64,000 nt of DNA, taken from assembly GCF_018588945.1 (NCBI RefSeq), contig NZ_JAFIWA010000001.1, forward strand, positions 682,001-746,000, in the 5' to 3' direction. Under the pieces are notes generated by a model. The model did no database searches and had not been told where the DNA came from. It saw only the letters and a list, made by a program, of their open reading frames with translations. Both the position numbers and the translations under genes were made by a program. The stretch's first letter is position 1. Every line of letters starts with the position of its first letter. Below, in pieces: positions 1 through 64,000 of this stretch. Origin of the DNA: Microbacterium flavescens (GTDB taxonomy: Bacteria; Actinomycetota; Actinomycetes; Actinomycetales; Microbacteriaceae).

Positions 1-2
1 TG

Positions 3-200
3 GTGGGCAACCCGCCGACGGGCAGCCTGCTGGAGTTCTGGGTCTACCTCGTCTCGGCCGCGCTCCTGCCGATTGCGGGCGTCGCGTGGGCGCTGCTCGA
101 GCGCAGTCGCTGGAGCACCGTGATCATGGGGATCGCGGCGCTCGCCGTAGCCGTCATGGTCTGGCGGATGCACGCGATCTGGACGATCCAGATCGCCTGA
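3..200 (+). CDS. C-terminal end of a small membrane protein (partial)
   Basis: The reading frame enters at the window edge and ends at a TGA. The visible 65 residues hold two hydrophobic segments, roughly residues 9-31 and 38-60, joined by a short charged loop (LERSRW). This suggests an integral membrane protein with two or more helices. A GTG lies at the very edge, so the true start may be here or further upstream. I do not recognise a family. It converges on the M23 peptidase gene with only 6 bp between the stops. Confidence 0.5.
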   Translation: MGNPPTGSLLEFWVYLVSAALLPIAGVAWALLERSRWSTVIMGIAALAVAVMVWRMHAIWTIQIA

Positions 201-206
201 GCCGCG

Positions 207-2531
207 TCACTTCGGCGCGAGGTAGGACTGCTGCACCCAGCCGGTCTTGCCGTTGTAGGCGACCTTGGCCCAGGAGCCCGAGGTGGCCTGGATCTTGCCG
301 ACGCCCGCACCCTTGGGGATGACGCCGAGGGAGGTGCCGCTCGCGGACGCGGTGGCCTTGAACGCGAGCGCCGCGGTCGCCGTGTAGGCCGTGGGGGTTG
401 CCGGTGCTGCGGCGGTGTCGGCGAGGTAGGCGCGCTGCACCCAGCCGGTCTTGCCGTCGTACGTGACCTTCGCCCAGGAGCCCGAGGTGGCCTGGATCTT
501 GCCGACGCCCGCACCCTTGGGGATGACTCCGAGGGACGTGCCGCTCGCGGACGCGGTGGCTTTGAACGCGAGCGCCGCGGTCGCCGTGTAGGGGGTGGTC
601 GCCGGTGGGGTGGCGGGGGCCGCGGGCGTGTCGGTGAGGTAGGCGCGCTGTACCCAGCCGGTCTTGCCGTTGTAGGTGACCTTGGCCCAGGAGCCCGAGG
701 TGGCCTGGATCTTGCCGACGCCCGCACCCTTTGGGATGACTCCGAGGGACGTACCGCTCGCGGACGCAGTGGCCTTGAAAGCCAGCGCGGCGGTCGCCGT
801 GTAGGGGGCAGTTGCCGGGGGCGTGACCGGGGCCGCGGGCGTGTCGGTGAGGTAGGCGCGCTGTACCCAGCCGGTCTTGCCGTCGTACGTGACCTTGGCC
901 CAGGAGCCCGAGGTGGCCTGGATCTTGCCGACGCCCGCACCCTTGGGGATGACTCCGAGGGACGTGCCGCTCGCGGACGCGGTGGCTTTGAACGCGAGCG
1001 CCGCGGTCGCCGTGTAGGGGGTGGTCGCCGGTGGGGTGGCGGGGGCCGCGGGCGTGTCGGTGAGGTAGGCGCGCTGTACCCAGCCGGTCTTGCCGTCGTA
1101 CGTGACCTTGGCCCAGGAACCGGAGGTGGCCTGGATCTTGCCGACGCCCGCACCCTTCGGGATGACTCCGAGGGACGTGCCGCTCGCGGACGCGGTGGCT
1201 TTGAACGCGAGCGCCGCGGTCGCCGTGTAGGGAGTGGTCGCCGGTGGGGTGGCGGGGGCGGCGGGCGTGTCGGTGAGGTAGGCGCGCTGTACCCAGCCGG
1301 TCTTGCCGTCGTACGTGACCTTGGCCCAGGAACCGGAGCTGGCCAGGATCTTCCCGACGGCGGCGCCTTGGGGGATCACTCCGAGAGACGTACCGCTCGC
1401 GGACGCGGTGGCCTTGAACGCCAGCGCGGCCGTCGCCGTGTACGTCTTCGCCGGTACGGCAGCAGGAAGGGGCGCCGGCTTGTTGGGGGATACGAGCGAG
1501 GCGGAGACCCACCCGGACTGCGTGCCGACCTTCACCGGGATGAAGCCGGAGGTGATGAGCCCCGGTACGTGGACCATCGCGGTCGCGCGGGGGAGCAGGC
1601 GGATCGCGGCGTACCCCGTCGACGGTCCGGTGCGGAAGTTCGCATCGCCGACCGTGTAATACGTGCATGTGGCCGGCGCAGCCTTGGCGGTCACCGAGGT
1701 GGCGGAGGCGTAGACGTCGACGCCGCGCGCCTTGAGGAACGTGGCGGCGTTCTCGGCGGTCGCACTCGTCGCGCCGGCGCGCCAGAGCTCGAGGTGGAGG
1801 TGGGCGCCCGACGACACGCCGCTGTTGCCGACCTCGCTGATGCGCTGGCCGGCGGTGACCTTCTGGCCGACCTTCACGTGGGTCGTGGCCGACCAGATGT
1901 GCATGTAGATCGAGGTGTAGGTCACGCCGGAGATCGAGTGGCGGATCGAGATGTAGCCCGCACGCGACGAGGATCCGCTGACGGTGGCCGACACGGTTCC
2001 CGCTGCGATGGCATAGATGGGGGCGCCCGACCGCGCGGCGAGATCCACACCGTAGTGATAGGTCGAGGCGCCCGGCACGGGAATGCACCGAGGGCCGAAG
2101 TACGACGAGACGGTGTAGGTCTTCGCCGCCAGCGGGTTGCGGAAGGTGACCGCCGCAGCGGTGGGCGTCGGCGCCGCCGCAGCCAGCTGCGCCGCGATGC
2201 TCGGCATGGTGAGGGGCGCCGTAGACGTGGGGTCGGGTTCGGCGGGGGCCGGCGCGGCCGGGGCGGCGGGCTCGGTGGGCGCAGCTTCGACGGGATCGGG
2301 TTCCGTGGCCGTCGGCGACACGGCGGGCGCGGGCGTCACAGGAGCGGTCGGCGCCGGCGTCGGCGTGAGAGTGGCGTCCGGAGTCGGCGTCGCCTCGGGT
2401 GCCGCGGGAGCAGGAATGGGCGTGGCCGCGCTCACCGCGGGTGCCGCCATCGCGGCTGTCGGCGCGAAGCCGCCGAGGGTCAGGGTGACGGCGACGGTGC
2501 CGGCCAGAAAGAAGGTACGGGTCGAACGCAT
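207..2531 (-). CDS. Secreted M23 metallopeptidase with SH3-domain repeats
   Basis: The 774-residue product is a likely cell-wall endopeptidase. A signal peptide (about residues 1-30, ending AMA-AP) is followed by a Pro/Ala/Thr-rich linker to about residue 125. The M23 (LytM-type) domain spans about 130-260. Visible zinc ligands are H159 and D163 (HYGVD) and H246 in HLHLE, with H211 and H244 as probable catalytic histidines, so it looks active. One divergent SH3b-like domain follows (about 285-350), then six nearly identical 67-71 residue SH3b-like units that each contain GKTGWVQ. SH3b domains usually bind peptidoglycan, so the tail probably anchors the enzyme in the wall. The ATG start gives a clean signal peptide. 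Cleavage specificity cannot be told from sequence. Confidence 0.92.
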   Translation of the reverse strand: MRSTRTFFLAGTVAVTLTLGGFAPTAAMAAPAVSAATPIPAPAAPEATPTPDATLTPTPAPTAPVTPAPAVSPTATEPDPVEAAPTEPAAPAAPAPAEPDPTSTAPLTMPSIAAQLAAAAPTPTAAAVTFRNPLAAKTYTVSSYFGPRCIPVPGASTYHYGVDLAARSGAPIYAIAAGTVSATVSGSSSRAGYISIRHSISGVTYTSIYMHIWSATTHVKVGQKVTAGQRISEVGNSGVSSGAHLHLELWRAGATSATAENAATFLKARGVDVYASATSVTAKAAPATCTYYTVGDANFRTGPSTGYAAIRLLPRATAMVHVPGLITSGFIPVKVGTQSGWVSASLVSPNKPAPLPAAVPAKTYTATAALAFKATASASGTSLGVIPQGAAVGKILASSGSWAKVTYDGKTGWVQRAYLTDTPAAPATPPATTPYTATAALAFKATASASGTSLGVIPKGAGVGKIQATSGSWAKVTYDGKTGWVQRAYLTDTPAAPATPPATTPYTATAALAFKATASASGTSLGVIPKGAGVGKIQATSGSWAKVTYDGKTGWVQRAYLTDTPAAPVTPPATAPYTATAALAFKATASASGTSLGVIPKGAGVGKIQATSGSWAKVTYNGKTGWVQRAYLTDTPAAPATPPATTPYTATAALAFKATASASGTSLGVIPKGAGVGKIQATSGSWAKVTYDGKTGWVQRAYLADTAAAPATPTAYTATAALAFKATASASGTSLGVIPKGAGVGKIQATSGSWAKVAYNGKTGWVQQSYLAPK
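210..1446 (-). repeat. Six in-frame tandem repeats, mostly 213 bp
   Basis: The anchor GAGGTAGG recurs at 219, 423, 636, 849, 1062 and 1275, giving spacings of 204, 213, 213, 213 and 213 bp. Units 2-5 differ by only a few bases, while the two outer units (starting near 219 and 1275) are more diverged. The array encodes the C-terminal SH3 units of the M23 peptidase in phase, so gain or loss of units would keep the frame. Confidence 0.95.
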
Positions 2532-2585
2532 GATGTGGTTTTCGGGTCGGCGTGCGGGCGGGAGAAGCGGTTCGGGTTCCGTCCT

Positions 2586-2599
2586 GTGAATATTGTCAC
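2586..2599. promoter_or_regulatory. Imperfect palindrome in a divergent promoter region
   Basis: GTGAATATTGTCAC reads GTGA/TCAC at its ends and lies in the AT-richest part of the 161-bp gap between the M23 peptidase (leftward) and the membrane gene at 2693 (rightward). It could be an operator for the peptidase. No regulator is encoded nearby, so this is only a candidate. Confidence 0.3.
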
Positions 2600-2677
2600 T
2601 TCTCGGTGTGTCTGTCTACTCACGTGTCTGTTGGGGCGTATGTGACCAACGAGACTCACCGGGTTCTCCAGCGGAAC

Positions 2678-2683
2678 TAGGAT
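2678..2683 (+). promoter_or_regulatory. -10 hexamer TAGGAT before the ribF operon
   Basis: TAGGAT ends 9 bases before the ATG at 2693, so the transcript would have a leader of only 2-3 bases. GAGAGG lies in the gap and could also act as a Shine-Dalgarno sequence if transcription starts earlier. Confidence 0.5.
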
Positions 2684-2692
2684 TGAGAGGCC

Positions 2693-3142
2693 ATGACACC
2701 CCCCGCCCGTCCCCGCCGCCGCATGACCGGAATCGGCCGTGTTCTCGTCATCGTCTACGCGATCATGGCGCTCGCCGCCACCGGTCGATCGTTCGTCCAG
2801 ATCGTTCAGCGTTTCGATGAGGCCCCCCTCGCGTACACCCTTTCGGCCCTGTCGGCGGTGGTCTACATCGTCGCGACGCTGGCCCTCATCTTCGCCGGGT
2901 CCCGCGCGTGGTACCTCGTCGCGTGGATCGCGATCGTCTTCGAACTCGTCGGGGTTCTCGTCGTCGGCGCCCTCACCTTCGTGCTTCCCGACCTGTTCGC
3001 CCATCCGACCGTGTGGTCATGGTTCGGCATGGGGTACGTCTTCGTGCCTCTCGTGCTGCCGTTCCTCGGCCTCTGGTGGCTCATCACCCACCGGCCCGTT
3101 GCCAGCGGCGTCGCTTCCGAGCCCGCGACGGTCCGCGCATGA
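2693..3142 (+). CDS. Small integral membrane protein upstream of ribF
   Basis: The 149-residue protein has four predicted membrane segments, about residues 12-32, 45-68, 72-96 and 106-128. The N-terminus is basic (RPRRR) and there is no signal peptide. I recognise it only as a conserved-looking actinobacterial membrane protein. Its TGA overlaps the ribF start by 4 bp (ATGA), which implies translational coupling and a shared operon, but the function is unknown. Confidence 0.8.
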   Translation: MTPPARPRRRMTGIGRVLVIVYAIMALAATGRSFVQIVQRFDEAPLAYTLSALSAVVYIVATLALIFAGSRAWYLVAWIAIVFELVGVLVVGALTFVLPDLFAHPTVWSWFGMGYVFVPLVLPFLGLWWLITHRPVASGVASEPATVRA

Positions 3143-4098
3143 TCGTCTTCCACGATCCGGCGGAGGTGCCCGCAGGGTTCGGACCCTCGGTCGTCGCGAT
3201 CGGCAAGTTCGACGGCGTCCACACCGGGCACCGCGCCGTGATCGACCGCGCCCGTGTCGATGCGGCGACCGGCGGAGCACGCGTCGTCGCCGTCACCTTC
3301 GACCGCAATCCGCTGGCACTCCTGCGACCCGAGGTCTGCCCCGACAACCTGATCGGCGTCCATCAGAAGCTGCAGCTGCTGGCGGAGACCGGAATCGACG
3401 CGACCCTTCTCCTGCGCTTCGACCGGCAGCTCGCCGACCTGCCCGCCCGCGAGTTCGTCGAGCACGTGCTCGTCGGCGCGCTCGGTGTGCGCACGGTCCT
3501 CGTCGGCAGGGACTTCCGCTTCGGCCGCGGGGGAGCCGGCGACCCTGCGCTGCTCGCCGAACTGGGGCGCGAGTTCGGCTTCACCGTCGACGTGGTGGAT
3601 GACGTCCGGGCCATCGAGGAGGGCCGACGTGTGTCGTCGACCTGGATCAGGGAGCTGCTGACCCAGGGCGACGTCGAGACGGCCGCGAAGCTGCTCGGCA
3701 GGATGCCGTCGGTGTGGGGCGAGGTCGTGCACGGCCTCAAGCGCGGTCGGGAGCTGGGCTATCCCACCGCCAACCTGTCATCGGAGTGCGAGGGGTTCGT
3801 TCCGGCGGACGGCGTCTACGCGGGCTGGCTGATCGACGAAGGCTCTCCCGACGGGCTGCGGCGAGGCATCCGCTATCCCGCGGCGATCAGCATCGGCACC
3901 AATCCCACCTTCGACGACGTGCCCGTGCGCCAGGTCGAGGCCTACGTGCTCGACGAGACCGACCTCGACCTCTACGGGCACCGCGTGGAGATCCAGTTCA
4001 CCGCGAGGATCCGCGGCATGGTCGCGTTCGACGGCATCGAGGCGCTGGTGCGGCAGATGGCCGACGACGTCGCGCAGGTGCGCAGCGCTCTCAGCTGA
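3139..4098 (+). CDS. ribF: Bifunctional riboflavin kinase / FAD synthetase
   Basis: RibF phosphorylates riboflavin to FMN and then adenylates FMN to FAD. The 319-residue length is normal for the bifunctional enzyme. The N-terminal FAD synthetase domain shows GKFDGVHTGH (about residues 22-31), the nucleotidyltransferase motif. The C-terminal riboflavin kinase domain shows GRELGYPTANL near residue 200 and GIRYPAAISIGTNPTF further on. The ATG overlaps the stop of the upstream membrane gene by 4 bp, so the two are cotranscribed. The cytoplasmic product supplies flavin for enzymes such as the flavin pair at 39-41 kb. Confidence 0.97.
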   Translation: MIVFHDPAEVPAGFGPSVVAIGKFDGVHTGHRAVIDRARVDAATGGARVVAVTFDRNPLALLRPEVCPDNLIGVHQKLQLLAETGIDATLLLRFDRQLADLPAREFVEHVLVGALGVRTVLVGRDFRFGRGGAGDPALLAELGREFGFTVDVVDDVRAIEEGRRVSSTWIRELLTQGDVETAAKLLGRMPSVWGEVVHGLKRGRELGYPTANLSSECEGFVPADGVYAGWLIDEGSPDGLRRGIRYPAAISIGTNPTFDDVPVRQVEAYVLDETDLDLYGHRVEIQFTARIRGMVAFDGIEALVRQMADDVAQVRSALS

Positions 4099-4134
4099 GC
4101 GGCGCCGCCATAGACCTCGCCGCGGGCGCGGGCC

Positions 4135-4140
4135 TACGAT
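4135..4140 (+). promoter_or_regulatory. -10 hexamer TACGAT, leaderless-type
   Basis: TACGAT is followed after 6 bases by the GTG at 4147. This spacing places the transcription start at or next to the start codon, and it supports choosing that GTG. Confidence 0.55.
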
Positions 4141-4146
4141 CGAGGC

Positions 4147-4527
4147 GTGCCAGCCCTCGACATCCTCGCCGCTGCGGGTGCCGCAGCCAACCCCGTCAAC
4201 CTGTGGGGCGCGCTGGGGTGCGCCGTGGCGTACTCCGCATCCCTGCTCGCCACGCTCGACGCCTTCGCGGACCTGATCCTCGCGAGGGGCGACTCGCCGG
4301 CCGGGCGACTGACGCCCGGGGTAGGCTTGAAGTTCGCGTCCAAGCTGGTGGCTGCGGCGATCGCGGTCATGGCGGCGGCGATCGTGCTCGCCCTCGACGA
4401 GAACTGGTTCGCCTTCACGAGCCTGACCATCGCATTCGTGGTGGTCGTCGGGATCGGCGTGATCGTCCTGCTGAGGCACTCGAGGATGACTGCGAATGAG
4501 CGGACAGCGACGCGCGCGAGCGGGTGA
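4147..4527 (+). CDS. Small membrane protein of unknown function
   Basis: The 126-residue protein starts at GTG. It has three likely membrane segments: residues 17-40, 63-85 and 90-108. The tail is basic and rich in Arg and Thr. No motif was recognised. It sits between ribF and deoC, with a leaderless-type promoter of its own and 40 bp to deoC, so it may share a transcript with deoC. Confidence 0.65.
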   Translation: MPALDILAAAGAAANPVNLWGALGCAVAYSASLLATLDAFADLILARGDSPAGRLTPGVGLKFASKLVAAAIAVMAAAIVLALDENWFAFTSLTIAFVVVVGIGVIVLLRHSRMTANERTATRASG

Positions 4528-4567
4528 GGCAGCCTCGCCCTCGCCCACACACGACAGAGGGAGCATC

Positions 4568-5575
4568 ATGAGCCGGACCGATCTGCAGACACTGCCCGAG
4601 CGGGCTGTCGCGCTGCTCGGCGGGGAGCCCGACGACACCACGTTGCGGCGCTACCTCCACGGCCTCCCCGGCGTCGACGCCGTCGGCCTCGAGCAGCGCG
4701 CGGCCGGACTCGGCACCCGCTCCATCAAGACCACGTCCAAGGCCTGGGCGCTCGACAAGATCATCGAGCTGATCGATCTCACGACGCTCGAGGGCGCCGA
4801 CACCCCGGGCAAGGTGCGGTCGCTCGTCGCGAAGGCGCTGAATCCGGATGCCTCCGACCCCACGTGCCCTCGCGTCGCCGCCGTCTGCGTCTATGGAGAC
4901 ATGGTCCCGCACGCCGTCGAGGCGCTCGGTGCCGCGCACGGCGACCCCGATGAGGGCGGCGTGAGCGTGGCGGCAGTCGCCACCGCGTTCCCGAGCGGGC
5001 GGTCGTCGTTGGAGATCAAGCTCGCCGACACGGCCGACGCGGTCGCCGCCGGGGCGGATGAGATCGACATGGTCATCGACCGTGGCGCGTTCCTCTCCGG
5101 CCGCTACGGCCTGGTGTTCGATCAGATCGCCCGCGTGAAGGAGGCGTGCCGCCGCGAGGACGGCACCTATGCCTCACTCAAGGTCATCCTCGAGACGGGC
5201 GAGCTCAACACCTACGACAACGTCAAGCGCGCGTCGTGGCTGTCGATCCTCGCGGGCGGCGACTTCATCAAGACCTCGACGGGCAAGGTGCAGCCTGCGG
5301 CGACGCTGCCCGTGACGCTGCTCATGCTGGAGGTCGTGCGCGACTGGCACCGTGCCACCGGCGAGAAGGTGGGCGTGAAGCCCGCCGGCGGCATCCGCAC
5401 GTCGAAGGATGCGATCAAGTACCTCGTGACCGTCGCCGAGACGGTGGGCGAAGAGTGGCTCCAGCCGCACCTTTTCCGCTACGGCGCATCCAGCCTGCTG
5501 AACGACGTGCTGCTGCAGCGTCAGAAGCTCAAGACCGGTCACTACTCCGGCACCGACTACGTGACGATCGACTGA
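4568..5575 (+). CDS. deoC: Deoxyribose-phosphate aldolase
   Basis: The enzyme cleaves 2-deoxyribose-5-phosphate to glyceraldehyde-3-phosphate and acetaldehyde in deoxynucleoside catabolism. The Schiff-base lysine is K235 in FIKTSTGK, and the acidic residue region DEIDMVI lies near 155-160. At 335 residues it is the long form, with an N-terminal extension of about 60 residues compared with the short bacterial enzymes. The chosen ATG follows GAGGGAG. An upstream in-frame ATG at 4496 overlaps the previous gene and has no ribosome site. Two aldehyde dehydrogenase genes follow, which fits removal of the acetaldehyde product. Confidence 0.95.
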   Translation: MSRTDLQTLPERAVALLGGEPDDTTLRRYLHGLPGVDAVGLEQRAAGLGTRSIKTTSKAWALDKIIELIDLTTLEGADTPGKVRSLVAKALNPDASDPTCPRVAAVCVYGDMVPHAVEALGAAHGDPDEGGVSVAAVATAFPSGRSSLEIKLADTADAVAAGADEIDMVIDRGAFLSGRYGLVFDQIARVKEACRREDGTYASLKVILETGELNTYDNVKRASWLSILAGGDFIKTSTGKVQPAATLPVTLLMLEVVRDWHRATGEKVGVKPAGGIRTSKDAIKYLVTVAETVGEEWLQPHLFRYGASSLLNDVLLQRQKLKTGHYSGTDYVTID

Positions 5576-5589
5576 ACCGGGACAAGACA

Positions 5590-7032
5590 ATGAGTTTCCT
5601 CGAATACGCCCCCGCGCCGGAGTCGCGCGCGATCCTGAATCTGCGCGACGAGTACGGCCTGTTCATCGGCGGCGAGTTCCGCCCCGGGAACGGCGAGTCG
5701 TTCGCCTCCATCTCGCCCGCCGACGAGAAGCACATCGCCACGATCGCCACGGCGACCGAGGCGGACGTCGACGCCGCGGTCGCCGCGGCGCGCCGCGCCT
5801 ACGACAAGACGTGGTCGAAGCTGAGCGGCCGCGACCGCGGCAAGTACCTGTTCCGGATCGCCCGCCTCGTCCAGGAGCGCGCGCGTGAGCTCGCGGTGGC
5901 GGAGAGCCTCGACAACGGCAAGCCCATCAAGGAGAGCCGCGACGTCGACGTGCCGCTCGTGGCGGCCTGGTTCTTCTACTACGCCGGCTGGGCCGACAAG
6001 CTCGACTACGCGGGCCTCGGGGCGAATCCCCGCTCGCTCGGCGTCGCCGGTCAGGTCATCCCGTGGAACTTCCCCCTGCTCATGCTCGCGTGGAAGATCG
6101 CGCCGGCGCTCGCCGCGGGCAACACGGTCGTCATCAAGCCGGCTGAGACCACGCCGCTGTCGGCGCTCATCTTCGCCGAGATCCTGCAGCAGGCCGACCT
6201 GCCGCCGGGCGTCGTCAACATCGTGACCGGCGCGGGTGCGACCGGTGCGGCGCTGGTGCGGCATCCCGACGTGAACAAGGTGGCCTTCACCGGCTCCACC
6301 CCGGTCGGGCGGGAGATCGCCAAGGCGGTCGCCGGCACCGACAAGAAGCTCACGCTCGAACTCGGCGGCAAGGCCGCGAACATCGTGTTCGAGGATGCCC
6401 CCATCGATCAGGCGATCGAGGGCATCGTCAACGGCATCTTCTTCAACCAGGGGCACGTGTGCTGCGCGGGCAGCCGCCTGCTGGTGCAGGAGTCGGTGCA
6501 CGACGAGGTCGTCGACCGGCTGAAGTCGCGCCTCTCGACTCTGCGTCTCGGAGATCCGCTCGACAAGAACACCGACATCGGCGCCATCAACTCGCGCGAG
6601 CAGCTCGATCGCATCCGCGAGCTCAGCCGCATCGGCGAGGAGGAGGGCGCCGTGCGCTGGAGCGCCGACTGCGTCATCCCCGACAACGGCTTCTGGTTCG
6701 CGCCGACCATCTTCACCAACGTGCAGGCCAGCCACCGCATCGCTCGCGACGAGATCTTCGGCCCGGTGCTCTCGGTGCTCACCTTCCGCACGCCGGCCGA
6801 GGCCATCGAGAAGGCCAACAACACGCCGTACGGTCTCTCGGCGGGCATCTGGACCGACAAGGGCTCGCGCATCCTCGCCGTCGCCGACCGCCTGCGCGCC
6901 GGTGTCATCTGGGCGAACACGTTCAACCGCTTCGACCCGTCCTCACCGTTCGGCGGCTACAAGGAGTCGGGTTACGGCCGAGAGGGCGGCAGGCACGGCC
7001 TGCTCGCGTACCTGAAGGGGGCTGCGGCGTGA
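5590..7032 (+). CDS. NAD(P)-dependent aldehyde dehydrogenase (full length)
   Basis: The 480-residue protein is a complete member of the aldehyde dehydrogenase superfamily. E257 in LELGGK is the general base and C291 in NQGHVCCAG is the catalytic cysteine; the oxyanion Asn region IPWNFP is present near 158-163. It begins 14 bp after deoC and overlaps the next gene by 4 bp (GTGA), so the three form an operon. The likely role is oxidation of acetaldehyde or a related aldehyde from the deoC reaction. The substrate is inferred from context only. Confidence 0.93.
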   Translation: MSFLEYAPAPESRAILNLRDEYGLFIGGEFRPGNGESFASISPADEKHIATIATATEADVDAAVAAARRAYDKTWSKLSGRDRGKYLFRIARLVQERARELAVAESLDNGKPIKESRDVDVPLVAAWFFYYAGWADKLDYAGLGANPRSLGVAGQVIPWNFPLLMLAWKIAPALAAGNTVVIKPAETTPLSALIFAEILQQADLPPGVVNIVTGAGATGAALVRHPDVNKVAFTGSTPVGREIAKAVAGTDKKLTLELGGKAANIVFEDAPIDQAIEGIVNGIFFNQGHVCCAGSRLLVQESVHDEVVDRLKSRLSTLRLGDPLDKNTDIGAINSREQLDRIRELSRIGEEEGAVRWSADCVIPDNGFWFAPTIFTNVQASHRIARDEIFGPVLSVLTFRTPAEAIEKANNTPYGLSAGIWTDKGSRILAVADRLRAGVIWANTFNRFDPSSPFGGYKESGYGREGGRHGLLAYLKGAAA

Positions 7033-7892
7033 GCAAGCGACTGACCGTGCCGAAGACGTACAAGCTCTACATCGGCGGCAAGTTCCCGCGCAGCGAGTCC
7101 GGACGCACGTACGAGGTGATCTCGTCGAAGGGCGACTTCCTCGCGAACGCCGCGCTGGCCTCCCGCAAGGACGCCCGCGACGCCGTGACCGCCGCCCGCG
7201 GCGCCGTGAAGGGCTGGGCGGGCGCGACCGCCTACAACCGCGGCCAGGTGCTCTACCGCGTCGCCGAGATCCTCGAGGGGCGCAAGGCGCAGTTCGTCGA
7301 CGAGATCGTGCAGCAGACGGGCATCTCCTCGTCGGCCGCAGCCGCCGAGGTCGACGAGGCCATCGATCGCTGGGTCTGGTACGCGGGCTGGTGCGACAAG
7401 TTCGGCCAGGTCGCCGGCAACGGCAATCCGGTCGCCGGCCCGTACTTCAACATCTCGGTGCCCGAGCCGACGGGTGTCGTCGCGGTCGTCGCCCCGCAGG
7501 ACACCGCCCTCGTCGGACTGGTGTCGGCCATCGCGCCGGCGCTCGTGTCGGGCAACTCGGTCGTCGTCATCGCTTCGCAGCGCTTCCCGCTGTCGGCGAT
7601 CAGCCTCGCCGAGGTGCTCGCGACGAGCGACGTGCCCGGGGGAGTCATCAACGTGCTCACCGGCTCGCCGGCCGAGATCGCCCCGTGGCTCGCGTCGCAC
7701 CCCGACGTGCACGGCCTCGACCTGGTCGGCGCCGGCGATCTCGACTGGATCGACCTGCAGATCGCGGCCGCCGAGACGCTCACGCGCGTGCTGCCTCCCG
7801 AGCAGGGGCCGGATGCCGCGTCCCCGAGCCTCGAGCGGATCGCCGCGTTCACCGAGACGAAGACGGTCTGGCACACCAAGAGCCTGATCTGA
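7029..7892 (+). CDS. Half-length aldehyde dehydrogenase homologue without catalytic residues
   Basis: The 287-residue protein (GTG start) aligns by eye with the N-terminal coenzyme-binding part of aldehyde dehydrogenases: YIGGKFPRSESGRTYEV, AAARGAVKGWAGATAYNRGQ, and VVAVVAPQDTALVGLV in place of the usual PWNFP region. It stops before the ELGGK glutamate and the catalytic-cysteine region, and ends in an unrelated short tail. The frame is clean and the start overlaps the preceding full-length gene by 4 bp, so it looks selected rather than decayed. A structural or regulatory partner role for the upstream enzyme is plausible but unproven. Confidence 0.85.
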   Translation: MSKRLTVPKTYKLYIGGKFPRSESGRTYEVISSKGDFLANAALASRKDARDAVTAARGAVKGWAGATAYNRGQVLYRVAEILEGRKAQFVDEIVQQTGISSSAAAAEVDEAIDRWVWYAGWCDKFGQVAGNGNPVAGPYFNISVPEPTGVVAVVAPQDTALVGLVSAIAPALVSGNSVVVIASQRFPLSAISLAEVLATSDVPGGVINVLTGSPAEIAPWLASHPDVHGLDLVGAGDLDWIDLQIAAAETLTRVLPPEQGPDAASPSLERIAAFTETKTVWHTKSLI

Positions 7893-7914
7893 CCGCACTG
7901 CGGCGTCGCGCGCG

Positions 7915-8628
7915 TCAGGCGAGGTCGAGCTCGTCCCACCGGCCGGGCTCGGCCAATTCGCCGTAGGCGACCTCGAGTCCCGTCGCGGACACGGACGCCA
8001 CGCACGCCAGCAGCGAGAGCGTCGGGAAGCCGAGCGGCCGGTTGTCGCGGATGATGGCGCGGTCGTCGGTGGGAGGCAGTTCGGCCGACCGGCGAAGGAC
8101 GCCGACCCAGGCATCCCACCATCGCTCGTCCTCGCCCAGGGGCGCCGACCGGAACTCGTCGAGCCACCGTGCGATGCGCGGCGTGCGCGGGTCGTCGACG
8201 TCGTCGTGGGCGATCATGTGCGTGCCGGGCTCCAGGTCCGTCGTTCGGAGGGTCTCGCCGTCCCAGGTCAGGACGCGGGAGCGGCCGTCGCGCACCTCGA
8301 CCAGGTTGAAGCCGTGCGTGGGCGGCTCGCCCTCGGGAGACGACCCGAGCACCGAGTCGAGCACGATGCCCCCGCGGGAGATCAGTTCGGACTCGGGCCG
8401 GGTGACGGCATCCGCTCTGTTCAGCAGCACGGCGAGCCGCCGAGTATCGGGATCGGCCGCGAGCCACGCCCCGCCGGCACGCGCATCGCGCACGCCGACG
8501 ACGCCCTCGTTCTCCGGCCACCAGCGTCCGAGCGCGTTCCACGGCCGTTCGGGGTCCTCATCGCGGATCGCGAGCACGCGCGTCGGCTCGTCGGCCGACG
8601 CCGGGACGCGGATCACCACGGTGCACAT
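7915..8628 (-). CDS. NRDE/TANGO2-family protein
   Basis: The 237-residue cytoplasmic protein begins MCTVVIRV, typical of the family where Cys2 is conserved, and has the AIRDEDPERPW segment in place of the usual NRDE. Later come WLAADPDTRRLAVLLNRAD and SRGGIVLDSVLG. TANGO2-type proteins are linked to haem or lipid handling in eukaryotes; the bacterial role is not settled. The start at 8628 is preceded by GGAGGAG, and longer upstream readings lack the family start. It is divergent from coaBC with about 43 bp between start codons. Confidence 0.85.
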   Translation of the reverse strand: MCTVVIRVPASADEPTRVLAIRDEDPERPWNALGRWWPENEGVVGVRDARAGGAWLAADPDTRRLAVLLNRADAVTRPESELISRGGIVLDSVLGSSPEGEPPTHGFNLVEVRDGRSRVLTWDGETLRTTDLEPGTHMIAHDDVDDPRTPRIARWLDEFRSAPLGEDERWWDAWVGVLRRSAELPPTDDRAIIRDNRPLGFPTLSLLACVASVSATGLEVAYGELAEPGRWDELDLA

Positions 8629-8671
8629 CGGGCTCCTCCTGCCTGCGGGATGCGGGTCGTGCCAAGATCGG

Positions 8672-9901
8672 ATGGTGTTCGTCGTCGTCGGAGTCACGGG
8701 CGGGATCGCCGCCTACAAGACGGTGCACCTCGTGCGCCTCCTGGTGAAGGAGGGTCATGAGGTGCATGTCGTTCCGACCGACGACGCCGTGCGCTTCGTC
8801 GGACTGCCGACGTGGGAGGCGATCAGCCGTCACCCCGTGACGACCTCCGTCCACGATGACGTGGCCCGCGTCCGCCACGTCGCGCTCGGTCAGTCGGCCG
8901 ATCTCGTGATCGTGGCGCCCGCCACCGCGAACACCCTGGCGAAGATGGCCACCGGACTGGCGGACGATCTCCTCGGAACGACCCTACTCGCGACGACGGC
9001 ACCGGTCGTCGTGGCGCCCGCGATGCACACCGAGATGTGGCGCCACCCCGCGACGGTAGCCAACATCGCCACGCTGCGCTCGCGGGGCGTAATCATGGTC
9101 GGCCCCGCCGACGGCGAGCTCACCGGAGGGGACAGCGGGCCCGGACGCATGTCCGAGCCGGAGCAGATCTTCGAGGAGGCGCTCGCGGCCGCCGGCGCTC
9201 CGGCCCGCGACCTCGAGGGCGTGCGCGCCGTCGTGACGGCGGGCGGAACCCGCGAGCCCATCGATCCCGTGCGCTTCATCGGCAACCGCTCGAGCGGCAA
9301 GCAGGGCATCGCGGTGGCCCTCGCGGCCGCGGAGCGCGGCGCCGACGTCGTGCTCATCGCGGCCCATGTCGACGACGGCGTGCTGGCCGAGGCATCCGCT
9401 CATCCCCGTGTGCAAGTCGCGCGCGCCGGCACGGCGATGGAGCTGAAAGATGCGGTGACGGATGCCGCGGCCGACGCCGACGTGATCGTCATGGCCGCAG
9501 CGGTGGCCGACTACCGGGTGGCGGAAGTGTCCGACGCGAAGCTCTCGAAGGAGTCCGCCGACGGGCCGGGCATCACGCTCCGGCTGATCGAGAACGACGA
9601 CATCCTGGCCGGCCTGGTCCGCGCGAGACCGGACGGCCAGACGGTGGTCGGCTTCGCCGCCGAGACGCCCGGAGACGGCGAGACCCTCCTCGACCGTGGG
9701 CGGCGCAAGGCCGCGCGGAAGGGCGCCGATCTGCTCGCCGTGAACCACGTCGGCTGGTCGAGGGGATTCGAGGCGGACGACAACGAGGTGGTGGTGATCG
9801 ATGCCGCCGGCGCGGTCGTCGCCGAGGCGCGCGGGTCGAAGCGTCAGGTCGCGGACGCGCTGTGGGATGCCGTGCGGAAAACCCGAGGCGAAACTAAGTA
9901 A
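8672..9901 (+). CDS. coaBC: Bifunctional phosphopantothenoylcysteine decarboxylase / phosphopantothenate-cysteine ligase
   Basis: CoaBC carries out two steps of coenzyme A synthesis: joining cysteine to 4'-phosphopantothenate and decarboxylating the product to 4'-phosphopantetheine. The 409-residue length is normal for the fusion. The N-terminal flavoprotein domain shows GVTGGIAAYK at residues 6-15 and VVAPAMHTEMW near 110. The C-terminal ligase domain shows TAGGTREPIDPVRFIGNRSSGKQG near 190 and AAAVADYR near 275. The ATG is set by the family start just before GVTGGIAAYK; no strong ribosome site is visible. Confidence 0.95.
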   Translation: MVFVVVGVTGGIAAYKTVHLVRLLVKEGHEVHVVPTDDAVRFVGLPTWEAISRHPVTTSVHDDVARVRHVALGQSADLVIVAPATANTLAKMATGLADDLLGTTLLATTAPVVVAPAMHTEMWRHPATVANIATLRSRGVIMVGPADGELTGGDSGPGRMSEPEQIFEEALAAAGAPARDLEGVRAVVTAGGTREPIDPVRFIGNRSSGKQGIAVALAAAERGADVVLIAAHVDDGVLAEASAHPRVQVARAGTAMELKDAVTDAAADADVIVMAAAVADYRVAEVSDAKLSKESADGPGITLRLIENDDILAGLVRARPDGQTVVGFAAETPGDGETLLDRGRRKAARKGADLLAVNHVGWSRGFEADDNEVVVIDAAGAVVAEARGSKRQVADALWDAVRKTRGETK

Positions 9902-9921
9902 CGAAAAGGTAACGGCGCATG

Positions 9922-9927
9922 TAGAGT
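9922..9927 (+). promoter_or_regulatory. -10 hexamer TAGAGT
   Basis: TAGAGT lies 52 bases upstream of the ATG at 9980. It would give a leader of about 45 nt that carries the CGGAGG ribosome site. No good -35 is visible. Confidence 0.4.
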
Positions 9928-9979
9928 GGTCGCACCCACGCCGACGGAGACGTGGTGCACGACCCGGAGGACATGCCCG

Positions 9980-10879
9980 ATGCCCTACTCCGCGGCTTCC
10001 GATCGCCCACGCGACCGGATCCACGCCCTGTTCGTCGTCTGCGTGCTCGCGATGGCGAGCCTGGTGATCGCGTTCGTCGGCGCGACTCCTGCGAGGGTCA
10101 GCGCGACCGAGTTGCTGGGTGATCCGCGCACTCCCGGCGATGCCGCGTTCATCGCGAGCCATCGCGGCGGGGGAGCGACAGCGCCCGAGAACACGCTCCC
10201 CGCGGTCGCCGCCGCGCTCGCCGGCGGATTCGGCTACGTCGAGGTCGACGTCGCGCTGACCTCCGACGGGCACCCGGTGCTGCTGCACGACGCGAGAGTC
10301 GACCGCACGACCGACGGCACCGGCCGGCTCGATTCGCTCACGCTCGCCGAGGTGCGTGCGCTCGACGCGGGGTCGTGGTTCGATCCGCAGTACGCCGGCA
10401 CCCGGGTGCCGACGCTCGTGGAGTTCCTCGATCTCCTCGACGAGTCCGGCGGTCGCGCGATCATCGAGCTGAAGGGCGAGTGGGATGCCGCGGCCATGGA
10501 CGCGGCGCTCGCCGAGGTCACGCGCCGGGACCTCGCCGCCCGGGTGGCGATCGCCAGCTTCGACGCCCGCAGCCTCGCTCTGTCGGCCGCCGCATCGGAC
10601 GTCGTCCCGCGCCTGCTCATCCTCAAGCATCTGCCGAAGGACGTCGTGACGGCGACCCAGCAGGCCGGTGTCCGCGGGATCATCGTCGACCGCAAGGCGG
10701 TCCTCGCCCGCCCCGAGGTGGTCGACGCCCTGCACGCAGAGGGAACGCGGGTCGTCGTGTACACGCTGAACAAGGACGCGCAGTGGGATGCCGTCACGGC
10801 CCTCGGCGTCGACGGCATCGTGACGGACAAGCCGCACACGCTGTCGGAGTGGCAGAGCGCCTCGGCAGAGGAGCGCTGA
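9980..10879 (+). CDS. Glycerophosphodiester phosphodiesterase with N-terminal membrane anchor
   Basis: The enzyme hydrolyses glycerophosphodiesters to glycerol-3-phosphate and an alcohol. The 299-residue protein has one N-terminal hydrophobic segment (about residues 15-38) acting as signal or anchor, then a GDPD TIM-barrel. SHRGGGATAPENT carries the catalytic His and metal-binding residues, EVDV a metal ligand pair and HD the second catalytic His. The ending VDGIVTDKP is typical of the family. CGGAGG sits about 10 bases before the ATG at 9980; an earlier GTG at 9926 lacks a ribosome site. The likely role is salvage of phosphate or glycerol from lipid or wall polymers outside the membrane. Confidence 0.92.
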   Translation: MPYSAASDRPRDRIHALFVVCVLAMASLVIAFVGATPARVSATELLGDPRTPGDAAFIASHRGGGATAPENTLPAVAAALAGGFGYVEVDVALTSDGHPVLLHDARVDRTTDGTGRLDSLTLAEVRALDAGSWFDPQYAGTRVPTLVEFLDLLDESGGRAIIELKGEWDAAAMDAALAEVTRRDLAARVAIASFDARSLALSAAASDVVPRLLILKHLPKDVVTATQQAGVRGIIVDRKAVLARPEVVDALHAEGTRVVVYTLNKDAQWDAVTALGVDGIVTDKPHTLSEWQSASAEER

Positions 10880-10977
10880 CCGGATCCGAGGCGACCCGGC
10901 GCGGCGGTGCGCGTTCGTATGTGGCGGAGGTCGAGTAGGGCGCGGCGCGTGCCGCCACGCGGCGGCTTGTCCCGGCG

Positions 10978-10983
10978 TAGGGT
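10978..10983 (+). promoter_or_regulatory. -10 hexamer TAGGGT
   Basis: TAGGGT lies 34 bases before the lipoprotein ATG, giving a leader of about 28 nt with GGGGGA as ribosome site. Confidence 0.4.
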
Positions 10984-11017
10984 CGTAGGTGCACCACTCA
11001 GGACCCGGGGGAATGTC

Positions 11018-11674
11018 ATGCCGTACGACCGTCGCCGACGGGCGAGCCGAATGCTGATCGGAGCCGTCGCGCTCATCACCGTGGCGGCATCGATCGCGGG
11101 ATGCCGGCCCGAGCCGGACCCCGAACCGTCGGCCGAGCCCACCTCGAGCGCCTCTCCGACCGCGACCGCCACGGCGACCCCGACCGCTTCTGCGACGCCG
11201 ACGCCCACTCCCACCGCCGACGCCTTCGCCGTGCCGGCGACGTGCGAGGAGATCTACTCGCCGGCCATGCTCGCTCAGCTCGAGGAGGAGAACCCTCCCC
11301 TCAACGACCCGGGCGTCACGATGCTGTCGACCCAGGACGTCGACCTGCTCGAGGTCCTGGACAGCGGGCTGCCCACCCTGCGCTGCTCGTGGGGCATGCC
11401 GAGCGAGTTCGGGCTGGCCACCAACGTGAGCGCCGTCGACGCCGATCAGGCGGCCTTCATCGACGAGCAGCTCCTCGCCGGCGGGTTCGACTGCCAGACC
11501 CTCGGCGAGGGGACGATCTGCTCCTTCGAGCAGAAGGGCGTCACGCTCGACGACGAGGAGTACACGAGCGGCGAGACGCACTACGTCGGAGGCGGCGGCT
11601 GGGTGTCCACCGCGTGGATCAACTACGTCCCCGACGGCTACACGGAAGACATCGTCGACACGCTCTGGGGCTGA
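11018..11674 (+). CDS. Lipoprotein of unknown function
   Basis: The 218-residue protein has a basic N-terminus (DRRRRASR), a hydrophobic segment and a lipobox ending IAGC, with Cys at about residue 28, so it should be lipid-anchored outside the membrane. A Thr/Ala/Pro/Ser-rich linker runs to about residue 68. The folded domain has four cysteines (TCEEIY, RCSWG, FDCQT and ICSF) that could form two disulfides. The Trp/Gly-rich end has no recognised motif. It resembles the many actinobacterial surface lipoproteins of unknown role. Confidence 0.8.
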   Translation: MPYDRRRRASRMLIGAVALITVAASIAGCRPEPDPEPSAEPTSSASPTATATATPTASATPTPTPTADAFAVPATCEEIYSPAMLAQLEEENPPLNDPGVTMLSTQDVDLLEVLDSGLPTLRCSWGMPSEFGLATNVSAVDADQAAFIDEQLLAGGFDCQTLGEGTICSFEQKGVTLDDEEYTSGETHYVGGGGWVSTAWINYVPDGYTEDIVDTLWG

Positions 11675-11689
11675 CGGCCCCGATTCCGC

Positions 11690-11695
11690 TAGACT
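11690..11695 (+). promoter_or_regulatory. -10 hexamer TAGACT before the structured leader
   Basis: TAGACT begins 15 bases after the lipoprotein stop and would start transcription near 11702. It has the same sequence as the -10 proposed for rpsO at 29725. No clear -35 is seen. Confidence 0.45.
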
Positions 11696-11701
11696 GGCGA
11701 G

Positions 11702-11874
11702 CAGGGATTCCGCTGGGGACGCCACAGCTCGCAGAAGCGAGTGCCCGTGGCCGCCGGCGAGCACATCCCGTCCCGCGTTCGCGACGGCGCTAGCGCCGCC
11801 CGCGGGAGCACCGCAGAACTTCGGTCTCGTACCGATCATCGCCGGCATCCCCGGCACTCACGCTCAGGAGGAGC
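11702..11874 (+). ncRNA. Candidate structured 5' leader RNA of the SNF2 helicase gene
   Basis: About 173 nt of non-coding sequence lie between the proposed transcription start and the helicase ATG. The stems nest: GGGACG (11716-11721) pairs with CGTCCC (11769-11774); inside it CCAC (11722-11725) pairs with GTGG (11747-11750); inside that CTCGC (11728-11732) and GCGAG (11737-11741) form a hairpin with an AGAA loop. A separate perfect palindrome, GGCGCTAGCGCC, is at 11786-11797. An AGGAGGAG ribosome site ends the region. It could be a regulatory leader or a separate small RNA. I cannot match it to a known family from memory. Confidence 0.5.
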
Positions 11875-14031
11875 ATGCCGCCCACGGCACCCGCCCAGAC
11901 GTCGGCTCAGCGTCGCCGGAAGTCCTCTTCCGCCCGCCGCGACGATGAGGCGCCCATCATCCCGATCCTCGCCCGCAAGGTGCGCGAGGTCGAGGCCAAG
12001 GCCCAGCGAGGCAAGCTCGGGCCCACCAACCGCGTCAAGTTCCAGGTCATCGCGTTCCTGGTGCGTGAAGAGCGCGCCCGCGTGAAGGCGGACACCGAGG
12101 TCACCGACGCCGCCCGGTCCGAGCTGCTCAAGCGGCTCGACGGCGTGGCCACGATCCTCGCCAAGACGGCGGCACGCGACACCTCGCTCATCCAGCTGCT
12201 CGAGGTCGACCAGGCCACGTCCCCGGTCGCGCGCCGCATGCGCCGTGACTGGCTGCTCGAGTCGGGCGCCGAGCTGCCGCCCGACGAGCTCATCATCACC
12301 GATGTGGCACCCGCCTCCGCCACGGTCGTCCCCGCCGCGCTCGCCGAGCGCCAGGTCGTGCCGCCGCAGGTCGAGGCCCGCCGCGAGGCGAATCCGTTCC
12401 TGCCGCCCGACCTGACCGCGCGCGCGCCGAAAGAGACCCCGCGGCGCCGTCTGGACGGCTGGGAGCTCATGGGCCCGCTGTACAAGGCGTTCGAGACCGG
12501 CGCCGGCGGCGGAAGCGCCACGATGGAGCTGCCTCCCGTCCCCGAGTTCGACCGCCTCTCGCCGAAGAACCTCGAGGTCATGCCGCACCAGTCGCGGTTC
12601 CTCGAGGCGGTTCGCCACGGACACCGCAGCTTCCTGCTCGCCGACGAGCCGGGCCTGGGAAAGACGGCGGAGTCGGTGCTCGCAGCATCCGTCGCCGGCG
12701 CCTACCCGCTTCTCGCCGTCGTGCCCAACGTCGTCAAGATGAACTGGGCCCGCGAGGTCGAGCGCTGGACCCCGCAGCGGCGCGCGACCGTCATCCACGG
12801 TGACGGCGAGAACATCGACGCGTTCGCCGACATCTTCATCGTGAACTACGAGATCCTCGACCGGCACCTGTCGTGGCTCGGCGACCTCGGCCTCAAGGGC
12901 ATGGTCGTCGACGAAGCGCACTTCATCAAGAACCTCAGCTCGCAGCGGTCGCAGAACGTGCTCGCACTCGCGTCGCGCATCCGCGAGCAGGTCCGCAACC
13001 CGCTGATGCTCGCGCTCACCGGAACCCCGCTCATCAACGACGTCGAGGACTTCGACGCGATCTGGCGATTCCTCGGCTGGACGTCCGGTGAGAAGCCCGG
13101 TCCGGAGCTGATGGAGAAGCTCGACGAGACCGGTCTGACCCCGGCCGACAAGGCCTTCTACCCCGAGGCCCGCAACGCGGTGATCTCGATGGGCATCGTG
13201 AGGCGCAAGAAGAAAGATGTCGCGGCCGACCTGCCCGACAAGCTCATCGCCGACCTCCCCGTCGAGCTCGACGACGAGTACGGCCGGTCGATCCGCCAGG
13301 CCGAGCGCGAGCTCGGCGAGCGGCTGGCCGCACGGTACCGCCGCATCATCGACGCGCGCGGCGACCGCGGACTCGCTGCCGGCGAGATCGACGCCGACAT
13401 CGTGCGCCTGGTCGCCTCGAACGAGCTCGAGGAGTCGAAGGCCGCCGGCACGGGGTCTGAGAACGTGTTCACGATGGTGCGCAGGATCGGCCAGGCCAAA
13501 GCCCTGCTCGCGGCCGACTACGCCGCCCAGCTGCAGCGGTCGGTGGGCAAGGTCGTCTTCTTCGCCAAGCACATCGACGTCATGGACGCCGCCGAGGCGC
13601 ACTTCGCCGCGGCCGGGCTCAAGACGGTCTCGCTGCGCGGCGACCAGACGACGACCGCTCGTCAGCAGGCGATCGACGCCTTCAACAGCGACCCCGCCGT
13701 CGGCATCGCCGTGTGCTCCCTCACCGCGGCCGGCGTGGGCGTCAACATGCAGGCGTCGTCGAACGTCGTGCTGGCCGAGCTGTCCTGGACCGCCGCCGAG
13801 CAGACCCAGGCGATCGACCGCGTGCACCGCATCGGGCAGGACGAGCCGGTGACGGCGTGGCGCATCATCGCCGCGCACACGATCGACACGAAGATCGCCG
13901 AGCTCATCGACTCGAAGCAGGGTCTCGCCGCCCGCGCGCTCGACGGCGAGGCCGTCGACCCGCAGTCGAGCGACTCCGTGCAGCTGTCGGCGCTCATGCA
14001 CCTGACGCGCCAGGCGCTCGGCGCGGACTGA
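11875..14031 (+). CDS. SNF2-family DEAD/DEAH helicase-like ATPase
   Basis: The 718-residue protein belongs to SNF2/RapA-type superfamily 2. After a variable basic N-terminus of about 230 residues come ADEPGLGKTAESVL (Walker A, about residues 255-265; note the extra Pro in DEPGLGKT), VVDEAHFIKN (Walker B, about 343), LTGTPLIN (motif III), SLTAAGVGVNMQ and QAIDRVHRIGQ (motif VI, about 645). These proteins move on duplex DNA or remodel protein-DNA complexes; the specific target is unknown. AGGAGGAG precedes the ATG. A long structured leader lies upstream and a strong terminator downstream, so it is a single-gene unit. Confidence 0.9.
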   Translation: MPPTAPAQTSAQRRRKSSSARRDDEAPIIPILARKVREVEAKAQRGKLGPTNRVKFQVIAFLVREERARVKADTEVTDAARSELLKRLDGVATILAKTAARDTSLIQLLEVDQATSPVARRMRRDWLLESGAELPPDELIITDVAPASATVVPAALAERQVVPPQVEARREANPFLPPDLTARAPKETPRRRLDGWELMGPLYKAFETGAGGGSATMELPPVPEFDRLSPKNLEVMPHQSRFLEAVRHGHRSFLLADEPGLGKTAESVLAASVAGAYPLLAVVPNVVKMNWAREVERWTPQRRATVIHGDGENIDAFADIFIVNYEILDRHLSWLGDLGLKGMVVDEAHFIKNLSSQRSQNVLALASRIREQVRNPLMLALTGTPLINDVEDFDAIWRFLGWTSGEKPGPELMEKLDETGLTPADKAFYPEARNAVISMGIVRRKKKDVAADLPDKLIADLPVELDDEYGRSIRQAERELGERLAARYRRIIDARGDRGLAAGEIDADIVRLVASNELEESKAAGTGSENVFTMVRRIGQAKALLAADYAAQLQRSVGKVVFFAKHIDVMDAAEAHFAAAGLKTVSLRGDQTTTARQQAIDAFNSDPAVGIAVCSLTAAGVGVNMQASSNVVLAELSWTAAEQTQAIDRVHRIGQDEPVTAWRIIAAHTIDTKIAELIDSKQGLAARALDGEAVDPQSSDSVQLSALMHLTRQALGAD

Positions 14032-14048
14032 CGTTCGGTCAAGGATTC

Positions 14049-14083
14049 GGCGCCCGTCCCGCTTCGCGGGGCGGGCGCCTTTC
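14049..14083 (+). terminator. Intrinsic terminator after the SNF2 helicase
   Basis: GGCGCCCG and CGGGCGCC enclose a GC-rich inner stem and are followed by TTTCGTT. This is the clearest rho-independent terminator of the region. Confidence 0.85.
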
Positions 14084-14159
14084 GTTCGCGGCCGTGAATG
14101 GTGGGTGGGATCCCGCGGCCGTCTGAGCCCGCCGTGTGGCAGGCCGCGGCATCCGGCAC

Positions 14160-14165
14160 TAATCT
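14160..14165 (+). promoter_or_regulatory. -10 hexamer TAATCT for phosphofructokinase
   Basis: TAATCT lies 52 bases upstream of the ATG at 14218, giving a leader of about 46 nt with GCGAGGA as ribosome site. Confidence 0.45.
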
Positions 14166-14217
14166 CGGGGGAGGCAGCGTCGCCGACCCTCTTCACCCGA
14201 CAGCGAGGACCACAGCT

Positions 14218-15246
14218 ATGAAGATCGGCATCCTGACCAGCGGAGGCGACTGCCCCGGACTCAACGCGGTCATCCGCGGCGTCGTGCTCAAGGGCACGAC
14301 GACGTACGACCTCGAGTTCGTCGGCATCCGCGACGGCTGGCGAGGTGTCGTCGACGGCGACTTCTTCCCGCTGACGCGTCACGAGGTGAAGGGACTGTCG
14401 AAGGTCGGCGGCACGATCCTCGGCACCTCGCGCACGAACCCGTACGAAGGGCCGCGCGGCGGGGCGGAGACCATCGCCAAGACGATGTACGGCCACCGCA
14501 TCGACGGCATCATCGCGATCGGCGGCGAGGGAACGCTGGCTGCAGCCAACCGCCTCGCGAACGACGGCATCAACGTGCTCGGCGTGCCGAAGACCATCGA
14601 CAACGACCTGCGCGCGACGGACTACTCCTTCGGCTTCGACACGGCCGTCAACATCGCGACTGAGGCGATGGACCGTCTGCGCACCACCGGCGACTCGCAC
14701 CAGCGCTGCATGGTCGCCGAGGTCATGGGCCGCCACGTCGGCTGGATCGCCCTGCACGCGGGCATCGCCGCCGGAGCCCACGCGATCTGCATCCCCGAGA
14801 TGCCGATGTCGATCGATGAGATCGCCGCCCTCGTGTCGCGCGCCCACGACCGCGGCCGCGCGCCGCTGATCGTCGTGTCGGAGGGCTTCACCCTCAAGGG
14901 CATGGACGAGGCCTACAGCGACAAGGGCCTCGACGCCTTCAATCGTCCGCGGCTCGGCGGGATCAGCGAGGTCATCGCGCCCGAGATCGAGCGCATCACC
15001 GGCATCGAGACCCGCTCGACCGTGCTCGGCCACATCCAGCGCGGCGGCTCGCCCTCAGGCTTCGACCGTGTCCTCGCCACGCGGCTCGGCCTTCACGCGG
15101 CCGACGCCGTCGTCGACGGGGCGTGGGGCCAGATGGTCGCGATGCGCGGCACCGACATCGTGCGCGTGCCGTTCGCCGAGGCCCTCGGCGAGCTCAACAC
15201 CGTCCCGCTGTACCGCTACGAAGAGGCCGCTGCGCTGTTCGGCTGA
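14218..15246 (+). CDS. pfkA: 6-phosphofructokinase (actinobacterial group)
   Basis: The enzyme phosphorylates fructose-6-phosphate to fructose-1,6-bisphosphate in glycolysis. The 342-residue protein begins MKIGILTSGGDCPGLNAVIRG, as usual. The phosphoryl-donor loop reads GGEGT (about residue 102-106) and the catalytic motif is PKTIDND near 123-129. MGRHVGWIALHAG and the LGHIQRGG sugar-phosphate motif follow. GGEGT with PKTIDND places it in the mixed group known from actinobacteria, where the donor may be ATP or pyrophosphate; sequence alone does not settle which. It stands alone behind its own promoter. Confidence 0.93.
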   Translation: MKIGILTSGGDCPGLNAVIRGVVLKGTTTYDLEFVGIRDGWRGVVDGDFFPLTRHEVKGLSKVGGTILGTSRTNPYEGPRGGAETIAKTMYGHRIDGIIAIGGEGTLAAANRLANDGINVLGVPKTIDNDLRATDYSFGFDTAVNIATEAMDRLRTTGDSHQRCMVAEVMGRHVGWIALHAGIAAGAHAICIPEMPMSIDEIAALVSRAHDRGRAPLIVVSEGFTLKGMDEAYSDKGLDAFNRPRLGGISEVIAPEIERITGIETRSTVLGHIQRGGSPSGFDRVLATRLGLHAADAVVDGAWGQMVAMRGTDIVRVPFAEALGELNTVPLYRYEEAAALFG

Positions 15247-15302
15247 TCCTCGGGCCCGCTCGCTCCCGCACGGATCTCAGGTCCGAGGCATCCGCCACCT
15301 CC

Positions 15303-15355
15303 CGTGTCTCAGTACATGGGGCTCCGCGGCGCCGCAGCTGCAGTACGTGTGACAG
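15303..15355 (+). repeat. 53-bp repeat element, copy 1
   Basis: Left end CGTGTCTCAGTA, 34 variable bases, right end GTGACAG. It lies in the 186-bp gap between pfkA and the DUF559-type gene. See copies 2 and 3. Confidence 0.7.
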
Positions 15356-15365
15356 CATTTCCGCC

Positions 15366-15418
15366 TGTGTCCCAGAAGGTGCGGGTTCGTGCGCCGAAGG
15401 CCGCGGTTTGTGTGACAT
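15366..15418 (+). repeat. 53-bp repeat element, copy 2
   Basis: Left end TGTGTCCCAGAA, 34 variable bases, right end GTGACAT. It begins 10 bp after copy 1 in the same orientation, so the two have a 63-bp period, and it ends 14 bp before the stop of the DUF559-type gene. Confidence 0.75.
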
Positions 15419-15432
15419 ACGCGCCGCCTCAC

Positions 15433-16404
15433 TCAGGGCTGACCCGGCCGCCATCCCGCGCTGACGAGGGCGTCGGCTACCCGGCGTACAGCGACCGCCG
15501 AGTCGGGGCGAAGGTGGTGGCTCAAGATGCGCACGAGTTCCCATCCCTGTGCACGGATTTCGTCCCACCGGTCGGAGTCCCGCCTGAATTGGGCCTCGTC
15601 GAACGCGTGGGTCCGCCCATCGTGCTCGACACCGACCCGGTAGCGCGGGTAGGAGAGGTCAAGCCGCGCCACGAAGCGGCCGTTGTCCGTGCACAGGCTC
15701 CAGTTCAGCAAGGGTTCGGGGAGCCCGGCGCGAATGATCGCAAGCCGAAGGGCCGTCTCTTCGGCGGTCTCCGCACCGGGTCTGATGTCCTCGATCGCCC
15801 GTGCGAGCCGCCCGCCGGAGACGTCCCCGGCTTCGGCGACCTCGCGGCGCAGATCGTCGACGGTGAGAAGGCGATTCCGCGGATGTACGAGGAAGTCTCC
15901 GGCGGCGACCAGGTCATCGTGGGCCCACAGCGTCGCCGCCTGCCGCCACAAGCGGGCCGGATGCTCGACGGGGAGCCGATCTGCGAGTCTGAGACTCGAC
16001 TCGCGTGCCTGCAGCCGGTGGCCGACCGTGCCCGCCCGACGAGGCTGCGCTGCGGGACGCCGCGCGGACACATGGACCGCCCGCTCCGACGCGGTGGTGA
16101 AGGGCAGGGGCGCACCAAGAAGCGCGAGCCCCGTCTCGTGGCTGAAGAACTGATCGGGCGTCAGCGCCGGGGCGAAGCGCCGGGCCCTGGCGAGAAGATC
16201 GTCGCGGATGCGGTTGAGTCGCTGCGTGTGCGTCTCGTCGTCGGGGGTCGCGACAGCCGGAGTCCGCGTGGTGCGGACGCCGCGCGTCGGCTTCTCGAGG
16301 TCGCTCGCTCGCAGCCGCGAGGGGGACAGGCCGTGGTTCCGGGCCTCGGCGACGCTGAAGGGCCGGTTGGTCAACGGTTCGGGGAGCGGTCGTGCGCGCG
16401 CCAT
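15433..16404 (-). CDS. AbiEi-like / DUF559 nuclease-fold protein
   Basis: The 323-residue cytoplasmic protein begins with a segment resembling the AbiEi-antitoxin winged helix (FSVAEARNHGLSPSRLRASD, then GVRTT, about residues 15-47). The middle resembles AbiEi-type antitoxin proteins (FSHETGLALLGAPLP). The C-terminal 90 residues look like DUF559, a PD-(D/E)xK fold related to very-short-patch-repair nucleases: VGVEHDGRTH, a variable spacer, then RDSDRWDEIRAQGWELVRI. No AbiEii-type toxin gene is next to it, so a classical toxin-antitoxin pair is not visible. Start: ATG at 16404 after GGGGG. Copies of a 53-bp repeat lie on both sides. The function is unknown. Confidence 0.75.
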   Translation of the reverse strand: MARARPLPEPLTNRPFSVAEARNHGLSPSRLRASDLEKPTRGVRTTRTPAVATPDDETHTQRLNRIRDDLLARARRFAPALTPDQFFSHETGLALLGAPLPFTTASERAVHVSARRPAAQPRRAGTVGHRLQARESSLRLADRLPVEHPARLWRQAATLWAHDDLVAAGDFLVHPRNRLLTVDDLRREVAEAGDVSGGRLARAIEDIRPGAETAEETALRLAIIRAGLPEPLLNWSLCTDNGRFVARLDLSYPRYRVGVEHDGRTHAFDEAQFRRDSDRWDEIRAQGWELVRILSHHLRPDSAVAVRRVADALVSAGWRPGQP

Positions 16405-16498
16405 GCCCCCAAGTGAGTCCGACGGCCGGCGCCTGCACACCCGCGCTCCCCAATTGTGGGAGCTGCCGCGCTCGCCGGCTCACGGTGGAGGAGCCGAG

Positions 16499-16551
16499 TG
16501 TGTCGCAGAACTCGCGCCCTCACGTGCCAGAGCCCGCCCGTTCTGTGACAT
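16499..16551 (+). repeat. 53-bp repeat element, copy 3
   Basis: Left end TGTGTCGCAGAA, 34 variable bases, right end GTGACAT. It is in the same orientation as copies 1 and 2 but on the other side of the DUF559-type gene, about 95 bp upstream of its start codon. Confidence 0.75.
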
Positions 16552-16622
16552 GTCGGTCGGGTGGGTCGCATGACCTGCGGGGCGAACGGCGAACGAGGCC
16601 ACAGGAAGTGCGACGGAGGGAA

Positions 16623-16654
16623 GGGCGAGCGGATGCCGCGGCATCCGCTCGCCC
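16623..16654 (-). terminator. Perfect palindrome / terminator after the oligopeptidase gene
   Basis: GGGCGAGCGGATGC and its exact complement flank CGCG. It starts 9 bp after the stop of the leftward peptidase gene. The leftward tail TTCCCTCC is only weakly U-rich, so termination efficiency is uncertain. The core is the GGATGC/GCATCC pair seen in other hairpins here. Confidence 0.65.
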
Positions 16655-16662
16655 GAAAAACC

Positions 16663-18786
16663 TCAGGCGTCTGCGACGCCGAGCACATCCAGGAGCCAGG
16701 CGAGCTCGAACGCGCGCTCGCGCCAGGCGTTGTAGCGTCCGGAGACGCCGCCGTGGCCGGCGACCATCTCGCACTTGAGGAGCGCGTCGGCACCCACCTC
16801 GCGCAGGCGCGCGACCCACTTCGCCGGCTCGACGTACAGCACGCGCGTGTCGTTCAGCGATGTGACGGCGAGGATCTTCGGGTACGAGGCATCCGTCCGC
16901 ACGTTCTCGTACGGCGAGTACGACTTCATGTAGGCGTACACGTCGGGGTTGTGCAGCGGGTCGCCCCACTCATCCCATTCGATCACCGTCAGCGGCAGCG
17001 ACGGGTCGAGGATCGTGGTGAGCGCGTCGACGAAGGGGACGTCGGCGAGGATCCCGGCGAACAGCTCGGGCGCGAGGTTGGCGACCGCGCCCATCAGCAG
17101 ACCGCCCGCCGAGCCGCCCTCGGCGACGAGCTGCGTGGGCGTGGTGTAGCCGTTGTCGATCAGGTAGCGGGCGCAGTCCACGAAGTCCGTGAACGTGTTG
17201 CGCTTGCTGAGGAGCTTGCCGTCCTCGTACCACTGGCGTCCCATCTCGCCCCCGCCGCGCACGTGGGCGACGGCGAAGATCACGCCGCGGTCGAGCTCGG
17301 AGAGCCGCGGCACCGACAGGCCGGGCTCGATCGAGTGCTCGTACGAGCCGTAGCCGTAGAGGTGCATCGGTCGCGGCGCGGCACCGGCCTCGCCGAACGC
17401 GCGCTTCCACACGAGCGACACCGGGATCTGCGTGCCGTCCTGCGACGTCGCCCACACCCGGGCCTGGGCGTAGTGGTCGGGGTCGTAGCCGCCGAGCACG
17501 GGCTGACGCTTGCGCAGCAGCCGCTCGCCCGTCGCCACGTCGTAGTCGAAGACCGTGCCGGGCGTGACGAACGAGCCGTAGCCGAGCCGCAGCAGCGGCG
17601 GCGCCCACTCCGGGTTGCCGGCCGTGCCGACCGCGTAGAGCGGCTCGTCGAACTCGATCTCGCTGACGGCTCCGCTCGCGTAGTCGAGCATCCCCAGCCG
17701 GGGGAGTCCACCGCGGCGGTAGCCGACCACGCCCCAGTCGCGGAACGTCGAGACGCCCAGCAGCCGGTGGCCCGGCTGGTGGGGGATCACCACCGTGCGC
17801 TCACCGGTGGGAGCGGATGCCGCGACCCGCACCAGCTCGAAGTCCAGGGCGTCGTCGTTGTGGAGGATGAACAGCACGTCCTCGCCGCCGATCACGGCGT
17901 GCGCGCTCTCGTACTCGACCCCCTCGGTGCGCGGCCACACCACACGCGGCTCACCGCGCAGGTCGTCGGCGTCGATCAGCCACTCCTCGGATGTGATGGA
18001 CGAGCCGATCTCGATCATCAGGTAGCGCTCGCTGCGGGTGAAGCCGGCGCCGATCCAATAGCGCTCGTCGGGCTCGTGGAAGAGCTTCACGTCACTGTCG
18101 ACCGGCGTGCCCAGCTCGTGCAGCCACACCGTGTCGGGACGCCACGCGTCGTCGACCGTGGAGTACACGATGAAACGGCCGTCGGGCGAGAACGTCGCAC
18201 CGGCGAACGTGCCGGGGATCTCGTCGGCGAGCTGCTCGCCCGTCGTCAGGTCGCGCACGCGCACCGTGTAGCGCTCGTCGCCGGCGACGTCGACGCCGTA
18301 GAGCATGAGGTTGCCGTCGTTGGAGATCTCGAAGCTCCCGAGTGAGAAGAACTCGTGTCCTTCGGCCTCGACGTTGCTGTCGAGGAGCACCTGCTCGCCG
18401 GGGACCTCGGTGTCGGGGGAGAGCTCGGGGGGCGTCCAGTCGTCGGGGGAGGCGAGCGGTGCACGGCACTGGATGCCGTACTGGCTCCCCTCGACGGTGC
18501 GCCCGTAGTACCACCACTGGCCGCGCCGCGTCGGCACGGAGAGGTCGGTCTCGAGGGTGCGGCTCTTGATCTCGTCGAAGATGCGCTCGCGCAACCCGCC
18601 GAGGTGCGCGGTCCGGGCCTCGGTATAGGCGTTCTCGGCCTCGAGATGCGCCACCACGGCGGCATCCTCCTTGGCCCGGAACCACTCGTAGCGGTCTTCG
18701 ACGTCGTCGCCGTGATGGCTGCGTACGACGGGGCGAGGGTCGGCGATGGGGGCGGATGCTGCGGCAGAGGTGTCGTGGACGGTCAC
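16663..18786 (-). CDS. ptrB: S9 family peptidase, oligopeptidase B type
   Basis: The 707-residue protein fits oligopeptidase B, a cytoplasmic serine peptidase that cuts short peptides, usually after Arg or Lys. The N-terminal two thirds form the beta-propeller domain. The catalytic domain shows GGGEMGRQWYEDGKLLSKRNTF, GGSAGGLLMG (nucleophile Ser near residue 557), SLNDTRV (Asp) and VAGHGG (His). No signal peptide is present. The GTG start is preceded at 7 bases by TAGCGT on the coding strand, suggesting a leaderless transcript. The gene symbol is by family analogy. Confidence 0.9.
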   Translation of the reverse strand: MTVHDTSAAASAPIADPRPVVRSHHGDDVEDRYEWFRAKEDAAVVAHLEAENAYTEARTAHLGGLRERIFDEIKSRTLETDLSVPTRRGQWWYYGRTVEGSQYGIQCRAPLASPDDWTPPELSPDTEVPGEQVLLDSNVEAEGHEFFSLGSFEISNDGNLMLYGVDVAGDERYTVRVRDLTTGEQLADEIPGTFAGATFSPDGRFIVYSTVDDAWRPDTVWLHELGTPVDSDVKLFHEPDERYWIGAGFTRSERYLMIEIGSSITSEEWLIDADDLRGEPRVVWPRTEGVEYESAHAVIGGEDVLFILHNDDALDFELVRVAASAPTGERTVVIPHQPGHRLLGVSTFRDWGVVGYRRGGLPRLGMLDYASGAVSEIEFDEPLYAVGTAGNPEWAPPLLRLGYGSFVTPGTVFDYDVATGERLLRKRQPVLGGYDPDHYAQARVWATSQDGTQIPVSLVWKRAFGEAGAAPRPMHLYGYGSYEHSIEPGLSVPRLSELDRGVIFAVAHVRGGGEMGRQWYEDGKLLSKRNTFTDFVDCARYLIDNGYTTPTQLVAEGGSAGGLLMGAVANLAPELFAGILADVPFVDALTTILDPSLPLTVIEWDEWGDPLHNPDVYAYMKSYSPYENVRTDASYPKILAVTSLNDTRVLYVEPAKWVARLREVGADALLKCEMVAGHGGVSGRYNAWRERAFELAWLLDVLGVADA

Positions 18787-18977
18787 GGGATCAACGCTAA
18801 CCCCCGCCGGCGGGCCGCGTATCGGCGAGAAGCAACGGCCGTCAAGTTGACCGGAGGCGAGGGCGGTGTAAGGATTCTTCTGGCCGGTTGCCGGTACCTG
18901 AACCCACGGTGAACTGTTCGTTCGTCACGCCGATCTCGTCGGCACTCCTCTCCACACCCCTCTTCGGAAAGCGAACG

Positions 18978-20282
18978 GTGGAAGCCGCAACCCTCATCAT
19001 CGTGCTGGTCATCGCACTGGCGCTCTTCTTCGACTTCACCAACGGGTTCCACGACACCGCGAACGCGATGGCCACGCCGATCGCGACGGGCGCGCTGAAG
19101 CCCAAGACCGCCGTGCTGCTCGCGGCTGTGCTCAACCTCGTGGGCGCCTTCCTGTCGACCGAGGTGGCGCAGACCATCTCGGGCGGCATGATCAACGAAG
19201 CCGAGATCTCGGCGACGATCTTCCCCGAGATCATCTTCGCCGGACTCATCGGCGCGATCACATGGAACATGCTGACCTGGCTGCTGGGACTTCCCTCGTC
19301 GTCGTCGCACGCCCTGTTCGGCGGTCTGATCGGAGCGACCATCGTCGGCGTCGGCGTCGTGGCCATCAACTTCGGCGTCGTGATGTCGAAGGTCATCCTG
19401 CCGGCGTTCATCGCGCCGCTCACCGCAGGCATCATCGCGTTCACCGCGACCAAGCTCGCGTACGCGATCACCCGGCGCTACGACAGCAAGCCCGACGGCC
19501 GCGACGGCTTCCGCGTCGGCCAGATCTTCACGTCCTCGCTCGTCGCGCTGGCGCACGGCACGAACGACGCCCAGAAGACGATGGGCATCATCACCCTTCT
19601 GCTCATCACCTCCGGACTGCAGTCGGCGTCGAACCCGGAGCCGCAGACATGGGTCATCTTTGCCTGTGCGATCACGATCGCCCTCGGCACCTACATGGGC
19701 GGCTGGCGCATCATCCGGACGCTCGGCAAGGGGCTGACCGAGGTCAAGCCGGCCCAGGGATTCGCTGCCGAGAGCTCCACCGCCGCGACGATCCTCGCCT
19801 CCAGCGCGCTGGGCTTCGCGCTGTCGACCACGCAGGTCGCCTCGGGCTCGGTCATCGGCTCCGGTCTCGGCCGGCGCGGCTCGCAGGTGCGCTGGCGCAC
19901 CGCCGGCCGGATCATGGTCGGCTGGGTCCTCACGCTCCCCGCGGCGGGCGCCGTCGGCGCGCTGGCCGCGCTCCTCGTCGTGTGGCTGCCGGTGTGGGGC
20001 GTCGTCATCGACGCGGTGGTCGCGGTCGCGATCATCCTGCTCATCTTCATCCGCTCGCGGCGCGACGAGGTCAACGCCGGCAACGCCATGAGCGAGGTCG
20101 CCGACTCCGGCAAGGCGGTCAAGGTGAAGCGCAACCCGCCGCCCACGCGCCGTCAGCGGAGGATCGCGCGGGAAGAGGCGCGCGTAGCCGCGGCCAGGGA
20201 TGCAGCCGCCAAGAAGGCCGCGAGGAAGGCCAAGGCGGCCGAGCGATCCGAGCGCGGACCGAAGGGAGGGGGCCCCGCATGA
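18978..20282 (+). CDS. pit: PiT-family low-affinity inorganic phosphate transporter
   Basis: The 434-residue membrane protein carries both PiT signature halves: FDFTNGFHDTANAMATPIATGAL near residues 15-38 and LAHGTNDAQKTMG near 200. It has about ten membrane segments and a basic C-terminal tail rich in Arg, Lys and Ala. PiT proteins take up phosphate with metal ions in symport with protons or sodium. The GTG at 18978 follows GGAAAG and begins directly before the first helix, as usual in the family. The stop overlaps the next gene by 4 bp. Confidence 0.93.
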   Translation: MEAATLIIVLVIALALFFDFTNGFHDTANAMATPIATGALKPKTAVLLAAVLNLVGAFLSTEVAQTISGGMINEAEISATIFPEIIFAGLIGAITWNMLTWLLGLPSSSSHALFGGLIGATIVGVGVVAINFGVVMSKVILPAFIAPLTAGIIAFTATKLAYAITRRYDSKPDGRDGFRVGQIFTSSLVALAHGTNDAQKTMGIITLLLITSGLQSASNPEPQTWVIFACAITIALGTYMGGWRIIRTLGKGLTEVKPAQGFAAESSTAATILASSALGFALSTTQVASGSVIGSGLGRRGSQVRWRTAGRIMVGWVLTLPAAGAVGALAALLVVWLPVWGVVIDAVVAVAIILLIFIRSRRDEVNAGNAMSEVADSGKAVKVKRNPPPTRRQRRIAREEARVAAARDAAAKKAARKAKAAERSERGPKGGGPA

Positions 20283-20608
20283 CCATCGACTGGATCGCAT
20301 TCGTCGAGGTGTTCGTCGCGGCCTTCCTCGCCGCGACGATCGTCGTGAGCTCCTACGCCCTCGGACTGCGCCTGCTCGTCCGCGCGGGCCGTGCGCCGGT
20401 CGTGGCGCCGGCGGAGTTCACCGACGCCATCACGGTCATCACCGAGAAGGAAGCGCGTCGCGCCGAGAAGGCGGCGGCGAAAGCGGCCAGGAAGAGCCCG
20501 CTCACGGACGGCCAGAAGCGCGTCGCCCTCGTCGGCGCCTACCTGTCGTTCGCCGTCGCCGGTGCCGCCGTGCTCGGCGGTCTGCTGCTGATCCTCTTCA
20601 ACCACTGA
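20279..20608 (+). CDS. Small two-helix membrane protein coupled to the phosphate transporter gene
   Basis: The 109-residue protein has an N-terminal helix (about residues 7-30), a charged middle rich in Lys, Ala, Glu and Arg, and a C-terminal helix (about 83-106). The ATGA overlap with pit indicates translational coupling. Its regular pairing suggests an accessory subunit of the phosphate transporter, but no function is established. Confidence 0.75.
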   Translation: MTIDWIAFVEVFVAAFLAATIVVSSYALGLRLLVRAGRAPVVAPAEFTDAITVITEKEARRAEKAAAKAARKSPLTDGQKRVALVGAYLSFAVAGAAVLGGLLLILFNH

Positions 20609-20629
20609 GGTCACGTCGCCGGCGAGCCC

Positions 20630-20635
20630 TAGGCT
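20630..20635 (+). promoter_or_regulatory. -10 hexamer TAGGCT, leaderless-type
   Basis: TAGGCT ends 7 bases before the ATG at 20643. Confidence 0.6.
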
Positions 20636-20642
20636 TGGCCGC

Positions 20643-21551
20643 ATGCCTGCCGCACCCGTCCAGTTCGGCCAGTATCCGCCCGCGCGGCGGACGCTCCTGC
20701 ACATCAGCGACACGCACCTGCTCGCCGGAGGCCGCCCGCTCTCCGATCAGTTCGACACCGGGCTGAATCTCGCGCGCACGCTCGAAGCGGCCGAGGCCAC
20801 CGGCATCCGGCCCGATGCCATCGTCTTCACCGGCGACCTGACCGACCTGGGCGAGTCCGAGGCGTACGCGGCGCTGAGGGCGGCCGTCGAGCCCTGGGCC
20901 GAGCGCCTGGGCGCGCCGGTGGTGTGGGTGGCGGGCAACCATGACGAGCGGCCCGCGCTGCGACGCACGCTGCTCGACCTCGAGCCCACCGAAGAGCCGG
21001 TGACCGGCGTGTGGGACCTCGACGGATTGCGCCTCATCGCGCTGGACTCGACCGTGCCCGGGTGGCATCACGGCGACCTCGACGACGCCCAGCTCACCTG
21101 GCTGCGCGAGATGCTCGCGACGCCCGCGCCGCTCGGCACGATCCTCGCGCTCCACCACCCGCCGCTTCCGTCGCACGTGCCGCTGTTCGACATCCTCGAG
21201 CTGCGCGACCAAGGGCGCCTCGCCGAGGTGATCGCCGGCACCGACGTGCGGGCGATCCTGGCGGGCCACCTGCACTATTCCACCAGCGGCACGTTCGCCG
21301 GCGTCCCCGTGAGCGTCGCCGCGGCCACGTGCTACACGATGAACCTCGCGCGGCCCGCCGTCGACGTGAACGGCATGGACGCGGGCCAGTCCTTCCATCT
21401 CGTCCACGTGTACGACGACACGATCACGCACGCGGTCGTCCCCGTGGTCGAGGCGCCGACCGGCGACTACTTCTCGGCGGAGTGGGTGGAGCGGATGTCG
21501 CGACTCACCCCCGAGGAGCGGCTCGAGGGATTCTCGCGCAAGCCCTCCTGA
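20643..21551 (+). CDS. Metallophosphoesterase, CpdA-like
   Basis: The 302-residue cytoplasmic protein has the full set of calcineurin-type metal motifs in order: ISDTHL (about 20), FTGDLTDLG (about 62), VAGNHDE (about 98), LHHPP (about 175) and AGHLHYS (about 208). CpdA-type enzymes hydrolyse 3',5'-cyclic nucleotides, but related proteins act on other phosphodiesters, so the substrate is open. The gene has its own leaderless-type promoter 34 bp after the transporter operon. Confidence 0.85.
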   Translation: MPAAPVQFGQYPPARRTLLHISDTHLLAGGRPLSDQFDTGLNLARTLEAAEATGIRPDAIVFTGDLTDLGESEAYAALRAAVEPWAERLGAPVVWVAGNHDERPALRRTLLDLEPTEEPVTGVWDLDGLRLIALDSTVPGWHHGDLDDAQLTWLREMLATPAPLGTILALHHPPLPSHVPLFDILELRDQGRLAEVIAGTDVRAILAGHLHYSTSGTFAGVPVSVAAATCYTMNLARPAVDVNGMDAGQSFHLVHVYDDTITHAVVPVVEAPTGDYFSAEWVERMSRLTPEERLEGFSRKPS

Positions 21552-21569
21552 GCCGGGCGCGATAGACGC

Positions 21570-21624
21570 GATGTACACCACTCGGCGTCCGATGTACCCC
21601 GGGTACACGCACGCCGCATATGCG
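21570..21624. promoter_or_regulatory. Cluster of GTAC-containing boxes upstream of aspA
   Basis: Direct repeats GATGTACACC (21570-21579) and GATGTACCCC (21591-21600) are 21 bp apart, two helical turns. The second is part of the perfect 13-bp palindrome GTACCCCGGGTAC (21594-21606). A further 10-bp palindrome, CGCATATGCG, is at 21615-21624, just upstream of the -10. The arrangement resembles tandem repressor sites; the regulator is unknown. Confidence 0.45.
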
Positions 21625-21631
21625 TCGAGCG

Positions 21632-21637
21632 TAGGGT
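21632..21637 (+). promoter_or_regulatory. -10 hexamer TAGGGT for aspA
   Basis: TAGGGT lies 48 bases before the ATG at 21686. A leader of about 42 nt would carry AAGGA as ribosome site. The GTAC boxes lie where a -35 would be. Confidence 0.45.
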
Positions 21638-21685
21638 GAAGGCATCCCTTTCACAGCCGTGACCAACCCACAAGGACTCACACCC

Positions 21686-23158
21686 ATGGCATTGGACGCA
21701 ATGACGCGCACCCGCACCGAGACCGACTCCCTCGGATCCCTCGAGATCCCCGCCGACGCCTACTGGGGAATCCACACGGCCCGCGCGCTGGACAACTTCC
21801 CGATCTCGAAGCGGCCGATCTCGGTCTACCGCGACCTCGTCAAGGCGCTCGCGATGGTGAAGCAGGCGTCCGCCCGGGCCAACCGCGACATCGGCGTGCT
21901 CGCGCCCGAGAAGGCCGACCTCATCGACCGCGCGGCACAGCTCGTGATCGACGGTCAGTACCACGACCAGTTCGTGGTCGGCGTCATCCAGGGCGGCGCG
22001 GGCACCTCGACGAACATGAACGCGAACGAGGTCATCACCAACATCGCGCTCGAGCTCGCCGGCCGTGAGAAGGGCGACTACGCCTTCCTCTCGCCGATCG
22101 ACGACACCAATCGCAGCCAGTCCACGAACGACGTCTACCCGACGGCGATCAAGGTCGGTCTCGGCCTCGACCTGCTGACGCTGCTGGAAGAGCTCGACCT
22201 GCTGCGCCGGGCGTTCCTCGACAAGGCCGTCGAGTTCCACGACGTGCTCAAGGTGGGGCGCACCCAGCTGCAGGATGCCGTGCCGATGACCCTCGGCCAG
22301 GAGTTCCACGGGTTCGCGACCACGCTCGGCGAGGACTACAGCCGTCTCAAGGAGAACGCGTACCTGCTCTACGAGATCAACATGGGCGCCACGGCCATCG
22401 GCACGGGCATCACGACGCACCCCGACTACGGCAACTCCGTGCTGGCGCATCTGCGCGACATCAGCGGGCTCGACCTCGACCTCGCGACCGACCTCGTCGA
22501 GTCCACGAGCGACACCGGCGCGTTCATGTCGTTCTCGTCGTCACTGAAGCGAAACGCGATCAAGCTCTCGAAGATCTGCAACGACCTGCGCCTGCTTTCG
22601 TCGGGCCCGCAGGCCGGGTTCGGCGAGATCAACCTGCCGGCACGCCAGGCGGGCTCGAGCATCATGCCGGGCAAGGTCAACCCGGTCATTCCCGAGGTCG
22701 TCAACCAGATCGCCTTCGCCGTGGCCGGCGCCGACCTCACGGTCACGATGGCCGTCGAGGGCGGTCAGCTGCAGCTCAACGCGTTCGAGCCGGTCATCGC
22801 CCACTCGATCTTCCAGTCGATCACCTGGATGCGCCGTGGCATGCACACGCTGCGCGTGAACTGCGTCGAAGGCATCACCGCCAACCGTGAGCGTCTCGGG
22901 GCGATGGTCGGAGCATCCGTCGGCGTCATCACCGCGCTGACGCCCTTCATCGGGTACGCGGCCGCCGCCGCGCTCGCCAAGACGGCGCTCCTGACGGGCC
23001 GCAACGTGGCCGACCTGGTCGTCGAGGCCGGGTTGATGTCGAGGGAAGAGGTCTCGAAGCAGCTGTCGCCCGCGCGGCTCTCCGGCCTCGAGACGATCAC
23101 TGCGGCGATCCCGATCGTCGACAAGACCGAGATGATCGTCGACGACCCGCAGATCTGA
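21686..23158 (+). CDS. aspA: Aspartate ammonia-lyase
   Basis: Aspartase deaminates L-aspartate to fumarate and ammonia. The 490-residue protein has the superfamily signature GSSIMPGKVNP near residue 330, followed by VIPEVVNQ, which is the aspartase rather than the fumarase form (fumarases read TQCEA there). GGAGTSTNMNANEV (about 112) and SQSTNDVYPTA (about 150) complete the active-site set. ATG at 21686 follows AAGGA; a GTG at 21659 is a less likely start. The protein feeds carbon into the TCA cycle and releases ammonium. Confidence 0.93.
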   Translation: MALDAMTRTRTETDSLGSLEIPADAYWGIHTARALDNFPISKRPISVYRDLVKALAMVKQASARANRDIGVLAPEKADLIDRAAQLVIDGQYHDQFVVGVIQGGAGTSTNMNANEVITNIALELAGREKGDYAFLSPIDDTNRSQSTNDVYPTAIKVGLGLDLLTLLEELDLLRRAFLDKAVEFHDVLKVGRTQLQDAVPMTLGQEFHGFATTLGEDYSRLKENAYLLYEINMGATAIGTGITTHPDYGNSVLAHLRDISGLDLDLATDLVESTSDTGAFMSFSSSLKRNAIKLSKICNDLRLLSSGPQAGFGEINLPARQAGSSIMPGKVNPVIPEVVNQIAFAVAGADLTVTMAVEGGQLQLNAFEPVIAHSIFQSITWMRRGMHTLRVNCVEGITANRERLGAMVGASVGVITALTPFIGYAAAAALAKTALLTGRNVADLVVEAGLMSREEVSKQLSPARLSGLETITAAIPIVDKTEMIVDDPQI

Positions 23159-23190
23159 CCCCGCCACGCGCAACCGCGCGCGGCCGTGCG

Positions 23191-23212
23191 ATCGGCCGAC
23201 CGCGCGGCCGAT
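23191..23212 (+). terminator. Hairpin after aspA
   Basis: ATCGGCCG (23191-23198) and CGGCCGAT (23205-23212) enclose 6 bases. No U-rich tail follows, so it is a weak terminator or an RNA-stabilising stem. Confidence 0.45.
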
Positions 23213-23268
23213 TGCCCGGAGGGGTGCCGCCCGGTACGGTCATCCCGAGCCCCCACGAGAGGAATGAC

Positions 23269-23769
23269 ATGACCGATCCGCAGAGCCCCGCACCGGGCGA
23301 CGGCAGCGTGCCCCCGCCGCCCCCGGGCTACCCCACCACTCCTCCGGCTGCGCCGTCGTACGGACAGCCGCCGTCGTACGGTCAGCAGCCGCCGTCCTAC
23401 GGACAGCAGCCGCAGTACGCGCCCGCACCGTCGGCGCCGTACGGTGCGCCCGCCTCCCCAGCGATCCCGGGTCGCACCATGGGGATCGTCGCGTTCATCC
23501 TGTCGTTCTTCGTGCAGCTGATCGCCCTCATCCTCGGCATCGTCGCTCTCGTTCAGAGCAAGAAGGCGGGTCACAAGAACGGCTGGGCGCTGGCCGCCAT
23601 CATCATCAGCGCGGTGCTGATGGTGATCGGCGTGATCCTCTTCTTCGCCGTCATCATCCCGCTGCTGACGTTCACGTCGGAAGCGGTGCAGGCATGCCAG
23701 GCGGTCGGGTTCGAGGGCACCGTGGAGGTGCGCGGCCTCCCGGTCGACTGCTCCAACATCAACCGGTAA
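23269..23769 (+). CDS. DUF4190-type membrane protein
   Basis: The 166-residue protein has a Pro/Tyr/Gln-rich N-terminus with SYGQQPP repeats (residues 1-60), then two membrane segments (about 68-92 and 103-128) separated by KKAGHKNGWALA, the pattern of DUF4190. The C-terminal segment carries two cysteines (ACQAVG and DCSN) likely exposed outside. The start after GAGAGGA is clear, and TACGGT at 23235 is a possible -10. The function is unknown; Pro/Tyr-rich heads of this kind are common in actinobacterial envelope proteins. Confidence 0.8.
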   Translation: MTDPQSPAPGDGSVPPPPPGYPTTPPAAPSYGQPPSYGQQPPSYGQQPQYAPAPSAPYGAPASPAIPGRTMGIVAFILSFFVQLIALILGIVALVQSKKAGHKNGWALAAIIISAVLMVIGVILFFAVIIPLLTFTSEAVQACQAVGFEGTVEVRGLPVDCSNINR

Positions 23770-23787
23770 GCCCGGCTCACGACGAAT

Positions 23788-23811
23788 CCCCCTCTCGCTC
23801 GCGGGAGGGGG
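23788..23811 (+). terminator. Intrinsic terminator between convergent genes
   Basis: CCCCCTC (23788-23794) and GAGGGGG (23805-23811) are followed by CTTCGT. It lies between the DUF4190-type gene and the convergent FAH gene. Confidence 0.7.
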
Positions 23812-23830
23812 CTTCGTCATGCAGCGGCGG

Positions 23831-24694
23831 TCAGCCGAGGATGCGGCAGTGCGTCGTGAGCTCGCCGATGCCGTCGATGCCCACCGTGACCGTCGACCGG
23901 TCGCGGAGGAACACCTGCGGGTCGCGCGAATAGCCCGCGCCGCCCGGCGAGCCGGTGGAGATCAGGGTGCCGGGCAGGAGCGTGACCGACGAGGACAGGT
24001 GCGAGATGAGGGTCGCGACCGTGCGCACCATCTGGCCCGTCGAGGCGTCCTGCATCGTCCGGCCGTCGAGCACCGTCCAGATGTGGAGGTCCTGCGGGTC
24101 GGGGACCTCGTCGGCCGTCACGACGAAGGGGCCGGTGGGCGTGAAGCCGTCGAACGACTTGCACCGCGACCACTGCGCCTCGGAGTACTGGATGTCGCGC
24201 GCGGTGATGTCGTTGACGACGGTGTAGCCCCACACGTGATCGAGCGCGTCGTCGGGGGAGACGTTCTTCGCCGGCGTGCCGATGATGACGCCCAGCTCGG
24301 CCTCGTAGTCGATCGACTCGCTCAGCGATCTCGGCCAGGTGGTGGTGGCGTCGTGACCGGTCAAGGAATTCGGCCAGAGCACGAACACGGTCGGATTGGA
24401 ATCGGTCTTGAGCCCCAGCTCGCTCGAATGCGCGGCGTAATTGAGGCCGATGGCGAGGATCACCGGGGGAGTGAGCAGCGCCGACGCGTAGCGCTGATCG
24501 ACGAGCGGATGCCTCGTGCCCCCGCCGGCCGCGTCCCGCACCTGTTCGAGCATCGCGTCGCCACCGGCGATCAGCTCCTCGAGGTAGCGCGGCGCGCCGT
24601 GGAAGAGCTCCTCGACGAGCACGGCGTCCTCACCGTCCACGAGCACGAGCCGGGGGTCGTCCGACCCAGGCGGGAACACATGGGCGAAACGCAT
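23831..24694 (-). CDS. Fumarylacetoacetate hydrolase family protein
   Basis: The 287-residue protein has the FAH-fold core: AIGLNYAAHSSELG (about 125-138), then the metal-binding acidic residues in IDYEAELGVIIG (about 170-180) and GYTVVNDITARD. SPGGAGYSRDPQVFL at the end matches the product-binding loop GTPxGxG. Such enzymes hydrolyse or decarboxylate 2-oxo acids in aromatic or sugar-acid breakdown; no pathway genes adjoin, so the substrate is open. GGAGGA just before the ATG and TAAGTT 6 bases before it give two alternatives for initiation. Confidence 0.87.
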   Translation of the reverse strand: MRFAHVFPPGSDDPRLVLVDGEDAVLVEELFHGAPRYLEELIAGGDAMLEQVRDAAGGGTRHPLVDQRYASALLTPPVILAIGLNYAAHSSELGLKTDSNPTVFVLWPNSLTGHDATTTWPRSLSESIDYEAELGVIIGTPAKNVSPDDALDHVWGYTVVNDITARDIQYSEAQWSRCKSFDGFTPTGPFVVTADEVPDPQDLHIWTVLDGRTMQDASTGQMVRTVATLISHLSSSVTLLPGTLISTGSPGGAGYSRDPQVFLRDRSTVTVGIDGIGELTTHCRILG

Positions 24695-24747
24695 TCCTCC
24701 AACTTACCGGCCCCGGCGGCGCGGCTCTCGGAAGCGGTCTGCGCCTC

Positions 24748-24753
24748 TAGGCT
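24748..24753 (+). promoter_or_regulatory. -10 hexamer TAGGCT, leaderless-type
   Basis: TAGGCT ends 6 bases before the ATG at 24760, which fixes the start of the PrsW-type gene. Confidence 0.6.
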
Positions 24754-24759
24754 GTGCGC

Positions 24760-25977
24760 ATGACGTACGACGACGGAGCTGCGCGCCGCCGACCTGGATT
24801 GACCCCGCCCGAGTTCCCGTCGGCCCTCGCCCAGCCCCGCCACGCGGCGCCCGCGCTGATCCCGGCGGCGACGAGCTCGCCGGCCGCCCTGCCGGTGGCT
24901 CCCCGGCGCGGCCGCTCGGCGCCCGTCTGGATCGGCGGCGTGCTGGTCCTGGTCCTCGTCGCGCTGGTGGGATACTTCCTCAGCGCGCTGGGGCCTGCGG
25001 CATCCCTCATCGGAATGATCCTCGCCCTCATCCCCCTCGCCGGTGTTCTGGTGGCCGTGCGGATCGTGGATCGGTGGGAGCCCGAGCCGACCGGCCTCGT
25101 CGTCTTCGCCGTCGCGTGGGGAGCGATCGCGGCGGTGGGCATCGCCCTCGGCGTCGACCTGGTGCTGTCCATGGTGCTCGGGCCCGCGTCGACGCCGGCG
25201 GGCCAGGCGCTCTCGGCCATCGTGCAGGCGCCGATCGTCGAGGAGTTCGGCAAGGGCCTCGGCGTGTACCTCATCTTCGTGACGGCACGGCGCGTGTTCG
25301 ACGGCCCCGTCGACGGGATCGTCTACGGCGCGCTCATCGGGGCGGGGTTCGCTTTCACGGAGAACATCCAGTACTTCGCGGTGAGCTTCATCGAGGGCGG
25401 CGCCGCCGACACGACCGTGACGTTCTTCATGCGAGGAATCCTCTCGCCCTTCGCGCACGTGATGTTCACCAGCGTCACCGGGTTCGCGCTGGGGCTCGCC
25501 GCCCGGCGCTGCGCCGACGCGCGACAGGCCGTCGGGCCCTGGATCGTGGGGATGATCGGCGCGACCGTCCTCCACGCGCTGTGGAACGGGTCGGCCGTGC
25601 TCGGGGACTTCTGGGCGCTCTACCTCACGGTGCAGGTGCCGCTCTTCGTCGGCTTCATCCTGGGGATCATCGCCCTGCGTCGCGAGGAGTCGCGCCTGAC
25701 CCGTCGACGCCTGGGCGAGTACGCGGATGCGGGGTGGTTCACCGTCCAGGAGGCCGACATGCTCGCGACGCGCGCTGGGCGCAAAGCCGGCCTGGCATGG
25801 GCGGCGAGCCTGCGCGGCGATCGCACGGCTCTCATGAAGGGATTCATCGGAGAGGCCACGGCGCTCGCCGCGGCACGCCAGCGCGCCATCAGCGGTCGCG
25901 ACCCCCAGGCCGCCCAAGACGAGCGGATGCTCCTGCAGCGGGCGACGGCCGCTCGCGCGGCTCTGTTCGCGCCGTAG
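24760..25977 (+). CDS. PrsW-family intramembrane metalloprotease
   Basis: The 405-residue membrane protein has about eight helices. Motifs match PrsW: QAPIVEEFGKG (EE pair, about residue 160), FAFTENIQYF (about 200), and His-containing helices PFAHVMFTSVTGFALG and TVLHALWNG. PrsW proteins cut membrane proteins such as anti-sigma factors; no sigma/anti-sigma pair is nearby. A cytoplasmic tail of about 100 residues follows the last helix. The start is set by the leaderless-type -10; a GTG 6 bases upstream is less likely. Confidence 0.88.
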   Translation: MTYDDGAARRRPGLTPPEFPSALAQPRHAAPALIPAATSSPAALPVAPRRGRSAPVWIGGVLVLVLVALVGYFLSALGPAASLIGMILALIPLAGVLVAVRIVDRWEPEPTGLVVFAVAWGAIAAVGIALGVDLVLSMVLGPASTPAGQALSAIVQAPIVEEFGKGLGVYLIFVTARRVFDGPVDGIVYGALIGAGFAFTENIQYFAVSFIEGGAADTTVTFFMRGILSPFAHVMFTSVTGFALGLAARRCADARQAVGPWIVGMIGATVLHALWNGSAVLGDFWALYLTVQVPLFVGFILGIIALRREESRLTRRRLGEYADAGWFTVQEADMLATRAGRKAGLAWAASLRGDRTALMKGFIGEATALAAARQRAISGRDPQAAQDERMLLQRATAARAALFAP

Positions 25978-26041
25978 GGCGGGCGAGCCCCGCGGGGTCT
26001 TGACATGCCGACGGCGCCCCCGGCATCCTGGGGACAGACCA

Positions 26042-26092
26042 ACTCAGCGCTCGGTAGTCACGCAGGCATCGCCGCGGCACCGAGCGCTGAGT
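26042..26092. promoter_or_regulatory. Perfect 14-bp inverted repeat between prsW-like and FKBP genes
   Basis: ACTCAGCGCTCGGT (26042-26055) and ACCGAGCGCTGAGT (26079-26092) are exact complements separated by 23 bases, followed by CTTGTT. It may be a terminator for the PrsW gene, an operator, or part of a small RNA. A TTGACA at 26000-26005 lies upstream, with only a weak -10 (CATCCT) 18 bases on. Confidence 0.55.
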
Positions 26093-26159
26093 CTTGTTCC
26101 GGGTGCCGCCGTCGGCCGCTCGCGTTGACCCGGGCGACGGCCTCCGGTTGGATGGAGCA

Positions 26160-26528
26160 ATGACTGACGACCGCACCAAGCCCGAGTTCGACGCCCCCGA
26201 GGGCCCCGCCCCCACCGAGCTGGTCATCCGCGACATCATCGTGGGCGACGGGGCCGAGGCCAAGCCCGGCGACACCGTCACCGTCCACTACGCCGGTGTC
26301 GAGTACGAGACCGGCGAGGAGTTCGACTCGTCGTGGAACCGCGGCGAGAGCATCCAGTTCCCGCTCCGCGGCCTCATCCAGGGCTGGCAGGACGGCATCC
26401 CGGGCATGAAGGCCGGCGGACGCCGCGAGCTCGTGATCCCGCCGCACCTGGCCTACGGTCCGGCCGGCGGCCACTTCCTCGGCGGCAAGACCCTCGTGTT
26501 CATCATCGACCTCATCTCGGTCGGCTGA
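26160..26528 (+). CDS. FKBP-type peptidyl-prolyl cis-trans isomerase
   Basis: The 122-residue cytoplasmic protein is a single FKBP domain: VTVHYAGVEYETGEEFDSSW, FPLRGLIQGWQDGIPGMKAGGRREL and PPHLAYG are all present, and it ends LVFIIDLISV, as usual. It speeds isomerisation of X-Pro bonds during folding. TTGGAT lies 6 bases before the ATG, matching the local leaderless pattern, and GGAG is too close to be a good ribosome site. Confidence 0.93.
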   Translation: MTDDRTKPEFDAPEGPAPTELVIRDIIVGDGAEAKPGDTVTVHYAGVEYETGEEFDSSWNRGESIQFPLRGLIQGWQDGIPGMKAGGRRELVIPPHLAYGPAGGHFLGGKTLVFIIDLISVG

Positions 26529-26544
26529 GCCGCTCGAATACACA

Positions 26545-26580
26545 CGAGAGGGGCGGATGCTGCGGCATCCGCCCCTCTCG
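26545..26580 (+). terminator. Intrinsic terminator after the FKBP gene
   Basis: A perfect 16-bp stem (CGAGAGGGGCGGATGC and its complement) with a TGCG loop is followed by TTTCC. It contains the GGATGC/GCATCC core. Confidence 0.85.
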
Positions 26581-26670
26581 TTTCCATTCATGGGAATATA
26601 TCCTGCCCGCCGTGGCGTTACATCTCGTATGCCCGTCGCAGACCGCGACCCATCGAGACGAAGGATCACC

Positions 26671-27237
26671 ATGACCGACACCGCCACGACCATCGACATC
26701 CCCGGCTACAAGACCGGCACCTGGGTGCTGGACCCCGCGCACAGCGAGGTCACGTTCAGCGTGCGCCACATGATGATCTCGAAGGTGCGCGGCACGTTCG
26801 GCATGAAGAGCGCCACGCTCGTGGCGCCGGAGAACCCGCTCGACGCGAAGGTCGAGGCGAGCGTCGACGTGACGTCGGTCGACACCAAGGACGAGGGGCG
26901 CGACAACCACCTGCGCTCGGCTGACTTCTTCGACGTGGAGAACCACCCGACCATGGAGTTCCGGTCGACCGGGGCTCGCGTCGAGAACGGCGACTTCCTC
27001 GTCGACGGCGACCTGACGATCCGCGGCATCACCAAGCCGGTGACGTTCGACTTCGAGTTCGGCGGCTTCGGCGTCGATCCGTGGGGCAACTACAAGGCCG
27101 GCGCCACCGCGAAGGCCGTCGTCAACCGCGAGGAGTTCGGCCTCACCTGGAACGCCGCGCTCGAGACCGGCGGCGTGCTCGTCGGCAAGGACATCACGAT
27201 CACCCTCGACCTGCAGGGCGCGCTCCAGCAGGACTGA
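26671..27237 (+). CDS. YceI family protein
   Basis: The 188-residue protein has the YceI lipocalin-like fold: GTWVLDPAHSEVTFSVRHMM (residues 14-33), then VDTKDEGRDNHLRSADFFDVENHP, FLVDGDLTIRGITKPV and NREEFGLTWN. No signal peptide is present, so unlike the periplasmic E. coli protein it is cytoplasmic. Related proteins bind polyisoprenoids, but the role here is unknown. The start after AAGGA is clear. Confidence 0.9.
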   Translation: MTDTATTIDIPGYKTGTWVLDPAHSEVTFSVRHMMISKVRGTFGMKSATLVAPENPLDAKVEASVDVTSVDTKDEGRDNHLRSADFFDVENHPTMEFRSTGARVENGDFLVDGDLTIRGITKPVTFDFEFGGFGVDPWGNYKAGATAKAVVNREEFGLTWNAALETGGVLVGKDITITLDLQGALQQD

Positions 27238-27264
27238 CCCTGCGCCGGCGGTGAAGCCGGCGGA

Positions 27265-28266
27265 TCAGCGCGATGAAGGAGGGGCGGATGCTGCGGCATC
27301 CGCCCCTTCGTCGTTTCGGCGCCTGCGTCGCAGCCGTAGGCGATTCTGGGCGAGGAGGATGCCGAGGAAGACGACGAGCGCCCCGACCGGCTCGTTCCAG
27401 CTGAGACGCTCACCGAGGATGATCGCGCCGAGCACGACGCCCACGAGCGGGGTGATGTAGGTCACGGTCGAGGCGCGGGTGGGTCCCCAGGCGCGGACCG
27501 TGTTCTGGTTCCAGATGTAGGCGACGCCCGTGCCGAGGCAGCCCAGCAGGATCACGCTCACGACGATCCACGGGTCGAGCTGGACGGGCGTGAGCACGAG
27601 GACCGGAGTCAGCACCAGCATGATCGCCGCCGCGATGCCGATGTTGAGGAACGAGAACATGAGGGCGCTCATGCCCGTGCTCGAGACGAACCTGCGCATG
27701 TACGCCAGGCTGAAGCCGTAGCAGGCGGTGGCTCCGAGGATGGCGAGCTGGGCGACGAGGCTCTGCGACAGGTCAAGGCCCTGCCACGGGCCGATGATGA
27801 CGACGACGCCCAGGATGCCGAGGGCGATGCCCGCCATCTGGAGTCGCTTCAGCTTCTCCACGCGGAAGAGCAGGCCCGCCATGATCGCGGTCATGATCGG
27901 CGTCGTCGCGTTGTAGATGCTCGCGAGGCCGGACGTGACGTGCTGCTGTGCCCACGAGAACAGGAGGAACGGGACGACGCAGAACGAGACCGCCAGAACG
28001 GTCATGTGCCCCCAGATCTTCAGCTGCCGGGGGAGCGCCTCGCGGCGGAGCAGCACGAACAGGCCGAGCGCGAGTGCGCCGAGGACGAGGCGCGACCACG
28101 CGACCTGCGCGGGCGAGATGCCGCCGAGGGCGATCTTCATGAACAGGAAGCTCGAGCCCCACACGACGCCGGCGAGCGTGAACTGGACGGCGATCGACAA
28201 CTGTGACGTGCCGGCGGCAGGGGCGTCCGCAGGAGCGGTCGCGGTGGAGAGGGAGGCGGTGGGCAC
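27265..28266 (-). CDS. EamA/DMT family transporter
   Basis: The 333-residue membrane protein has ten helices in two EamA repeats. Typical features are GVVWGSSFLFMKIALGG near the N-terminus and TSGLASIYNATTPIMTAI before the fourth helix. The family exports metabolites or amino acids; the substrate cannot be told. The GTG start lies 6 bases after TAGAGT. The last residues (GADAAASAPPSSR) are encoded by the hairpin that terminates the convergent yceI-type gene. Confidence 0.87.
   Translation of the reverse strand: MPTASLSTATAPADAPAAGTSQLSIAVQFTLAGVVWGSSFLFMKIALGGISPAQVAWSRLVLGALALGLFVLLRREALPRQLKIWGHMTVLAVSFCVVPFLLFSWAQQHVTSGLASIYNATTPIMTAIMAGLLFRVEKLKRLQMAGIALGILGVVVIIGPWQGLDLSQSLVAQLAILGATACYGFSLAYMRRFVSSTGMSALMFSFLNIGIAAAIMLVLTPVLVLTPVQLDPWIVVSVILLGCLGTGVAYIWNQNTVRAWGPTRASTVTYITPLVGVVLGAIILGERLSWNEPVGALVVFLGILLAQNRLRLRRRRRNDEGADAAASAPPSSR
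27281..27306 (+). terminator. Terminator of the YceI gene inside the end of the DMT gene
   Basis: GGGGCGGATGC (27281-27291) and GCATCCGCCCC (27296-27306) enclose TGCG and are followed by TTCGTCGTTT. The hairpin lies 43 bp past the yceI-type stop and within the 3' end of the convergent transporter gene. Confidence 0.7.
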
Positions 28267-28349
28267 GGCGTGACTCTACGCCCGGCATCCGACCCCGGAG
28301 AGGGGACGGGAGCGCGACGTCCGAAATCCGCCGATGAGCGGCGGTCCGG

Positions 28350-29657
28350 CTACGGTTGCGGCTGCTCGGCGTCGTACGCGCGGAACCTCGGGCTGAGCCG
28401 CACGAAGAAGGCGACGAGGCCGATGATGACGAATCCGCCCAGGAGCGGGGGGAACCACAGTGCGGTCACGGTGGCCAGGGTGCCGGCGTAGAGGGCGCCG
28501 AGGCGCGGTCCGCCGGCGACGACCACGATGAAGATGCCCTGGAGTCGTCCGCGGATCGCGTCGGGCACGGCGGCCTGGACCATGGTGTTGCGGAAGATCG
28601 AGCTGACGTTGTCGGCGGCACCGGCGACGGCGAGCGTCGCGCAGGCGGCGACGATGAGGACGAGATTGGGGGATGCCTCGTCCACCGTCGCGGGCGCGAA
28701 CCAGCCGAGGGCCGCGGCGCCGAGCACCATGCCGAGAGCGGCGATCGCACCGCCGTACACGAGGATCGCTCGCTCGATGCCCAGTCCGTGGTGCCGCACC
28801 CGGCCGACGGGTCCGGAGAACAGGCTCGAGAGGAACGCGCCGGCCGCGATCGAGGCGGTCAGGATGCCGGTCGTGATCGGCCCGCCGCCGAGGAGCACCG
28901 CCCCGATGGCAGGGAAGAGCGCGAGCGGCTGACCGAAGGTCATGGCGACGATGTCGAGCAGGAACTGCAGCCGGATGTTGGCGGCGCGCTTGAGGAACCG
29001 GGCGCCGTCCTTCAGCGACTCGAGGCCGGGGCGCACCACCTCGCCCTCGGGCAGGAGCCGGGGGAGGGTCCACAGTCCCAGGAACAGCGACAGCATGAGC
29101 ACCACGTCGAGCGTGTAGGTCCATGCGTACCCGACGAGGGCGACCATGACGCCCGCGAGGGCGGGCCCCGCCATCACCATGATCCCGACCGTGATGCCCC
29201 CGAGAGCGGATGCCGCGGGCAGCAGCTCGCGGGGCAGGAGCCGTGGGACGATCGCCTGCCGCGTCGCCATGACGATGGAGTTCGCTGACGAGTTGACGAT
29301 GCTGAGGACGTACAGCCACCACACGGTCTCGAGCTGCTCCCAGGCGAGGACCGCCAGCAGGACCGTCGATGCGAACGTCACGGTCGCGGCGATGAGCGCG
29401 ACCCTCCTGCGGTCGAAGGCGTCGGCGAGCATGCCGCCGTACAGACCCGCGAAGACCATCGGCACGAGCCCCGCCACCGCGATCATGGCGACCGCGAAGG
29501 TGGACCCGGTCAGCTCGTACATGTGGAGCATGATCGCCACGATGGTCAGCTGGCCGCCGAGGCCGGCGAGCGTCGAGCCGATCCACATGCGCGCGAACGC
29601 CGGACTCGCCGTGAAGGGCCGCAGATCGATGAAGTGGTCGCGGCGCAGGCGGGGCAT
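28350..29657 (-). CDS. MFS transporter
   Basis: The 435-residue membrane protein has about eleven to twelve helices. The MFS A-like motif [13 protein letters not shown] (about residues 74-86) marks the first cytoplasmic loop. It starts [25 protein letters not shown], the form of actinobacterial MFS exporters related to antibiotic or macrolide efflux proteins. The substrate is unknown. TAGCCT is 6 bases before the ATG, a leaderless-type start. It is divergent from rpsO. Confidence 0.87.
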
Positions 29658-29724
29658 CCTTCGAGGCTAACCCGGCCGACGCTCAGCGACGCACGCCGGT
29701 TCGCTTCCGGGTCCGCGGGGCTGG

Positions 29725-29730
29725 TAGACT
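29725..29730 (+). promoter_or_regulatory. -10 hexamer TAGACT for rpsO
   Basis: TAGACT is followed by about 91 bases of leader before the ATG at 29822. A leader of this length could carry an S15 autoregulatory site; I see no clear fold beyond AT-rich stretches. Confidence 0.55.
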
Positions 29731-29821
29731 CTTGAGGTTGCCGTTTGATCGGCCGCGGATAAAGAGAGCTCGCGCATCAGGCGTCGAGCGCCGCGCAATG
29801 ACCAGAAAGGGGATCCCATCT

Positions 29822-30091
29822 ATGCCACTCGAATCAGACGCCAAGAAGGCGATCATCGAAGAGTACGCGACGCACCCCGGTGACACCGGATCCCCCGAGG
29901 TGCAGGTCGCGATGCTGACGCAGCGCATCAAGGACCTCACCGAGCACCTCAAGGAGCACAAGCACGACCACCACTCACGTCGTGGTCTGTTCTTGATGGT
30001 GGGTCAGCGCCGTCGTCTGCTCGGCTACCTCCAGGACATCGACATCGCGCGCTACCGCTCGCTGATCGAGCGTCTCGGACTTCGCCGCTAA
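29822..30091 (+). CDS. rpsO: 30S ribosomal protein S15
   Basis: The 89-residue protein is a standard S15: [48 protein letters not shown] (here MVGQ) and IERLGLRR at the end. It binds 16S rRNA early in small-subunit assembly. AGAAAGGGGA lies before the ATG. A strong terminator follows directly, so the gene is transcribed alone, with pnp located 13 kb away. Confidence 0.99.
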
Positions 30092-30132
30092 GGCACCGCG
30101 AACCCAGCGTTCAATCGCGCAGAGAACTTCTT

Positions 30133-30170
30133 GAGAAGGCCGTCCCAGGTGTGGGGCGGCCTTCTCCTTT
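30133..30170 (+). terminator. Intrinsic terminator after rpsO
   Basis: GAGAAGGCCG (30133-30142) and CGGCCTTCTC (30157-30166) form a 10-bp stem followed by CTTTG. Confidence 0.9.
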
Positions 30171-30186
30171 GCGTCGGCGGCAGCCG

Positions 30187-31209
30187 CTAGGTCGTGGCGC
30201 CGGCCCGCGCTGCCAGGAGGTCGGCGTGGTGGATCTGGGCGACATCGGGGTGCGCGCGCAGGCGCGACTTCAGCGCGTTCTCGCCGTAGAGGGCGTGGAT
30301 CGGGTTCGACGGGTCCTGGGTCACGCCGCGAGCCTCCGCCGCCAGCTCCGCCGGAAGGTCGATGAGCGGAAGGCGCTTGTCGAGGGCGGGGTTGAAGAAG
30401 AACGGCACCGAGATGCGGTCGTCGGGGTACCGGGGCGAGATGACCCGGTGGTTCGTGGCCACCAGGTAGCCCTGGGTCGCGTACTCGAGCAGTTCGCCGA
30501 TGTTGACCACGAACGCGCCGGGAACGGGCGGAGCATCCACCCACTCGCCGTCGCGCTGCACCTGCAGACCACCCTTGCCCGGCTCCACCCACAGCAGGGT
30601 GAGGACGCCCGAGTCCTTGTGCGCGCCGACGCCTTGCTGGGGCTGGGGGTCCTCCTTGCCCGGGTAGCGCACGATCTTGATGAGCGTGGACGGCTCGCCG
30701 AAGTGCTCGTCGAAGTAGTTCTCGGGGGCGCCGAGTGACAGTGCCCACGCGCGCAGCAGCTTGCGCGCGACGCCGGACAGGTGGTCGTGCCACTCGGACA
30801 CGACGTCGCGCAGCTCGGGCTGGGCGTCGGGCCAGAGATTGGGTCCGACCAGGCGGAAGAAGTCGGCCGCGCTCGGGTCGGCGACCGTCTCGCGCTCCGG
30901 GCCGATGTCGATCTGCTCGCGCCAGTCCACTTTGCCCTGCGTGCGCTCGCCGCCGACGCGCGTGTAGCCGCGGAAGTGCGGGCTCCTGACGTTCTCGATT
31001 GCGAGCTTGTCGGCCACCGGCAGGGCGAAGAAGTCGCGCGCCGCACGGTGCAGCCGCTCTTCGAGCTCGGGCGTGACGCCGGTGCCGGTCAGGTAGAAGA
31101 ACCCGACATCGTGCGTTGCGGCCCGCAGGTCGTCGCGGAAACGGGCGGCCGCGTCCGGCCCCTCGTCGAGCTGCGAGAGGTCGAGGATCGGCAGGTTGAG
31201 GTCGCTCAT
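30187..31209 (-). CDS. 2-oxoglutarate/Fe(II)-dependent oxygenase, isopenicillin N synthase family
   Basis: The 340-residue protein shows the N-terminal DIOX_N features (LPILDLSQLDEG and HDVGFFYLTGTGV) and the Fe(II) site: GVGAHKDSGVLTLL (HxD, about residues 190-203) and the distal His in YLVATNHRVISP (about 250), followed by RISVPFF with the arginine that binds the 2-oxo acid. The substrate is unknown; bacterial members act on varied small molecules. The start at 31209 lies 6 bases after TACTGT on the coding strand; a longer reading would run through the palindrome upstream. Confidence 0.88.
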   Translation of the reverse strand: MSDLNLPILDLSQLDEGPDAAARFRDDLRAATHDVGFFYLTGTGVTPELEERLHRAARDFFALPVADKLAIENVRSPHFRGYTRVGGERTQGKVDWREQIDIGPERETVADPSAADFFRLVGPNLWPDAQPELRDVVSEWHDHLSGVARKLLRAWALSLGAPENYFDEHFGEPSTLIKIVRYPGKEDPQPQQGVGAHKDSGVLTLLWVEPGKGGLQVQRDGEWVDAPPVPGAFVVNIGELLEYATQGYLVATNHRVISPRYPDDRISVPFFFNPALDKRLPLIDLPAELAAEARGVTQDPSNPIHALYGENALKSRLRAHPDVAQIHHADLLAARAGATT

Positions 31210-31220
31210 GTGCCGACAGT

Positions 31221-31244
31221 AAGCGGATGCCGCGGCATCCGCTT
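31221..31244. repeat. 24-bp perfect palindrome between the epoxide hydrolase and oxygenase genes
   Basis: AAGCGGATGC, CGCG and GCATCCGCTT read the same on both strands. It sits 11 bp before the oxygenase start codon, and its edge forms the first base of the proposed -10 TACTGT (31216-31221, leftward). As a leftward terminator it lacks a U tract; rightward it is followed by CTTTGTT. Confidence 0.7.
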
Positions 31245-31326
31245 CTTTGTTGCACACCGTTACCCCGCTCGCTCTGCGACCGGCCATCGGGGTCGCGGAG
31301 CGAGCGGGGCGAGGCGGAACGCGTGC

Positions 31327-32466
31327 CTACGCGCTGGCGAAGAATGCGCGGATGTCGCCGGCGAGCACTGCGGGCACCTCGAGCGCCGCGAAGTGGCCGC
31401 CCTTCTCGAAGCGGCTCCAGTGCACGATGTTGGCGTTGTCGCGCTCCGCGAAGACGCGGATCGTCTGGAAGTCGTCGGCGAAGACCGCGACGCCGGTCCG
31501 GGCATCGCTCACCTGCGGCTCGGCCTCCGCGAGGACGTTCTCGCGGTACGCGCGGCTCATCCCCGCCGATGCGTTGGCGAACCACGCGACGCTGACCTCA
31601 GTGAGGATGGCGTCCAGCGGAACGAGGCTCGTGCCATTGCCGAACGAGTTGAACAGCTCGGAGTAGGCGAGCAGTCCCACCGGCGAGTCGGAGAGCCCGG
31701 CGGCGATCGTCTGCGGACGCGAGGCGTTCATCGTGTTGTACCCGCCGACGGACTGGAACCACTGCATGTGCTCGAGTCCGGCGTAGTCCTGGGGCTCCAG
31801 CTTCTCGAACTCGGCCGGGTCGCCCGACGGGAAGGAGAACAGCTGCAGGACGTGCAGACCGAGGAACCCCTCCGGGTTCTGGAGGCCGAGCTCGCGAGCG
31901 ACCATGGCGCCGTTGTCGCTGCCGTGGATGCCGTAGGAGTCGTACCCCAGCCGCCGCATGAGGGTGTCGTATGCCGCGGCCACGCGCGCGGTGGTCCAGC
32001 CCGCCTCGGTCACCGGCTGGCTGAAGCCGAACCCCGGCGCGTCGGGGATCACCACGTCGAAGGCGTCCTCAGCGCGGCCGCCGTGGGCCACCGGGTCGAC
32101 GAGCGGGCCGATCATGTCGAGGTAGTCGACGAACGAGCCCGGGTAGGTGTGGGCGAGCAGCAGCGGCGTCGCGCCCTCGTGAGGCGACCGGACGTGGACG
32201 AAGTGGATCGTCTGGCCGTCGATCTCCGTCGTGAACTGGGGGTGCTCGTTCATGCGCGCCTCGGCTGCCCGCCAGTCGAATCCGTCGCGCCAGCGAGAGA
32301 CGGCGTCGCGCAGGTACGAGTTCGGCGTGCCGGACTCCCAGTCGTCGACGGGTGCGGCCTGCGGCAGCGGGGTGCGCGCAAGGCGGGCGAGCAGGTCGTC
32401 GACATCGGTCTGGGCGACCTCGACGCGGAAGGGGCGGATCTCGGAGGAGGCGGTTGCGGTGTTCAT
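31327..32466 (-). CDS. Epoxide hydrolase (EHN-type alpha/beta hydrolase)
   Basis: The 379-residue protein matches epoxide hydrolases with an N-terminal EHN segment (IRPFRVEVAQTDVDDLLARLARTPLP). The oxyanion segment reads HTYPGS rather than HGWPGS, the nucleophile is Asp in GIHGSDNGAMVA (about residue 180), and the catalytic His is in GGHFAALE near the end. The product should open epoxides to diols; the substrate is unknown. The start at 32466 lies 7 bases after TATCGT. It is divergent from a WYL-domain regulator with 67 bp between starts. Confidence 0.9.
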   Translation of the reverse strand: MNTATASSEIRPFRVEVAQTDVDDLLARLARTPLPQAAPVDDWESGTPNSYLRDAVSRWRDGFDWRAAEARMNEHPQFTTEIDGQTIHFVHVRSPHEGATPLLLAHTYPGSFVDYLDMIGPLVDPVAHGGRAEDAFDVVIPDAPGFGFSQPVTEAGWTTARVAAAYDTLMRRLGYDSYGIHGSDNGAMVARELGLQNPEGFLGLHVLQLFSFPSGDPAEFEKLEPQDYAGLEHMQWFQSVGGYNTMNASRPQTIAAGLSDSPVGLLAYSELFNSFGNGTSLVPLDAILTEVSVAWFANASAGMSRAYRENVLAEAEPQVSDARTGVAVFADDFQTIRVFAERDNANIVHWSRFEKGGHFAALEVPAVLAGDIRAFFASA

Positions 32467-32481
32467 GTCTCCGACGATACG

Positions 32482-32516
32482 GTCGATATAGGCACGTTTA
32501 CTTCCTGTTAATCGAC
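32482..32516. promoter_or_regulatory. Candidate operator between epoxide hydrolase and WYL regulator
   Basis: GTCGAT (32482-32487) and ATCGAC (32511-32516) form a spaced inverted repeat in the 67-bp divergent gap. The intervening bases are the AT-richest in the area (GTTTACTTCCTGTTA). The left half lies just upstream of the leftward -10 (TATCGT). Confidence 0.45.
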
Positions 32517-32533
32517 GTCTCGGAACTTCTCTC

Positions 32534-33499
32534 GTGGCAGACACTTCGGCACGGATGCTCGCGCTTCTCGGGCTGCTCCAGACCCGCCGCGACTGGACGG
32601 GTCCCGAGCTCGCGGAGCGCCTGGACGTGTCGGTCCGCACCATCCGCAATGACGTGGAGCGGCTTCGCTCGCTGGGGTATCCCGTCGACGCCAGCCGGGG
32701 AAGGGCAGGCTCCTACCGGCTCGGCGCGGGCGGCAAGCTGCCGCCGCTGCTGCTCGACGACGACGAGGCGGTCGCCGTCGCCATCGGGCTTCGCGTGGCG
32801 ACGGGCGTGGCCGGCATCCAGGACGCCGGGGCCCGGGCGCTGGGCAAGCTGCTCCAGGTGCTGCCGCCGCGACTGCGCCCCACCGTCGACGCGGTCGCCG
32901 CGACGGTCGACCGAGGTCCGGAGAACGTCGGGACGGACGCCCCCGATCCCGAGGTGGATCCACGCACGCTCGGCGCGGTGGCCCAGGCGATCCGCGACCG
33001 AGAATGGCTGCGGGTCGACTACCGCGACGAGCCGCGCCGGGTCGAGCCGTACCGGCTCCTCAGCTGGCAGCGGCGGTGGTACCTCGTCGCGCGAGATCCG
33101 GACTCGGGGGAGTGGGGCACCTTCCGGCTCGACTGGGTCGAGCCGCGCATGCCGACGCGTCGGTCGTTCGCGCCGGTCCCGCTCCCGGGTGGGGACTACA
33201 CCGCCTTCGCGCTCCGCTCGATCGCGGCCGCGGGATGGAAGGTGCACGCGCGGCTGCGGATCGCGGCTCCCGCCGAGCGCGTCGTGGCACGGATCAATCC
33301 CACGGTGGGCGTGGTGGAGGCCATCGACGCCGACACGTCGGTGCTGGTGACGGGCGCCGACAGCCTCGAGACGATCGCCGCCTACATCGGCATGCTCGGC
33401 ATGGATTTCACGGTCGACTCGCCGGAGGAACTCGTGCCGCACCTGCTCGCGGTCGCCGACCGATACCGTCGTGCGTCGGGCATCCGGGCCTGGCGCTAG
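32534..33499 (+). CDS. YafY-type transcriptional regulator with WYL domain
   Basis: The 321-residue protein has a DeoR-like N-terminal helix-turn-helix (LLQTRRDWTGPELAERLDVSVRTIRNDVERLRSLGYPV, seen at residues 13-50) and a central WYL-type domain (LRVDYRD, RRVEPYRLLSWQRRWYLVARD, about 155-195). WYL domains sense ligands or nucleic acid. The divergent epoxide hydrolase is the likeliest target. GTG at 32534 is the family start but has no visible ribosome site. The stop overlaps the convergent recQ-type stop by 3 bp. Confidence 0.9.
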   Translation: MADTSARMLALLGLLQTRRDWTGPELAERLDVSVRTIRNDVERLRSLGYPVDASRGRAGSYRLGAGGKLPPLLLDDDEAVAVAIGLRVATGVAGIQDAGARALGKLLQVLPPRLRPTVDAVAATVDRGPENVGTDAPDPEVDPRTLGAVAQAIRDREWLRVDYRDEPRRVEPYRLLSWQRRWYLVARDPDSGEWGTFRLDWVEPRMPTRRSFAPVPLPGGDYTAFALRSIAAAGWKVHARLRIAAPAERVVARINPTVGVVEAIDADTSVLVTGADSLETIAAYIGMLGMDFTVDSPEELVPHLLAVADRYRRASGIRAWR

Positions 33500-35619
33500 G
33501 CGCGGGCGGCGAGGACGAACGGCAGCACCGGACCCGCGCCCGCGCGGCGCAGGAGTCGGCCCGCCACCGTCAGCGACCATCGACTGTCGACGAGGTCGTC
33601 GACGAGCAGGATGGGCGAGCCCGCGAGAGAGGCGATCGCCGCCCTCAGCGAGGAACCGACCGAGAAGCTGTCGGCCACCCCGGCGAGGCGGTAGGCGCTG
33701 TTGCCGCCGCTGCCTCCCGGGCCCGAGCCGGTGAGCTCGAGCGACCCGAGGAGCGGCAGCCGGCCGACCTCGGCGATGGTGCGCGCGAGCGAGCCCACGA
33801 GGCGCGGGTGCGAGCGGGACGGCATGCCGACGACGGCCGCCGGCCGGGCCTCCCAATCCCACTCGGCGAGCACGCGGACGCACGCGGCGGCCATCGCCGG
33901 AGAGACTTCGCCATCGGGAGCCCCGGGGGCGAAGAGGTCGCGCAGCGGCCCGCCCCAGCCGAGATCGGTGAGCCGTGCGAGCGCCCTGCCGGGCTCGAGT
34001 CGTTCATCGCGGGCGATGTTGCCGCGCAGATCGAGGCCGAGCCTGCTCATGCCGCTCGGCCACTGGGCCCGCGGCTCGACCAGCACGCCGGCGCGGTCCA
34101 TGGCCGCGCCCGCGGTCGCGGTGGTGGCCGCGTCGACATCGGTGGGGTACCAGGGCGAGGTGCAGTTGTCGCAGCGTCCGCACGGGGCGGCGGCGGGGTC
34201 GTCCAGCGCCCGTTGCAGGAACTCCATCCGGCAGGCCGAGGTCGTCTCGTACTCGATCATCGCCTGCTGCTCGCGTGTGCGCGCTTCGGCGATGCGCCGG
34301 TAGCGCTCGGCGTCGTAGGTCCACGGCACGCCGGAGGAGATCCAGCCTCCCTGCACCCGGTGGACGGCGCCGTCGACGTCGAGCACCTTGAGCAGCAGCT
34401 CGAGACGGCTGCGGCGGATGTCGACGCGCGCTTCGAGTGCGACGGTCGAGAGGGGGCCGCCCTCGTGGGCGAGCTCGTCGAGCACGGCGTTCGCCTTCTC
34501 CTCATCCGGCATCGACGACGTCGCGAAGTACTGCCAGATCGCGGCGTCTTCCGGCCCCGGGAGGAGCAGGACGTCGGCGCGCTCGGTCGCGCGCCCGGCG
34601 CGACCCACCTGCTGGTAGTACGCCACCGGCGTCGAAGGCGCGCCGACATGGATCACGAAGGCGAGGTCGGGCTTGTCGAACCCCATGCCGAGCGCACTCG
34701 TGGCGACCAGGGCCTTCAGGCTGTTCTCCTTCAGCAGCCGCTCCGACTCCTCGCGCTCGGCGGGATCCGTCTGCCCGGTGTAGGCGCGCACCTCGTGACC
34801 GGCCTCGCGCAGAAGCCGGGCGGTGTCCTCGGCGGCCGACACCGTGAGGGTGTAGATGATCCCGCTTCCGGGCAGATCGCCGAGGTGGCTGAGCAGCCAG
34901 GCGAGGCGGGCCGCGGCATCCGGCAGTCTCAGCACACCCAGGCGAAGCGACGAGCGCGCGAGCGGACCGCGGATGGTGAGCACGCCCACGCCGCCTGCGC
35001 CGAGCTGCTCCTCGACGTCGTGCACGACGCGCGCATTGGCCGTGGCGGTGGTGGCCAGCACCGGCACTCCTGCGGGCATCCCCGCGATGAGGTCGCGGAG
35101 CCGCCGATAGTCGGGGCGGAAGTCGTGTCCCCAGTCCGAGATGCAGTGCGCCTCGTCGACCACCAGCAGTCCCACCCGCGCCATGAGCGCCGGCAGCTGC
35201 TCATCGCGGAACCGGGGGTTGTTCAGGCGCTCCGGACTGACCAGCAGCACATCGAGCTCGTCGGCGTGGAGCCGCGTCAGCACGTCGCCCCACTCCAGCG
35301 GGTTGGCGGAGTTGATGCTCGCTGCGCGGACCCCGGCGCGCTCGGCTGCCGACACCTGGTCGCGCATGAGGGCCAGGAGTGGGGAGACGAGGATCGTGGG
35401 CCCGGCTCCGCGGCGGCGCAGCAGCAGGGTCGCGACGAAGTAGACGGCCGACTTGCCCCACCCCGTCCGCTGCACGACCAGTGCCCGCGACCGGCCGGTC
35501 ACGAGCGTCTCGATCGCCTCGAACTGGCCGTCGTGGAACGCTGCGTCTTCACGGTCGACCAGACGGCGCAGCGCCGTCAGCGCCTCGGCGTGCAGATCCT
35601 GCCTCGTGTCGTCGCTCAC
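33496..35619 (-). CDS. recQ: RecQ-family DNA helicase with C-terminal phosphoribosyltransferase-like domain
   Basis: The 707-residue protein has RecQ motifs: QRTGWGKSAVYFVA (Walker A, about residues 50-63), VVDEAHCISDWGHDFRPDYRRL (DEAH, about 155), ATTATAN and QQVGRAGR (motif VI, about 360). A zinc-binding segment follows, CRMEFLQRALDD then CGRCDNC. The C-terminal ~180 residues are unlike classical RecQ and end with PILLVDDLVDSRWSLTVAGRLLRRAG, which resembles the PRPP-binding loop of ComF-type phosphoribosyltransferases. TACGGT lies 6 bases before the GTG start, so the mRNA is probably leaderless. Its role is likely in replication or repair. Confidence 0.9.
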   Translation of the reverse strand: MSDDTRQDLHAEALTALRRLVDREDAAFHDGQFEAIETLVTGRSRALVVQRTGWGKSAVYFVATLLLRRRGAGPTILVSPLLALMRDQVSAAERAGVRAASINSANPLEWGDVLTRLHADELDVLLVSPERLNNPRFRDEQLPALMARVGLLVVDEAHCISDWGHDFRPDYRRLRDLIAGMPAGVPVLATTATANARVVHDVEEQLGAGGVGVLTIRGPLARSSLRLGVLRLPDAAARLAWLLSHLGDLPGSGIIYTLTVSAAEDTARLLREAGHEVRAYTGQTDPAEREESERLLKENSLKALVATSALGMGFDKPDLAFVIHVGAPSTPVAYYQQVGRAGRATERADVLLLPGPEDAAIWQYFATSSMPDEEKANAVLDELAHEGGPLSTVALEARVDIRRSRLELLLKVLDVDGAVHRVQGGWISSGVPWTYDAERYRRIAEARTREQQAMIEYETTSACRMEFLQRALDDPAAAPCGRCDNCTSPWYPTDVDAATTATAGAAMDRAGVLVEPRAQWPSGMSRLGLDLRGNIARDERLEPGRALARLTDLGWGGPLRDLFAPGAPDGEVSPAMAAACVRVLAEWDWEARPAAVVGMPSRSHPRLVGSLARTIAEVGRLPLLGSLELTGSGPGGSGGNSAYRLAGVADSFSVGSSLRAAIASLAGSPILLVDDLVDSRWSLTVAGRLLRRAGAGPVLPFVLAARA

Positions 35620-35675
35620 CCCGTGACCGTACCCGGCACGGCCGACGTTGCGCGCATCCGGCATCCGCGGCCCGG

Positions 35676-36875
35676 TCAGCCGTTCTGTCGCGGATCGGCC
35701 CGGGGCCGCGGCTGCTTCGGCTGCTCACGGGGGCGGCGCGACCCGGTCGGGTCGCTGCGGCGACCCTCTCGGCCGGCGAGGGTCCGGTCGGCGAACAGCC
35801 AGGTCGGCCGGGGCTCCACGAGTGGCCGGAACACGCGCCGGACGGGCCTGGTCGCCAGCCCGAGCGCGATGAGCACCGAGGCGACGATGACGATCGGCAG
35901 CCACAGCCACGTCGGCTCGAGGTCGCGCAGCACACCGGACTCGCGGAACGGGTAGAGCACGAAGGAGTGGAGCAGGTAGACGTACATCGTGTACTGCCCG
36001 AAGTGCGTCCACCAGTGGGTCCCGAGCGGAAGCAGCGTGAAGAAGGCGGCGCTGAGCACGAGCGCCACGACCATGAGTGCGAGGCGCACGCCTCCCGCCC
36101 ACCACTCCGTGCCGCCGAGCGCCGCATAGTTGTCGTCGTAGAACAGCCACTCGCGCAGATTCATCGCCCGCCATGCGTCGACGAAGTACCAGGCCGTCCA
36201 TCCCGCGACGGCGAACACGCCGACCGCCGCGATCGTCGCTCCCCATCGGCGCCGAGCGAGGACGCCGAAGCGCTCGACGATGTCGTGCTCTCGCAGCCAC
36301 CAGCCGAGGGTGAAGAAGGGCAGCAGGCCGAGCGTGCGCGAGAGCGAGAAGGTGGAGTCGATGTTGGGCAGATACCCCGCGCCGATCGAGATCGCGACCG
36401 TCCACAGCAGTGGCCAGCGCAGCAGGGCGAGGTAGGGCAGCACCAGGCGGAAGATGCCGAGCGCGAGCAGGAACCACAGGGTCCACGAGGGCTGGGTGAG
36501 GTTCGGGTTGGCCTGCCCTTCGACGAGCCACTTCGTGAGCGTCCACAGCCCTTCGAAGATGACGTAGGGCAGCAGGATGTCGGTGACCACGCGGGCCATC
36601 TGGCGACGGTTCGGCGGATCGGACTTCGAGAAGTACCCCGAGATGATCGCGAACGCCGGCATGTGGAAGGCGTAAACGAGCAGGTACAGTCCGAGCGCGA
36701 TGTCGGAGTCGTAGGTCAGCCGCTGCACGGCGTGGCCCAGCACGACGAGGACGATGCAGGCGAAGCGGGCGTTGTCCCAGAACGGGACCCGGCGCTTCCC
36801 GCGCACGGCGGTGCCGCTCCCGGTCAGCGGGGGAGCAGTCGACGTCGCGTCGGGGTCTTTCGCTGGATCGGTCAT
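35676..36875 (-). CDS. Membrane acyltransferase, acyltransferase-3 type
   Basis: The 399-residue protein has about ten membrane helices. The first, FWDNARFACIVLVVLGHAVQ, carries the His typical of acyltransferase-3 proteins, and FHMPAFAIISGYF follows as in OatA/NodX relatives. The C-terminal 45 residues are Arg/Pro-rich and cytoplasmic. Such enzymes move acyl groups onto extracellular polysaccharide or lipid; the acceptor is unknown. The start at 36875 avoids a long basic upstream reading, and TAGGGT lies 11 bases before it. Confidence 0.82.
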   Translation of the reverse strand: MTDPAKDPDATSTAPPLTGSGTAVRGKRRVPFWDNARFACIVLVVLGHAVQRLTYDSDIALGLYLLVYAFHMPAFAIISGYFSKSDPPNRRQMARVVTDILLPYVIFEGLWTLTKWLVEGQANPNLTQPSWTLWFLLALGIFRLVLPYLALLRWPLLWTVAISIGAGYLPNIDSTFSLSRTLGLLPFFTLGWWLREHDIVERFGVLARRRWGATIAAVGVFAVAGWTAWYFVDAWRAMNLREWLFYDDNYAALGGTEWWAGGVRLALMVVALVLSAAFFTLLPLGTHWWTHFGQYTMYVYLLHSFVLYPFRESGVLRDLEPTWLWLPIVIVASVLIALGLATRPVRRVFRPLVEPRPTWLFADRTLAGREGRRSDPTGSRRPREQPKQPRPRADPRQNG

Positions 36876-36907
36876 GGCGCGTTGCCACCCTATCCTCGCC
36901 GGAGCGG

Positions 36908-36913
36908 TAGTCT
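36908..36913 (+). promoter_or_regulatory. -10 hexamer TAGTCT
   Basis: TAGTCT ends 8 bases before the ATG at 36922. Confidence 0.5.
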
Positions 36914-36921
36914 GCCGCGCG

Positions 36922-37803
36922 ATGACAACCATCGACGAGGCGCGTGCCAGGGATCGCGCCGTCCCCGACATCGACTGGCGGGTGTTCCCCGCCGGGACCG
37001 AGCGCGACACGTTCGCCGCGCCGAGCGGCGGTCTGGCACGCGTGCGCCTCGGCGACCCCGCCGGCCCTCGCGTGCTGCTGGTCTCGGGCGTCGCCGGATC
37101 GAAGGAGGACTTCGTCCGGCTGTTCCCGCTCTTCGCCGGCGCGGGCTTCCGCGTCGAGTCGTACGACCTCGCGGGGCACTACGGATCGGCCGGCGCCGGC
37201 CCCCAGCACCTCGATCCGCCGCGCGACCGCTACGACTACCGCCTGTTCCTCGACGATTTCATCGCCGTGCTCGAAGACGGCAGCGGTCCGGTCCATGTGC
37301 TCGGCTACAGCTTCGCGGGCCTCCTCGCCGAACTCGCGCTCGTCGAGCGTCCCGACCTGTTCGCCAGTCTCACGCTCATGGCCGCCCCGCCCGCGACGGG
37401 GCAGGTCTTCCGCGGCGTCAAGCACATCGGGCCGATCTCCGACATGCCGCCGCAACGCGCGGCGGGCCTCATCCTGTGGGGCATCCGCTACAACCTCAAT
37501 CGCACGCCGCCGCTGCGCATCTCCTTCGTGCGGGAGCGGATGTCGGTGACCGGCCGCGCCGTGATCGACGACGTCGTGGGCCTCATGATGGCGATGCCCG
37601 ACATCGCCGACGAGGTGGCCGGCATCGGCATCCCGAAGCTCATCGCGGTCGGAGAGCAGGACCTGTGGCCGACGGAGCAGCACGCTGCGTACGCGGAGCG
37701 CATCGGCGCCAGACTGGCGGTCTATCCGACCGGTCACGCGCCGTGCGAGACCGCGCCGCACCAGCTCGTGCGCGACATGCTCGCCCTCTTCGAAGAAGCC
37801 TGA
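36922..37803 (+). CDS. Alpha/beta hydrolase
   Basis: The 293-residue protein has the alpha/beta-hydrolase layout: VLLVSGVAGSKEDF (oxyanion region, about residue 50), VLGYSFAGLLAEL (nucleophile Ser in GYSFAG, about 133), LIAVGEQDLW (acid Asp) and TGHAPCETAP (catalytic His near the end). No signal peptide is present. The family covers esterases, lactonases and related enzymes; the substrate is unknown. It is divergent from the acyltransferase gene. Confidence 0.87.
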   Translation: MTTIDEARARDRAVPDIDWRVFPAGTERDTFAAPSGGLARVRLGDPAGPRVLLVSGVAGSKEDFVRLFPLFAGAGFRVESYDLAGHYGSAGAGPQHLDPPRDRYDYRLFLDDFIAVLEDGSGPVHVLGYSFAGLLAELALVERPDLFASLTLMAAPPATGQVFRGVKHIGPISDMPPQRAAGLILWGIRYNLNRTPPLRISFVRERMSVTGRAVIDDVVGLMMAMPDIADEVAGIGIPKLIAVGEQDLWPTEQHAAYAERIGARLAVYPTGHAPCETAPHQLVRDMLALFEEA

Positions 37804-37909
37804 ACCGCAGACGACCGCTGCCGGCGCCTCGGCGGGATTCGTCCTCGTCGATCGGGGTGTAGCGTCGGGAGCCCGGGGACTCTCCTGCCCTCCGCACGGA
37901 ATGAGGCCC

Positions 37910-39064
37910 ATGATGACCCCTGCTGGACTCACGCTCGGCGTGATCGGCACTTCGCGCAAGCCCGATGAGCGGCGCGTCCCGATACATCCCGCACACTTCG
38001 AGCGGCTCCCCAGCGAGCTGCGCGACCGCGTCATCGTCGAAGCGGGGTACGGCGAGCGATTCGGCGTGTCCGACGAGGCGCTGCGCCCGTTCGTAGGCCG
38101 GTTCGCGTCCCGCGAGGAGGTCGTGGAGACCTCCGACGTGGTCCTCTTGCCCAAGCCGCAGCTCGACGACCTGCGGGGTCTCCGCGACGGCCAGGTGCTG
38201 TGGGGGTGGCCGCATCTCGTCCAGGACCAGGCGATGGCCCAGCTCGCCATCGACAAGCGGCTGACGGTCATCGCGTTCGAGGCGATGAACCACTGGGGCA
38301 GCGACGGCGCGTTCGGTCTGCACGTCTTCCACCTCAACAACGAGATCGCCGGCTACTGCTCGGTGCTGCACGCCCTCCAGCTGTGCGGTTCGACCGGCGA
38401 CTACGGCCGGCGGCTCACGGCGGTCGTCATCGGCTTCGGAGCGACCGCGCGCGGCGCCGTCACCGCGCTGCGGGCGCACGGCGTCCACGAGGTGCGCGTG
38501 CTGACCAACCGGCGGACGGCGTCGGTGGCGGCGCCGATCCACGCCGCGCACATCATCCAGTTCGACCACGACGACGAGCCCTACCTCAGCGAGGTCATCA
38601 CCGACGACGGCCGCGTGCCCCTGGCGCCGTTCCTCGCCGAGAGCGACATCGTGGTGAACTGCACCCTGCAGGATCCCAACCGTCCGCTTCTCTACCTCCG
38701 CGAGAGCGACCTCGGCGCCTTCCGGCCCGGCAGCCTGATCGTCGACGTCTCGTGCGACGAGGGTATGGGCTTCGAATGGGCACGGCCCACCTCGTTCCGC
38801 GACCCGATGTTCACGGTCGGCGACACCATCAACTACTACGGCGTGGATCACAGCCCGTCGTACCTGTGGAACTCGGCAAGCTGGGAGATCAGCGAAGCGC
38901 TGCTCGGGTTCATCCCCGTCGTGATGGCGGGGCCTGACGCGTGGGCGCAGGACGAGACGATCCACCGGGCGACGGAGATCGCGGACGGCGTCGTCAGAAA
39001 TCCTGCGATCCTGGAGTTCCAGCGGCGGGAATCGACCTTCCCCCATCGGATCGGAATATCCTGA
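37910..39064 (+). CDS. Alanine dehydrogenase/PNT-fold protein, N5-(carboxyethyl)ornithine synthase-like
   Basis: The 384-residue protein has GVIGTSRKPDERRVPIHPAHF at the N-terminus, like the substrate-binding segment of alanine dehydrogenase and carboxyethylornithine synthase, then VVIGFGATARGAV (NAD(P) loop, about residues 170-182) and SDIVVNCTLQDPNRP. The relatives join pyruvate to an amino acid amine reductively or deaminate alanine. I prefer the carboxyethylornithine-synthase label because of the TSRKPDERR start, with moderate certainty. Three ATG codons (37901, 37910, 37913) compete; GAGG fits 37910 or 37913. Confidence 0.75.
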   Translation: MMTPAGLTLGVIGTSRKPDERRVPIHPAHFERLPSELRDRVIVEAGYGERFGVSDEALRPFVGRFASREEVVETSDVVLLPKPQLDDLRGLRDGQVLWGWPHLVQDQAMAQLAIDKRLTVIAFEAMNHWGSDGAFGLHVFHLNNEIAGYCSVLHALQLCGSTGDYGRRLTAVVIGFGATARGAVTALRAHGVHEVRVLTNRRTASVAAPIHAAHIIQFDHDDEPYLSEVITDDGRVPLAPFLAESDIVVNCTLQDPNRPLLYLRESDLGAFRPGSLIVDVSCDEGMGFEWARPTSFRDPMFTVGDTINYYGVDHSPSYLWNSASWEISEALLGFIPVVMAGPDAWAQDETIHRATEIADGVVRNPAILEFQRRESTFPHRIGIS

Positions 39065-39076
39065 CGCCAGCCGCGT

Positions 39077-39099
39077 TGCATGAGATACATTCACATGCA
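39077..39099. promoter_or_regulatory. Candidate operator/promoter of the flavin monooxygenase operon
   Basis: TGCATGAGA and TCACATGCA form an inverted repeat (8 of 9 pairs) around 5 bases. It overlaps a possible -35 (TTGCAT, 39076-39081) and is followed by ATAGAA, a plausible -10. The size and symmetry suit a MarR- or TetR-type repressor. Confidence 0.5.
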
Positions 39100-39120
39100 T
39101 AGAAAAGCGCGAGGAGCGAC

Positions 39121-40341
39121 GTGAACGACATCACACCCCAGATGCAGTTCGGCATCTTCACGGTGAGCGACATCACCCAGGACCCGACGAACGGCAGCAC
39201 GCCCAGCGAGGCGGAGAAGATCCGCAACACCATCACGGTGGCCAAGCACGCCGAAGAGGTGGGCCTGGACGTCTTCGCGCTGGGGGAGCACCACAACCCG
39301 CCGTTCTGGTCCTCGTCGCCGACGACGACCCTCGCGTACATCGCCGCGCAGACCGAGAGACTCATCCTGTCGACGGCGACGACGCTCATCACGACCAACG
39401 ACCCGGTGAAGATCGCCGAGGACTACGCGATGCTGCAGCACGTTTCGGACGGACGCGTGGATCTCATGCTCGGCCGGGGCAACACCGGCCCGGTGTACCC
39501 GTGGTTCGGCAAGGACATCCGCCAGGGTCTGCCGCTCGCGATCGAGAACTACAACCTGCTCCACCGGCTGTGGCGCGAGGACGTCGTGGACTGGGAGGGC
39601 CAGTTCCGCACCCCGCTGCAGGGCTTCACCTCCACGCCGCGCCCCCTGGACGGCGTTGCGCCGTTCGTGTGGCATGGCTCGATCCGCACGCCCGAGATCG
39701 CCGAGCAGGCCGCCTACTACGGTGACGGCTTCTTCGCGAACAACATCTTCTGGCCGAAGGAGCACTACCAGCGCCTCATCGCCCTGTACCGCCAGCGCTA
39801 CGCCCACTACGGTCACGGCACTCCCGAGCAGGCGATCGTCGGCCTCGGCGGCCAGGTCTTCATGGCCGCGAAGTCGCAGGACGCCGTGTCACAGTTCCGG
39901 CCGTACTTCGACAATGCCCCGGTCTACGGCCACGGTCCGTCCCTCGAGGACTTCAGCGAGATGACGCCGCTCACCGTCGGGTCGCCCCAGCAGGTCATCG
40001 ACCGTTACGCCGCCATGCGCGACTATTACGGCGACTACCAGCGCCAGCTGTTCCTGCTCGACCACGCCGGACTGCCCCTGAAGACGGTGCTCGAGCAGCT
40101 CGACATCCTCGGCGGCGAGGTGGTTCCCGTGCTGCGCAAGGAGCTCGCGGAGAACCGTCCGGCGGACGTGCCGGATGCCCCGACCCACGCCGGCCTCGTG
40201 AAGGCGGCGTACGGCGACGAGGCGCCGCGGCAGGCGGTTCCCGGTGCAAACCGGGGCGACAACCTCGTGGGCGAGAGCCCGTACCAGGACACGCCGGCGC
40301 CTGCGGGCGCCGCATTCGGCCTCGGCCGGAAGGAGGCGTGA
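39121..40341 (+). CDS. LLM class flavin-dependent monooxygenase, CE1758 type
   Basis: The 406-residue protein is a bacterial-luciferase-like TIM barrel: LDVFALGEHHNPPFW (about residues 50-65), DGRVDLMLGRGNTG (about 116-129) and LTVGSPQQVIDRYAAMRDYYGDY (about 282-304). It should use reduced FMN and oxygen; the substrate is unknown. GTG start after GAGGAG. The stop is 1 bp from the next gene, a FMN reductase, which would supply the reduced flavin. Confidence 0.9.
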   Translation: MNDITPQMQFGIFTVSDITQDPTNGSTPSEAEKIRNTITVAKHAEEVGLDVFALGEHHNPPFWSSSPTTTLAYIAAQTERLILSTATTLITTNDPVKIAEDYAMLQHVSDGRVDLMLGRGNTGPVYPWFGKDIRQGLPLAIENYNLLHRLWREDVVDWEGQFRTPLQGFTSTPRPLDGVAPFVWHGSIRTPEIAEQAAYYGDGFFANNIFWPKEHYQRLIALYRQRYAHYGHGTPEQAIVGLGGQVFMAAKSQDAVSQFRPYFDNAPVYGHGPSLEDFSEMTPLTVGSPQQVIDRYAAMRDYYGDYQRQLFLLDHAGLPLKTVLEQLDILGGEVVPVLRKELAENRPADVPDAPTHAGLVKAAYGDEAPRQAVPGANRGDNLVGESPYQDTPAPAGAAFGLGRKEA

Positions 40342-40342
40342 C

Positions 40343-41017
40343 ATGACCGCTGGTTCCGGAGCAGGCGCGTCGCGCGCGGCGCGCCGTATCGCCGTCGTGT
40401 CGGCGGGGCTGTCCAACCCTTCGTCGACGCGGCTGCTGGCCGACCGCCTGGCCGCTGCGACCGTGAAGGAGCTCGCCGCTCGCGACATCACGGCCGAGGT
40501 GGACGTGTTCGAACTGCGCGACTACGCGCACGACATCACCAACAACCTGCTGACCGGCTTCGCGCCGCCCGCCCTGGAGTCGATGGTGAACGCCGTCGTC
40601 TCCTCGGACGCGGTGATCGCCGTGACGCCGATCTTCTCGACGAGCTACTCGGGGCTGTTCAAGTCGTTCATCGACGTGCTCGACCCCGATGCGCTCACGG
40701 GCAAGCCGGTGCTCATCGGTGCGAATGCCGGCACGGCGCGGCACTCGCTCGCGATCGACTACGCCATCCGTCCGCTCTTCACGTACCTCCACGCCGAGCC
40801 CGTGTCCACGGGCGTCTTCGCCGCGTCGAGCGACTGGGGAGCCGCCGGCGACCAGGTCGCGCCGCTCGGCGAGCGCGTCGACCGCGGGGCGCGGGAACTC
40901 GCCGACGCCATCGCCCGCCGCGAGCCGGCCAAGAATGAGGATCCGTTCGATCCGGCGAACTACCTCGGCGAGGGCCGCTCGTTCGGCCACCTCCTCGGCG
41001 GCCTTGCCGGCGAGTAG
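40343..41017 (+). CDS. NAD(P)H-dependent FMN reductase, CE1759 type
   Basis: The 224-residue protein is a flavodoxin-like FMN reductase: IAVVSAGLSNPSSTRLLADRL (phosphate-binding loop, about residues 16-36), AVIAVTPIFSTSYSGLFKSFIDVL (about 93-116) and GKPVLIGANAGTARHS. It is expected to reduce FMN for the monooxygenase encoded directly upstream. AAGGAGG is 8 bases before the ATG and overlaps the end of the upstream coding region. The stop lies 3 bp from the convergent nuclease gene. Confidence 0.9.
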   Translation: MTAGSGAGASRAARRIAVVSAGLSNPSSTRLLADRLAAATVKELAARDITAEVDVFELRDYAHDITNNLLTGFAPPALESMVNAVVSSDAVIAVTPIFSTSYSGLFKSFIDVLDPDALTGKPVLIGANAGTARHSLAIDYAIRPLFTYLHAEPVSTGVFAASSDWGAAGDQVAPLGERVDRGARELADAIARREPAKNEDPFDPANYLGEGRSFGHLLGGLAGE

Positions 41018-41020
41018 GCG

Positions 41021-41851
41021 TCAGTCGAGCACGATGTCGTCAGCGGCACGGAGCGGGCGCCACGCGCCCTCTCCGTGCAGCGCGACCGGCTGAAGGACGT
41101 CCGCCTCGACGAGGGGACCGAACTCGACGCCGGCCAGGTGCTCGATGTCGCGGATCGGCACCTGGAAGGTGCGGAAGCCGCCCAATCGCGACACGGCGAG
41201 GGCGCCCTGCGAGGTGTCGATCAGCTCGGACTGGTCGAGTACGAAGCCCGCAGCCTCGAGGCGCGGCTCGTCGAGATCGGTGTCCCCGCGCGACGCCCAG
41301 GCCGCGACCTTGAAGAACCGGCGAGGGATCTGCACGCCCCGGTACTCGGGGTCGTCGCCCGCCAGCACCGGCGCTGTGAACACGCTCAGGCGCCGAGCCG
41401 CGGCATCCGCATACGCGAGCACATGGTCTTCGAGCCCCAGCCACAGCTCCTTCGACTGGTTGAAGGCGTCCGCCTGCGGAGCTGCGTTGGTGTAGGCGAA
41501 CGTCGCCTCGGTGGCCGCACGCGCCTCGGCGGCCGTGCCCCAGCCCGGATCGCGCCGCCGGACGAGATGGCCGCGGTCGAGGTCGTTGTCCGCGTAGACC
41601 GCCGGGCCGGTCTGCTCGGAAGGCGGGATGCGCGCATCCAGGTGCCATTCGCCGGTGCGGGGCACGTCGCGCAGGGTCGCTCCGTCGATGTTGACGGCGG
41701 TCACCGCGGCGAGACGGCGCCCCGGGGCGAGCAGCACCGTGAACCTCGGGTAGGCCAGCTCGCGCAGCGCCTCGTCGCCGAGCGGTACGGGAAGCGGGAG
41801 CGGGATGCCGAGGAAGCCGTCGTCGTATCCGGCCGGGGTCGCGTCTGCCAC
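41021..41851 (-). CDS. DNA/RNA non-specific endonuclease (NUC1 type)
   Basis: The 276-residue protein belongs to the beta-beta-alpha-metal nucleases. The catalytic motif DRGHLVRR is at residues 92-99 (His95 as general base), and the metal-binding Asn is expected in FAYTNAAPQADAFNQ at about 115-130. There is no signal peptide or lipobox, unusual for a nuclease of this family, which is normally secreted, and no inhibitor gene is obvious. The GTG start lies 6 bases after CAGGAT. Confidence 0.85.
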   Translation of the reverse strand: MADATPAGYDDGFLGIPLPLPVPLGDEALRELAYPRFTVLLAPGRRLAAVTAVNIDGATLRDVPRTGEWHLDARIPPSEQTGPAVYADNDLDRGHLVRRRDPGWGTAAEARAATEATFAYTNAAPQADAFNQSKELWLGLEDHVLAYADAAARRLSVFTAPVLAGDDPEYRGVQIPRRFFKVAAWASRGDTDLDEPRLEAAGFVLDQSELIDTSQGALAVSRLGGFRTFQVPIRDIEHLAGVEFGPLVEADVLQPVALHGEGAWRPLRAADDIVLD

Positions 41852-41920
41852 GGCTCCATCCTGGCGTGCCCCGCCGACGCGAGTGCCGCGCGCCCCTCGA
41901 GCCTGCTCCCTTCCGGCAAC

Positions 41921-42643
41921 CTAACGCCGGCGGGCCGGCACCGGTGCGGTGCCACTGTCGTCGATCGTGCGGCGGGAGAGCACCGCGGCGGTGAAGAAGC
42001 AGACGGCGCCGATCGCCGTGCCGAGGTTCGTCCACTGCTCGCTGACCAGGTCGCCGGTGGAAGGCACGACGTAGGCCGCCACCGCCGAGACGCCGAATGC
42101 GATCGAGCCGATCATGTTCAGCCCGGTGCCGTGCCAGGTGCGGGCATCCCTATCCCACAGGAGTCCGCGATCTCGCGTCGCCGCCACGGCGAGCGCGCTC
42201 GAGACCAGGAAGGCCAGGGATCCCCACGCGTCGGGTCGCCATCCGACCCCGACGGCGTCGGGGCGGGCAATCGCCGCGAGGAGGGCGCCGACGGTCGACA
42301 CGTTGAACAGCAGCGTTCCGGCGAACTGGATCGCCGCCGACCACCAGTCGGCGCGGTCGGCGCGACCGGTGTCGCCCCGCGGCGGGCGGCGCCCGCTCAG
42401 GATCAGCTGGATCAGCGCGGCCAGCGTGAAGAAGATCGAGCCCACGAAGAACGTGACATTCGTCCATACCGCACCCGCCCAGTCGGCGTAGGACGGCAGC
42501 GAACCAGCGAGGAAGCACAGGGATCCGACGGCGAAGCCCCAGGCCTCGCGCCGCAGGCGCGTCACGCGGTCGGGGCGTTGCGCACGAACCCGGTCGGCCT
42601 TGTCGCGAAGGCCGTCCTGCGGCGCAGCGGCGTCGTCGCTCAC
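41921..42643 (-). CDS. Six-helix membrane protein, YrhK-like
   Basis: The 240-residue protein has two similar halves of about three helices each. Repeated features are REAWGFAVGSLCFLAGSLP and PDAWGSLAFLVSSALAV, and WTNVTFFVGSIFFTLAALIQL and WTNLGTAIGAVCFFTAAVL, suggesting an internal duplication. It resembles YrhK-type proteins by eye only. The function is unknown. The start overlaps the stop of the small gene upstream by 4 bp. Confidence 0.75.
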   Translation of the reverse strand: MSDDAAAPQDGLRDKADRVRAQRPDRVTRLRREAWGFAVGSLCFLAGSLPSYADWAGAVWTNVTFFVGSIFFTLAALIQLILSGRRPPRGDTGRADRADWWSAAIQFAGTLLFNVSTVGALLAAIARPDAVGVGWRPDAWGSLAFLVSSALAVAATRDRGLLWDRDARTWHGTGLNMIGSIAFGVSAVAAYVVPSTGDLVSEQWTNLGTAIGAVCFFTAAVLSRRTIDDSGTAPVPARRR

Positions 42644-42825
42644 TCTTCCGGGTCGAGCTCGCCCGATTCGATGGCCGACTCGCGCTCCTGGAGGTCGAGT
42701 TCGTCCACCTGCTCCTCGACCGACTCCATCGGATCGAGCGTCGCGGGCGGCAGCTCGAACTCCGTGTCGTCGTCGATCGGCACGTCGCGCTCGTCGTCGG
42801 GGATGCGCTCGCGGAAGTCGCTCAT
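42640..42825 (-). CDS. Small acidic protein of unknown function
   Basis: The 61-residue protein is strongly acidic (many Asp/Glu, ending GELDPEE) with no membrane segment. No family recognised. It is coupled to the membrane protein gene downstream (ATGA overlap) and lies 14 bp from the DUF5302-type gene upstream, so the three form one leftward operon. Confidence 0.6.
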   Translation of the reverse strand: MSDFRERIPDDERDVPIDDDTEFELPPATLDPMESVEEQVDELDLQERESAIESGELDPEE

Positions 42826-42839
42826 GGCAGCAGCCTCGG

Positions 42840-43022
42840 TCAGCCGCTCTTGCGGCGGAACTCCCGCTTGGTCACGGCGCCGTGGGTGCCGTGCACGGCG
42901 GAGTCTCCGTCGAGGTGCTGTTCGCCCTCCCGGTGCTGGGAGTTCTTCTTGTCGAGTGCTTCCTTGAACTTGCGCTTCATCTCATCGGATGCCGCGCCCG
43001 CCGGCTTCTCGTCGGTGCTCAT
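42840..43022 (-). CDS. DUF5302-type small protein
   Basis: The 60-residue basic protein has DEMKRKFKEALDKKNSQHREGE followed by a Gly/His-rich centre and KREFRRKSG, the layout of DUF5302, an actinobacterial family of unknown function. The start at 43022 lies 7 bases after TAGGGT (leaderless-type); longer readings upstream lack similarity. It heads the leftward three-gene operon. Confidence 0.75.
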   Translation of the reverse strand: MSTDEKPAGAASDEMKRKFKEALDKKNSQHREGEQHLDGDSAVHGTHGAVTKREFRRKSG

Positions 43023-43109
43023 GACCCCCACCCTACGCACGCCCGGCGACGATGTCATCGCCGATTCGTCCCGGTGCGCCCGCGAATCGGCGCGGCGCGA
43101 GGTGACTGG

Positions 43110-43115
43110 TAGGAT
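43110..43115 (+). promoter_or_regulatory. -10 hexamer TAGGAT for pnp
   Basis: TAGGAT would start transcription near 43122, leaving a leader of about 237 nt before the pnp start codon. Confidence 0.5.
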
Positions 43116-43121
43116 CGGAAA

Positions 43122-43358
43122 GGTTGCCCACGGGCATCCGCTCAATTCAACATGAGCTCACGGAGCAGGCCGGCAGCTAGCTGGTCCCCTGTGGTGGTCT
43201 CCTCGTCGCCTCGCGCGCCGGGTGGATTTCTACTGGTGGCCAGTGCTGGCGACATCCGCGGCCATTGCCGCGCGCCGAGATCTGCCTGTTCCTGCTCCTT
43301 CGATTGACCCTCGCCCGGCACACGGCCGCGCGAGGCTAAACAAAGAAGGAGAGACCTC
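43122..43358 (+). promoter_or_regulatory. Long structured leader of pnp (Actino-pnp motif candidate)
   Basis: The 336-bp gap before pnp contains no gene. It holds several hairpins: the palindrome CAGCTAGCTG near 43175; ACTGG/CCAGT (43231-43243); CGCGGC/GCCGCG with a CATT loop (43256-43271); and CCTCGC/GCGAGG (43308-43334) ending shortly before the AAGGAG ribosome site. An RNA motif named Actino-pnp is known in front of actinobacterial pnp genes, and the position fits, but I cannot compute the match. A role in PNPase autoregulation is the usual expectation. Confidence 0.65.
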
Positions 43359-45650
43359 TTGGAAGGTCCAGAAATCACCGCCGCAGAAGCCGTCCTCGAC
43401 AACGGACGCTTCGGCACCCGCACGGTCCGGTTCGAGACCGGACGACTCGCGCAGCAGGCACAGGGTGCCGTCGCCGCGTACCTCGACGAGGAGACGATGC
43501 TCCTCTCGGCCACCAGCGCCGGCAAGCACCCGCGCGAAGGCTTCGACTTCTTCCCGCTCACCGTCGACGTCGAAGAGCGCTCGTACGCCGCGGGCAAGAT
43601 CCCCGGTTCGTTCTTCCGCCGTGAGGGCCGCCCCTCCACCGAGGCGATCCTCGTCTGCCGCCTCATCGACCGCCCGCTGCGCCCGTCGTTCGTCGACGGC
43701 CTGCGCAACGAGGTGCAGATCGTCGTGACGGTCCTCTCGATCGCGCCCGGCGAGTTCTACGACGCGCTGGCGATCAACGCGGCTTCGCTGTCGACGCAGA
43801 TCTCGGGTCTGCCGTTCTCGGGTCCGATCGCCGGTGTGCGCCTCGCGCTCATTCCGGGTCAGGGCGAGAACGCCGACCAGTGGATCGCGTTCCCCACCGT
43901 CACGCAGCTCGAGGACGCCGTCTTCGACCTGATCGTCGCCGGCCGCGTCATCACCGACGCCGACGGCAACGAGGATGTCGCGATCATGATGGTCGAGGCC
44001 GAGGCGACCGAGGGGTCGTGGAACCTCATCAAGGGCGGCGCGACCAAGCCGAACGAGCAGGTCGTCGCCGAGGGCCTCGAGGCCTCGAAGCCGTTCATCA
44101 AGCAGCTCGTCGCCGCGCAGAGCGAGGTGGCACGCACCTCCGCAAAGGAGGTCAAGGAGTTCCCGGTCTTCCTGCCGTACAGCCAGGAGACCTACGACTT
44201 CGTCGCCGGCCGCGCGTACGACAAGCTCGTCCCGATCTACCAGATCGCCGACAAGCAGGAGCGCCAGGGCGCCGACGACGAGCTGAAGGACGCCGTCAAG
44301 GCCGAGCTCATCGCCGCCGTCGAGTCGGGCGAGCTGCCCGCAGCCGCGACGCTCGAGTTCTCTGCCGCGTACAAGTCCGTCACGAAGACGATCGTGCGCG
44401 GTCGGATCCTTGCCGAGGGCGTCCGCATGGACGGCCGCGGCCTCGCCGACATCCGACCGCTCGACGCCGAGGTGCAGGTCATCCCGCGCGTCCACGGCTC
44501 CGCGATCTTCCAGCGCGGCGAGACGCAGATTCTCGGCGTCACCACGCTGAACATGCTCAAGATGGAGCAGCAGATCGACTCGCTGTCGCCCGTCACGCAC
44601 AAGCGCTACATGCACCACTACAACTTCCCGCCGTACTCGACCGGTGAGACCGGCCGTGTCGGCAGCCCGAAGCGTCGCGAGATCGGGCACGGCTTCCTCG
44701 CCGAGCGCGCCCTCGTGCCGGTGCTCCCCAGCCGCGAAGAGTTCCCCTACGCGATCCGCCAGGTGTCCGAGGCTCTCGGCTCCAACGGCTCGACGTCGAT
44801 GGGCTCGGTGTGCGCCTCGACCCTGTCGCTGCTCAACGCCGGCGTGCCGCTGCGCGCGCCCGTCGCGGGCATCGCGATGGGCCTCGTGTCCGACGAGGTC
44901 GACGGCCAGACGCGCTACGCCGCGCTGACCGACATCCTCGGCGCCGAGGACGCCCTCGGCGACATGGACTTCAAGGTCGCCGGCACGAGCGAGTTCGTCA
45001 CCGCCATCCAGCTCGACACGAAGCTCGACGGCATCCCGTCGTCGGTGCTGACCGCCGCGCTGCAGCAGGCCCACGAGGCTCGCCTCACGATCCTCGGCGT
45101 GCTCAACGCCGCGATCGACGGCCCCGACGAGATGGCTCCGACCGCCCCGCGCGTCATCAGCGTGCAGATCCCGGTCGACAAGATCGGCGAGCTCATCGGC
45201 CCCAAGGGCAAGACGATCAACGCGATCCAGGACGAGACCGGCGCGCAGATCTCCATCGAGGAGGACGGCACCGTCTACATCGGCGCGACCGACGGCCCCT
45301 CGGCCGAGGCCGCCCGCGCCCAGGTGAACGCGATCGCGAACCCCACCAACCCGGAGGTCGGCGAGCAGTTCCTCGGAACCGTCGTCAAGATCGCCACGTT
45401 CGGTGCGTTCGTCTCGCTCCTGCCCGGCAAGGACGGACTCCTGCACGTCAGTGAGGTCCGCAAGCTCGCCGGTGGCAAGCGCGTGGAGAACGTCGAGGAC
45501 GTCCTCGGCGTCGGCCAGAAGCTGCTCGTCAAGATCACCAAGATCGACGACCGCGGAAAGCTGTCCCTCGAGCCCGTGCTCGAGGAGCCGGCCGACCAGG
45601 AGAGCCGCGCCGCCGCGAGCGAGGGTCCGGAGGATCCCGCCGAAGGCTGA
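43359..45650 (+). CDS. pnp: Polyribonucleotide nucleotidyltransferase
   Basis: PNPase degrades RNA 3'-to-5' with phosphate and can add tails. The 763-residue protein has two RNase PH domains ([11 protein letters not shown] in the first; [28 protein letters not shown] and [19 protein letters not shown] in the second), a KH domain ([23 protein letters not shown]) and an S1 domain ([28 protein letters not shown]). The start codon is TTG, preceded by AAGGAGAG. A long structured leader and a terminator frame the gene, so it is a single-gene unit. Confidence 0.98.
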
Positions 45651-45666
45651 GCCTGACGGCATTGTC

Positions 45667-45707
45667 CGGATGCCCGTCCCTTCCTCTGCGGAAGGGGCGG
45701 GCATCCG
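45667..45707 (+). terminator. Hairpin terminator after pnp
   Basis: An 18-bp perfect stem (starting CGGATGCCCG, ending CGGGCATCCG) with a 5-base loop. The tail TCGTCC is not U-rich. It contains the GGATGC/GCATCC core. Confidence 0.75.
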
Positions 45708-45733
45708 TCGTCCGAGGTGTGTTCGCAGTGGAT

Positions 45734-45755
45734 TTGTCCGCCGAATGGGGGACAA
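45734..45755. promoter_or_regulatory. Inverted repeat in the pnp/aldo-keto-like intergenic region
   Basis: TTGTCC and GGACAA are separated by 10 bases. The 221-bp gap also has an AT-rich stretch (GTTATGTAATGTTTAC, about 45788-45803) that could hold a promoter, and a second copy of ATTGTCCGGA (45831-45840; first at 45661-45670). No gene is seen in the gap. Confidence 0.35.
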
Positions 45756-45928
45756 GTGGGCTCGTGAACCCCGCTGCGTGACCAAAGCGTTATGTAATGT
45801 TTACCGACAGTACGCGTCAGCGGCCAGGGGATTGTCCGGACTGCCATACCCTCATAGTTAACGCGCCGGGGGGTGCGGAACAGGCGATCACGAAGACTCC
45901 GGTGGGAGTCGACGTGAGGGGGTGACAC

Positions 45929-46969
45929 ATGGCTTTCTTCGGCGTTGACTCGACGCTCTCCTCGTCGAGCCCCGAGATGGTCCGCTCCGTCACGCCGGCC
46001 GTGCACCCGTCTGCACCCATTCCCGTCCAAGGACCACCGGTCGGCCAGAACGTGCGGACGCCGCTCGGCGAGAGCGGCATCGACGTCTTCCCCCTGATCC
46101 TCGGCGGTGCCGAGTTCGGCTGGAACGTCGACCTCGAGTCCAGTCACGACATCCTCGACTCCTACGTCGAGCTCGGCGGCAACGCGGTGCACACGTCCGA
46201 CAGCTTCGCCGCCGGACGGAGTGAGCACATCATCGGCCAGTGGCTGCACTCTCGCGGCCTCCGCGACGACATCGCGCTCATGGTGCGTGTCGGCGGTCAT
46301 GCCGACAACCCCGGGCTCGGATCGGTGAACCTGGTGCGGTCGGTCGAGGCATCCCTCACCCGTCTGCGCACCGATCGCATCGACGTGCTCTACCTCGACG
46401 CGACGACCGACTCCGCCACGGCGCTCGAAGACACCCTGGCGACCGCGGAGTGGCTGGTCGACAGCGGCAAGGTTCGTGCGCTCGGCGCGATCGGCTACAC
46501 GGCCGCACAGCTGGTCGAGGCTCGCATCTTCGCGTCCGCGGGGTTCCCGCGCATCACCGTGCTCGACGTGCCGTTCAACGTGCTCCGCCGCCACGAGTTC
46601 GACGCCGACCTCCGGCTGGTCGCCGGGGCCCAGGGGATGGCGGTCACGCCGTCGCACGCCCTCGAGCACGGCTTCCTCGCCGGTCGCCAGCGCACCCGCC
46701 TCCGCGGGGCGCTGTCGGTGCGGGGTGCCCAGCTGGCCGCGAACCTGAATCGGCGCGGCAGCCGCACACTCCGCGCGCTCGACGCCGTCGGCACCGACCT
46801 CGGCGTTCCCGACGCAGCGGTGGCCGTCGCGTGGCTGCTCGCGCAGAAGCTCGTGACCGCCCCGATCGTCAACGCATACGCTCCGGCGCATGTCGACGAG
46901 CTCGTTCAGGGCGTGGGAGTGCGCCTGAGCCGCGCGCAGCTGTCCGACATCGCGCGCGCCTCCGAGTAG
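45929..46969 (+). CDS. Aldo-keto reductase-like protein lacking the catalytic tetrad
   Basis: The 346-residue protein has the aldo-keto reductase barrel: TPLGESGIDVFPLILGG, GRSEHIIGQWL, LVRSVEASLTRLRTDRIDVLYLD, SGKVRALGAIGYT. All four usual catalytic positions differ: the Asp of FIDTAD is His (VHTSD), the Tyr is Phe (DSFAAGRSE), the Lys of ATKVG is Arg (MVRVG), and the His of VHRPD is replaced (YLDATTD). The N-terminal 40 residues are Ser/Pro-rich. GAGGGGG precedes the ATG. It may have lost enzymatic activity and kept a binding or regulatory role. Confidence 0.8.
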   Translation: MAFFGVDSTLSSSSPEMVRSVTPAVHPSAPIPVQGPPVGQNVRTPLGESGIDVFPLILGGAEFGWNVDLESSHDILDSYVELGGNAVHTSDSFAAGRSEHIIGQWLHSRGLRDDIALMVRVGGHADNPGLGSVNLVRSVEASLTRLRTDRIDVLYLDATTDSATALEDTLATAEWLVDSGKVRALGAIGYTAAQLVEARIFASAGFPRITVLDVPFNVLRRHEFDADLRLVAGAQGMAVTPSHALEHGFLAGRQRTRLRGALSVRGAQLAANLNRRGSRTLRALDAVGTDLGVPDAAVAVAWLLAQKLVTAPIVNAYAPAHVDELVQGVGVRLSRAQLSDIARASE

Positions 46970-47008
46970 CACGGCGACACGCGTCCCGGGGGTCCCCGGT
47001 CGGTGTCG

Positions 47009-47014
47009 TAGGGT
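47009..47014 (+). promoter_or_regulatory. -10 hexamer TAGGGT
   Basis: TAGGGT lies 48 bases before the GTG at 47063, leaving a leader of about 42 nt that contains ACGGAG as ribosome site. Confidence 0.4.
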
Positions 47015-47062
47015 GGAAGGCGTGTCCCGTCGGGGCACGCGACCCCCGACGGAGTGAGCTGC

Positions 47063-47665
47063 GTGACGCACTACATCTACCTCGTGCGGCATGGTGAGCA
47101 CCAGGACGCCGAGCACGGTCTCGTCGACGGACGCCTGTCACCGCGCGGCCGACGCCAGGCCGCTCTGCTTGCAGACCGCCTGTCGGGCGTGCCGTTCGAC
47201 GCCGTGTGGCACTCGCCGCTGGAGCGCGCCAGCCAGACCGCCCAGGCCGTGAAGGAGCGCATGCCGTCGCTCCAGCCCGAGCCGTCTGCCCTGCTCTTCG
47301 ACTGCGTTCCCACCGGCATGACCGAGGAGACGCCGACGGCCTTCGAGCCCTTCTTCGGATCGGTCACCGAGGCCGAGATCGAAGCCGGTCACGCCCAGAT
47401 GGCCGACGCGGTGAGCGAGTACCTCGTCCGCAGGCGCGGTGAGGTGCACGAGCTGCTCATCACCCACAACTTCGTCATCGCCTGGTTCGTGCGCGAGGTG
47501 CTCCAGGCGCCGGACTGGCGCTGGATGACGCTCAATCAGGCCCACTGCGGCCTGACCGTGATCGCGCAGAAGCAGGGCCGCCCGTGGACCCTGCTCTCGC
47601 ACAACGACATGGCGCACCTGCCGGTCGAGCTGCGCACCGGCCTTCCCGAGGTCTACCCGGTCTGA
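47063..47665 (+). CDS. Histidine phosphatase superfamily protein
   Basis: The 200-residue protein has YLVRHGEH (catalytic phospho-His in RHG, residues 8-10), SPLERASQTAQA, and the second active-site His in LLITHNFVIAWFVRE (about 138). Members include phosphoglycerate mutases and assorted phosphatases; the substrate is not evident. The GTG at 47063 follows GGAG at 8 bases. The gene converges on the acetyltransferase gene and the two overlap by 13 bp at their 3' ends. Confidence 0.87.
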   Translation: MTHYIYLVRHGEHQDAEHGLVDGRLSPRGRRQAALLADRLSGVPFDAVWHSPLERASQTAQAVKERMPSLQPEPSALLFDCVPTGMTEETPTAFEPFFGSVTEAEIEAGHAQMADAVSEYLVRRRGEVHELLITHNFVIAWFVREVLQAPDWRWMTLNQAHCGLTVIAQKQGRPWTLLSHNDMAHLPVELRTGLPEVYPV

Positions 47666-48141
47666 TCCTCGAGCGGCTTGCTGTACCAGCGGCTCGCATT
47701 GGGGTTGTCGTTGTACGGCTCGATCGCGGTGAAGCCCGTCCGGGCGTAGAGGGCCCCGGCGGCCTCCAGCGAGTGGTGCGTGTCGAGCACCAGCTCGCGC
47801 GCGCCCAGTTCGCGGGCGCGCGACTCGAGTGCCTCGATGAGCAGGCGACCCCACCCGCGCCCACGCGTCTCGGGGCGGAGGTAGAGGTGCTTGACCTCGT
47901 ACCGCGTTCCGTGCGGGCCGTCGGCGATGAGGCGGATGCCGCCGCACCCGACCGGCCTGCCCTCGTCGTCCTCCAGCACCACGAACACGCCGGCGGGTGG
48001 CACGAAGGCCGCGGGCTGCGGGAAGGTCGTCGTGTAGGACACGTCCTGCTCGGCGAACCCGACCGTGCGTGCGCGGAAGTACTCGGCCAGGAGCTCGTGG
48101 GCGTCGGGGGCGTCGACGGGGGATTCGCGAAGGGTCACCAC
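47653..48141 (-). CDS. GNAT family N-acetyltransferase
   Basis: The 162-residue protein has the GNAT fold with GCGGIRLIADG, then YEVKHLYLRPETRGRGWGRLLIEALE (acetyl-CoA binding RGRGWG) and LVLDTHHSLEAAGALYARTGF. Substrate unknown. The GTG at 48141 lies 6 bases after TACGCT; a second GTG follows immediately. Divergent from dapB. Confidence 0.87.
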   Translation of the reverse strand: MVTLRESPVDAPDAHELLAEYFRARTVGFAEQDVSYTTTFPQPAAFVPPAGVFVVLEDDEGRPVGCGGIRLIADGPHGTRYEVKHLYLRPETRGRGWGRLLIEALESRARELGARELVLDTHHSLEAAGALYARTGFTAIEPYNDNPNASRWYSKPLEDQTG

Positions 48142-48223
48142 CCTTCCAGCGTAGGCGGCGAGGACAGGTCCTCAGCGCGGTGACGGGGCGTCGCCCCGGC
48201 CGGGCCGCGGCATCCGTCCCGCC

Positions 48224-48229
48224 TAGGAT
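48224..48229 (+). promoter_or_regulatory. -10 hexamer TAGGAT, leaderless-type
   Basis: TAGGAT ends 7 bases before the dapB ATG at 48237. Confidence 0.6.
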
Positions 48230-48236
48230 GGAACGC

Positions 48237-49055
48237 ATGACGACGCGCGTGGCCATCGTGGGCGGCACCGGCAAGCTCGGCGGGATCATCCGCGACGTGG
48301 TCGAGCAGGAAGACGGCTACGAGGTGCACGCCACCCTCTCGTCGCGCTCGCAGCTCGACGAGCTGGACGGCGCCGATCTCGTCGTCGACGCGTCGACGCC
48401 GGCCGTCTCGATCGACGTCGTGCGCGCCGCCGTCGACCGCGGCATCAACGTGCTCGTCGGCACGTCCGGGTGGTCGGCCGAGCGCATCGCCCTCGTGCGC
48501 CCCCTGGTCGACGCGGCCGACGTGGGCGTCGTCTTCATCCCGAACTTCTCGCTCGGCTCGGTGATCGCGTCGGCTCTGGCCGCCGCGGCTGCGCCGTTCT
48601 TCCCCTCGATCGAGATCGTCGAAGCGCACCGCGAGACCAAGATCGACTCGCCGAGCGGCACGGCGGTGCGCACGGCCGAGCTCATCGCCGCCGCCCGCTC
48701 CGGCGTCGGCCCGGTCGAGTCGCCGCACGTCGACCAGCGCGCCCGCGGCCAGCAGGTCGCCAGCGTCCCGATCCACTCGCTGCGCCGCCCCGGCGTCATC
48801 GCGCGGCAGGAGACCATTCTGGCCGGCGCGGGGGAGTCGCTCACGGTCGCGCACGACACCGTCGAGCCCGCGCTCGCGTACGGTCCCGGCATCCGTCTCG
48901 CCCTCGCCGCGGCGCGCGACGCCCGGGGGGTCACGGTGGGGCTCGACAGCTTCCTCGACCTCGGCCTCCGCCGGACCGGTGGGTCGTCAGGCGCGACGTC
49001 GCCGGTCGACGAGGGCGGCGTGCCGGGCCAGGTCGCACGGACGACCGGCGCATGA
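48237..49055 (+). CDS. dapB: 4-hydroxy-tetrahydrodipicolinate reductase
   Basis: DapB reduces the dapA product in the diaminopimelate/lysine route, which feeds peptidoglycan. VAIVGGTGKLGG is the nucleotide loop (residues 5-16), STPAVSID follows, and the active-site segment is EAHRETKIDSPSGTA (about 125-140), with His, Lys and SGTA conserved but Arg where many enzymes have a second His. At 272 residues it carries a short Gly/Ser-rich C-terminal extension beyond the usual ~250. The stop overlaps the next gene by 4 bp; dapA is 4.7 kb downstream. Confidence 0.94.
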   Translation: MTTRVAIVGGTGKLGGIIRDVVEQEDGYEVHATLSSRSQLDELDGADLVVDASTPAVSIDVVRAAVDRGINVLVGTSGWSAERIALVRPLVDAADVGVVFIPNFSLGSVIASALAAAAAPFFPSIEIVEAHRETKIDSPSGTAVRTAELIAAARSGVGPVESPHVDQRARGQQVASVPIHSLRRPGVIARQETILAGAGESLTVAHDTVEPALAYGPGIRLALAAARDARGVTVGLDSFLDLGLRRTGGSSGATSPVDEGGVPGQVARTTGA

Positions 49056-49501
49056 GCGCACGCGTCGGCGTCGCCGTCATGGCGGTGCTGCTGGCCCTGT
49101 ACGTCGTGCTCGTGGGTCAGCGGGCGTGGCTGCTGCTGACGAGCGGCGAGACCGTCGGGGTCATCATGGGCGTGGTGCTCGTCGTCCTCCCGCTTCTGGC
49201 GGTCTGGGGCGTCGGGCGCGAGCTGTGGTTCGGCGTGCGCGCGGAGCAGCTCGGCCGGCGGCTGTCAGCCGAGGGCGGGCTGCCCGCCGAAGAGGTGGCC
49301 GTGCGTCCGAGCGGCCGCGTGATCCGCGAGGAGGCCGACGCCGTCTTCCCGGTGTACCGCGCCGCCGTCGAGGAGAGCCCCGAGGATTGGCGGGCCTGGT
49401 ACCGGCTCGGCCTGGCGTACGACGCGTCGGGCGACCGGCGCCGCGCACGCGAGGCGGTGCGCCGGGCGATCCGGCTCGAAGGCGCAGAGCGCCGGGCCTG
49501 A
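49052..49501 (+). CDS. Two-helix membrane protein with a TPR-like tail
   Basis: The 149-residue protein has two N-terminal helices (about residues 5-26 and 35-57), then a cytoplasmic part with VYRAAVEESPEDWRAWYRLGLAYDASGDRRRAREAVRRAIRLE, close to one tetratricopeptide repeat. It may be a small membrane scaffold. It is translationally coupled to dapB by ATGA overlap; the function is unknown. Confidence 0.72.
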   Translation: MSARVGVAVMAVLLALYVVLVGQRAWLLLTSGETVGVIMGVVLVVLPLLAVWGVGRELWFGVRAEQLGRRLSAEGGLPAEEVAVRPSGRVIREEADAVFPVYRAAVEESPEDWRAWYRLGLAYDASGDRRRAREAVRRAIRLEGAERRA

Positions 49502-49504
49502 CGG

Positions 49505-50434
49505 TCAGTCCGCCGCGGGGACAGCCGCTGCGACGGCTTCCTCGGCCGTGGCGTGCAGGAACGAGAATCCGGATGCCTCGAGCACGGCCGGCTCGACATC
49601 GAGATCGGCCGTGAGCACGGCCTCGGTGGCATCCCCGCCGAGCACCAGCCTCACGGCCCACTCCGGCGCCCGCAGGAGGAACGGACGGTTCATGCGCACC
49701 GCCAGCGCGAAGCCGAGGTCGTTCGCCGTCGCGCGCGTCGGTCCCGCGAGATTCACCGGACCCTCGAGGTCGGAGTCGATGACATGACGGATGGCGCGCA
49801 CCTCGTCGTCGAGCGAGATCCACGGCCAGACCTGCGTGCCGCGGCCGATCGGACCGCTGACGCCCAGCTTCGTGAGCAGGAGGAGGGGCTTGAGCACGCC
49901 GTCCGCGTGCACGATCGGAGCGGTGCGCAGCATCGCGACCCGCGTCGAATCGCCCGCCGCGCGGGCGGCGGTCTCCCATTCGCCGCACAGGTCGGCGAGG
50001 AACGTCTCCCCCCGGGGCGACCGCTCATCGAGCCGGCGACCCGGCGCCGTGCCGTAGTAGCCGACGGCGGACGCGGAGACGAAGGCCGGGGCATCCGTCC
50101 CCAGTTCGCGCACTGCGCGGGCGATCGCCTGCGTCGGCGTCACCCGCGACCAGAGGAGCGTGTTCTTGTAACGCGCCGTCCACGGGAACCGCCCGATGGT
50201 CGCGCCGTTCAGTCCCACGACAGCGTCCGCGCCGTCGAGGACGGCCGGGTCGAGCGGCGACGCGTCCGTGAGCCACTCGACCTCGTCGGGGGTTTCGGCC
50301 GGACGCCGCACCAGTCGCGTGACCTCGACGCCGTCGGCGCGGAGGCTGTCGACCAGGGCGGATCCGATGAGCCCGGTGGACCCCGCCACCACGACCCGGC
50401 GGGTGCCGGGACGCGGTGTCTGGGGGTCAGGCAA
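49505..50434 (-). CDS. TIGR01777-type NAD-dependent epimerase/oxidoreductase
   Basis: The 309-residue protein is an extended short-chain dehydrogenase relative: VVVAGSTGLIGSALVDSL (nucleotide loop, residues 14-31), VGLNGATIG, then FVSASAVGYYG (Ser/Tyr region, about 120), LRTAPIVHADG and PWISLDDEVRAI. The C-terminal part resembles DUF1731. Substrate unknown. The start is TTG, the only candidate before the nucleotide loop, and it overlaps the end of the OsmC-type gene by 8 bp, so the two are cotranscribed. Confidence 0.85.
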   Translation of the reverse strand: MPDPQTPRPGTRRVVVAGSTGLIGSALVDSLRADGVEVTRLVRRPAETPDEVEWLTDASPLDPAVLDGADAVVGLNGATIGRFPWTARYKNTLLWSRVTPTQAIARAVRELGTDAPAFVSASAVGYYGTAPGRRLDERSPRGETFLADLCGEWETAARAAGDSTRVAMLRTAPIVHADGVLKPLLLLTKLGVSGPIGRGTQVWPWISLDDEVRAIRHVIDSDLEGPVNLAGPTRATANDLGFALAVRMNRPFLLRAPEWAVRLVLGGDATEAVLTADLDVEPAVLEASGFSFLHATAEEAVAAAVPAAD

Positions 50435-50852
50435 GCGTCGCCTCGATGGTGATCTCCACGCCCGCGAGCGCCTGCGACACCGGGCAGCCGACCTTGGCCT
50501 CCTGCGCGAGGCGCTCGAAGTCCTCGGGGTCGAGGCCGGGGACGACGGCGTTCACGTTGAGGTGGCTGCCGGTGATTCCGGTGCCGGGCTTGAAGGTCAC
50601 CGACGCGGTCGTGTCGATGGACTCGGGCGGGGTGCCGTTCTCCGCCAGAGCGAGGGAGAAGGCCATGCTGAAGCACGACGAGTGGGCGGCGGCGATGAGC
50701 TCCTCGGGTGTCGTCATCGAGGTCGAGCCCTCGCTGCGCGCCTTCCAGTTCACGTCGAAGGTGCCGAGGCCCGAAGAGACGAATGTGACCTCGCCGGCTC
50801 CGTCGAACAGCCCGCCCTTCCAGGCGGTGGTGGCTTCGCTCGTGACGGTCAT
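50427..50852 (-). CDS. osmC: OsmC/Ohr family peroxidase
   Basis: The 141-residue protein has the two redox cysteines of the family: C60 in AAHSSCFSMAFS and C123 in KVGCPVSQAL. OsmC and Ohr reduce organic or hydrogen peroxide with thiols. The PGLDPEDFERLAQEAKVGCPVSQAL end is the OsmC form. GGGAGG precedes the ATG. It forms an operon with the epimerase downstream. The symbol is by family. Confidence 0.9.
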   Translation of the reverse strand: MTVTSEATTAWKGGLFDGAGEVTFVSSGLGTFDVNWKARSEGSTSMTTPEELIAAAHSSCFSMAFSLALAENGTPPESIDTTASVTFKPGTGITGSHLNVNAVVPGLDPEDFERLAQEAKVGCPVSQALAGVEITIEATLA

Positions 50853-50952
50853 GGGGACCTCCCTCTCAACGCGCCCGCGGACCGAGCGCCTCGCGGTCAG
50901 CCTAACCGCGAGCGATGCCGCCGCGCGATGGTCCGTCGCCGAGGGGAGGGGG

Positions 50953-51549
50953 TCAGGCCGACGCGGGGCGCGCTCGGCCGACGATGCCGAGCCGCTGCAG
51001 CAGCAGGTACATCATGCAGCCCAGGCAGACCCCGAAGACGGCGTTGAGAAATGACGCCACGAACGCGAGAGCGGCGGCGATCGGGAGGGCCATCGGAACC
51101 CCGACGAGGTGCAGGACGAGCCCGAGGCCGACGACGAACAGGCCGACGCCCTGCGCGAAGCGCGGGGGACGCGGGTCTTCGAGCTCGGTCGGGGGACCCA
51201 CACGCGGCGCGACCGAGGTGCGGTACAGCACGCCCCACGGCGCGGTGCGCGGCGACAGGACACCCCACAGGAAGAGGAGCGCGATCGCGAGGAGCAGGAG
51301 GAAGCCGGCGTCGACGATGCGCTCGGCGAGCGTCGCAGACGGGACCGCCCAGCCGAGCGGGATGAAGCTCTCGGCCGCGAGAGGCTGGTACGCGAACCAC
51401 CCGAAGTGCGCGGTGCCGTACGCCGCCGAGAGTCCCGTGAGGCTCAGGAACAGCGCGATCAGCAACAGGACCGAGGTGATCCCCGCCGCGAAGCGCGGAC
51501 CGCGGGGATCGATGCCGCGCGGGGTCGAGGCATCCGCTCGGTTAGACAT
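50953..51549 (-). CDS. DUF4395 membrane protein
   Basis: The 198-residue protein has about four helices, begins with IDPRGPRFAAGITSVLL as in DUF4395, and has a second DPRPPRFAQGVGL segment at the middle. A CLGC pair lies before the last helix (GVCLGCMMYLLL, about residue 176-185), a likely redox-active dithiol at the membrane. It overlaps the thioredoxin-like gene upstream by 8 bp. DUF4395/thioredoxin pairs are common in actinobacteria, which suggests electron transfer between the two proteins; this is inference. Confidence 0.85.
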   Translation of the reverse strand: MSNRADASTPRGIDPRGPRFAAGITSVLLLIALFLSLTGLSAAYGTAHFGWFAYQPLAAESFIPLGWAVPSATLAERIVDAGFLLLLAIALLFLWGVLSPRTAPWGVLYRTSVAPRVGPPTELEDPRPPRFAQGVGLFVVGLGLVLHLVGVPMALPIAAALAFVASFLNAVFGVCLGCMMYLLLQRLGIVGRARPASA

Positions 51550-51979
51550 GTGCCTCCTCCGCGGCGAGGCGGTTCAGCTCGAGTTCGAGCACATCCCGGC
51601 TCGGCGTGCCGCCGAACCGGGTCTGGATGATGCCGTCGCGGTCGAGCACGAGTGTCGTCGGGGTCTGCAGGATGTGGAAGTGCTTGGCGATGTCGGGCCG
51701 GTGCGTGAGGTCGACGTCGAGGTGGCGGACCCCGTCGTGGTCCTCGGCGATCGCCGACAGCGTGCGGTGCACTCCCGGGCACCGCGCGCACAGCTCGGTG
51801 CTGAACTGCAGCAGGGTCGCCACGTCGCCCAGGCCGTCGGCGCCGAGCCGCTGCGGCTCGACCACCTCGTGGAGGATGTGACGCTGCGGACGCGCCTGGC
51901 GCCAGCGCAGGAAGACGCCGATGGCCACCGTCAGCGCGAGCAGCGCGGCGATGATCACGAAGGCGGTGACGAGGTTCAC
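51542..51979 (-). CDS. Membrane-anchored thioredoxin-like protein
   Basis: The 145-residue protein has one N-terminal helix (residues 4-24) and a thioredoxin fold with the active site STELCARCPGVH (CxxC, about residues 63-66), VDLTHRPDIAKHFHILQTPTTLVLDRDG and the cis-Pro in TPTT. It is probably a thiol-disulfide protein attached to the membrane. The GTG start lies 8 bases after TACCCT. It overlaps and precedes the DUF4395 gene in an operon. Confidence 0.87.
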   Translation of the reverse strand: MNLVTAFVIIAALLALTVAIGVFLRWRQARPQRHILHEVVEPQRLGADGLGDVATLLQFSTELCARCPGVHRTLSAIAEDHDGVRHLDVDLTHRPDIAKHFHILQTPTTLVLDRDGIIQTRFGGTPSRDVLELELNRLAAEEAHV

Positions 51980-52074
51980 AACTGATCAGGGTATTCCCAT
52001 TCACCTGAACGGAAACCGGATGCCTCGAATGTGACGCTCCCGGCGTAACAGAGCCGCGCGGGGGAGGGCGCCGG

Positions 52075-52080
52075 TATCGT
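52075..52080 (+). promoter_or_regulatory. -10 hexamer TATCGT, leaderless-type
   Basis: TATCGT ends 7 bases before the GTG at 52088, which favours that codon over the GTG at 52079, since the -10 itself overlaps 52079. Confidence 0.6.
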
Positions 52081-52087
52081 GGCAGCC

Positions 52088-52897
52088 GTGACCACGGCGA
52101 TCCCCACCCCCTACGAGGACCTCCTGCGCGATGTGCTCGAGCACGGCACCCACAAGGACGATCGCACGGGGACGGGGACGACCAGCGCGTTCGGTCGCCA
52201 GATCCGGTTCGACCTGGCGCAGGGATTCCCCCTCATCACGACCAAGCGCGTCCACTTCAAGTCGATCGCGTACGAGCTGCTGTGGTTCCTGCGCGGCGAG
52301 TCCAACGTCAAGTGGCTGCAGGACAACGGCGTGACGATCTGGGACGAATGGGCCGACGCCGACGGCGAGCTCGGCCCCGTGTACGGCGTCCAGTGGCGGT
52401 CGTGGCCCACCCCCGACGGCGCGCACATCGACCAGATCTCCCAGGTGATCGAGCAGATCCGGGCGAACCCCGACTCGCGCCGGCTGCTCGTGTCGGCATG
52501 GAACCCCGCCGACATTCCCGACATGGCGCTCGCGCCCTGCCACGCGATGTTCCAGTTCTACGTCGCCGACGGGCGGCTGTCGTGCCAGCTCTACCAGCGC
52601 AGCGCCGACCTGTTCCTCGGGGTCCCGTTCAACATCGCGTCGTATGCGCTGCTGACGCTGATGGTGGCGCAGCAGACGGGTCTCGAGCCGGGCGACTTCG
52701 TCTGGACCGGCGGCGACTGCCACATCTACGACAACCACGTCGACCAGGTGCGCGAGCAGCTCACGCGCGAGCCGTACCCGTACCCCGCCTTCCGCTTCGC
52801 GCGGAAGCCCGAGTCGATCTTCGACTACGCCTACGACGACTTCGTCATCGAGGACTACCAGCACCACCCGGCCATCCGCGGGGCGGTCGCGGTATGA
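52088..52897 (+). CDS. thyA: Thymidylate synthase
   Basis: ThyA methylates dUMP to dTMP using methylenetetrahydrofolate. The 269-residue protein has [13 protein letters not shown], the catalytic Cys at 151 in [20 protein letters not shown], and [24 protein letters not shown]. The GTG at 52088 fits the leaderless promoter. The stop overlaps folA by 4 bp, coupling supply of dTMP with regeneration of tetrahydrofolate. Confidence 0.98.
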
Positions 52898-53403
52898 CGG
52901 CACGCATCGGCCTGGTCTGGGCCGAGGCGGAGGGCGGCGTCATCGGCGCCGACGGCGGAATGCCCTGGCATGTCCCCGAAGACCTCGCGCATTTCAAGGC
53001 GGTGACGTCGGGTTCGCCGGTCGTGATGGGCCGCCGCACCTGGGAGTCCCTGCCGGAGCGGTTCCGGCCGCTGCCGGGGCGCCGCAACATCGTCGTCACC
53101 CGCAACGGGGGCTGGGCGGCCGAGGGTGCGGAGCGCGCGGGGTCGCTCGACGCCGCTCTCGCCTCGGTGACGGACGCCTCGTCCCCGTGGATCTGGATCA
53201 TCGGCGGCGGCGAGCTCTTCCGCGAGAGCATCGAACGGGCCGACCGGCTCGAGGTCACCGAGCTCGACGCGAAGGTCGACGGCGACACGTTCGCCCCCGA
53301 GCGCTCCGGCTGGCAGCCGGTGTCGACCGACCCGGAACAGGGCTGGCACACGTCGGGCAGCGGCATCCGCTATCGATTCCTCCGTCTCGAGCGGGCGTCC
53401 TAG
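52894..53403 (+). CDS. folA: Dihydrofolate reductase
   Basis: DHFR reduces the dihydrofolate made by thymidylate synthase. The 169-residue protein has [19 protein letters not shown] (with the catalytic Asp replaced by Glu-Asp as PEDLAHF, the usual bacterial form), [21 protein letters not shown] and [12 protein letters not shown] overlaps the thyA stop by 4 bp. The end overlaps the -10 of the decayed gene that follows. Confidence 0.97.
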
Positions 53404-53406
53404 GCT
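53401..53406 (+). promoter_or_regulatory. -10 hexamer TAGGCT in front of a decayed gene
   Basis: TAGGCT overlaps the folA stop and ends 7 bases before the ATG at 53414. The control element survives although the coding region is broken. Confidence 0.5.
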
Positions 53407-53413
53407 GTCGCGC

Positions 53414-53695
53414 ATGGCGACGACGGCGATGATCACGCGCGCCAGCCACCATGACGGCCGTCTGCCCGGGGTTCACCCACACGAGCTTCCACGAGCGGGC
53501 CGGGCTTCCGCCGGGGAAGGAAGGCGTTCCCGACTGGATGTGGCTCGATGCGCGCACGGTCGTCGCCGCATCGGTGCGCGACGCCGCTCGGGGCAAGGCC
53601 GTCTCGGTCCCGTCGCGAAATACAAGCTGCTCATCGCCGCGAGCCGCCTCGCGCCGGCCGGCCTGGTGGCGCGGGCCGCCGCAACCGGGCGCTGA
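53414..53695 (+). pseudogene. Remnant of a short-chain dehydrogenase gene
   Basis: The start reads MATTAMITRAS, like the N-terminal nucleotide loop of short-chain dehydrogenases (MxTALITGAS). About 37 bases later, in a different frame, comes TAVCPGFTHTSFHERAG and then GVPDWMWLDARTVVAASVRDAARGKAVSVPS, the C-terminal third of the same family. A second frame change near 53615 brings in KYKLLIAASRLAPAGLVARAAA. So the middle (about 140-150 residues, including the catalytic YxxxK) is deleted and one more indel is present. No intact product is possible. Confidence 0.75.
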
Positions 53696-53723
53696 CGGCG
53701 CGGCGCGGCGCGCGGCATCCCGA

Positions 53724-53729
53724 TAACCT
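53724..53729 (+). promoter_or_regulatory. -10 hexamer TAACCT, leaderless-type
   Basis: TAACCT ends 6 bases before the dapA ATG at 53736. Confidence 0.55.
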
Positions 53730-53735
53730 GGGTCC

Positions 53736-54713
53736 ATGACGCACACGGGCAACCCTTTCGGACAGGTTCTCGTCGCGCTCGTCACCCCCATGACGGCCGA
53801 CGGCGAAGTCGATTGGCCCGCGGTCGAGAAGCACATCGACGACGTCATCACCGCAGGGGCCGACGGCATCGTCGTCACCGGCACCACCGGCGAGACGTCG
53901 ACTCTCACCGACGCCGAGAAGATCCGGCTGGTCGAGATCGGCAAGGATGTCGCCTCCGGCCGCGCGAAGATCATCACGGGCGGCGGCTCCAACGAGACGG
54001 CCCACGCCATCGAGCTGTACAAGGCCAGCGAGAAGGCCGGCGCCGACGGCCTCATGATCGTGACGCCGTACTACAACAAGCCGACGCAGGCCGGCATCCT
54101 GACGCACTTCCGGCTCGTCGCCGATGCGACCGACCTCCCGGTGATCCTCTACGACATCCCCGGGCGCACCGGAGTCCCGATCAACTACGAGACGATCCTG
54201 CGCCTCGCGAAGCACCCCAACATCCTCGCGATCAAGGACGCCAAGGGAGACTTCAGCGAGGTCAGCCGCGTGCTGAACCAGACCGACCTGATGTACTTCT
54301 CCGGCGACGACGCCAACATCCTGCCGCACCTGGCGATCGGGGCGACCGGCCTCATCGGCGTGACCGCGAACATCGCGCCCGCGCCCTACCGGGCGATCAT
54401 CGATGCCGTCAACGCCGGCGACCTCACGGCCGCGACCGCGGAGCACCGGCGGCTGGAGCCGCTCGTTCGCGCGGTGATGACGCACGTGCCGGGCACGGTC
54501 TCGGCGAAGTACATCCTGCACGGCCTCGGCCGCATCGGCAGCCCGCGCGTTCGGCTGCCCCTGGTTGGTCCCGAGGAGTGGGAGGCGGCGAAGATCGAGG
54601 ACGAGCTCGCACTCGTCGTCGACGTCGCCGGCGCCGACTTCTCCAACTTCCGGCCCGACCGCAACGCCGCCGCGGGTGGCGCGCTGCCGAAGGTGTCGGG
54701 CACCACGAGATGA
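53736..54713 (+). CDS. dapA: 4-hydroxy-tetrahydrodipicolinate synthase
   Basis: DapA condenses pyruvate and aspartate semialdehyde, the first committed step to diaminopimelate and lysine. The 325-residue protein has GTTGETSTL (residues 49-57), Tyr139 in LYDIPGR and the Schiff-base Lys167 in LAIKDAKGD. The C-terminus is about 25 residues longer than usual and Ala/Gly-rich. It is followed after 79 bp by the RNase J gene, the same neighbour order seen widely in actinobacteria and firmicutes. Confidence 0.97.
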   Translation: MTHTGNPFGQVLVALVTPMTADGEVDWPAVEKHIDDVITAGADGIVVTGTTGETSTLTDAEKIRLVEIGKDVASGRAKIITGGGSNETAHAIELYKASEKAGADGLMIVTPYYNKPTQAGILTHFRLVADATDLPVILYDIPGRTGVPINYETILRLAKHPNILAIKDAKGDFSEVSRVLNQTDLMYFSGDDANILPHLAIGATGLIGVTANIAPAPYRAIIDAVNAGDLTAATAEHRRLEPLVRAVMTHVPGTVSAKYILHGLGRIGSPRVRLPLVGPEEWEAAKIEDELALVVDVAGADFSNFRPDRNAAAGGALPKVSGTTR

Positions 54714-54792
54714 CCATGCGCGTCGATCCGCCTGTACCCGGGCGTCGGCGTCAGAAGCGATGGGACGCCGCGGCGTCCTGAGGAGGCTGACC

Positions 54793-56469
54793 ATGCCCAC
54801 CACCCCGTACGACCCGCCCGCCCTCGAGCAGGGCACGCTCCGGATCACCCCGCTCGGGGGTCTGGGCGAAGTCGGTCGCAACATGACCGTGTTCGAGTAC
54901 GGCGGCAAGCTGCTCGTCGTCGACTGCGGCGTGTTGTTCCCCGAGGAGCATCAGCCCGGCGTCGACCTGATCCTGCCCGACTTCGAGCCGATCAAGAGCA
55001 GGCTCGACGACATCGTGGGCGTCGTGCTCACGCACGGGCACGAAGACCACATCGGCGCCGTGCCGTACCTCCTCAAGCTCAAGTCCGACATCCCGATCGT
55101 GGGCTCGGGGCTGACGCTCGCCCTCACCGAGGCGAAGCTCAAGGAGCACCGGATCAAGCCCTACAGCCTGACCGTGACCGAAGGCCAGCGCGAGAGCCTC
55201 GGGCCGTTCGACCTCGAGTTCATCGCGGTGAACCACTCGATCCCCGACGCGCTGGCCGTCGCCATCCGCACTCCCGCCGGCCTGGTGCTGGCGACCGGCG
55301 ACTTCAAGATGGACCAGCTTCCGCTCGACGGCCGCCTGACCGACCTGCGCGCCTTCGCGCGCCTCGGCGAAGAGGGGGTCGACATGTTCCTCGTCGACTC
55401 GACGAACGCCGACGTGCCCGGGTTCACTCCGCTGGAGCGCTCGATCGGGCCGGTGCTCGACCAGGTCATCGGCAAGGCGCCGCGCAGGGTCATCGTCGCG
55501 AGCTTCTCGAGCCACGTCCACCGCGTGCAGCAGGTGCTGGATGCCGCGACCGCCCACGGCCGCCGCGTCGCGCTGCTCGGTCGGAGCATGCTGCGCAACA
55601 TGACGATCGCCGAGGATCTCGGCTATCTCAACGTGCCCGAGAACGTGCTGATCGACTACAAGAAGGCGCGCGATCTGCCCGACGACCGCATCGTCTACAT
55701 GTCGACCGGATCCCAGGGCGAGCCCATGGCCGTGCTCAGCCGCATGGCGAACCTCGACCACGCGATCGAGCCCGGACCCGGCGACACCGTGATCCTCGCT
55801 TCGAGCCTCATCCCCGGCAATGAGAACGCCGTCTACCGCGTGATCGACGGGCTGACGAAGCTCGGTGCGAACGTCGTGCACAAGGGCAACGCCAAGGTGC
55901 ACGTCTCCGGACACGCGGCCGCGGGCGAGCTGCTGTACTGCTACAACATCCTCAAGCCGAAGAACGTGCTTCCCATCCACGGCGAGTACCGCCACCTCAT
56001 GGCCAACGCGCGCCTCGCGCAGGACACCGGGATCGAGGCGGAGCGCACGATCCTGGGCGAGAACGGCACCGTGATCGACCTCAAGGACGGCGACGCGTCG
56101 GTCGTCGGGCAGCTCGACCTGGGCTTCGTCTACGTCGACGGGTCGACGGTGGGCGAGCTCACCGACGCCGACCTGAAGGATCGCCGCGTCCTCGGCGAAG
56201 AAGGCTTCATCTCGGTCATCGTGGTCGTCGACGCGTCGACGGGCAAGATCATCTCCGGACCGGAGATCCACGCGCGCGGATTCGCCGAGGACGACGCCGT
56301 GTTCGACGCGGTCAAGCCGAAGATCGCCGCCGCCCTCACCGAGGCGGCCAGGTCGGGCGTGCGCGACTCGCACGCGCTGTCGCAGGTCGTCCGCCGCACG
56401 ATCGGGCGCTGGGTGAACCAGTCGCTGCGTCGCCGGCCGATGATCGTGCCGCTCGTCATCGAGGCGTGA
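54793..56469 (+). CDS. rnj: Ribonuclease J
   Basis: RNase J is a 5'-to-3' exo- and endoribonuclease of the metallo-beta-lactamase/beta-CASP group, central to mRNA decay and rRNA maturation in actinobacteria. The 558-residue protein has HGHEDH at 81-86, FIAVNHSIPDA, LATGDFKMD, FSSHVHRVQQVLDAA, and the beta-CASP HGEYRHL motif near 396. Its C-terminal domain (from about 450) is complete. AGGAGG before the ATG at 54793 fixes the start. Confidence 0.96.
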   Translation: MPTTPYDPPALEQGTLRITPLGGLGEVGRNMTVFEYGGKLLVVDCGVLFPEEHQPGVDLILPDFEPIKSRLDDIVGVVLTHGHEDHIGAVPYLLKLKSDIPIVGSGLTLALTEAKLKEHRIKPYSLTVTEGQRESLGPFDLEFIAVNHSIPDALAVAIRTPAGLVLATGDFKMDQLPLDGRLTDLRAFARLGEEGVDMFLVDSTNADVPGFTPLERSIGPVLDQVIGKAPRRVIVASFSSHVHRVQQVLDAATAHGRRVALLGRSMLRNMTIAEDLGYLNVPENVLIDYKKARDLPDDRIVYMSTGSQGEPMAVLSRMANLDHAIEPGPGDTVILASSLIPGNENAVYRVIDGLTKLGANVVHKGNAKVHVSGHAAAGELLYCYNILKPKNVLPIHGEYRHLMANARLAQDTGIEAERTILGENGTVIDLKDGDASVVGQLDLGFVYVDGSTVGELTDADLKDRRVLGEEGFISVIVVVDASTGKIISGPEIHARGFAEDDAVFDAVKPKIAAALTEAARSGVRDSHALSQVVRRTIGRWVNQSLRRRPMIVPLVIEA

Positions 56470-56474
56470 CGGAT

Positions 56475-56524
56475 GAGCGGATGCCTCGTCCCCGCGCAGA
56501 ACGCGCGGGACGAGGCATCCGCTC
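56475..56524 (+). terminator. Long hairpin terminator after RNase J
   Basis: A stem of about 21 bp starts GAGCGGATGCC and ends GGCATCCGCTC, with a short loop near 56498-56501. No U tract follows. The next -10 (56533) begins 9 bases later. Confidence 0.75.
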
Positions 56525-56532
56525 GCCGTCGC

Positions 56533-56538
56533 TAAACT
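56533..56538 (+). promoter_or_regulatory. -10 hexamer TAAACT, leaderless-type
   Basis: TAAACT ends 6 bases before the ATG at 56545. Confidence 0.6.
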
Positions 56539-56544
56539 CGCGGC

Positions 56545-57042
56545 ATGCCACCCGCCTCCTTCCGCGTCCGCGCCGCCACGCAGGCGGACGGAGCGTTCCT
56601 CGGCGACATGGTCGTCGAGGCGGCGAACTGGCGGCCGGGAGCGGGCCGTCCGAAGCATCAGCTGATCACCGGCTCCGACCACAGCCGCTACGTCTCGGGG
56701 TGGAAGCAGCCCGGTGACGCCGGGTTCGTGGCGGAGGACCCCAACGGAGAGCCGATCGGCGCCGCCTGGTACCGGATGCTGCCCCGGGCCGATCCCGGCT
56801 TCGGCTACGTGGGCACCGGCGTGCCTGAGCTGATCATCGGCGTGCGTCCGATCTGGCGCGCGCACGGCGTCGGCCGTGCGCTGCTGCAGCGGCTGTGCGA
56901 GCACGCGCGGACGCAGGGCTTCGGCCGGATCAGTCTGAGCGTGGAGCGCGGCAATTTCGCGGTGACGCTGTACCGCAGTGAGGGCTTCGCCGTGGTCGAG
57001 GCGGGTCACGGGCGCGACACCATGGTCAAGCGCCTGCGCTGA
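56545..57042 (+). CDS. GNAT family N-acetyltransferase
   Basis: The 165-residue protein has [24 protein letters not shown] at the N-terminus and the acetyl-CoA motif [23 protein letters not shown] (about residues 100-122), then [21 protein letters not shown]. Substrate unknown. It has a private leaderless-type promoter and lies between two strong units (RNase J and ftsK). Confidence 0.87.
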
Positions 57043-57094
57043 TCGACCGGCTCGATCCGCCGCGTGGTTCCGCGGAAAAGTCGGTGGCGCGGCT

Positions 57095-57100
57095 TACCGT
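57095..57100 (+). promoter_or_regulatory. -10 hexamer TACCGT, leaderless-type
   Basis: TACCGT ends 6 bases (all G) before the ftsK ATG at 57107. The G run could alternatively serve as a ribosome site for a longer transcript. Confidence 0.55.
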
Positions 57101-57106
57101 GGGGGG

Positions 57107-59785
57107 ATGGCCAGGAGCACCACCCCGACCAAGAACGGTCGCACGCCTGCGCGTGCGTCGTCCTCGTCGCGCGCCAAGAAGCCCGAGCCGGCGCCCAAGC
57201 GCTATGTCGGCGACGCCGACAGGCCACCCGTCATCGTGCGGGCGTGGCTCGGGCTGGCGCACGTCACCGGCGGGCTGTTCCGGGCGTTCGGGCCCGAGAC
57301 CCTCGAGAAGGAGCAGCGTCGCGACGGTTTCCCGTTCCTGCTTGTGCTCCTCGCGATCGCGGGCGCCGTCAACGAGTGGTTCTTCATCGGCAGCGACGTG
57401 GCCGCGACGATCAGCGCCTACACCGTCGGTCTGCTCATCGGTCGCGAGGCGTTCGTCCTCCCGGTGCTGCTGCTGTTCCTCGCGGGATGGATGTTCCGGC
57501 ATCCGTCCTCGGTGCACGACAACGGCCGCGTCGGCATCGGGTTCGGCATGCTGGTCGTCACGATCGCGGGCTTCTGCCACGTGGCCGGCGGCCGTCCTCA
57601 GCCGAAGGAGGGGCTGCCCGCCCTCAGCGAGGCCGGCGGTCTCTTCGGGTGGATGGTGGGCGAGCCGCTCGCCTTCGTCCTCACCGACGTGGGTGCCTAC
57701 ATCGCCCTGTCGCTGCTTGCGGTGCTCAGCGTCCTCATCATCACCAAGACGCCGCCGAACCGCATCGGCCGTCGCCTCGGCGAGCTGTACGCCTGGATGT
57801 TCGGCGCCGAGCCGCCCGCCGAGCGGAGCGCTGCGGATGCCGCGGCCGGCGTGGCCGACGACGAGAACGACGACCCCGCCCTCCCGTGGTGGCGTCGCAA
57901 CAAGACCGGGCGCGAGAAGGATCCCGACGGCGTGCTGGGGTCCGACGACCTCACGGCGCTCCTGACTCCCGGCGCGGTGCAGGGCGGCTTCGACCAGGTG
58001 CTCGAGCCGCCGGTCCCGCCCGTGCCTCCGGTGCCGGCCGAGGCGCTCACCGAGGTGATCGACCCGTCCGTCGTCGCGGCGGCGAAGTCGTCGAGCACGT
58101 CCCTGCGCGACGACAGCGAGGATCCGCTGGAAGACGGCGTGCTGCCGGGTCTGTCGGGAATCGGCACGGATGCCTCGCCCGCCGTTCCGACCGCTCCGTA
58201 TCGGCTGCCCTCGGTGACGTCCCTGGCCCAGGGCACGCCCCACGTGACGCGCTCGCAGGCCAACGACGACACCGTCAAGGCCATCACCAGCGTCCTCGAC
58301 CAGTTCTCGGTCGACGCGCGCGTCACCGGCTTCTCGCGCGGCCCGACCGTCACGCAGTACGAGATCTCCCTCGGCCCCGGCGTCAAGGTCGAGCGCATCA
58401 CCGCGCTCACGAACAACATCGCCTACGCCGTCGCGTCCAACGAGGTGCGCATCCTCGCGCCCATCCCGGGGAAGAGCGCGATCGGCGTCGAGATCCCCAA
58501 CGTCGACCGCGAGATCGTGACGCTCGGCGACGTGCTGCGGTCGCAGAACGCGCAGCAGTCGACGCACCCGATGACGATCGGCGTCGGCAAGGACGTCGGC
58601 GGCGGGTACGTCGTGGCGAACCTCGCCAAGATGCCGCACCTCCTGGTCGCCGGCTCCACCGGTTCGGGCAAGTCGAGCTTCGTGAACTCCATGATCACGA
58701 GCCTGCTGATGCGCGCCAAGCCCGCTGACGTGCGCATGGTGCTGATCGACCCCAAGCGCGTCGAGCTCACCTCGTACGCCGGCGTCCCGCATCTCATCAC
58801 GCCCATCATCACGAACCCGAAGAAGGCGGCCGAGGCGCTGCAGTGGGTCGTGAAGGAGATGGACATGCGGTACGACGACCTCGCGTCGTTCGGCTTCCGC
58901 CACATCGACGACTTCAACCGCGCCGTCGTCGCGGGAGAGGTGCGGCTGCCCGCCGGAAGCGAGCGCGTTCTGAAGCCGTACCCCTACCTCCTGGTCGTGG
59001 TCGACGAGCTCGCCGACCTCATGATGGTGGCGCCGCGCGACGTCGAGGACTCGATCGTCCGCATCACCCAGCTCGCGCGGGCCAGCGGCATCCACCTCGT
59101 CCTCGCGACACAGCGGCCGTCGGTCGACGTCGTCACCGGGCTCATCAAGGCCAACGTGCCGTCGCGCCTCGCGTTCGCGGTGACGAGCGTGACCGACTCG
59201 CGCGTCATCCTCGACCAGCCGGGCGCCGATCGCCTGATCGGCCAGGGCGACGCTCTCTTCCTGCCGATGGGCGCGTCCAAGGCGCTGCGCGTGCAGGGCG
59301 CGTGGGTGAGCGAGCAGGAGATCGAGAAGGTCGTCAAGCACGTCACCGCGCAGGCCCGTCCCGAGTACCGCAACGACGTGCAGGCGTCGGTAGAGAAGAA
59401 GGAGATCGACGCCGATATCGGAGACGATCTCGAGCTCCTCCTCGCGGCGGCCGAGCAGATCGTGTCGACGCAGTTCGGGTCGACCTCGATGCTCCAGCGC
59501 AAGCTCCGCGTCGGGTTCGCCAAGGCCGGACGCCTCATGGACCTCCTCGAGTCGCGCGAGATCGTCGGCCCCTCGGAGGGCTCGAAGGCGCGTGACGTGC
59601 TCGTGACGCCCGATCAGCTTCCCGCCGTCCTGGCCCGGCTCCGCGGACAGGATGTCCCCGCCGCCGCTCCGGCGGCCCCGGCGGACTCGTACGGGGCCGA
59701 TGCCGTGGACGCGCAGTTCGACGGCTATCCGGTGGTCGAGGGCGAAGGCGACGAGGATGCGTGGGGCCTGACGGGCCGCGAATGA
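57107..59785 (+). CDS. ftsK: FtsK/SpoIIIE DNA translocase
   Basis: FtsK pumps chromosomal DNA at the division septum. The 892-residue protein has a basic N-terminus, four membrane helices (about residues 75-230), an acidic/Pro-rich linker (about 245-375), and the motor: Walker A in [18 protein letters not shown] (about 514-530), [12 protein letters not shown], Walker B in [13 protein letters not shown], and [13 protein letters not shown]. The gamma winged-helix domain that reads KOPS-type sites follows ([24 protein letters not shown], about 795-820). At 892 residues it is of usual length for actinobacteria. Confidence 0.97.
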
Positions 59786-59835
59786 CCGGGGCCTCCGCGC
59801 ACGTCGCGCGGCCCGGCCACGCCGATCCGCGGCGC

Positions 59836-59841
59836 TAGGCT
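59836..59841 (+). promoter_or_regulatory. -10 hexamer TAGGCT, leaderless-type
   Basis: TAGGCT ends 6 bases before the pgsA ATG at 59848. Confidence 0.6.
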
Positions 59842-59847
59842 CGGGCC

Positions 59848-60420
59848 ATGGCGATCCCCAGGCAGCTCCCCAACGCGATCACGATCGTGCGCATCCTCTG
59901 CGCACCGGTGTTCCTGTGGATGCTGCTGGCCGACGGCGGCGCCGACGGTCCGCTGCGGTGGTGGGCCGCCGCCCTCTTCATCGTCGCGATCGCAACGGAC
60001 GGCATCGACGGCTACCTCGCACGGAGGTACGAGATCGTCACCGACCTCGGCAAGCTGCTGGACCCCATCGCCGACAAGGTCCTGACCGGGTTCGCCTTCA
60101 TCGGCCTGTCGATCCTCGCCGAGCTGCCCTGGTGGATCACGGTCCTCGTGCTCGTCCGCGAGGTCGGCATCACCGTGCACCGTCTCCTGGTGGCGAGCGA
60201 CCACGTCGTCGCGGCCGCCTGGATGGGCAAGCTCAAGACGCTCGCCCAGGGCATCGCCCTGTCGCTGGCGCTCCTGCCGCTGTGGACCGTCGTGGGCGAC
60301 TGGATCTTCTGGGTCAACGGCGTCACGATGACCATCGCCGTCGTGCTCACGGTCGCCAGCGGCATCGACTACGTGATCACCGAGGCCCGCGGCACCCGCA
60401 AGGCCAGAGGGTCGGCGTGA
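59848..60420 (+). CDS. pgsA: CDP-diacylglycerol-glycerol-3-phosphate 3-phosphatidyltransferase
   Basis: PgsA makes phosphatidylglycerol phosphate from CDP-diacylglycerol. The 190-residue membrane protein has about five helices and the full CDP-alcohol phosphotransferase motif: D54-G55, A58-R59, G68, D72 and D76. The start IPRQLPNAITIVRI is typical. It is coupled to cinA by a 4-bp overlap (GTGA). Confidence 0.95.
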   Translation: MAIPRQLPNAITIVRILCAPVFLWMLLADGGADGPLRWWAAALFIVAIATDGIDGYLARRYEIVTDLGKLLDPIADKVLTGFAFIGLSILAELPWWITVLVLVREVGITVHRLLVASDHVVAAAWMGKLKTLAQGIALSLALLPLWTVVGDWIFWVNGVTMTIAVVLTVASGIDYVITEARGTRKARGSA

Positions 60421-60890
60421 TCGCCGCCGACGTCCTCGACGCGCTCGCCCTGCGAGGCTGGACGATCGGCACGGCGGAGTCCCTCACCGGGGGACTGGTC
60501 GTCGCCGCCTTGATCGACGTGCCGGGCGCCTCCCTGCGCGTTCGCGGCGGCGTGGTCGCGTACGCGACCGATCTGAAGGCGAGCGCGCTGGGGGTCGACG
60601 AAGGTCTTCTCTCCGAGGCAGGACCGGTCGACGCGGCCGTCGCACAGCAGCTCGCTGCCGGCGCTCGTCGCGTTCTCGGGGCCGACGTCGGCGTCGCCAC
60701 GACCGGTGTCGCCGGGCCGGATCCGCAGGGCGGTCATCCGGTGGGCACCGTGTTCGTGGCCGTCGAGACGCCCGACGGCGGAGCCGTGTCGGCGCTGCGA
60801 CTCGAGGGGTCGCGCGCCGAGATCCGTGCCGAGTCGGTCCGCCGCGCGCTCGAGCTGGCCCTCGGCGAGCTGCGCGCGACCGGAGGATGA
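60417..60890 (+). CDS. cinA: CinA C-terminal-domain protein (nicotinamide-nucleotide amidohydrolase)
   Basis: The 157-residue protein consists only of the CinA C-terminal domain: TAESLTGGLVVAALIDVPGAS (about residues 18-38), VVAYATDLKASALGV and VGVATTGVAGPDPQGGHPVGTVFVAV. This domain deamidates nicotinamide mononucleotide in pyridine recycling (PncC activity). The GTG start overlaps the pgsA stop. The symbol cinA is conventional although the N-terminal domain is absent, as in E. coli PncC. Confidence 0.92.
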   Translation: MIAADVLDALALRGWTIGTAESLTGGLVVAALIDVPGASLRVRGGVVAYATDLKASALGVDEGLLSEAGPVDAAVAQQLAAGARRVLGADVGVATTGVAGPDPQGGHPVGTVFVAVETPDGGAVSALRLEGSRAEIRAESVRRALELALGELRATGG

Positions 60891-60983
60891 CGGAGGAAAT
60901 AGACCGTGTTTCTTCTCGGTTACATTCGGTGATTCCCACCCATTCCCCAGTTCGCGGGATTAGATTGGCATCATCCGGTGCTG

Positions 60984-60989
60984 TACTGT
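60984..60989 (+). promoter_or_regulatory. -10 hexamer TACTGT for the clgR-like gene
   Basis: TACTGT lies 46 bases before the ATG at 61036, giving a leader of about 40 nt with GGAGGGGG as ribosome site. No reliable -35 is visible in the 145-bp gap. Confidence 0.4.
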
Positions 60990-61035
60990 TGTCCACCCCG
61001 GACACGAGGAATCAGAAGTGAGGAGGGGGCCCACA

Positions 61036-61344
61036 ATGATCCTGGTACGTCAAGAAATCGGCGAAGTGCTTCGTGATTTCCGCCAGCAGAAGGGTCGCAC
61101 CCTCCGTCAGGTCGCGAGCCGCGCCAGCGTCGCGCTGGGCTATCTGAGCGAGGTCGAGCGCGGCCAGAAGGAAGCGTCCAGCGAGATCCTCGCCTCGGTC
61201 GCCGAGGCGCTCGATGTCCCCATCTCGACGATCATGCGCGAGGTCGGCGACCGCATCTCGGTCCTCGAGGGCCTGCAGACCTTCCCCGACGTCGTGCCCG
61301 ACGACCTCGTCGCCGCCGTCGACGCCGAACTGTCGCTCCGCTGA
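61036..61344 (+). CDS. clgR: XRE-family regulator, ClgR-like
   Basis: The 102-residue protein is a single helix-turn-helix domain: IGEVLRDFRQQKGRTLRQVASRASVALGYLSEVERGQKEASSEILASVAEALDVP. It matches ClgR, which activates clp protease and other stress genes in actinobacteria. The place between cinA and DUF3046-recA is the usual one for clgR. GGAGGGGG precedes the ATG. The symbol rests on similarity and position. Confidence 0.88.
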   Translation: MILVRQEIGEVLRDFRQQKGRTLRQVASRASVALGYLSEVERGQKEASSEILASVAEALDVPISTIMREVGDRISVLEGLQTFPDVVPDDLVAAVDAELSLR

Positions 61345-61371
61345 GCGCGCTGCCGAGAATTCCGCAACGGT

Positions 61372-61596
61372 ATGAGGCGCAGTGAGTTCGAGCGCGCCGT
61401 GCGCGATGAGTTCGGCGCTCAGGGCAGTTCGCTGATCGTCGACCTGGTGCTCTCGGGCGTCGGATCGCGCACGGCGGCGCAGGCTCTCGCCGACGGCGTC
61501 CCGCCGCGGGAGATCTGGCTCGCGCTGTGCGAGGAGACCGACGTGCCCGAGGAGCGCCGCTACGGCGTCGGGCGCCTCGAGCCGAAGCGCCGCTAA
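61372..61596 (+). CDS. DUF3046 protein
   Basis: The 74-residue protein shows SEFERAVRDEFGAQGSSLIVDLVLSGVGSRTAAQALADGVPPREIWLALCEETDVPEERRYG, the DUF3046 pattern, a family almost always found before recA in actinobacteria. Its function is unknown. The start is 27 bp after the clgR-like stop, so the two may share a transcript. Confidence 0.88.
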   Translation: MRRSEFERAVRDEFGAQGSSLIVDLVLSGVGSRTAAQALADGVPPREIWLALCEETDVPEERRYGVGRLEPKRR

Positions 61597-61641
61597 CTCC
61601 TTCGCCGACGCTGATCCGCGGCGTGTCGTCGCGGCGTGTCA

Positions 61642-61657
61642 TCGAAGAAGTGTTCGA
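61642..61657. promoter_or_regulatory. LexA (SOS) box upstream of recA
   Basis: TCGAAGAAGTGTTCGA differs from the actinobacterial consensus TCGAACnnnnGTTCGA at one position (G for C in the left half). It spans the expected -35 region of the TAGGCT -10 at 61666-61671, which is where a repressor would block recA transcription. Confidence 0.85.
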
Positions 61658-61665
61658 TAGCGGCG

Positions 61666-61671
61666 TAGGCT
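61666..61671 (+). promoter_or_regulatory. -10 hexamer TAGGCT of the SOS-controlled recA promoter
   Basis: TAGGCT lies 8 bases after the LexA box and would start transcription near 61678, leaving a leader of about 178 nt before recA. CCTGC/GCAGG (61673-61685) forms a small hairpin at the start of that leader. Confidence 0.55.
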
Positions 61672-61728
61672 CCTGCACAGCAGGTGTCGACAGCGTGTCT
61701 GTCCACGACGGAGGAGGAGCGAAGACGA

Positions 61729-61872
61729 ATGTCGGAGCCCACCCCTAGCGTGATCAACGTCGAACGACACCTCACGCCTTGTCGCAGCATCCGTCCCACC
61801 GGGGTCGGATCGCGACAGCCTACAGGCGACGGAACGCGAGCAGAAAGAGCACGTCATGCCCTCAGCAGTTGA
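61729..61872 (+). CDS. Possible small upstream ORF overlapping the recA start
   Basis: A 47-codon frame ([14 protein letters not shown] to HALSS) begins at an ATG preceded by GGAGGAGG, a stronger ribosome site than that of recA, and ends 14 bases inside recA in another frame. If translated, its ribosomes would stop just past the recA start codon, so translational coupling is possible. No homology is recognised and codon use is not decisive; it may be chance. Confidence 0.35.
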
Positions 61873-62905
61873 CCGCGAGAAAGCCCTCGAATCGGCTCTC
61901 GCCCAGATCGACCGGCAGTTCGGAAAGGGCTCGGTCATGCGACTGGGCAGTGACGAGCGCGCACCCGTCGAGGTCGTCCCCACCGGGTCGATCGCACTCG
62001 ACGTCGCCCTCGGCATCGGCGGTCTTCCACGCGGCCGCATCATCGAGATCTACGGCCCCGAGTCGTCGGGTAAGACGACGCTCACGCTCCACGCCATCGC
62101 CAACGTGCAGCGCGCCGGCGGCATCGCCGCGTTCATCGACGCAGAGCACGCGCTCGATCCCGACTACGCGCAGAAGCTCGGCGTCGACATCGACTCGCTG
62201 CTCGTGTCGCAGCCCGACACGGGTGAGCAGGCGCTCGAGATCGCCGACATGCTCGTGCGCTCGGGTGCGATCGACCTCGTCGTGATCGACTCCGTGGCCG
62301 CTCTCGTGCCGAAGGCCGAGATCGAGGGCGAGATGGGCGATTCCCACGTCGGTCTGCAGGCGCGCCTCATGTCGCAGGCGCTCCGCAAGCTCACCGGTGG
62401 CCTCAACCAGACGAACACCACGATGATCTTCATCAACCAGCTGCGCGAGAAGATCGGCGTCTTCTTCGGCTCGCCCGAGACCACCGCCGGTGGAAAGGCG
62501 CTGAAGTTCTACGCCTCCGTGCGCCTCGACATCCGCCGCATCGAGACGCTGAAGGACGGCACCGACGCAGTCGGCAACCGCACGCGCGTCAAGGTCGTCA
62601 AGAACAAGATGGCCCCGCCGTTCAAGCAGGCGGAGTTCGACATCCTCTACGGCGTCGGCATCTCGCGCGAGGGAAGCCTCATCGACTTCGGTGTCGAGCA
62701 CGGCATCGTCAAGAAGTCGGGCGCCTGGTACACGTACGACGGCGAGCAGCTCGGGCAGGGCAAGGAGAACGCGCGCAACTTCCTGATCAAGAACGCCGAC
62801 ACGGCGGCCGAGATCGAGTCGAAGATCAAGGCGAAGCTCGGCATCGGTCAGCCCAAGGCGGTCGAGGCTCCGGCCGACGACCTGGCTGCGCGCCGCCCGG
62901 CGTGA
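61856..62905 (+). CDS. recA: RecA recombinase
   Basis: RecA forms filaments on single-stranded DNA, drives strand exchange and triggers LexA self-cleavage. The 349-residue protein has the Walker A motif GPESSGKTT (about residues 66-74), [55 protein letters not shown] and [17 protein letters not shown]. No intein is present. The ribosome site (AAAGAG) is weak. It is coupled to recX by a 4-bp overlap. Confidence 0.99.
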
Positions 62906-63648
62906 CCATGGGACACCCTGACGGGGGCGAGCGCGACACGCTCGCCCCCGTGATCCCGCTCTTCGGCGGGCCGACTCCCGCACGGCCCGAGCGACCGGTG
63001 GCCGAGGAAGCGCGGGAGGCGTTCCCCGAGCATTCGGTCATCGGCTCAGCCGCCGAGAAGCCGGCCGAGCCGGCGAGTGAAGAGCCGGAGACGTGGCACC
63101 CGACGTGGGCCGTCGACCGGCCGCAGCTCGACGAAGACTCCGACAGCGATCGTGCCGCCGACATCGAGCTCGCTGAGAAGGCGCTGCTCAAGAAACTGCG
63201 GACCCGCTCGGTCTCGGTCTCCGAGGCCCGAGGGTTCCTCCGGGAGTTCGCCCTGGACGCGGCCGCGGTCGATCACCTCATCGCCTCGATGGACGAATAC
63301 GGCTACCTCGACGACGCCGCCCTGGCCGATCAGCTCATCCACGCCGGCACCGACCGCAAGGGCCAGGGGCGTCAGGCCATCGCGCAGACGCTGGCCAAAC
63401 GGGGCATCCCTCGCGACATCGCCGACGCGGCCCTGGCGAACCTGCCCGACGACGACTTCGAGCGGGCGCTCGAGTTCGCCCGCACCAAGGCGCGATCGCT
63501 CCGGAGTCTCGACCGCGACACAGCACTCCGCAGACTCACGGGCCAGCTTGCGCGCCGTGGCTACGGCGGGTCGCTCGCGATGACGGCCGCGCGCACCGCA
63601 CTCGACGAGGGCTCAGGCGGCTCGGGCGGCGGCGTCCGTTTCGTCTGA
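62902..63648 (+). CDS. recX: RecX regulatory protein
   Basis: RecX binds and limits RecA filaments. The 248-residue protein has a long acidic N-terminal extension (to about residue 85) not present in short RecX proteins, then the three-helix RecX repeats: [57 protein letters not shown] and [23 protein letters not shown]. The GTG at 62902 overlaps the recA stop; an ATG 6 bases on is also possible. Confidence 0.93.
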
Positions 63649-63688
63649 CCCCGCGCCGACCGCGCGGCGTGCTCACACGAGCGGCTCG

Positions 63689-63694
63689 TAGAAT
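63689..63694 (+). promoter_or_regulatory. -10 hexamer TAGAAT before miaB
   Basis: TAGAAT ends 10 bases before the ATG at 63705, giving a leader of about 3-4 bases. Confidence 0.5.
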
Positions 63695-63704
63695 GGCTCC
63701 CATC

Positions 63705-64000
63705 ATGACCATGCCGTCCCAGCTCCCGACTCTCATCGCGCCCTCCGACGCGGCGCGCGGCGCCGACGGCCGGGTCCGCACCTACGAGGTGCGCACCTTC
63801 GGCTGCCAGATGAACGTGCACGACTCCGAGCGTCTCTCCGGCTCGCTCGAGAGCGCCGGCTACATGCGCGCCGAGGCGGGCACCGAGGCCGACGTGGTCG
63901 TCATCAACACGTGCGCCGTGCGCGACAACGCGGCGGGCAAGCTCTACGGCACGCTCGGTCACCTGAAGTCGCGCAAGGACGCGCACGAGGGAATGCAGAT
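63705..64000 (+). CDS. miaB: tRNA-2-methylthio-N6-dimethylallyladenosine synthase, N-terminal part (runs off the window)
   Basis: MiaB adds a methylthio group to A37 of certain tRNAs. The visible 98 residues are the N-terminal methylthiotransferase domain: [21 protein letters not shown] with Cys34, and [20 protein letters not shown] with Cys70, two of the three cysteines for the first iron-sulfur cluster. The radical-SAM and TRAM domains lie beyond the window. ATG codons at 63693 and 63711 are alternatives. Position after recX supports miaB. Confidence 0.9.

Follow-up and report, generated by a model that had tools for sequence, protein, structure and literature searches.

In Microbacterium flavescens, a gene that is predicted to encode a fusion of an AbiEi-antitoxin fold with a Vsr/EDxHD nuclease fold is flanked on both sides by imperfect palindromes of about 50 bp, and further copies of the same palindrome family are dispersed through the genomes of the genus. 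The data below show the family itself, its geometry, its flanking of the gene, its co-occurrence with the gene, the match between flanking and dispersed sequences, and one local tandem gain. The explanation that we consider probable is that these are the cognate sites of an AbiEi-type protein and have spread, in the manner of REP elements and their RAYT proteins, by or together with a nuclease that is not a RAYT. All of the evidence consists of sequence and predicted structure, and so binding, catalysis (including cutting) and nuclease-driven copying are inferences.

The locus and its protein

The locus lies in a 64,000-nucleotide stretch of M. flavescens DNA (contig NZ_JAFIWA010000001.1, positions 682,001 to 746,000; hereafter the window), and its features are as follows, in window coordinates.

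14218..15246, + strand: phosphofructokinase gene, left neighbour (PF00365, E 6e-102)
15305..15354: palindromic element 1, 50 bp, TGTC...GACA, downstream of the gene
15368..15417: palindromic element 2, 50 bp, 63 bp after element 1, downstream of the gene
15433..16440, - strand: cognate gene, predicted AbiEi-like DNA-binding fold plus Vsr/EDxHD-like nuclease, 335 aa as listed
15451..15774, - strand: residues 223-330, predicted nuclease domain (fold matches, conserved residues)
15781..16398, - strand: residues 15-220, predicted AbiEi antitoxin fold (DNA-binding part plus nucleotidyltransferase-like part)
16501..16550: palindromic element 3, 50 bp, upstream of the gene
16663..18786, - strand: S9 prolyl oligopeptidase-family gene ('ptrB'), right neighbour (PF02897, PF00326)

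A conserved Met13 suggests that translation of the cognate gene starts at 16404. The sequence-only reading had called this gene AbiEi-like/DUF559 nuclease-like. The AlphaFold2 (AF2) model of the window protein has a mean pLDDT of 94.2, and its residues 15-220 align with AbiEi of S. agalactiae (6y8q; Z 10.4, 173-175 residues, rmsd 5.4-5.6) and with Rv2827c (1zel; Z 7.3, 183 residues, rmsd 4.1-4.2). The N-terminal part modelled alone (pLDDT 93.1) gives the same fold matches, and the entries above Z 3 among 97 chains compared with it are AbiEi, Rv2827c, MenAT proteins and other nucleotidyltransferase-fold entries; one N-terminal match is presumably the protein labelled JHP933. Residues 223-330 align with I-Bth0305I (3r3p; Z 12.8, 96 residues, rmsd 2.5), NGO0050 (Z 11.4) and DNA-bound Vsr (1cw0; Z 10.2, 100 residues, rmsd 2.4), and more weakly with the transposon endonuclease TnsA (Z 6.4). 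As a caveat, mitochondrial ribosome proteins also reach Z 8 to 10 against the nuclease part. Because Foldseek found no match in the PDB at E 0.001 or below, the fold assignments rest on a second look with VIA-align.

Across 44 proteins (the gene fragment L192 being left out, as it was from the in-genus flank counts below), E228, E272, H278 and D288 are invariant and D261 is kept in at least 90%; EDxHD gives the motif letters that we assume for this nuclease domain. Family-level searches are less informative. The Pfam match to PF18741 (MTES_1575; E 3e-7) falls below the curated cut-off, PADLOC gives only a weak AbiEi match (E 0.022), and no NCBIfam family model matches the protein. Pfam scans of the window protein, L061 and L183 returned only MTES_1575/DUF559 and no Y1 (HuH) domain, and scans of six homologues contained no transposase domain. 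The MTES_1575 domain is named as a novel Vsr REase in the HEPN paper (PMC3710099), and the family annotated as DUF559 or MTES_1575 was found in 66 of 85 genera sampled. In the model, an AbiEi-antitoxin fold is joined to a nuclease fold of the Vsr/EDxHD type, the activity of which is predicted only.

No toxin gene lies beside the AbiEi-like gene, whose neighbours in the window are the phosphofructokinase (pfk) and S9 peptidase genes. One or both of these also adjoin 24 of the 30 homologues examined, indicating that the gene is a long-term resident of this neighbourhood. The pfk/S9 peptidase gap is an apparent exchange site for AbiEi-DUF559 families. In the window (15246-16663) and at L184-L203 it holds varied AbiEi-DUF559 families according to species, in one or the other orientation, or contains almost nothing. 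In genomes without the window-type gene the gap is sometimes short; of 17 long gaps examined among them, 11 encode proteins resembling another AbiEi-DUF559 family (the two scanned matched PF04480), mostly accompanied by palindromes of ~53-65 bp with arms containing CAGG/CCTG. In G011 (L186:1284-2267) the gap encodes a protein of 328 aa that has no clear Pfam family, with a 63-bp palindrome to one side of the gene.

Geometry and cognate sequence of the palindromes

Measured from GTGTC through GTGACA on the + strand, the three window copies span 51 bp each (15304-15354, 15367-15417 and 16500-16550). Because the gene is on the - strand, elements 1 and 2 form a downstream pair, the latter ending 15 bp beyond the stop codon, and element 3 is upstream. 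These coordinates bear out the original description of three copies of fixed length in the same orientation, two after the gene and one before it. With a free gap of 30-40 bp the window contains 3 pattern matches, against a mean of 0.02 in 100 shuffles; the strict pattern with a gap of 25-45 bp finds only the same 3 in the 3.42-Mb genome. A symmetric pattern, TGTCNCA-N36/37-TGNGACA, finds 7 copies in that genome, 3 at the gene and 4 elsewhere.

The outer pairs of the three window copies are complementary at 11, 13 and 15 of 20 positions, and each element is thus an imperfect palindrome. The sequence-only reading had recognized the elements at this locus and their fixed spacing correctly; it missed the palindromy and the generality of the arrangement, and the 34 bases that it took as unrelated sequence are not merely that, as the arms of the palindrome run into them. 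Since the element consists of two inverted half-sites of ~20 bp, the 'variable core' is mostly arm. The earlier view that this is neither a CRISPR array nor a simple terminal repeat was sound: the elements are fixed-length dyads and the repeats are not identical, which rules out both. Chance occurrence is excluded by the window shuffles together with the reversed-pattern control in the genus (see below).

Taken over 196 distinct elements from 39 genomes, the half-site consensus is TGTC-n-C-A-(S)(W)(W)-nnn-G-C-n-G, with two conserved blocks about one helical turn apart; the search expression itself partly dictates positions 1-4, 6 and 7. Within the fetched loci, TGTCNCA...TGNGACA elements are 50 bp (37) or 51 bp (81) long, with a second peak at 71-72 bp (7 and 12) and 6 others at 36-79 bp. 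The second peak is due to an additional half-site, in direct orientation, 21 bp beyond the palindrome. Over 584 palindrome orientations, such extra half-sites occur at 21 bp (59 cases), 42 bp (14) and 22 bp (12). Distances between neighbouring palindromes are mostly 63-65, 73-76, 84-85, 94-95, 103-106 and 114-116 bp, with rarer values of 16, 92, 111 and 132-146 bp (one or two cases each), and the 63-bp step between elements 1 and 2 recurs in relatives, where 63-64 bp is common. The 67 distances below 150 bp recur with a period of about 10 bp (best R 0.79 at 10.0-10.1, and R 0.70 at 10.5). The corresponding Rayleigh p of 4e-15 presumes independence, which is violated by related arrays.

The origin of the symmetry was addressed by shuffling arms. 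Exchanging 3' arms within genomes costs little pairing (11.56 before and 11.34 of 18 positions after; z 2.4), apart from positions 13 and 16, which pair above this shuffle, and exchanging arms across genomes lowers it to 8.44 of 18 (z 20.7). The symmetry therefore comes almost wholly from the presence of two copies of a genome-specific half-site; the palindrome is almost wholly an operator-like dyad and not the result of element-specific base pairing.

Palindromes flank homologues of the gene well beyond M. flavescens. At a palindrome score of at least 15, they were found in 84 of the 104 flanks of 52 in-genus homologues, and the corresponding counts are 63 of 832 for shuffled flanks and 37 of 275 for distant or in-gene windows; at a score of at least 17, the numbers are 57 of the 104 flanks, 5 shuffled flanks and 4 distant or in-gene windows. 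At the lower score, 34 of the 52 in-genus loci have palindromes on both sides and 50 have at least one. The 28 loci from other genera of the family behave similarly (42 of 55 flanks, against 40 of 440 shuffled and 21 of 166 distant or in-gene windows), with a palindrome on at least one side at 26 loci and on both at 16. Analysis A1 left out L058 and L059 and had no match for L046 and L052. Remoter paralogues have very different palindromes, for example GTGTCCAAGACAC..., GCGGTCCGGGTT... and CTCCCCTGTCACGA....

The flanking sequences are also matched to the gene that they flank. The left and right palindromes of one gene match at 18.2 of 24, versus 10.9 between genes (permutation p 2e-4), and the best partner of a palindrome is the other side of its own gene at 35 of 50 loci (52 loci were preselected for scoring on both sides, and 50 passed, 34 in-genus and 16 outside). 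Half-site similarity tracks protein identity (r 0.63, 33 loci, p 5e-4), also when pairs that are both at the shared locus are removed (r 0.55, p 5e-4). Furthermore, the 65 dispersed copies compared, from 10 genomes, are similar to the copies that flank the gene in the same genome (mean rank 3.75 of 25, p 5e-4). The resemblance is clear in G038 (which supplies 20 of the 65 elements), G063, G082 and G000, and weak in G130, G134, G109 and G030. In the same 10-genome test, the dispersed copies of G099 and G078 do not match the gene-flanking type, a result that counts against the preferred explanation. The gene flanks of these two genomes are of the TGTCCGG type and the dispersed copies of the TGTCNCAG type (L063 and L064 versus L037-L040 and L154-L157).

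Dispersed copies in Microbacterium

A search of 149 genomes of the genus with the symmetric pattern at exact spacing yielded 631 matches, compared to 21 for the reversed pattern (one strand counted). The occurrence of the pattern above chance elsewhere, one of the tests set when the elements were first noticed, is thereby met. The matches are spread over 57 of the 149 genomes, with the highest numbers in G057 (85), G035 (44) and G136 (38). Among 22 genomes of named relatives, 21 carry 2 to 21 copies, including those of M. testaceum, M. saccharophilum, M. aerolatum and M. album; the remaining one, M. oleivorans NBRC 103075, has none. A tandem repeat, GTGTCTCAGGACATCGGTGACAGTTG, also fits the strict pattern and looks like another kind of repeat (G115:C6:72154-72201 and C12:85-132; L010).

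Copy number goes with the presence of the gene. At least two copies were found in 36 of the 43 genomes in which the adjacent gene has a strong homologue (E of 1e-65 or better) and in 10 of the 106 others (p 1.5e-18; Spearman 0.61), and five thresholds were tried, with p at most 2.2e-11. Because the genomes are those of related species and no phylogenetic correction was applied, p-values that treat them as independent are too small. Two groups of genomes count against the preferred explanation, namely the 10 with at least two copies and no strong homologue among the candidates scored (at most 14 per genome, on which any statement of absence rests), and the 7 with a strong homologue and fewer than two copies. 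Two of those 7, G034 and G050, have variant TGTCCGG/TGTCCC palindromes that are invisible to the pattern. The proposed link between copies and DUF559-type genes is upheld by position, co-occurrence and matched sequence alike.

A second palindrome family, GTGTCCA...TGGACAC, has 559 matches in 28 genomes (up to 59 in one), against a control total of one. Two or more of its copies occur in 14 of the 16 genomes with its gene type, among the matches listed, and in 7 of the 133 others; this gene list was drawn up post hoc from the matches listed, and G000 was placed with the others despite having the gene. Among 20 paralogue loci (L164-L183), all 5 with GTGTCCA flanks come from genomes with 12 to 37 copies of this family, and of the other 15 loci, 2 come from genomes with copies (5 in G095 and 19 in G000; p 0.0014). 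The 19 copies in G000 are no contradiction, because one of them lies ~200 bp from another paralogue, which is of the appropriate kind. In the window's genome this second family, GTGTCCAGGAC...TGGACAC, with its 19 copies outnumbers the family of the window gene. A paralogous gene lies beside one second-family copy (G000:C1 near 155046-156285; L372), and a further paralogue (G000:C14:95836-96774; L183) has CTCCCCTGTCACGA-type palindromes on its flanks.

Dispersed elements are mostly intergenic. Only 15 of 93 lie inside predicted genes, compared to 2443 of 2915 random positions at the same loci. Intergenic sites, counted once each, fall between convergent (20), co-directional (27) and divergent (4) genes, and element-free gaps are distributed 16, 30 and 21 among the same classes (convergent versus divergent, p 0.003). 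The gene calls behind these placement counts come from a crude script.

Evidence on how copies arise is limited to one case. At a syntenic site in M. testaceum there is one element in NBRC 12675 and two in StLB037, a strain with 10 copies in all, and from its sequence the second StLB037 element looks like a copy of a ~104-bp unit, that is, a tandem duplication; arrays in FXH-28 step by 105 bp. Precise insertion at a new place was not found in the comparisons of G038, and the M. testaceum genomes gave the tandem duplication instead. The lack of a clean empty site at a new locus between G038 and its relatives counts against the preferred explanation. At one syntenic site the elements are absent from a relative of 80% identity, and the alignment is too poor to show insertion. 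No target-site duplication was seen, in the absence of any closely matched empty site, the relatives being too diverged. The suggested comparison of matching loci was confined to different species, where it yielded the tandem gain and an absence that aligns poorly.

Explanations and known systems

According to the preferred explanation, the AbiEi-like part of the protein would bind half-sites of ~20 bp as inverted pairs, which make up the palindrome of 50-51 bp; additional half-sites or palindromes would lie on the same helical face. The Vsr/EDxHD-like part would be a nuclease that acts at these sites or close to them. The gene would be resident and mostly vertically inherited, with its own sites on its flanks. 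Genomes that keep it would gain extra copies elsewhere, mostly in intergenic regions and rarely in divergent promoter regions, through nuclease-driven copying of elements to new places. The parts of this scheme are not equally secure. We consider it likely that the protein binds the palindromic sites, an inference from the AbiEi-like fold and the operator-like geometry that has no binding data behind it. Whether the nuclease drives the spread of the sites we regard as evenly balanced, for mobilisation is inferred and has not been shown. Somewhat below even, and hence put forward only tentatively, is the broader proposal that this would be a second, independently evolved REP-like system, in which AbiEi-Vsr fusions throughout the Microbacteriaceae, working as site-specific enzymes, spread their own operators across the chromosome, with subfamily-specific palindromes, several systems coexisting in a genome and an exchange site between pfk and ptrB.

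Three other explanations must be weighed, and they rank in the order given here. The palindromes could be operators only, with the protein repressing its own gene and a small regulon, the nuclease serving some purpose such as defence, and no spreading at all. The element upstream of the gene and the dyad-type palindromy speak for such a model, and the autoregulators AbiEi and Rv2827c have 23-bp inverted repeats as binding sites (PMC7319586). We nonetheless consider this model unlikely: the gene has sites on either side, species differ in copy number from 0 to 85, and dispersed sites avoid divergent promoter regions (4 divergent and 20 convergent, versus 21 and 16 for element-free gaps; p 0.003). 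Autoregulation alone is disfavoured by the downstream and dispersed sites. It is more doubtful still that the gene and its palindromic ends are, or recently were, a mobile transposon-like unit of which the scattered copies are solo ends or MITE-like derivatives. The long residence implied by 24 of 30 homologues in the same pfk/S9 peptidase neighbourhood argues against mobility, as do the missing transposase domain in six Pfam-scanned homologues and, with no closely matched empty site to compare, the failure to see a target duplication. In favour of such a unit are the 71-72-bp tripartite blocks, extra half-site outermost, at both ends of L080, L081, L085 and L086, a gene orientation relative to pfk that differs from the window at L071, L082 and L103, and the presence of TnsA among the weaker fold matches (Z 6.4).

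Finally, the elements might act as RNA or single-stranded DNA hairpins (terminators, or classical REPs mobilised by a different enzyme) and be linked to the gene merely by sharing intergenic space. This we regard as very improbable. The palindromes are indeed mostly intergenic, often following the 3' ends of genes, and 2 of the 18 arm positions (13 and 16) pair above the within-genome shuffle; against this, overall pairing is barely changed by that shuffle (11.34 versus 11.56 of 18), the spacing follows helical turns, and the match to gene type holds across genera. A hairpin maintained by compensation is accordingly unsupported overall.

If the preferred explanation, spread of cognate sites by or with the nuclease, is true, a non-homologous protein has the same association with palindromes, and the arrangement has evolved more than once. 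The DUF559/MTES_1575 family would gain a testable role, and dozens of protein-site pairs of differing specificity would be suited to binding assays. The logic is that of REP and RAYT, which is already known; the protein and the type of site are unrelated to either. No published description was found in open-licence PMC papers (subscription journals and preprints were outside the scope of the search).

The closest precedent for the sites themselves is found in AbiEi-type operators. According to PMC7319586, AbiEi binds two 23-bp inverted repeats 3 bp apart, and in the promoter of Rv2827c such 23-bp repeats form two pairs, the members of a pair being separated by 13 bp and the pairs by 4 bp, which gives a pair period of 23+13+23+4 = 63 bp. 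The present system resembles these operators in the fold of residues 15-220, in its inverted repeats of ~23 bp and in the 63-bp pair period, and it resembles AbiE type IV toxin-antitoxin systems in having inverted repeats upstream of the gene (16501-16550). It differs in that sites also occur downstream and genome-wide, a nuclease is fused to the protein, and no toxin gene is adjacent. The fold of residues 223-330 and the conserved acidic and His positions are shared with Vsr and with EDxHD homing endonucleases (I-Bth0305I); unlike homing endonuclease genes, this gene is intergenic rather than within a host gene or intron, and it keeps many flanking sites rather than a single target. Tn7-type ends consist of repeated transposase sites of ~21 bp. 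By analogy, the elements may be likened to these in their repeated ~21-bp sites, and TnsA shares the broad nuclease fold (Z 6.4), whereas no transposase domain was found here and the gene has long resided at one place.

Among proteins associated with dispersed palindromes in bacteria, RAYT is the best known. The REP palindrome is reportedly accompanied by a GTAG or CGTC tag, as the title of PMC3733652 has it; no such tag is evident in the 12 bp just beyond 580 element ends (GTAG 3 and CGTC 37, versus 5 and 46 in the 12 bp further out). Copy numbers here (0-85) are low compared to those of REPs (usually >100), which counts against the preferred explanation. The protein differs from RAYT in being an AbiEi-Vsr fusion in which no Y1/HuH domain was found, and the sites differ from REPs in being dyads of ~50 bp with helical phasing and almost no hairpin compensation. 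Because the RAYT domain and the tag are absent, and the AbiEi fold and site geometry are present, we call the system REP-like and not RAYT. The comparison with REP elements and their transposases drawn in the sequence-only reading fits well with respect to flanking, co-occurrence and matched sequence, with mobilisation by the nuclease not shown. According to PMC2817692, RAYT genes are flanked on both sides by palindromes that co-diverge with them, and the abundance of the palindromes follows the gene. The same traits of REP/REPIN and RAYT systems recur here, in a resident nuclease-type gene with co-diverging palindromes on both sides, in genome-specific dispersed intergenic copies that track the presence of the gene, and in tandem arrays (PMC2817692). 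The best explanation of these likenesses is that the system may work like REP and RAYT, with an unrelated protein and with duplex dyad sites in place of hairpins.
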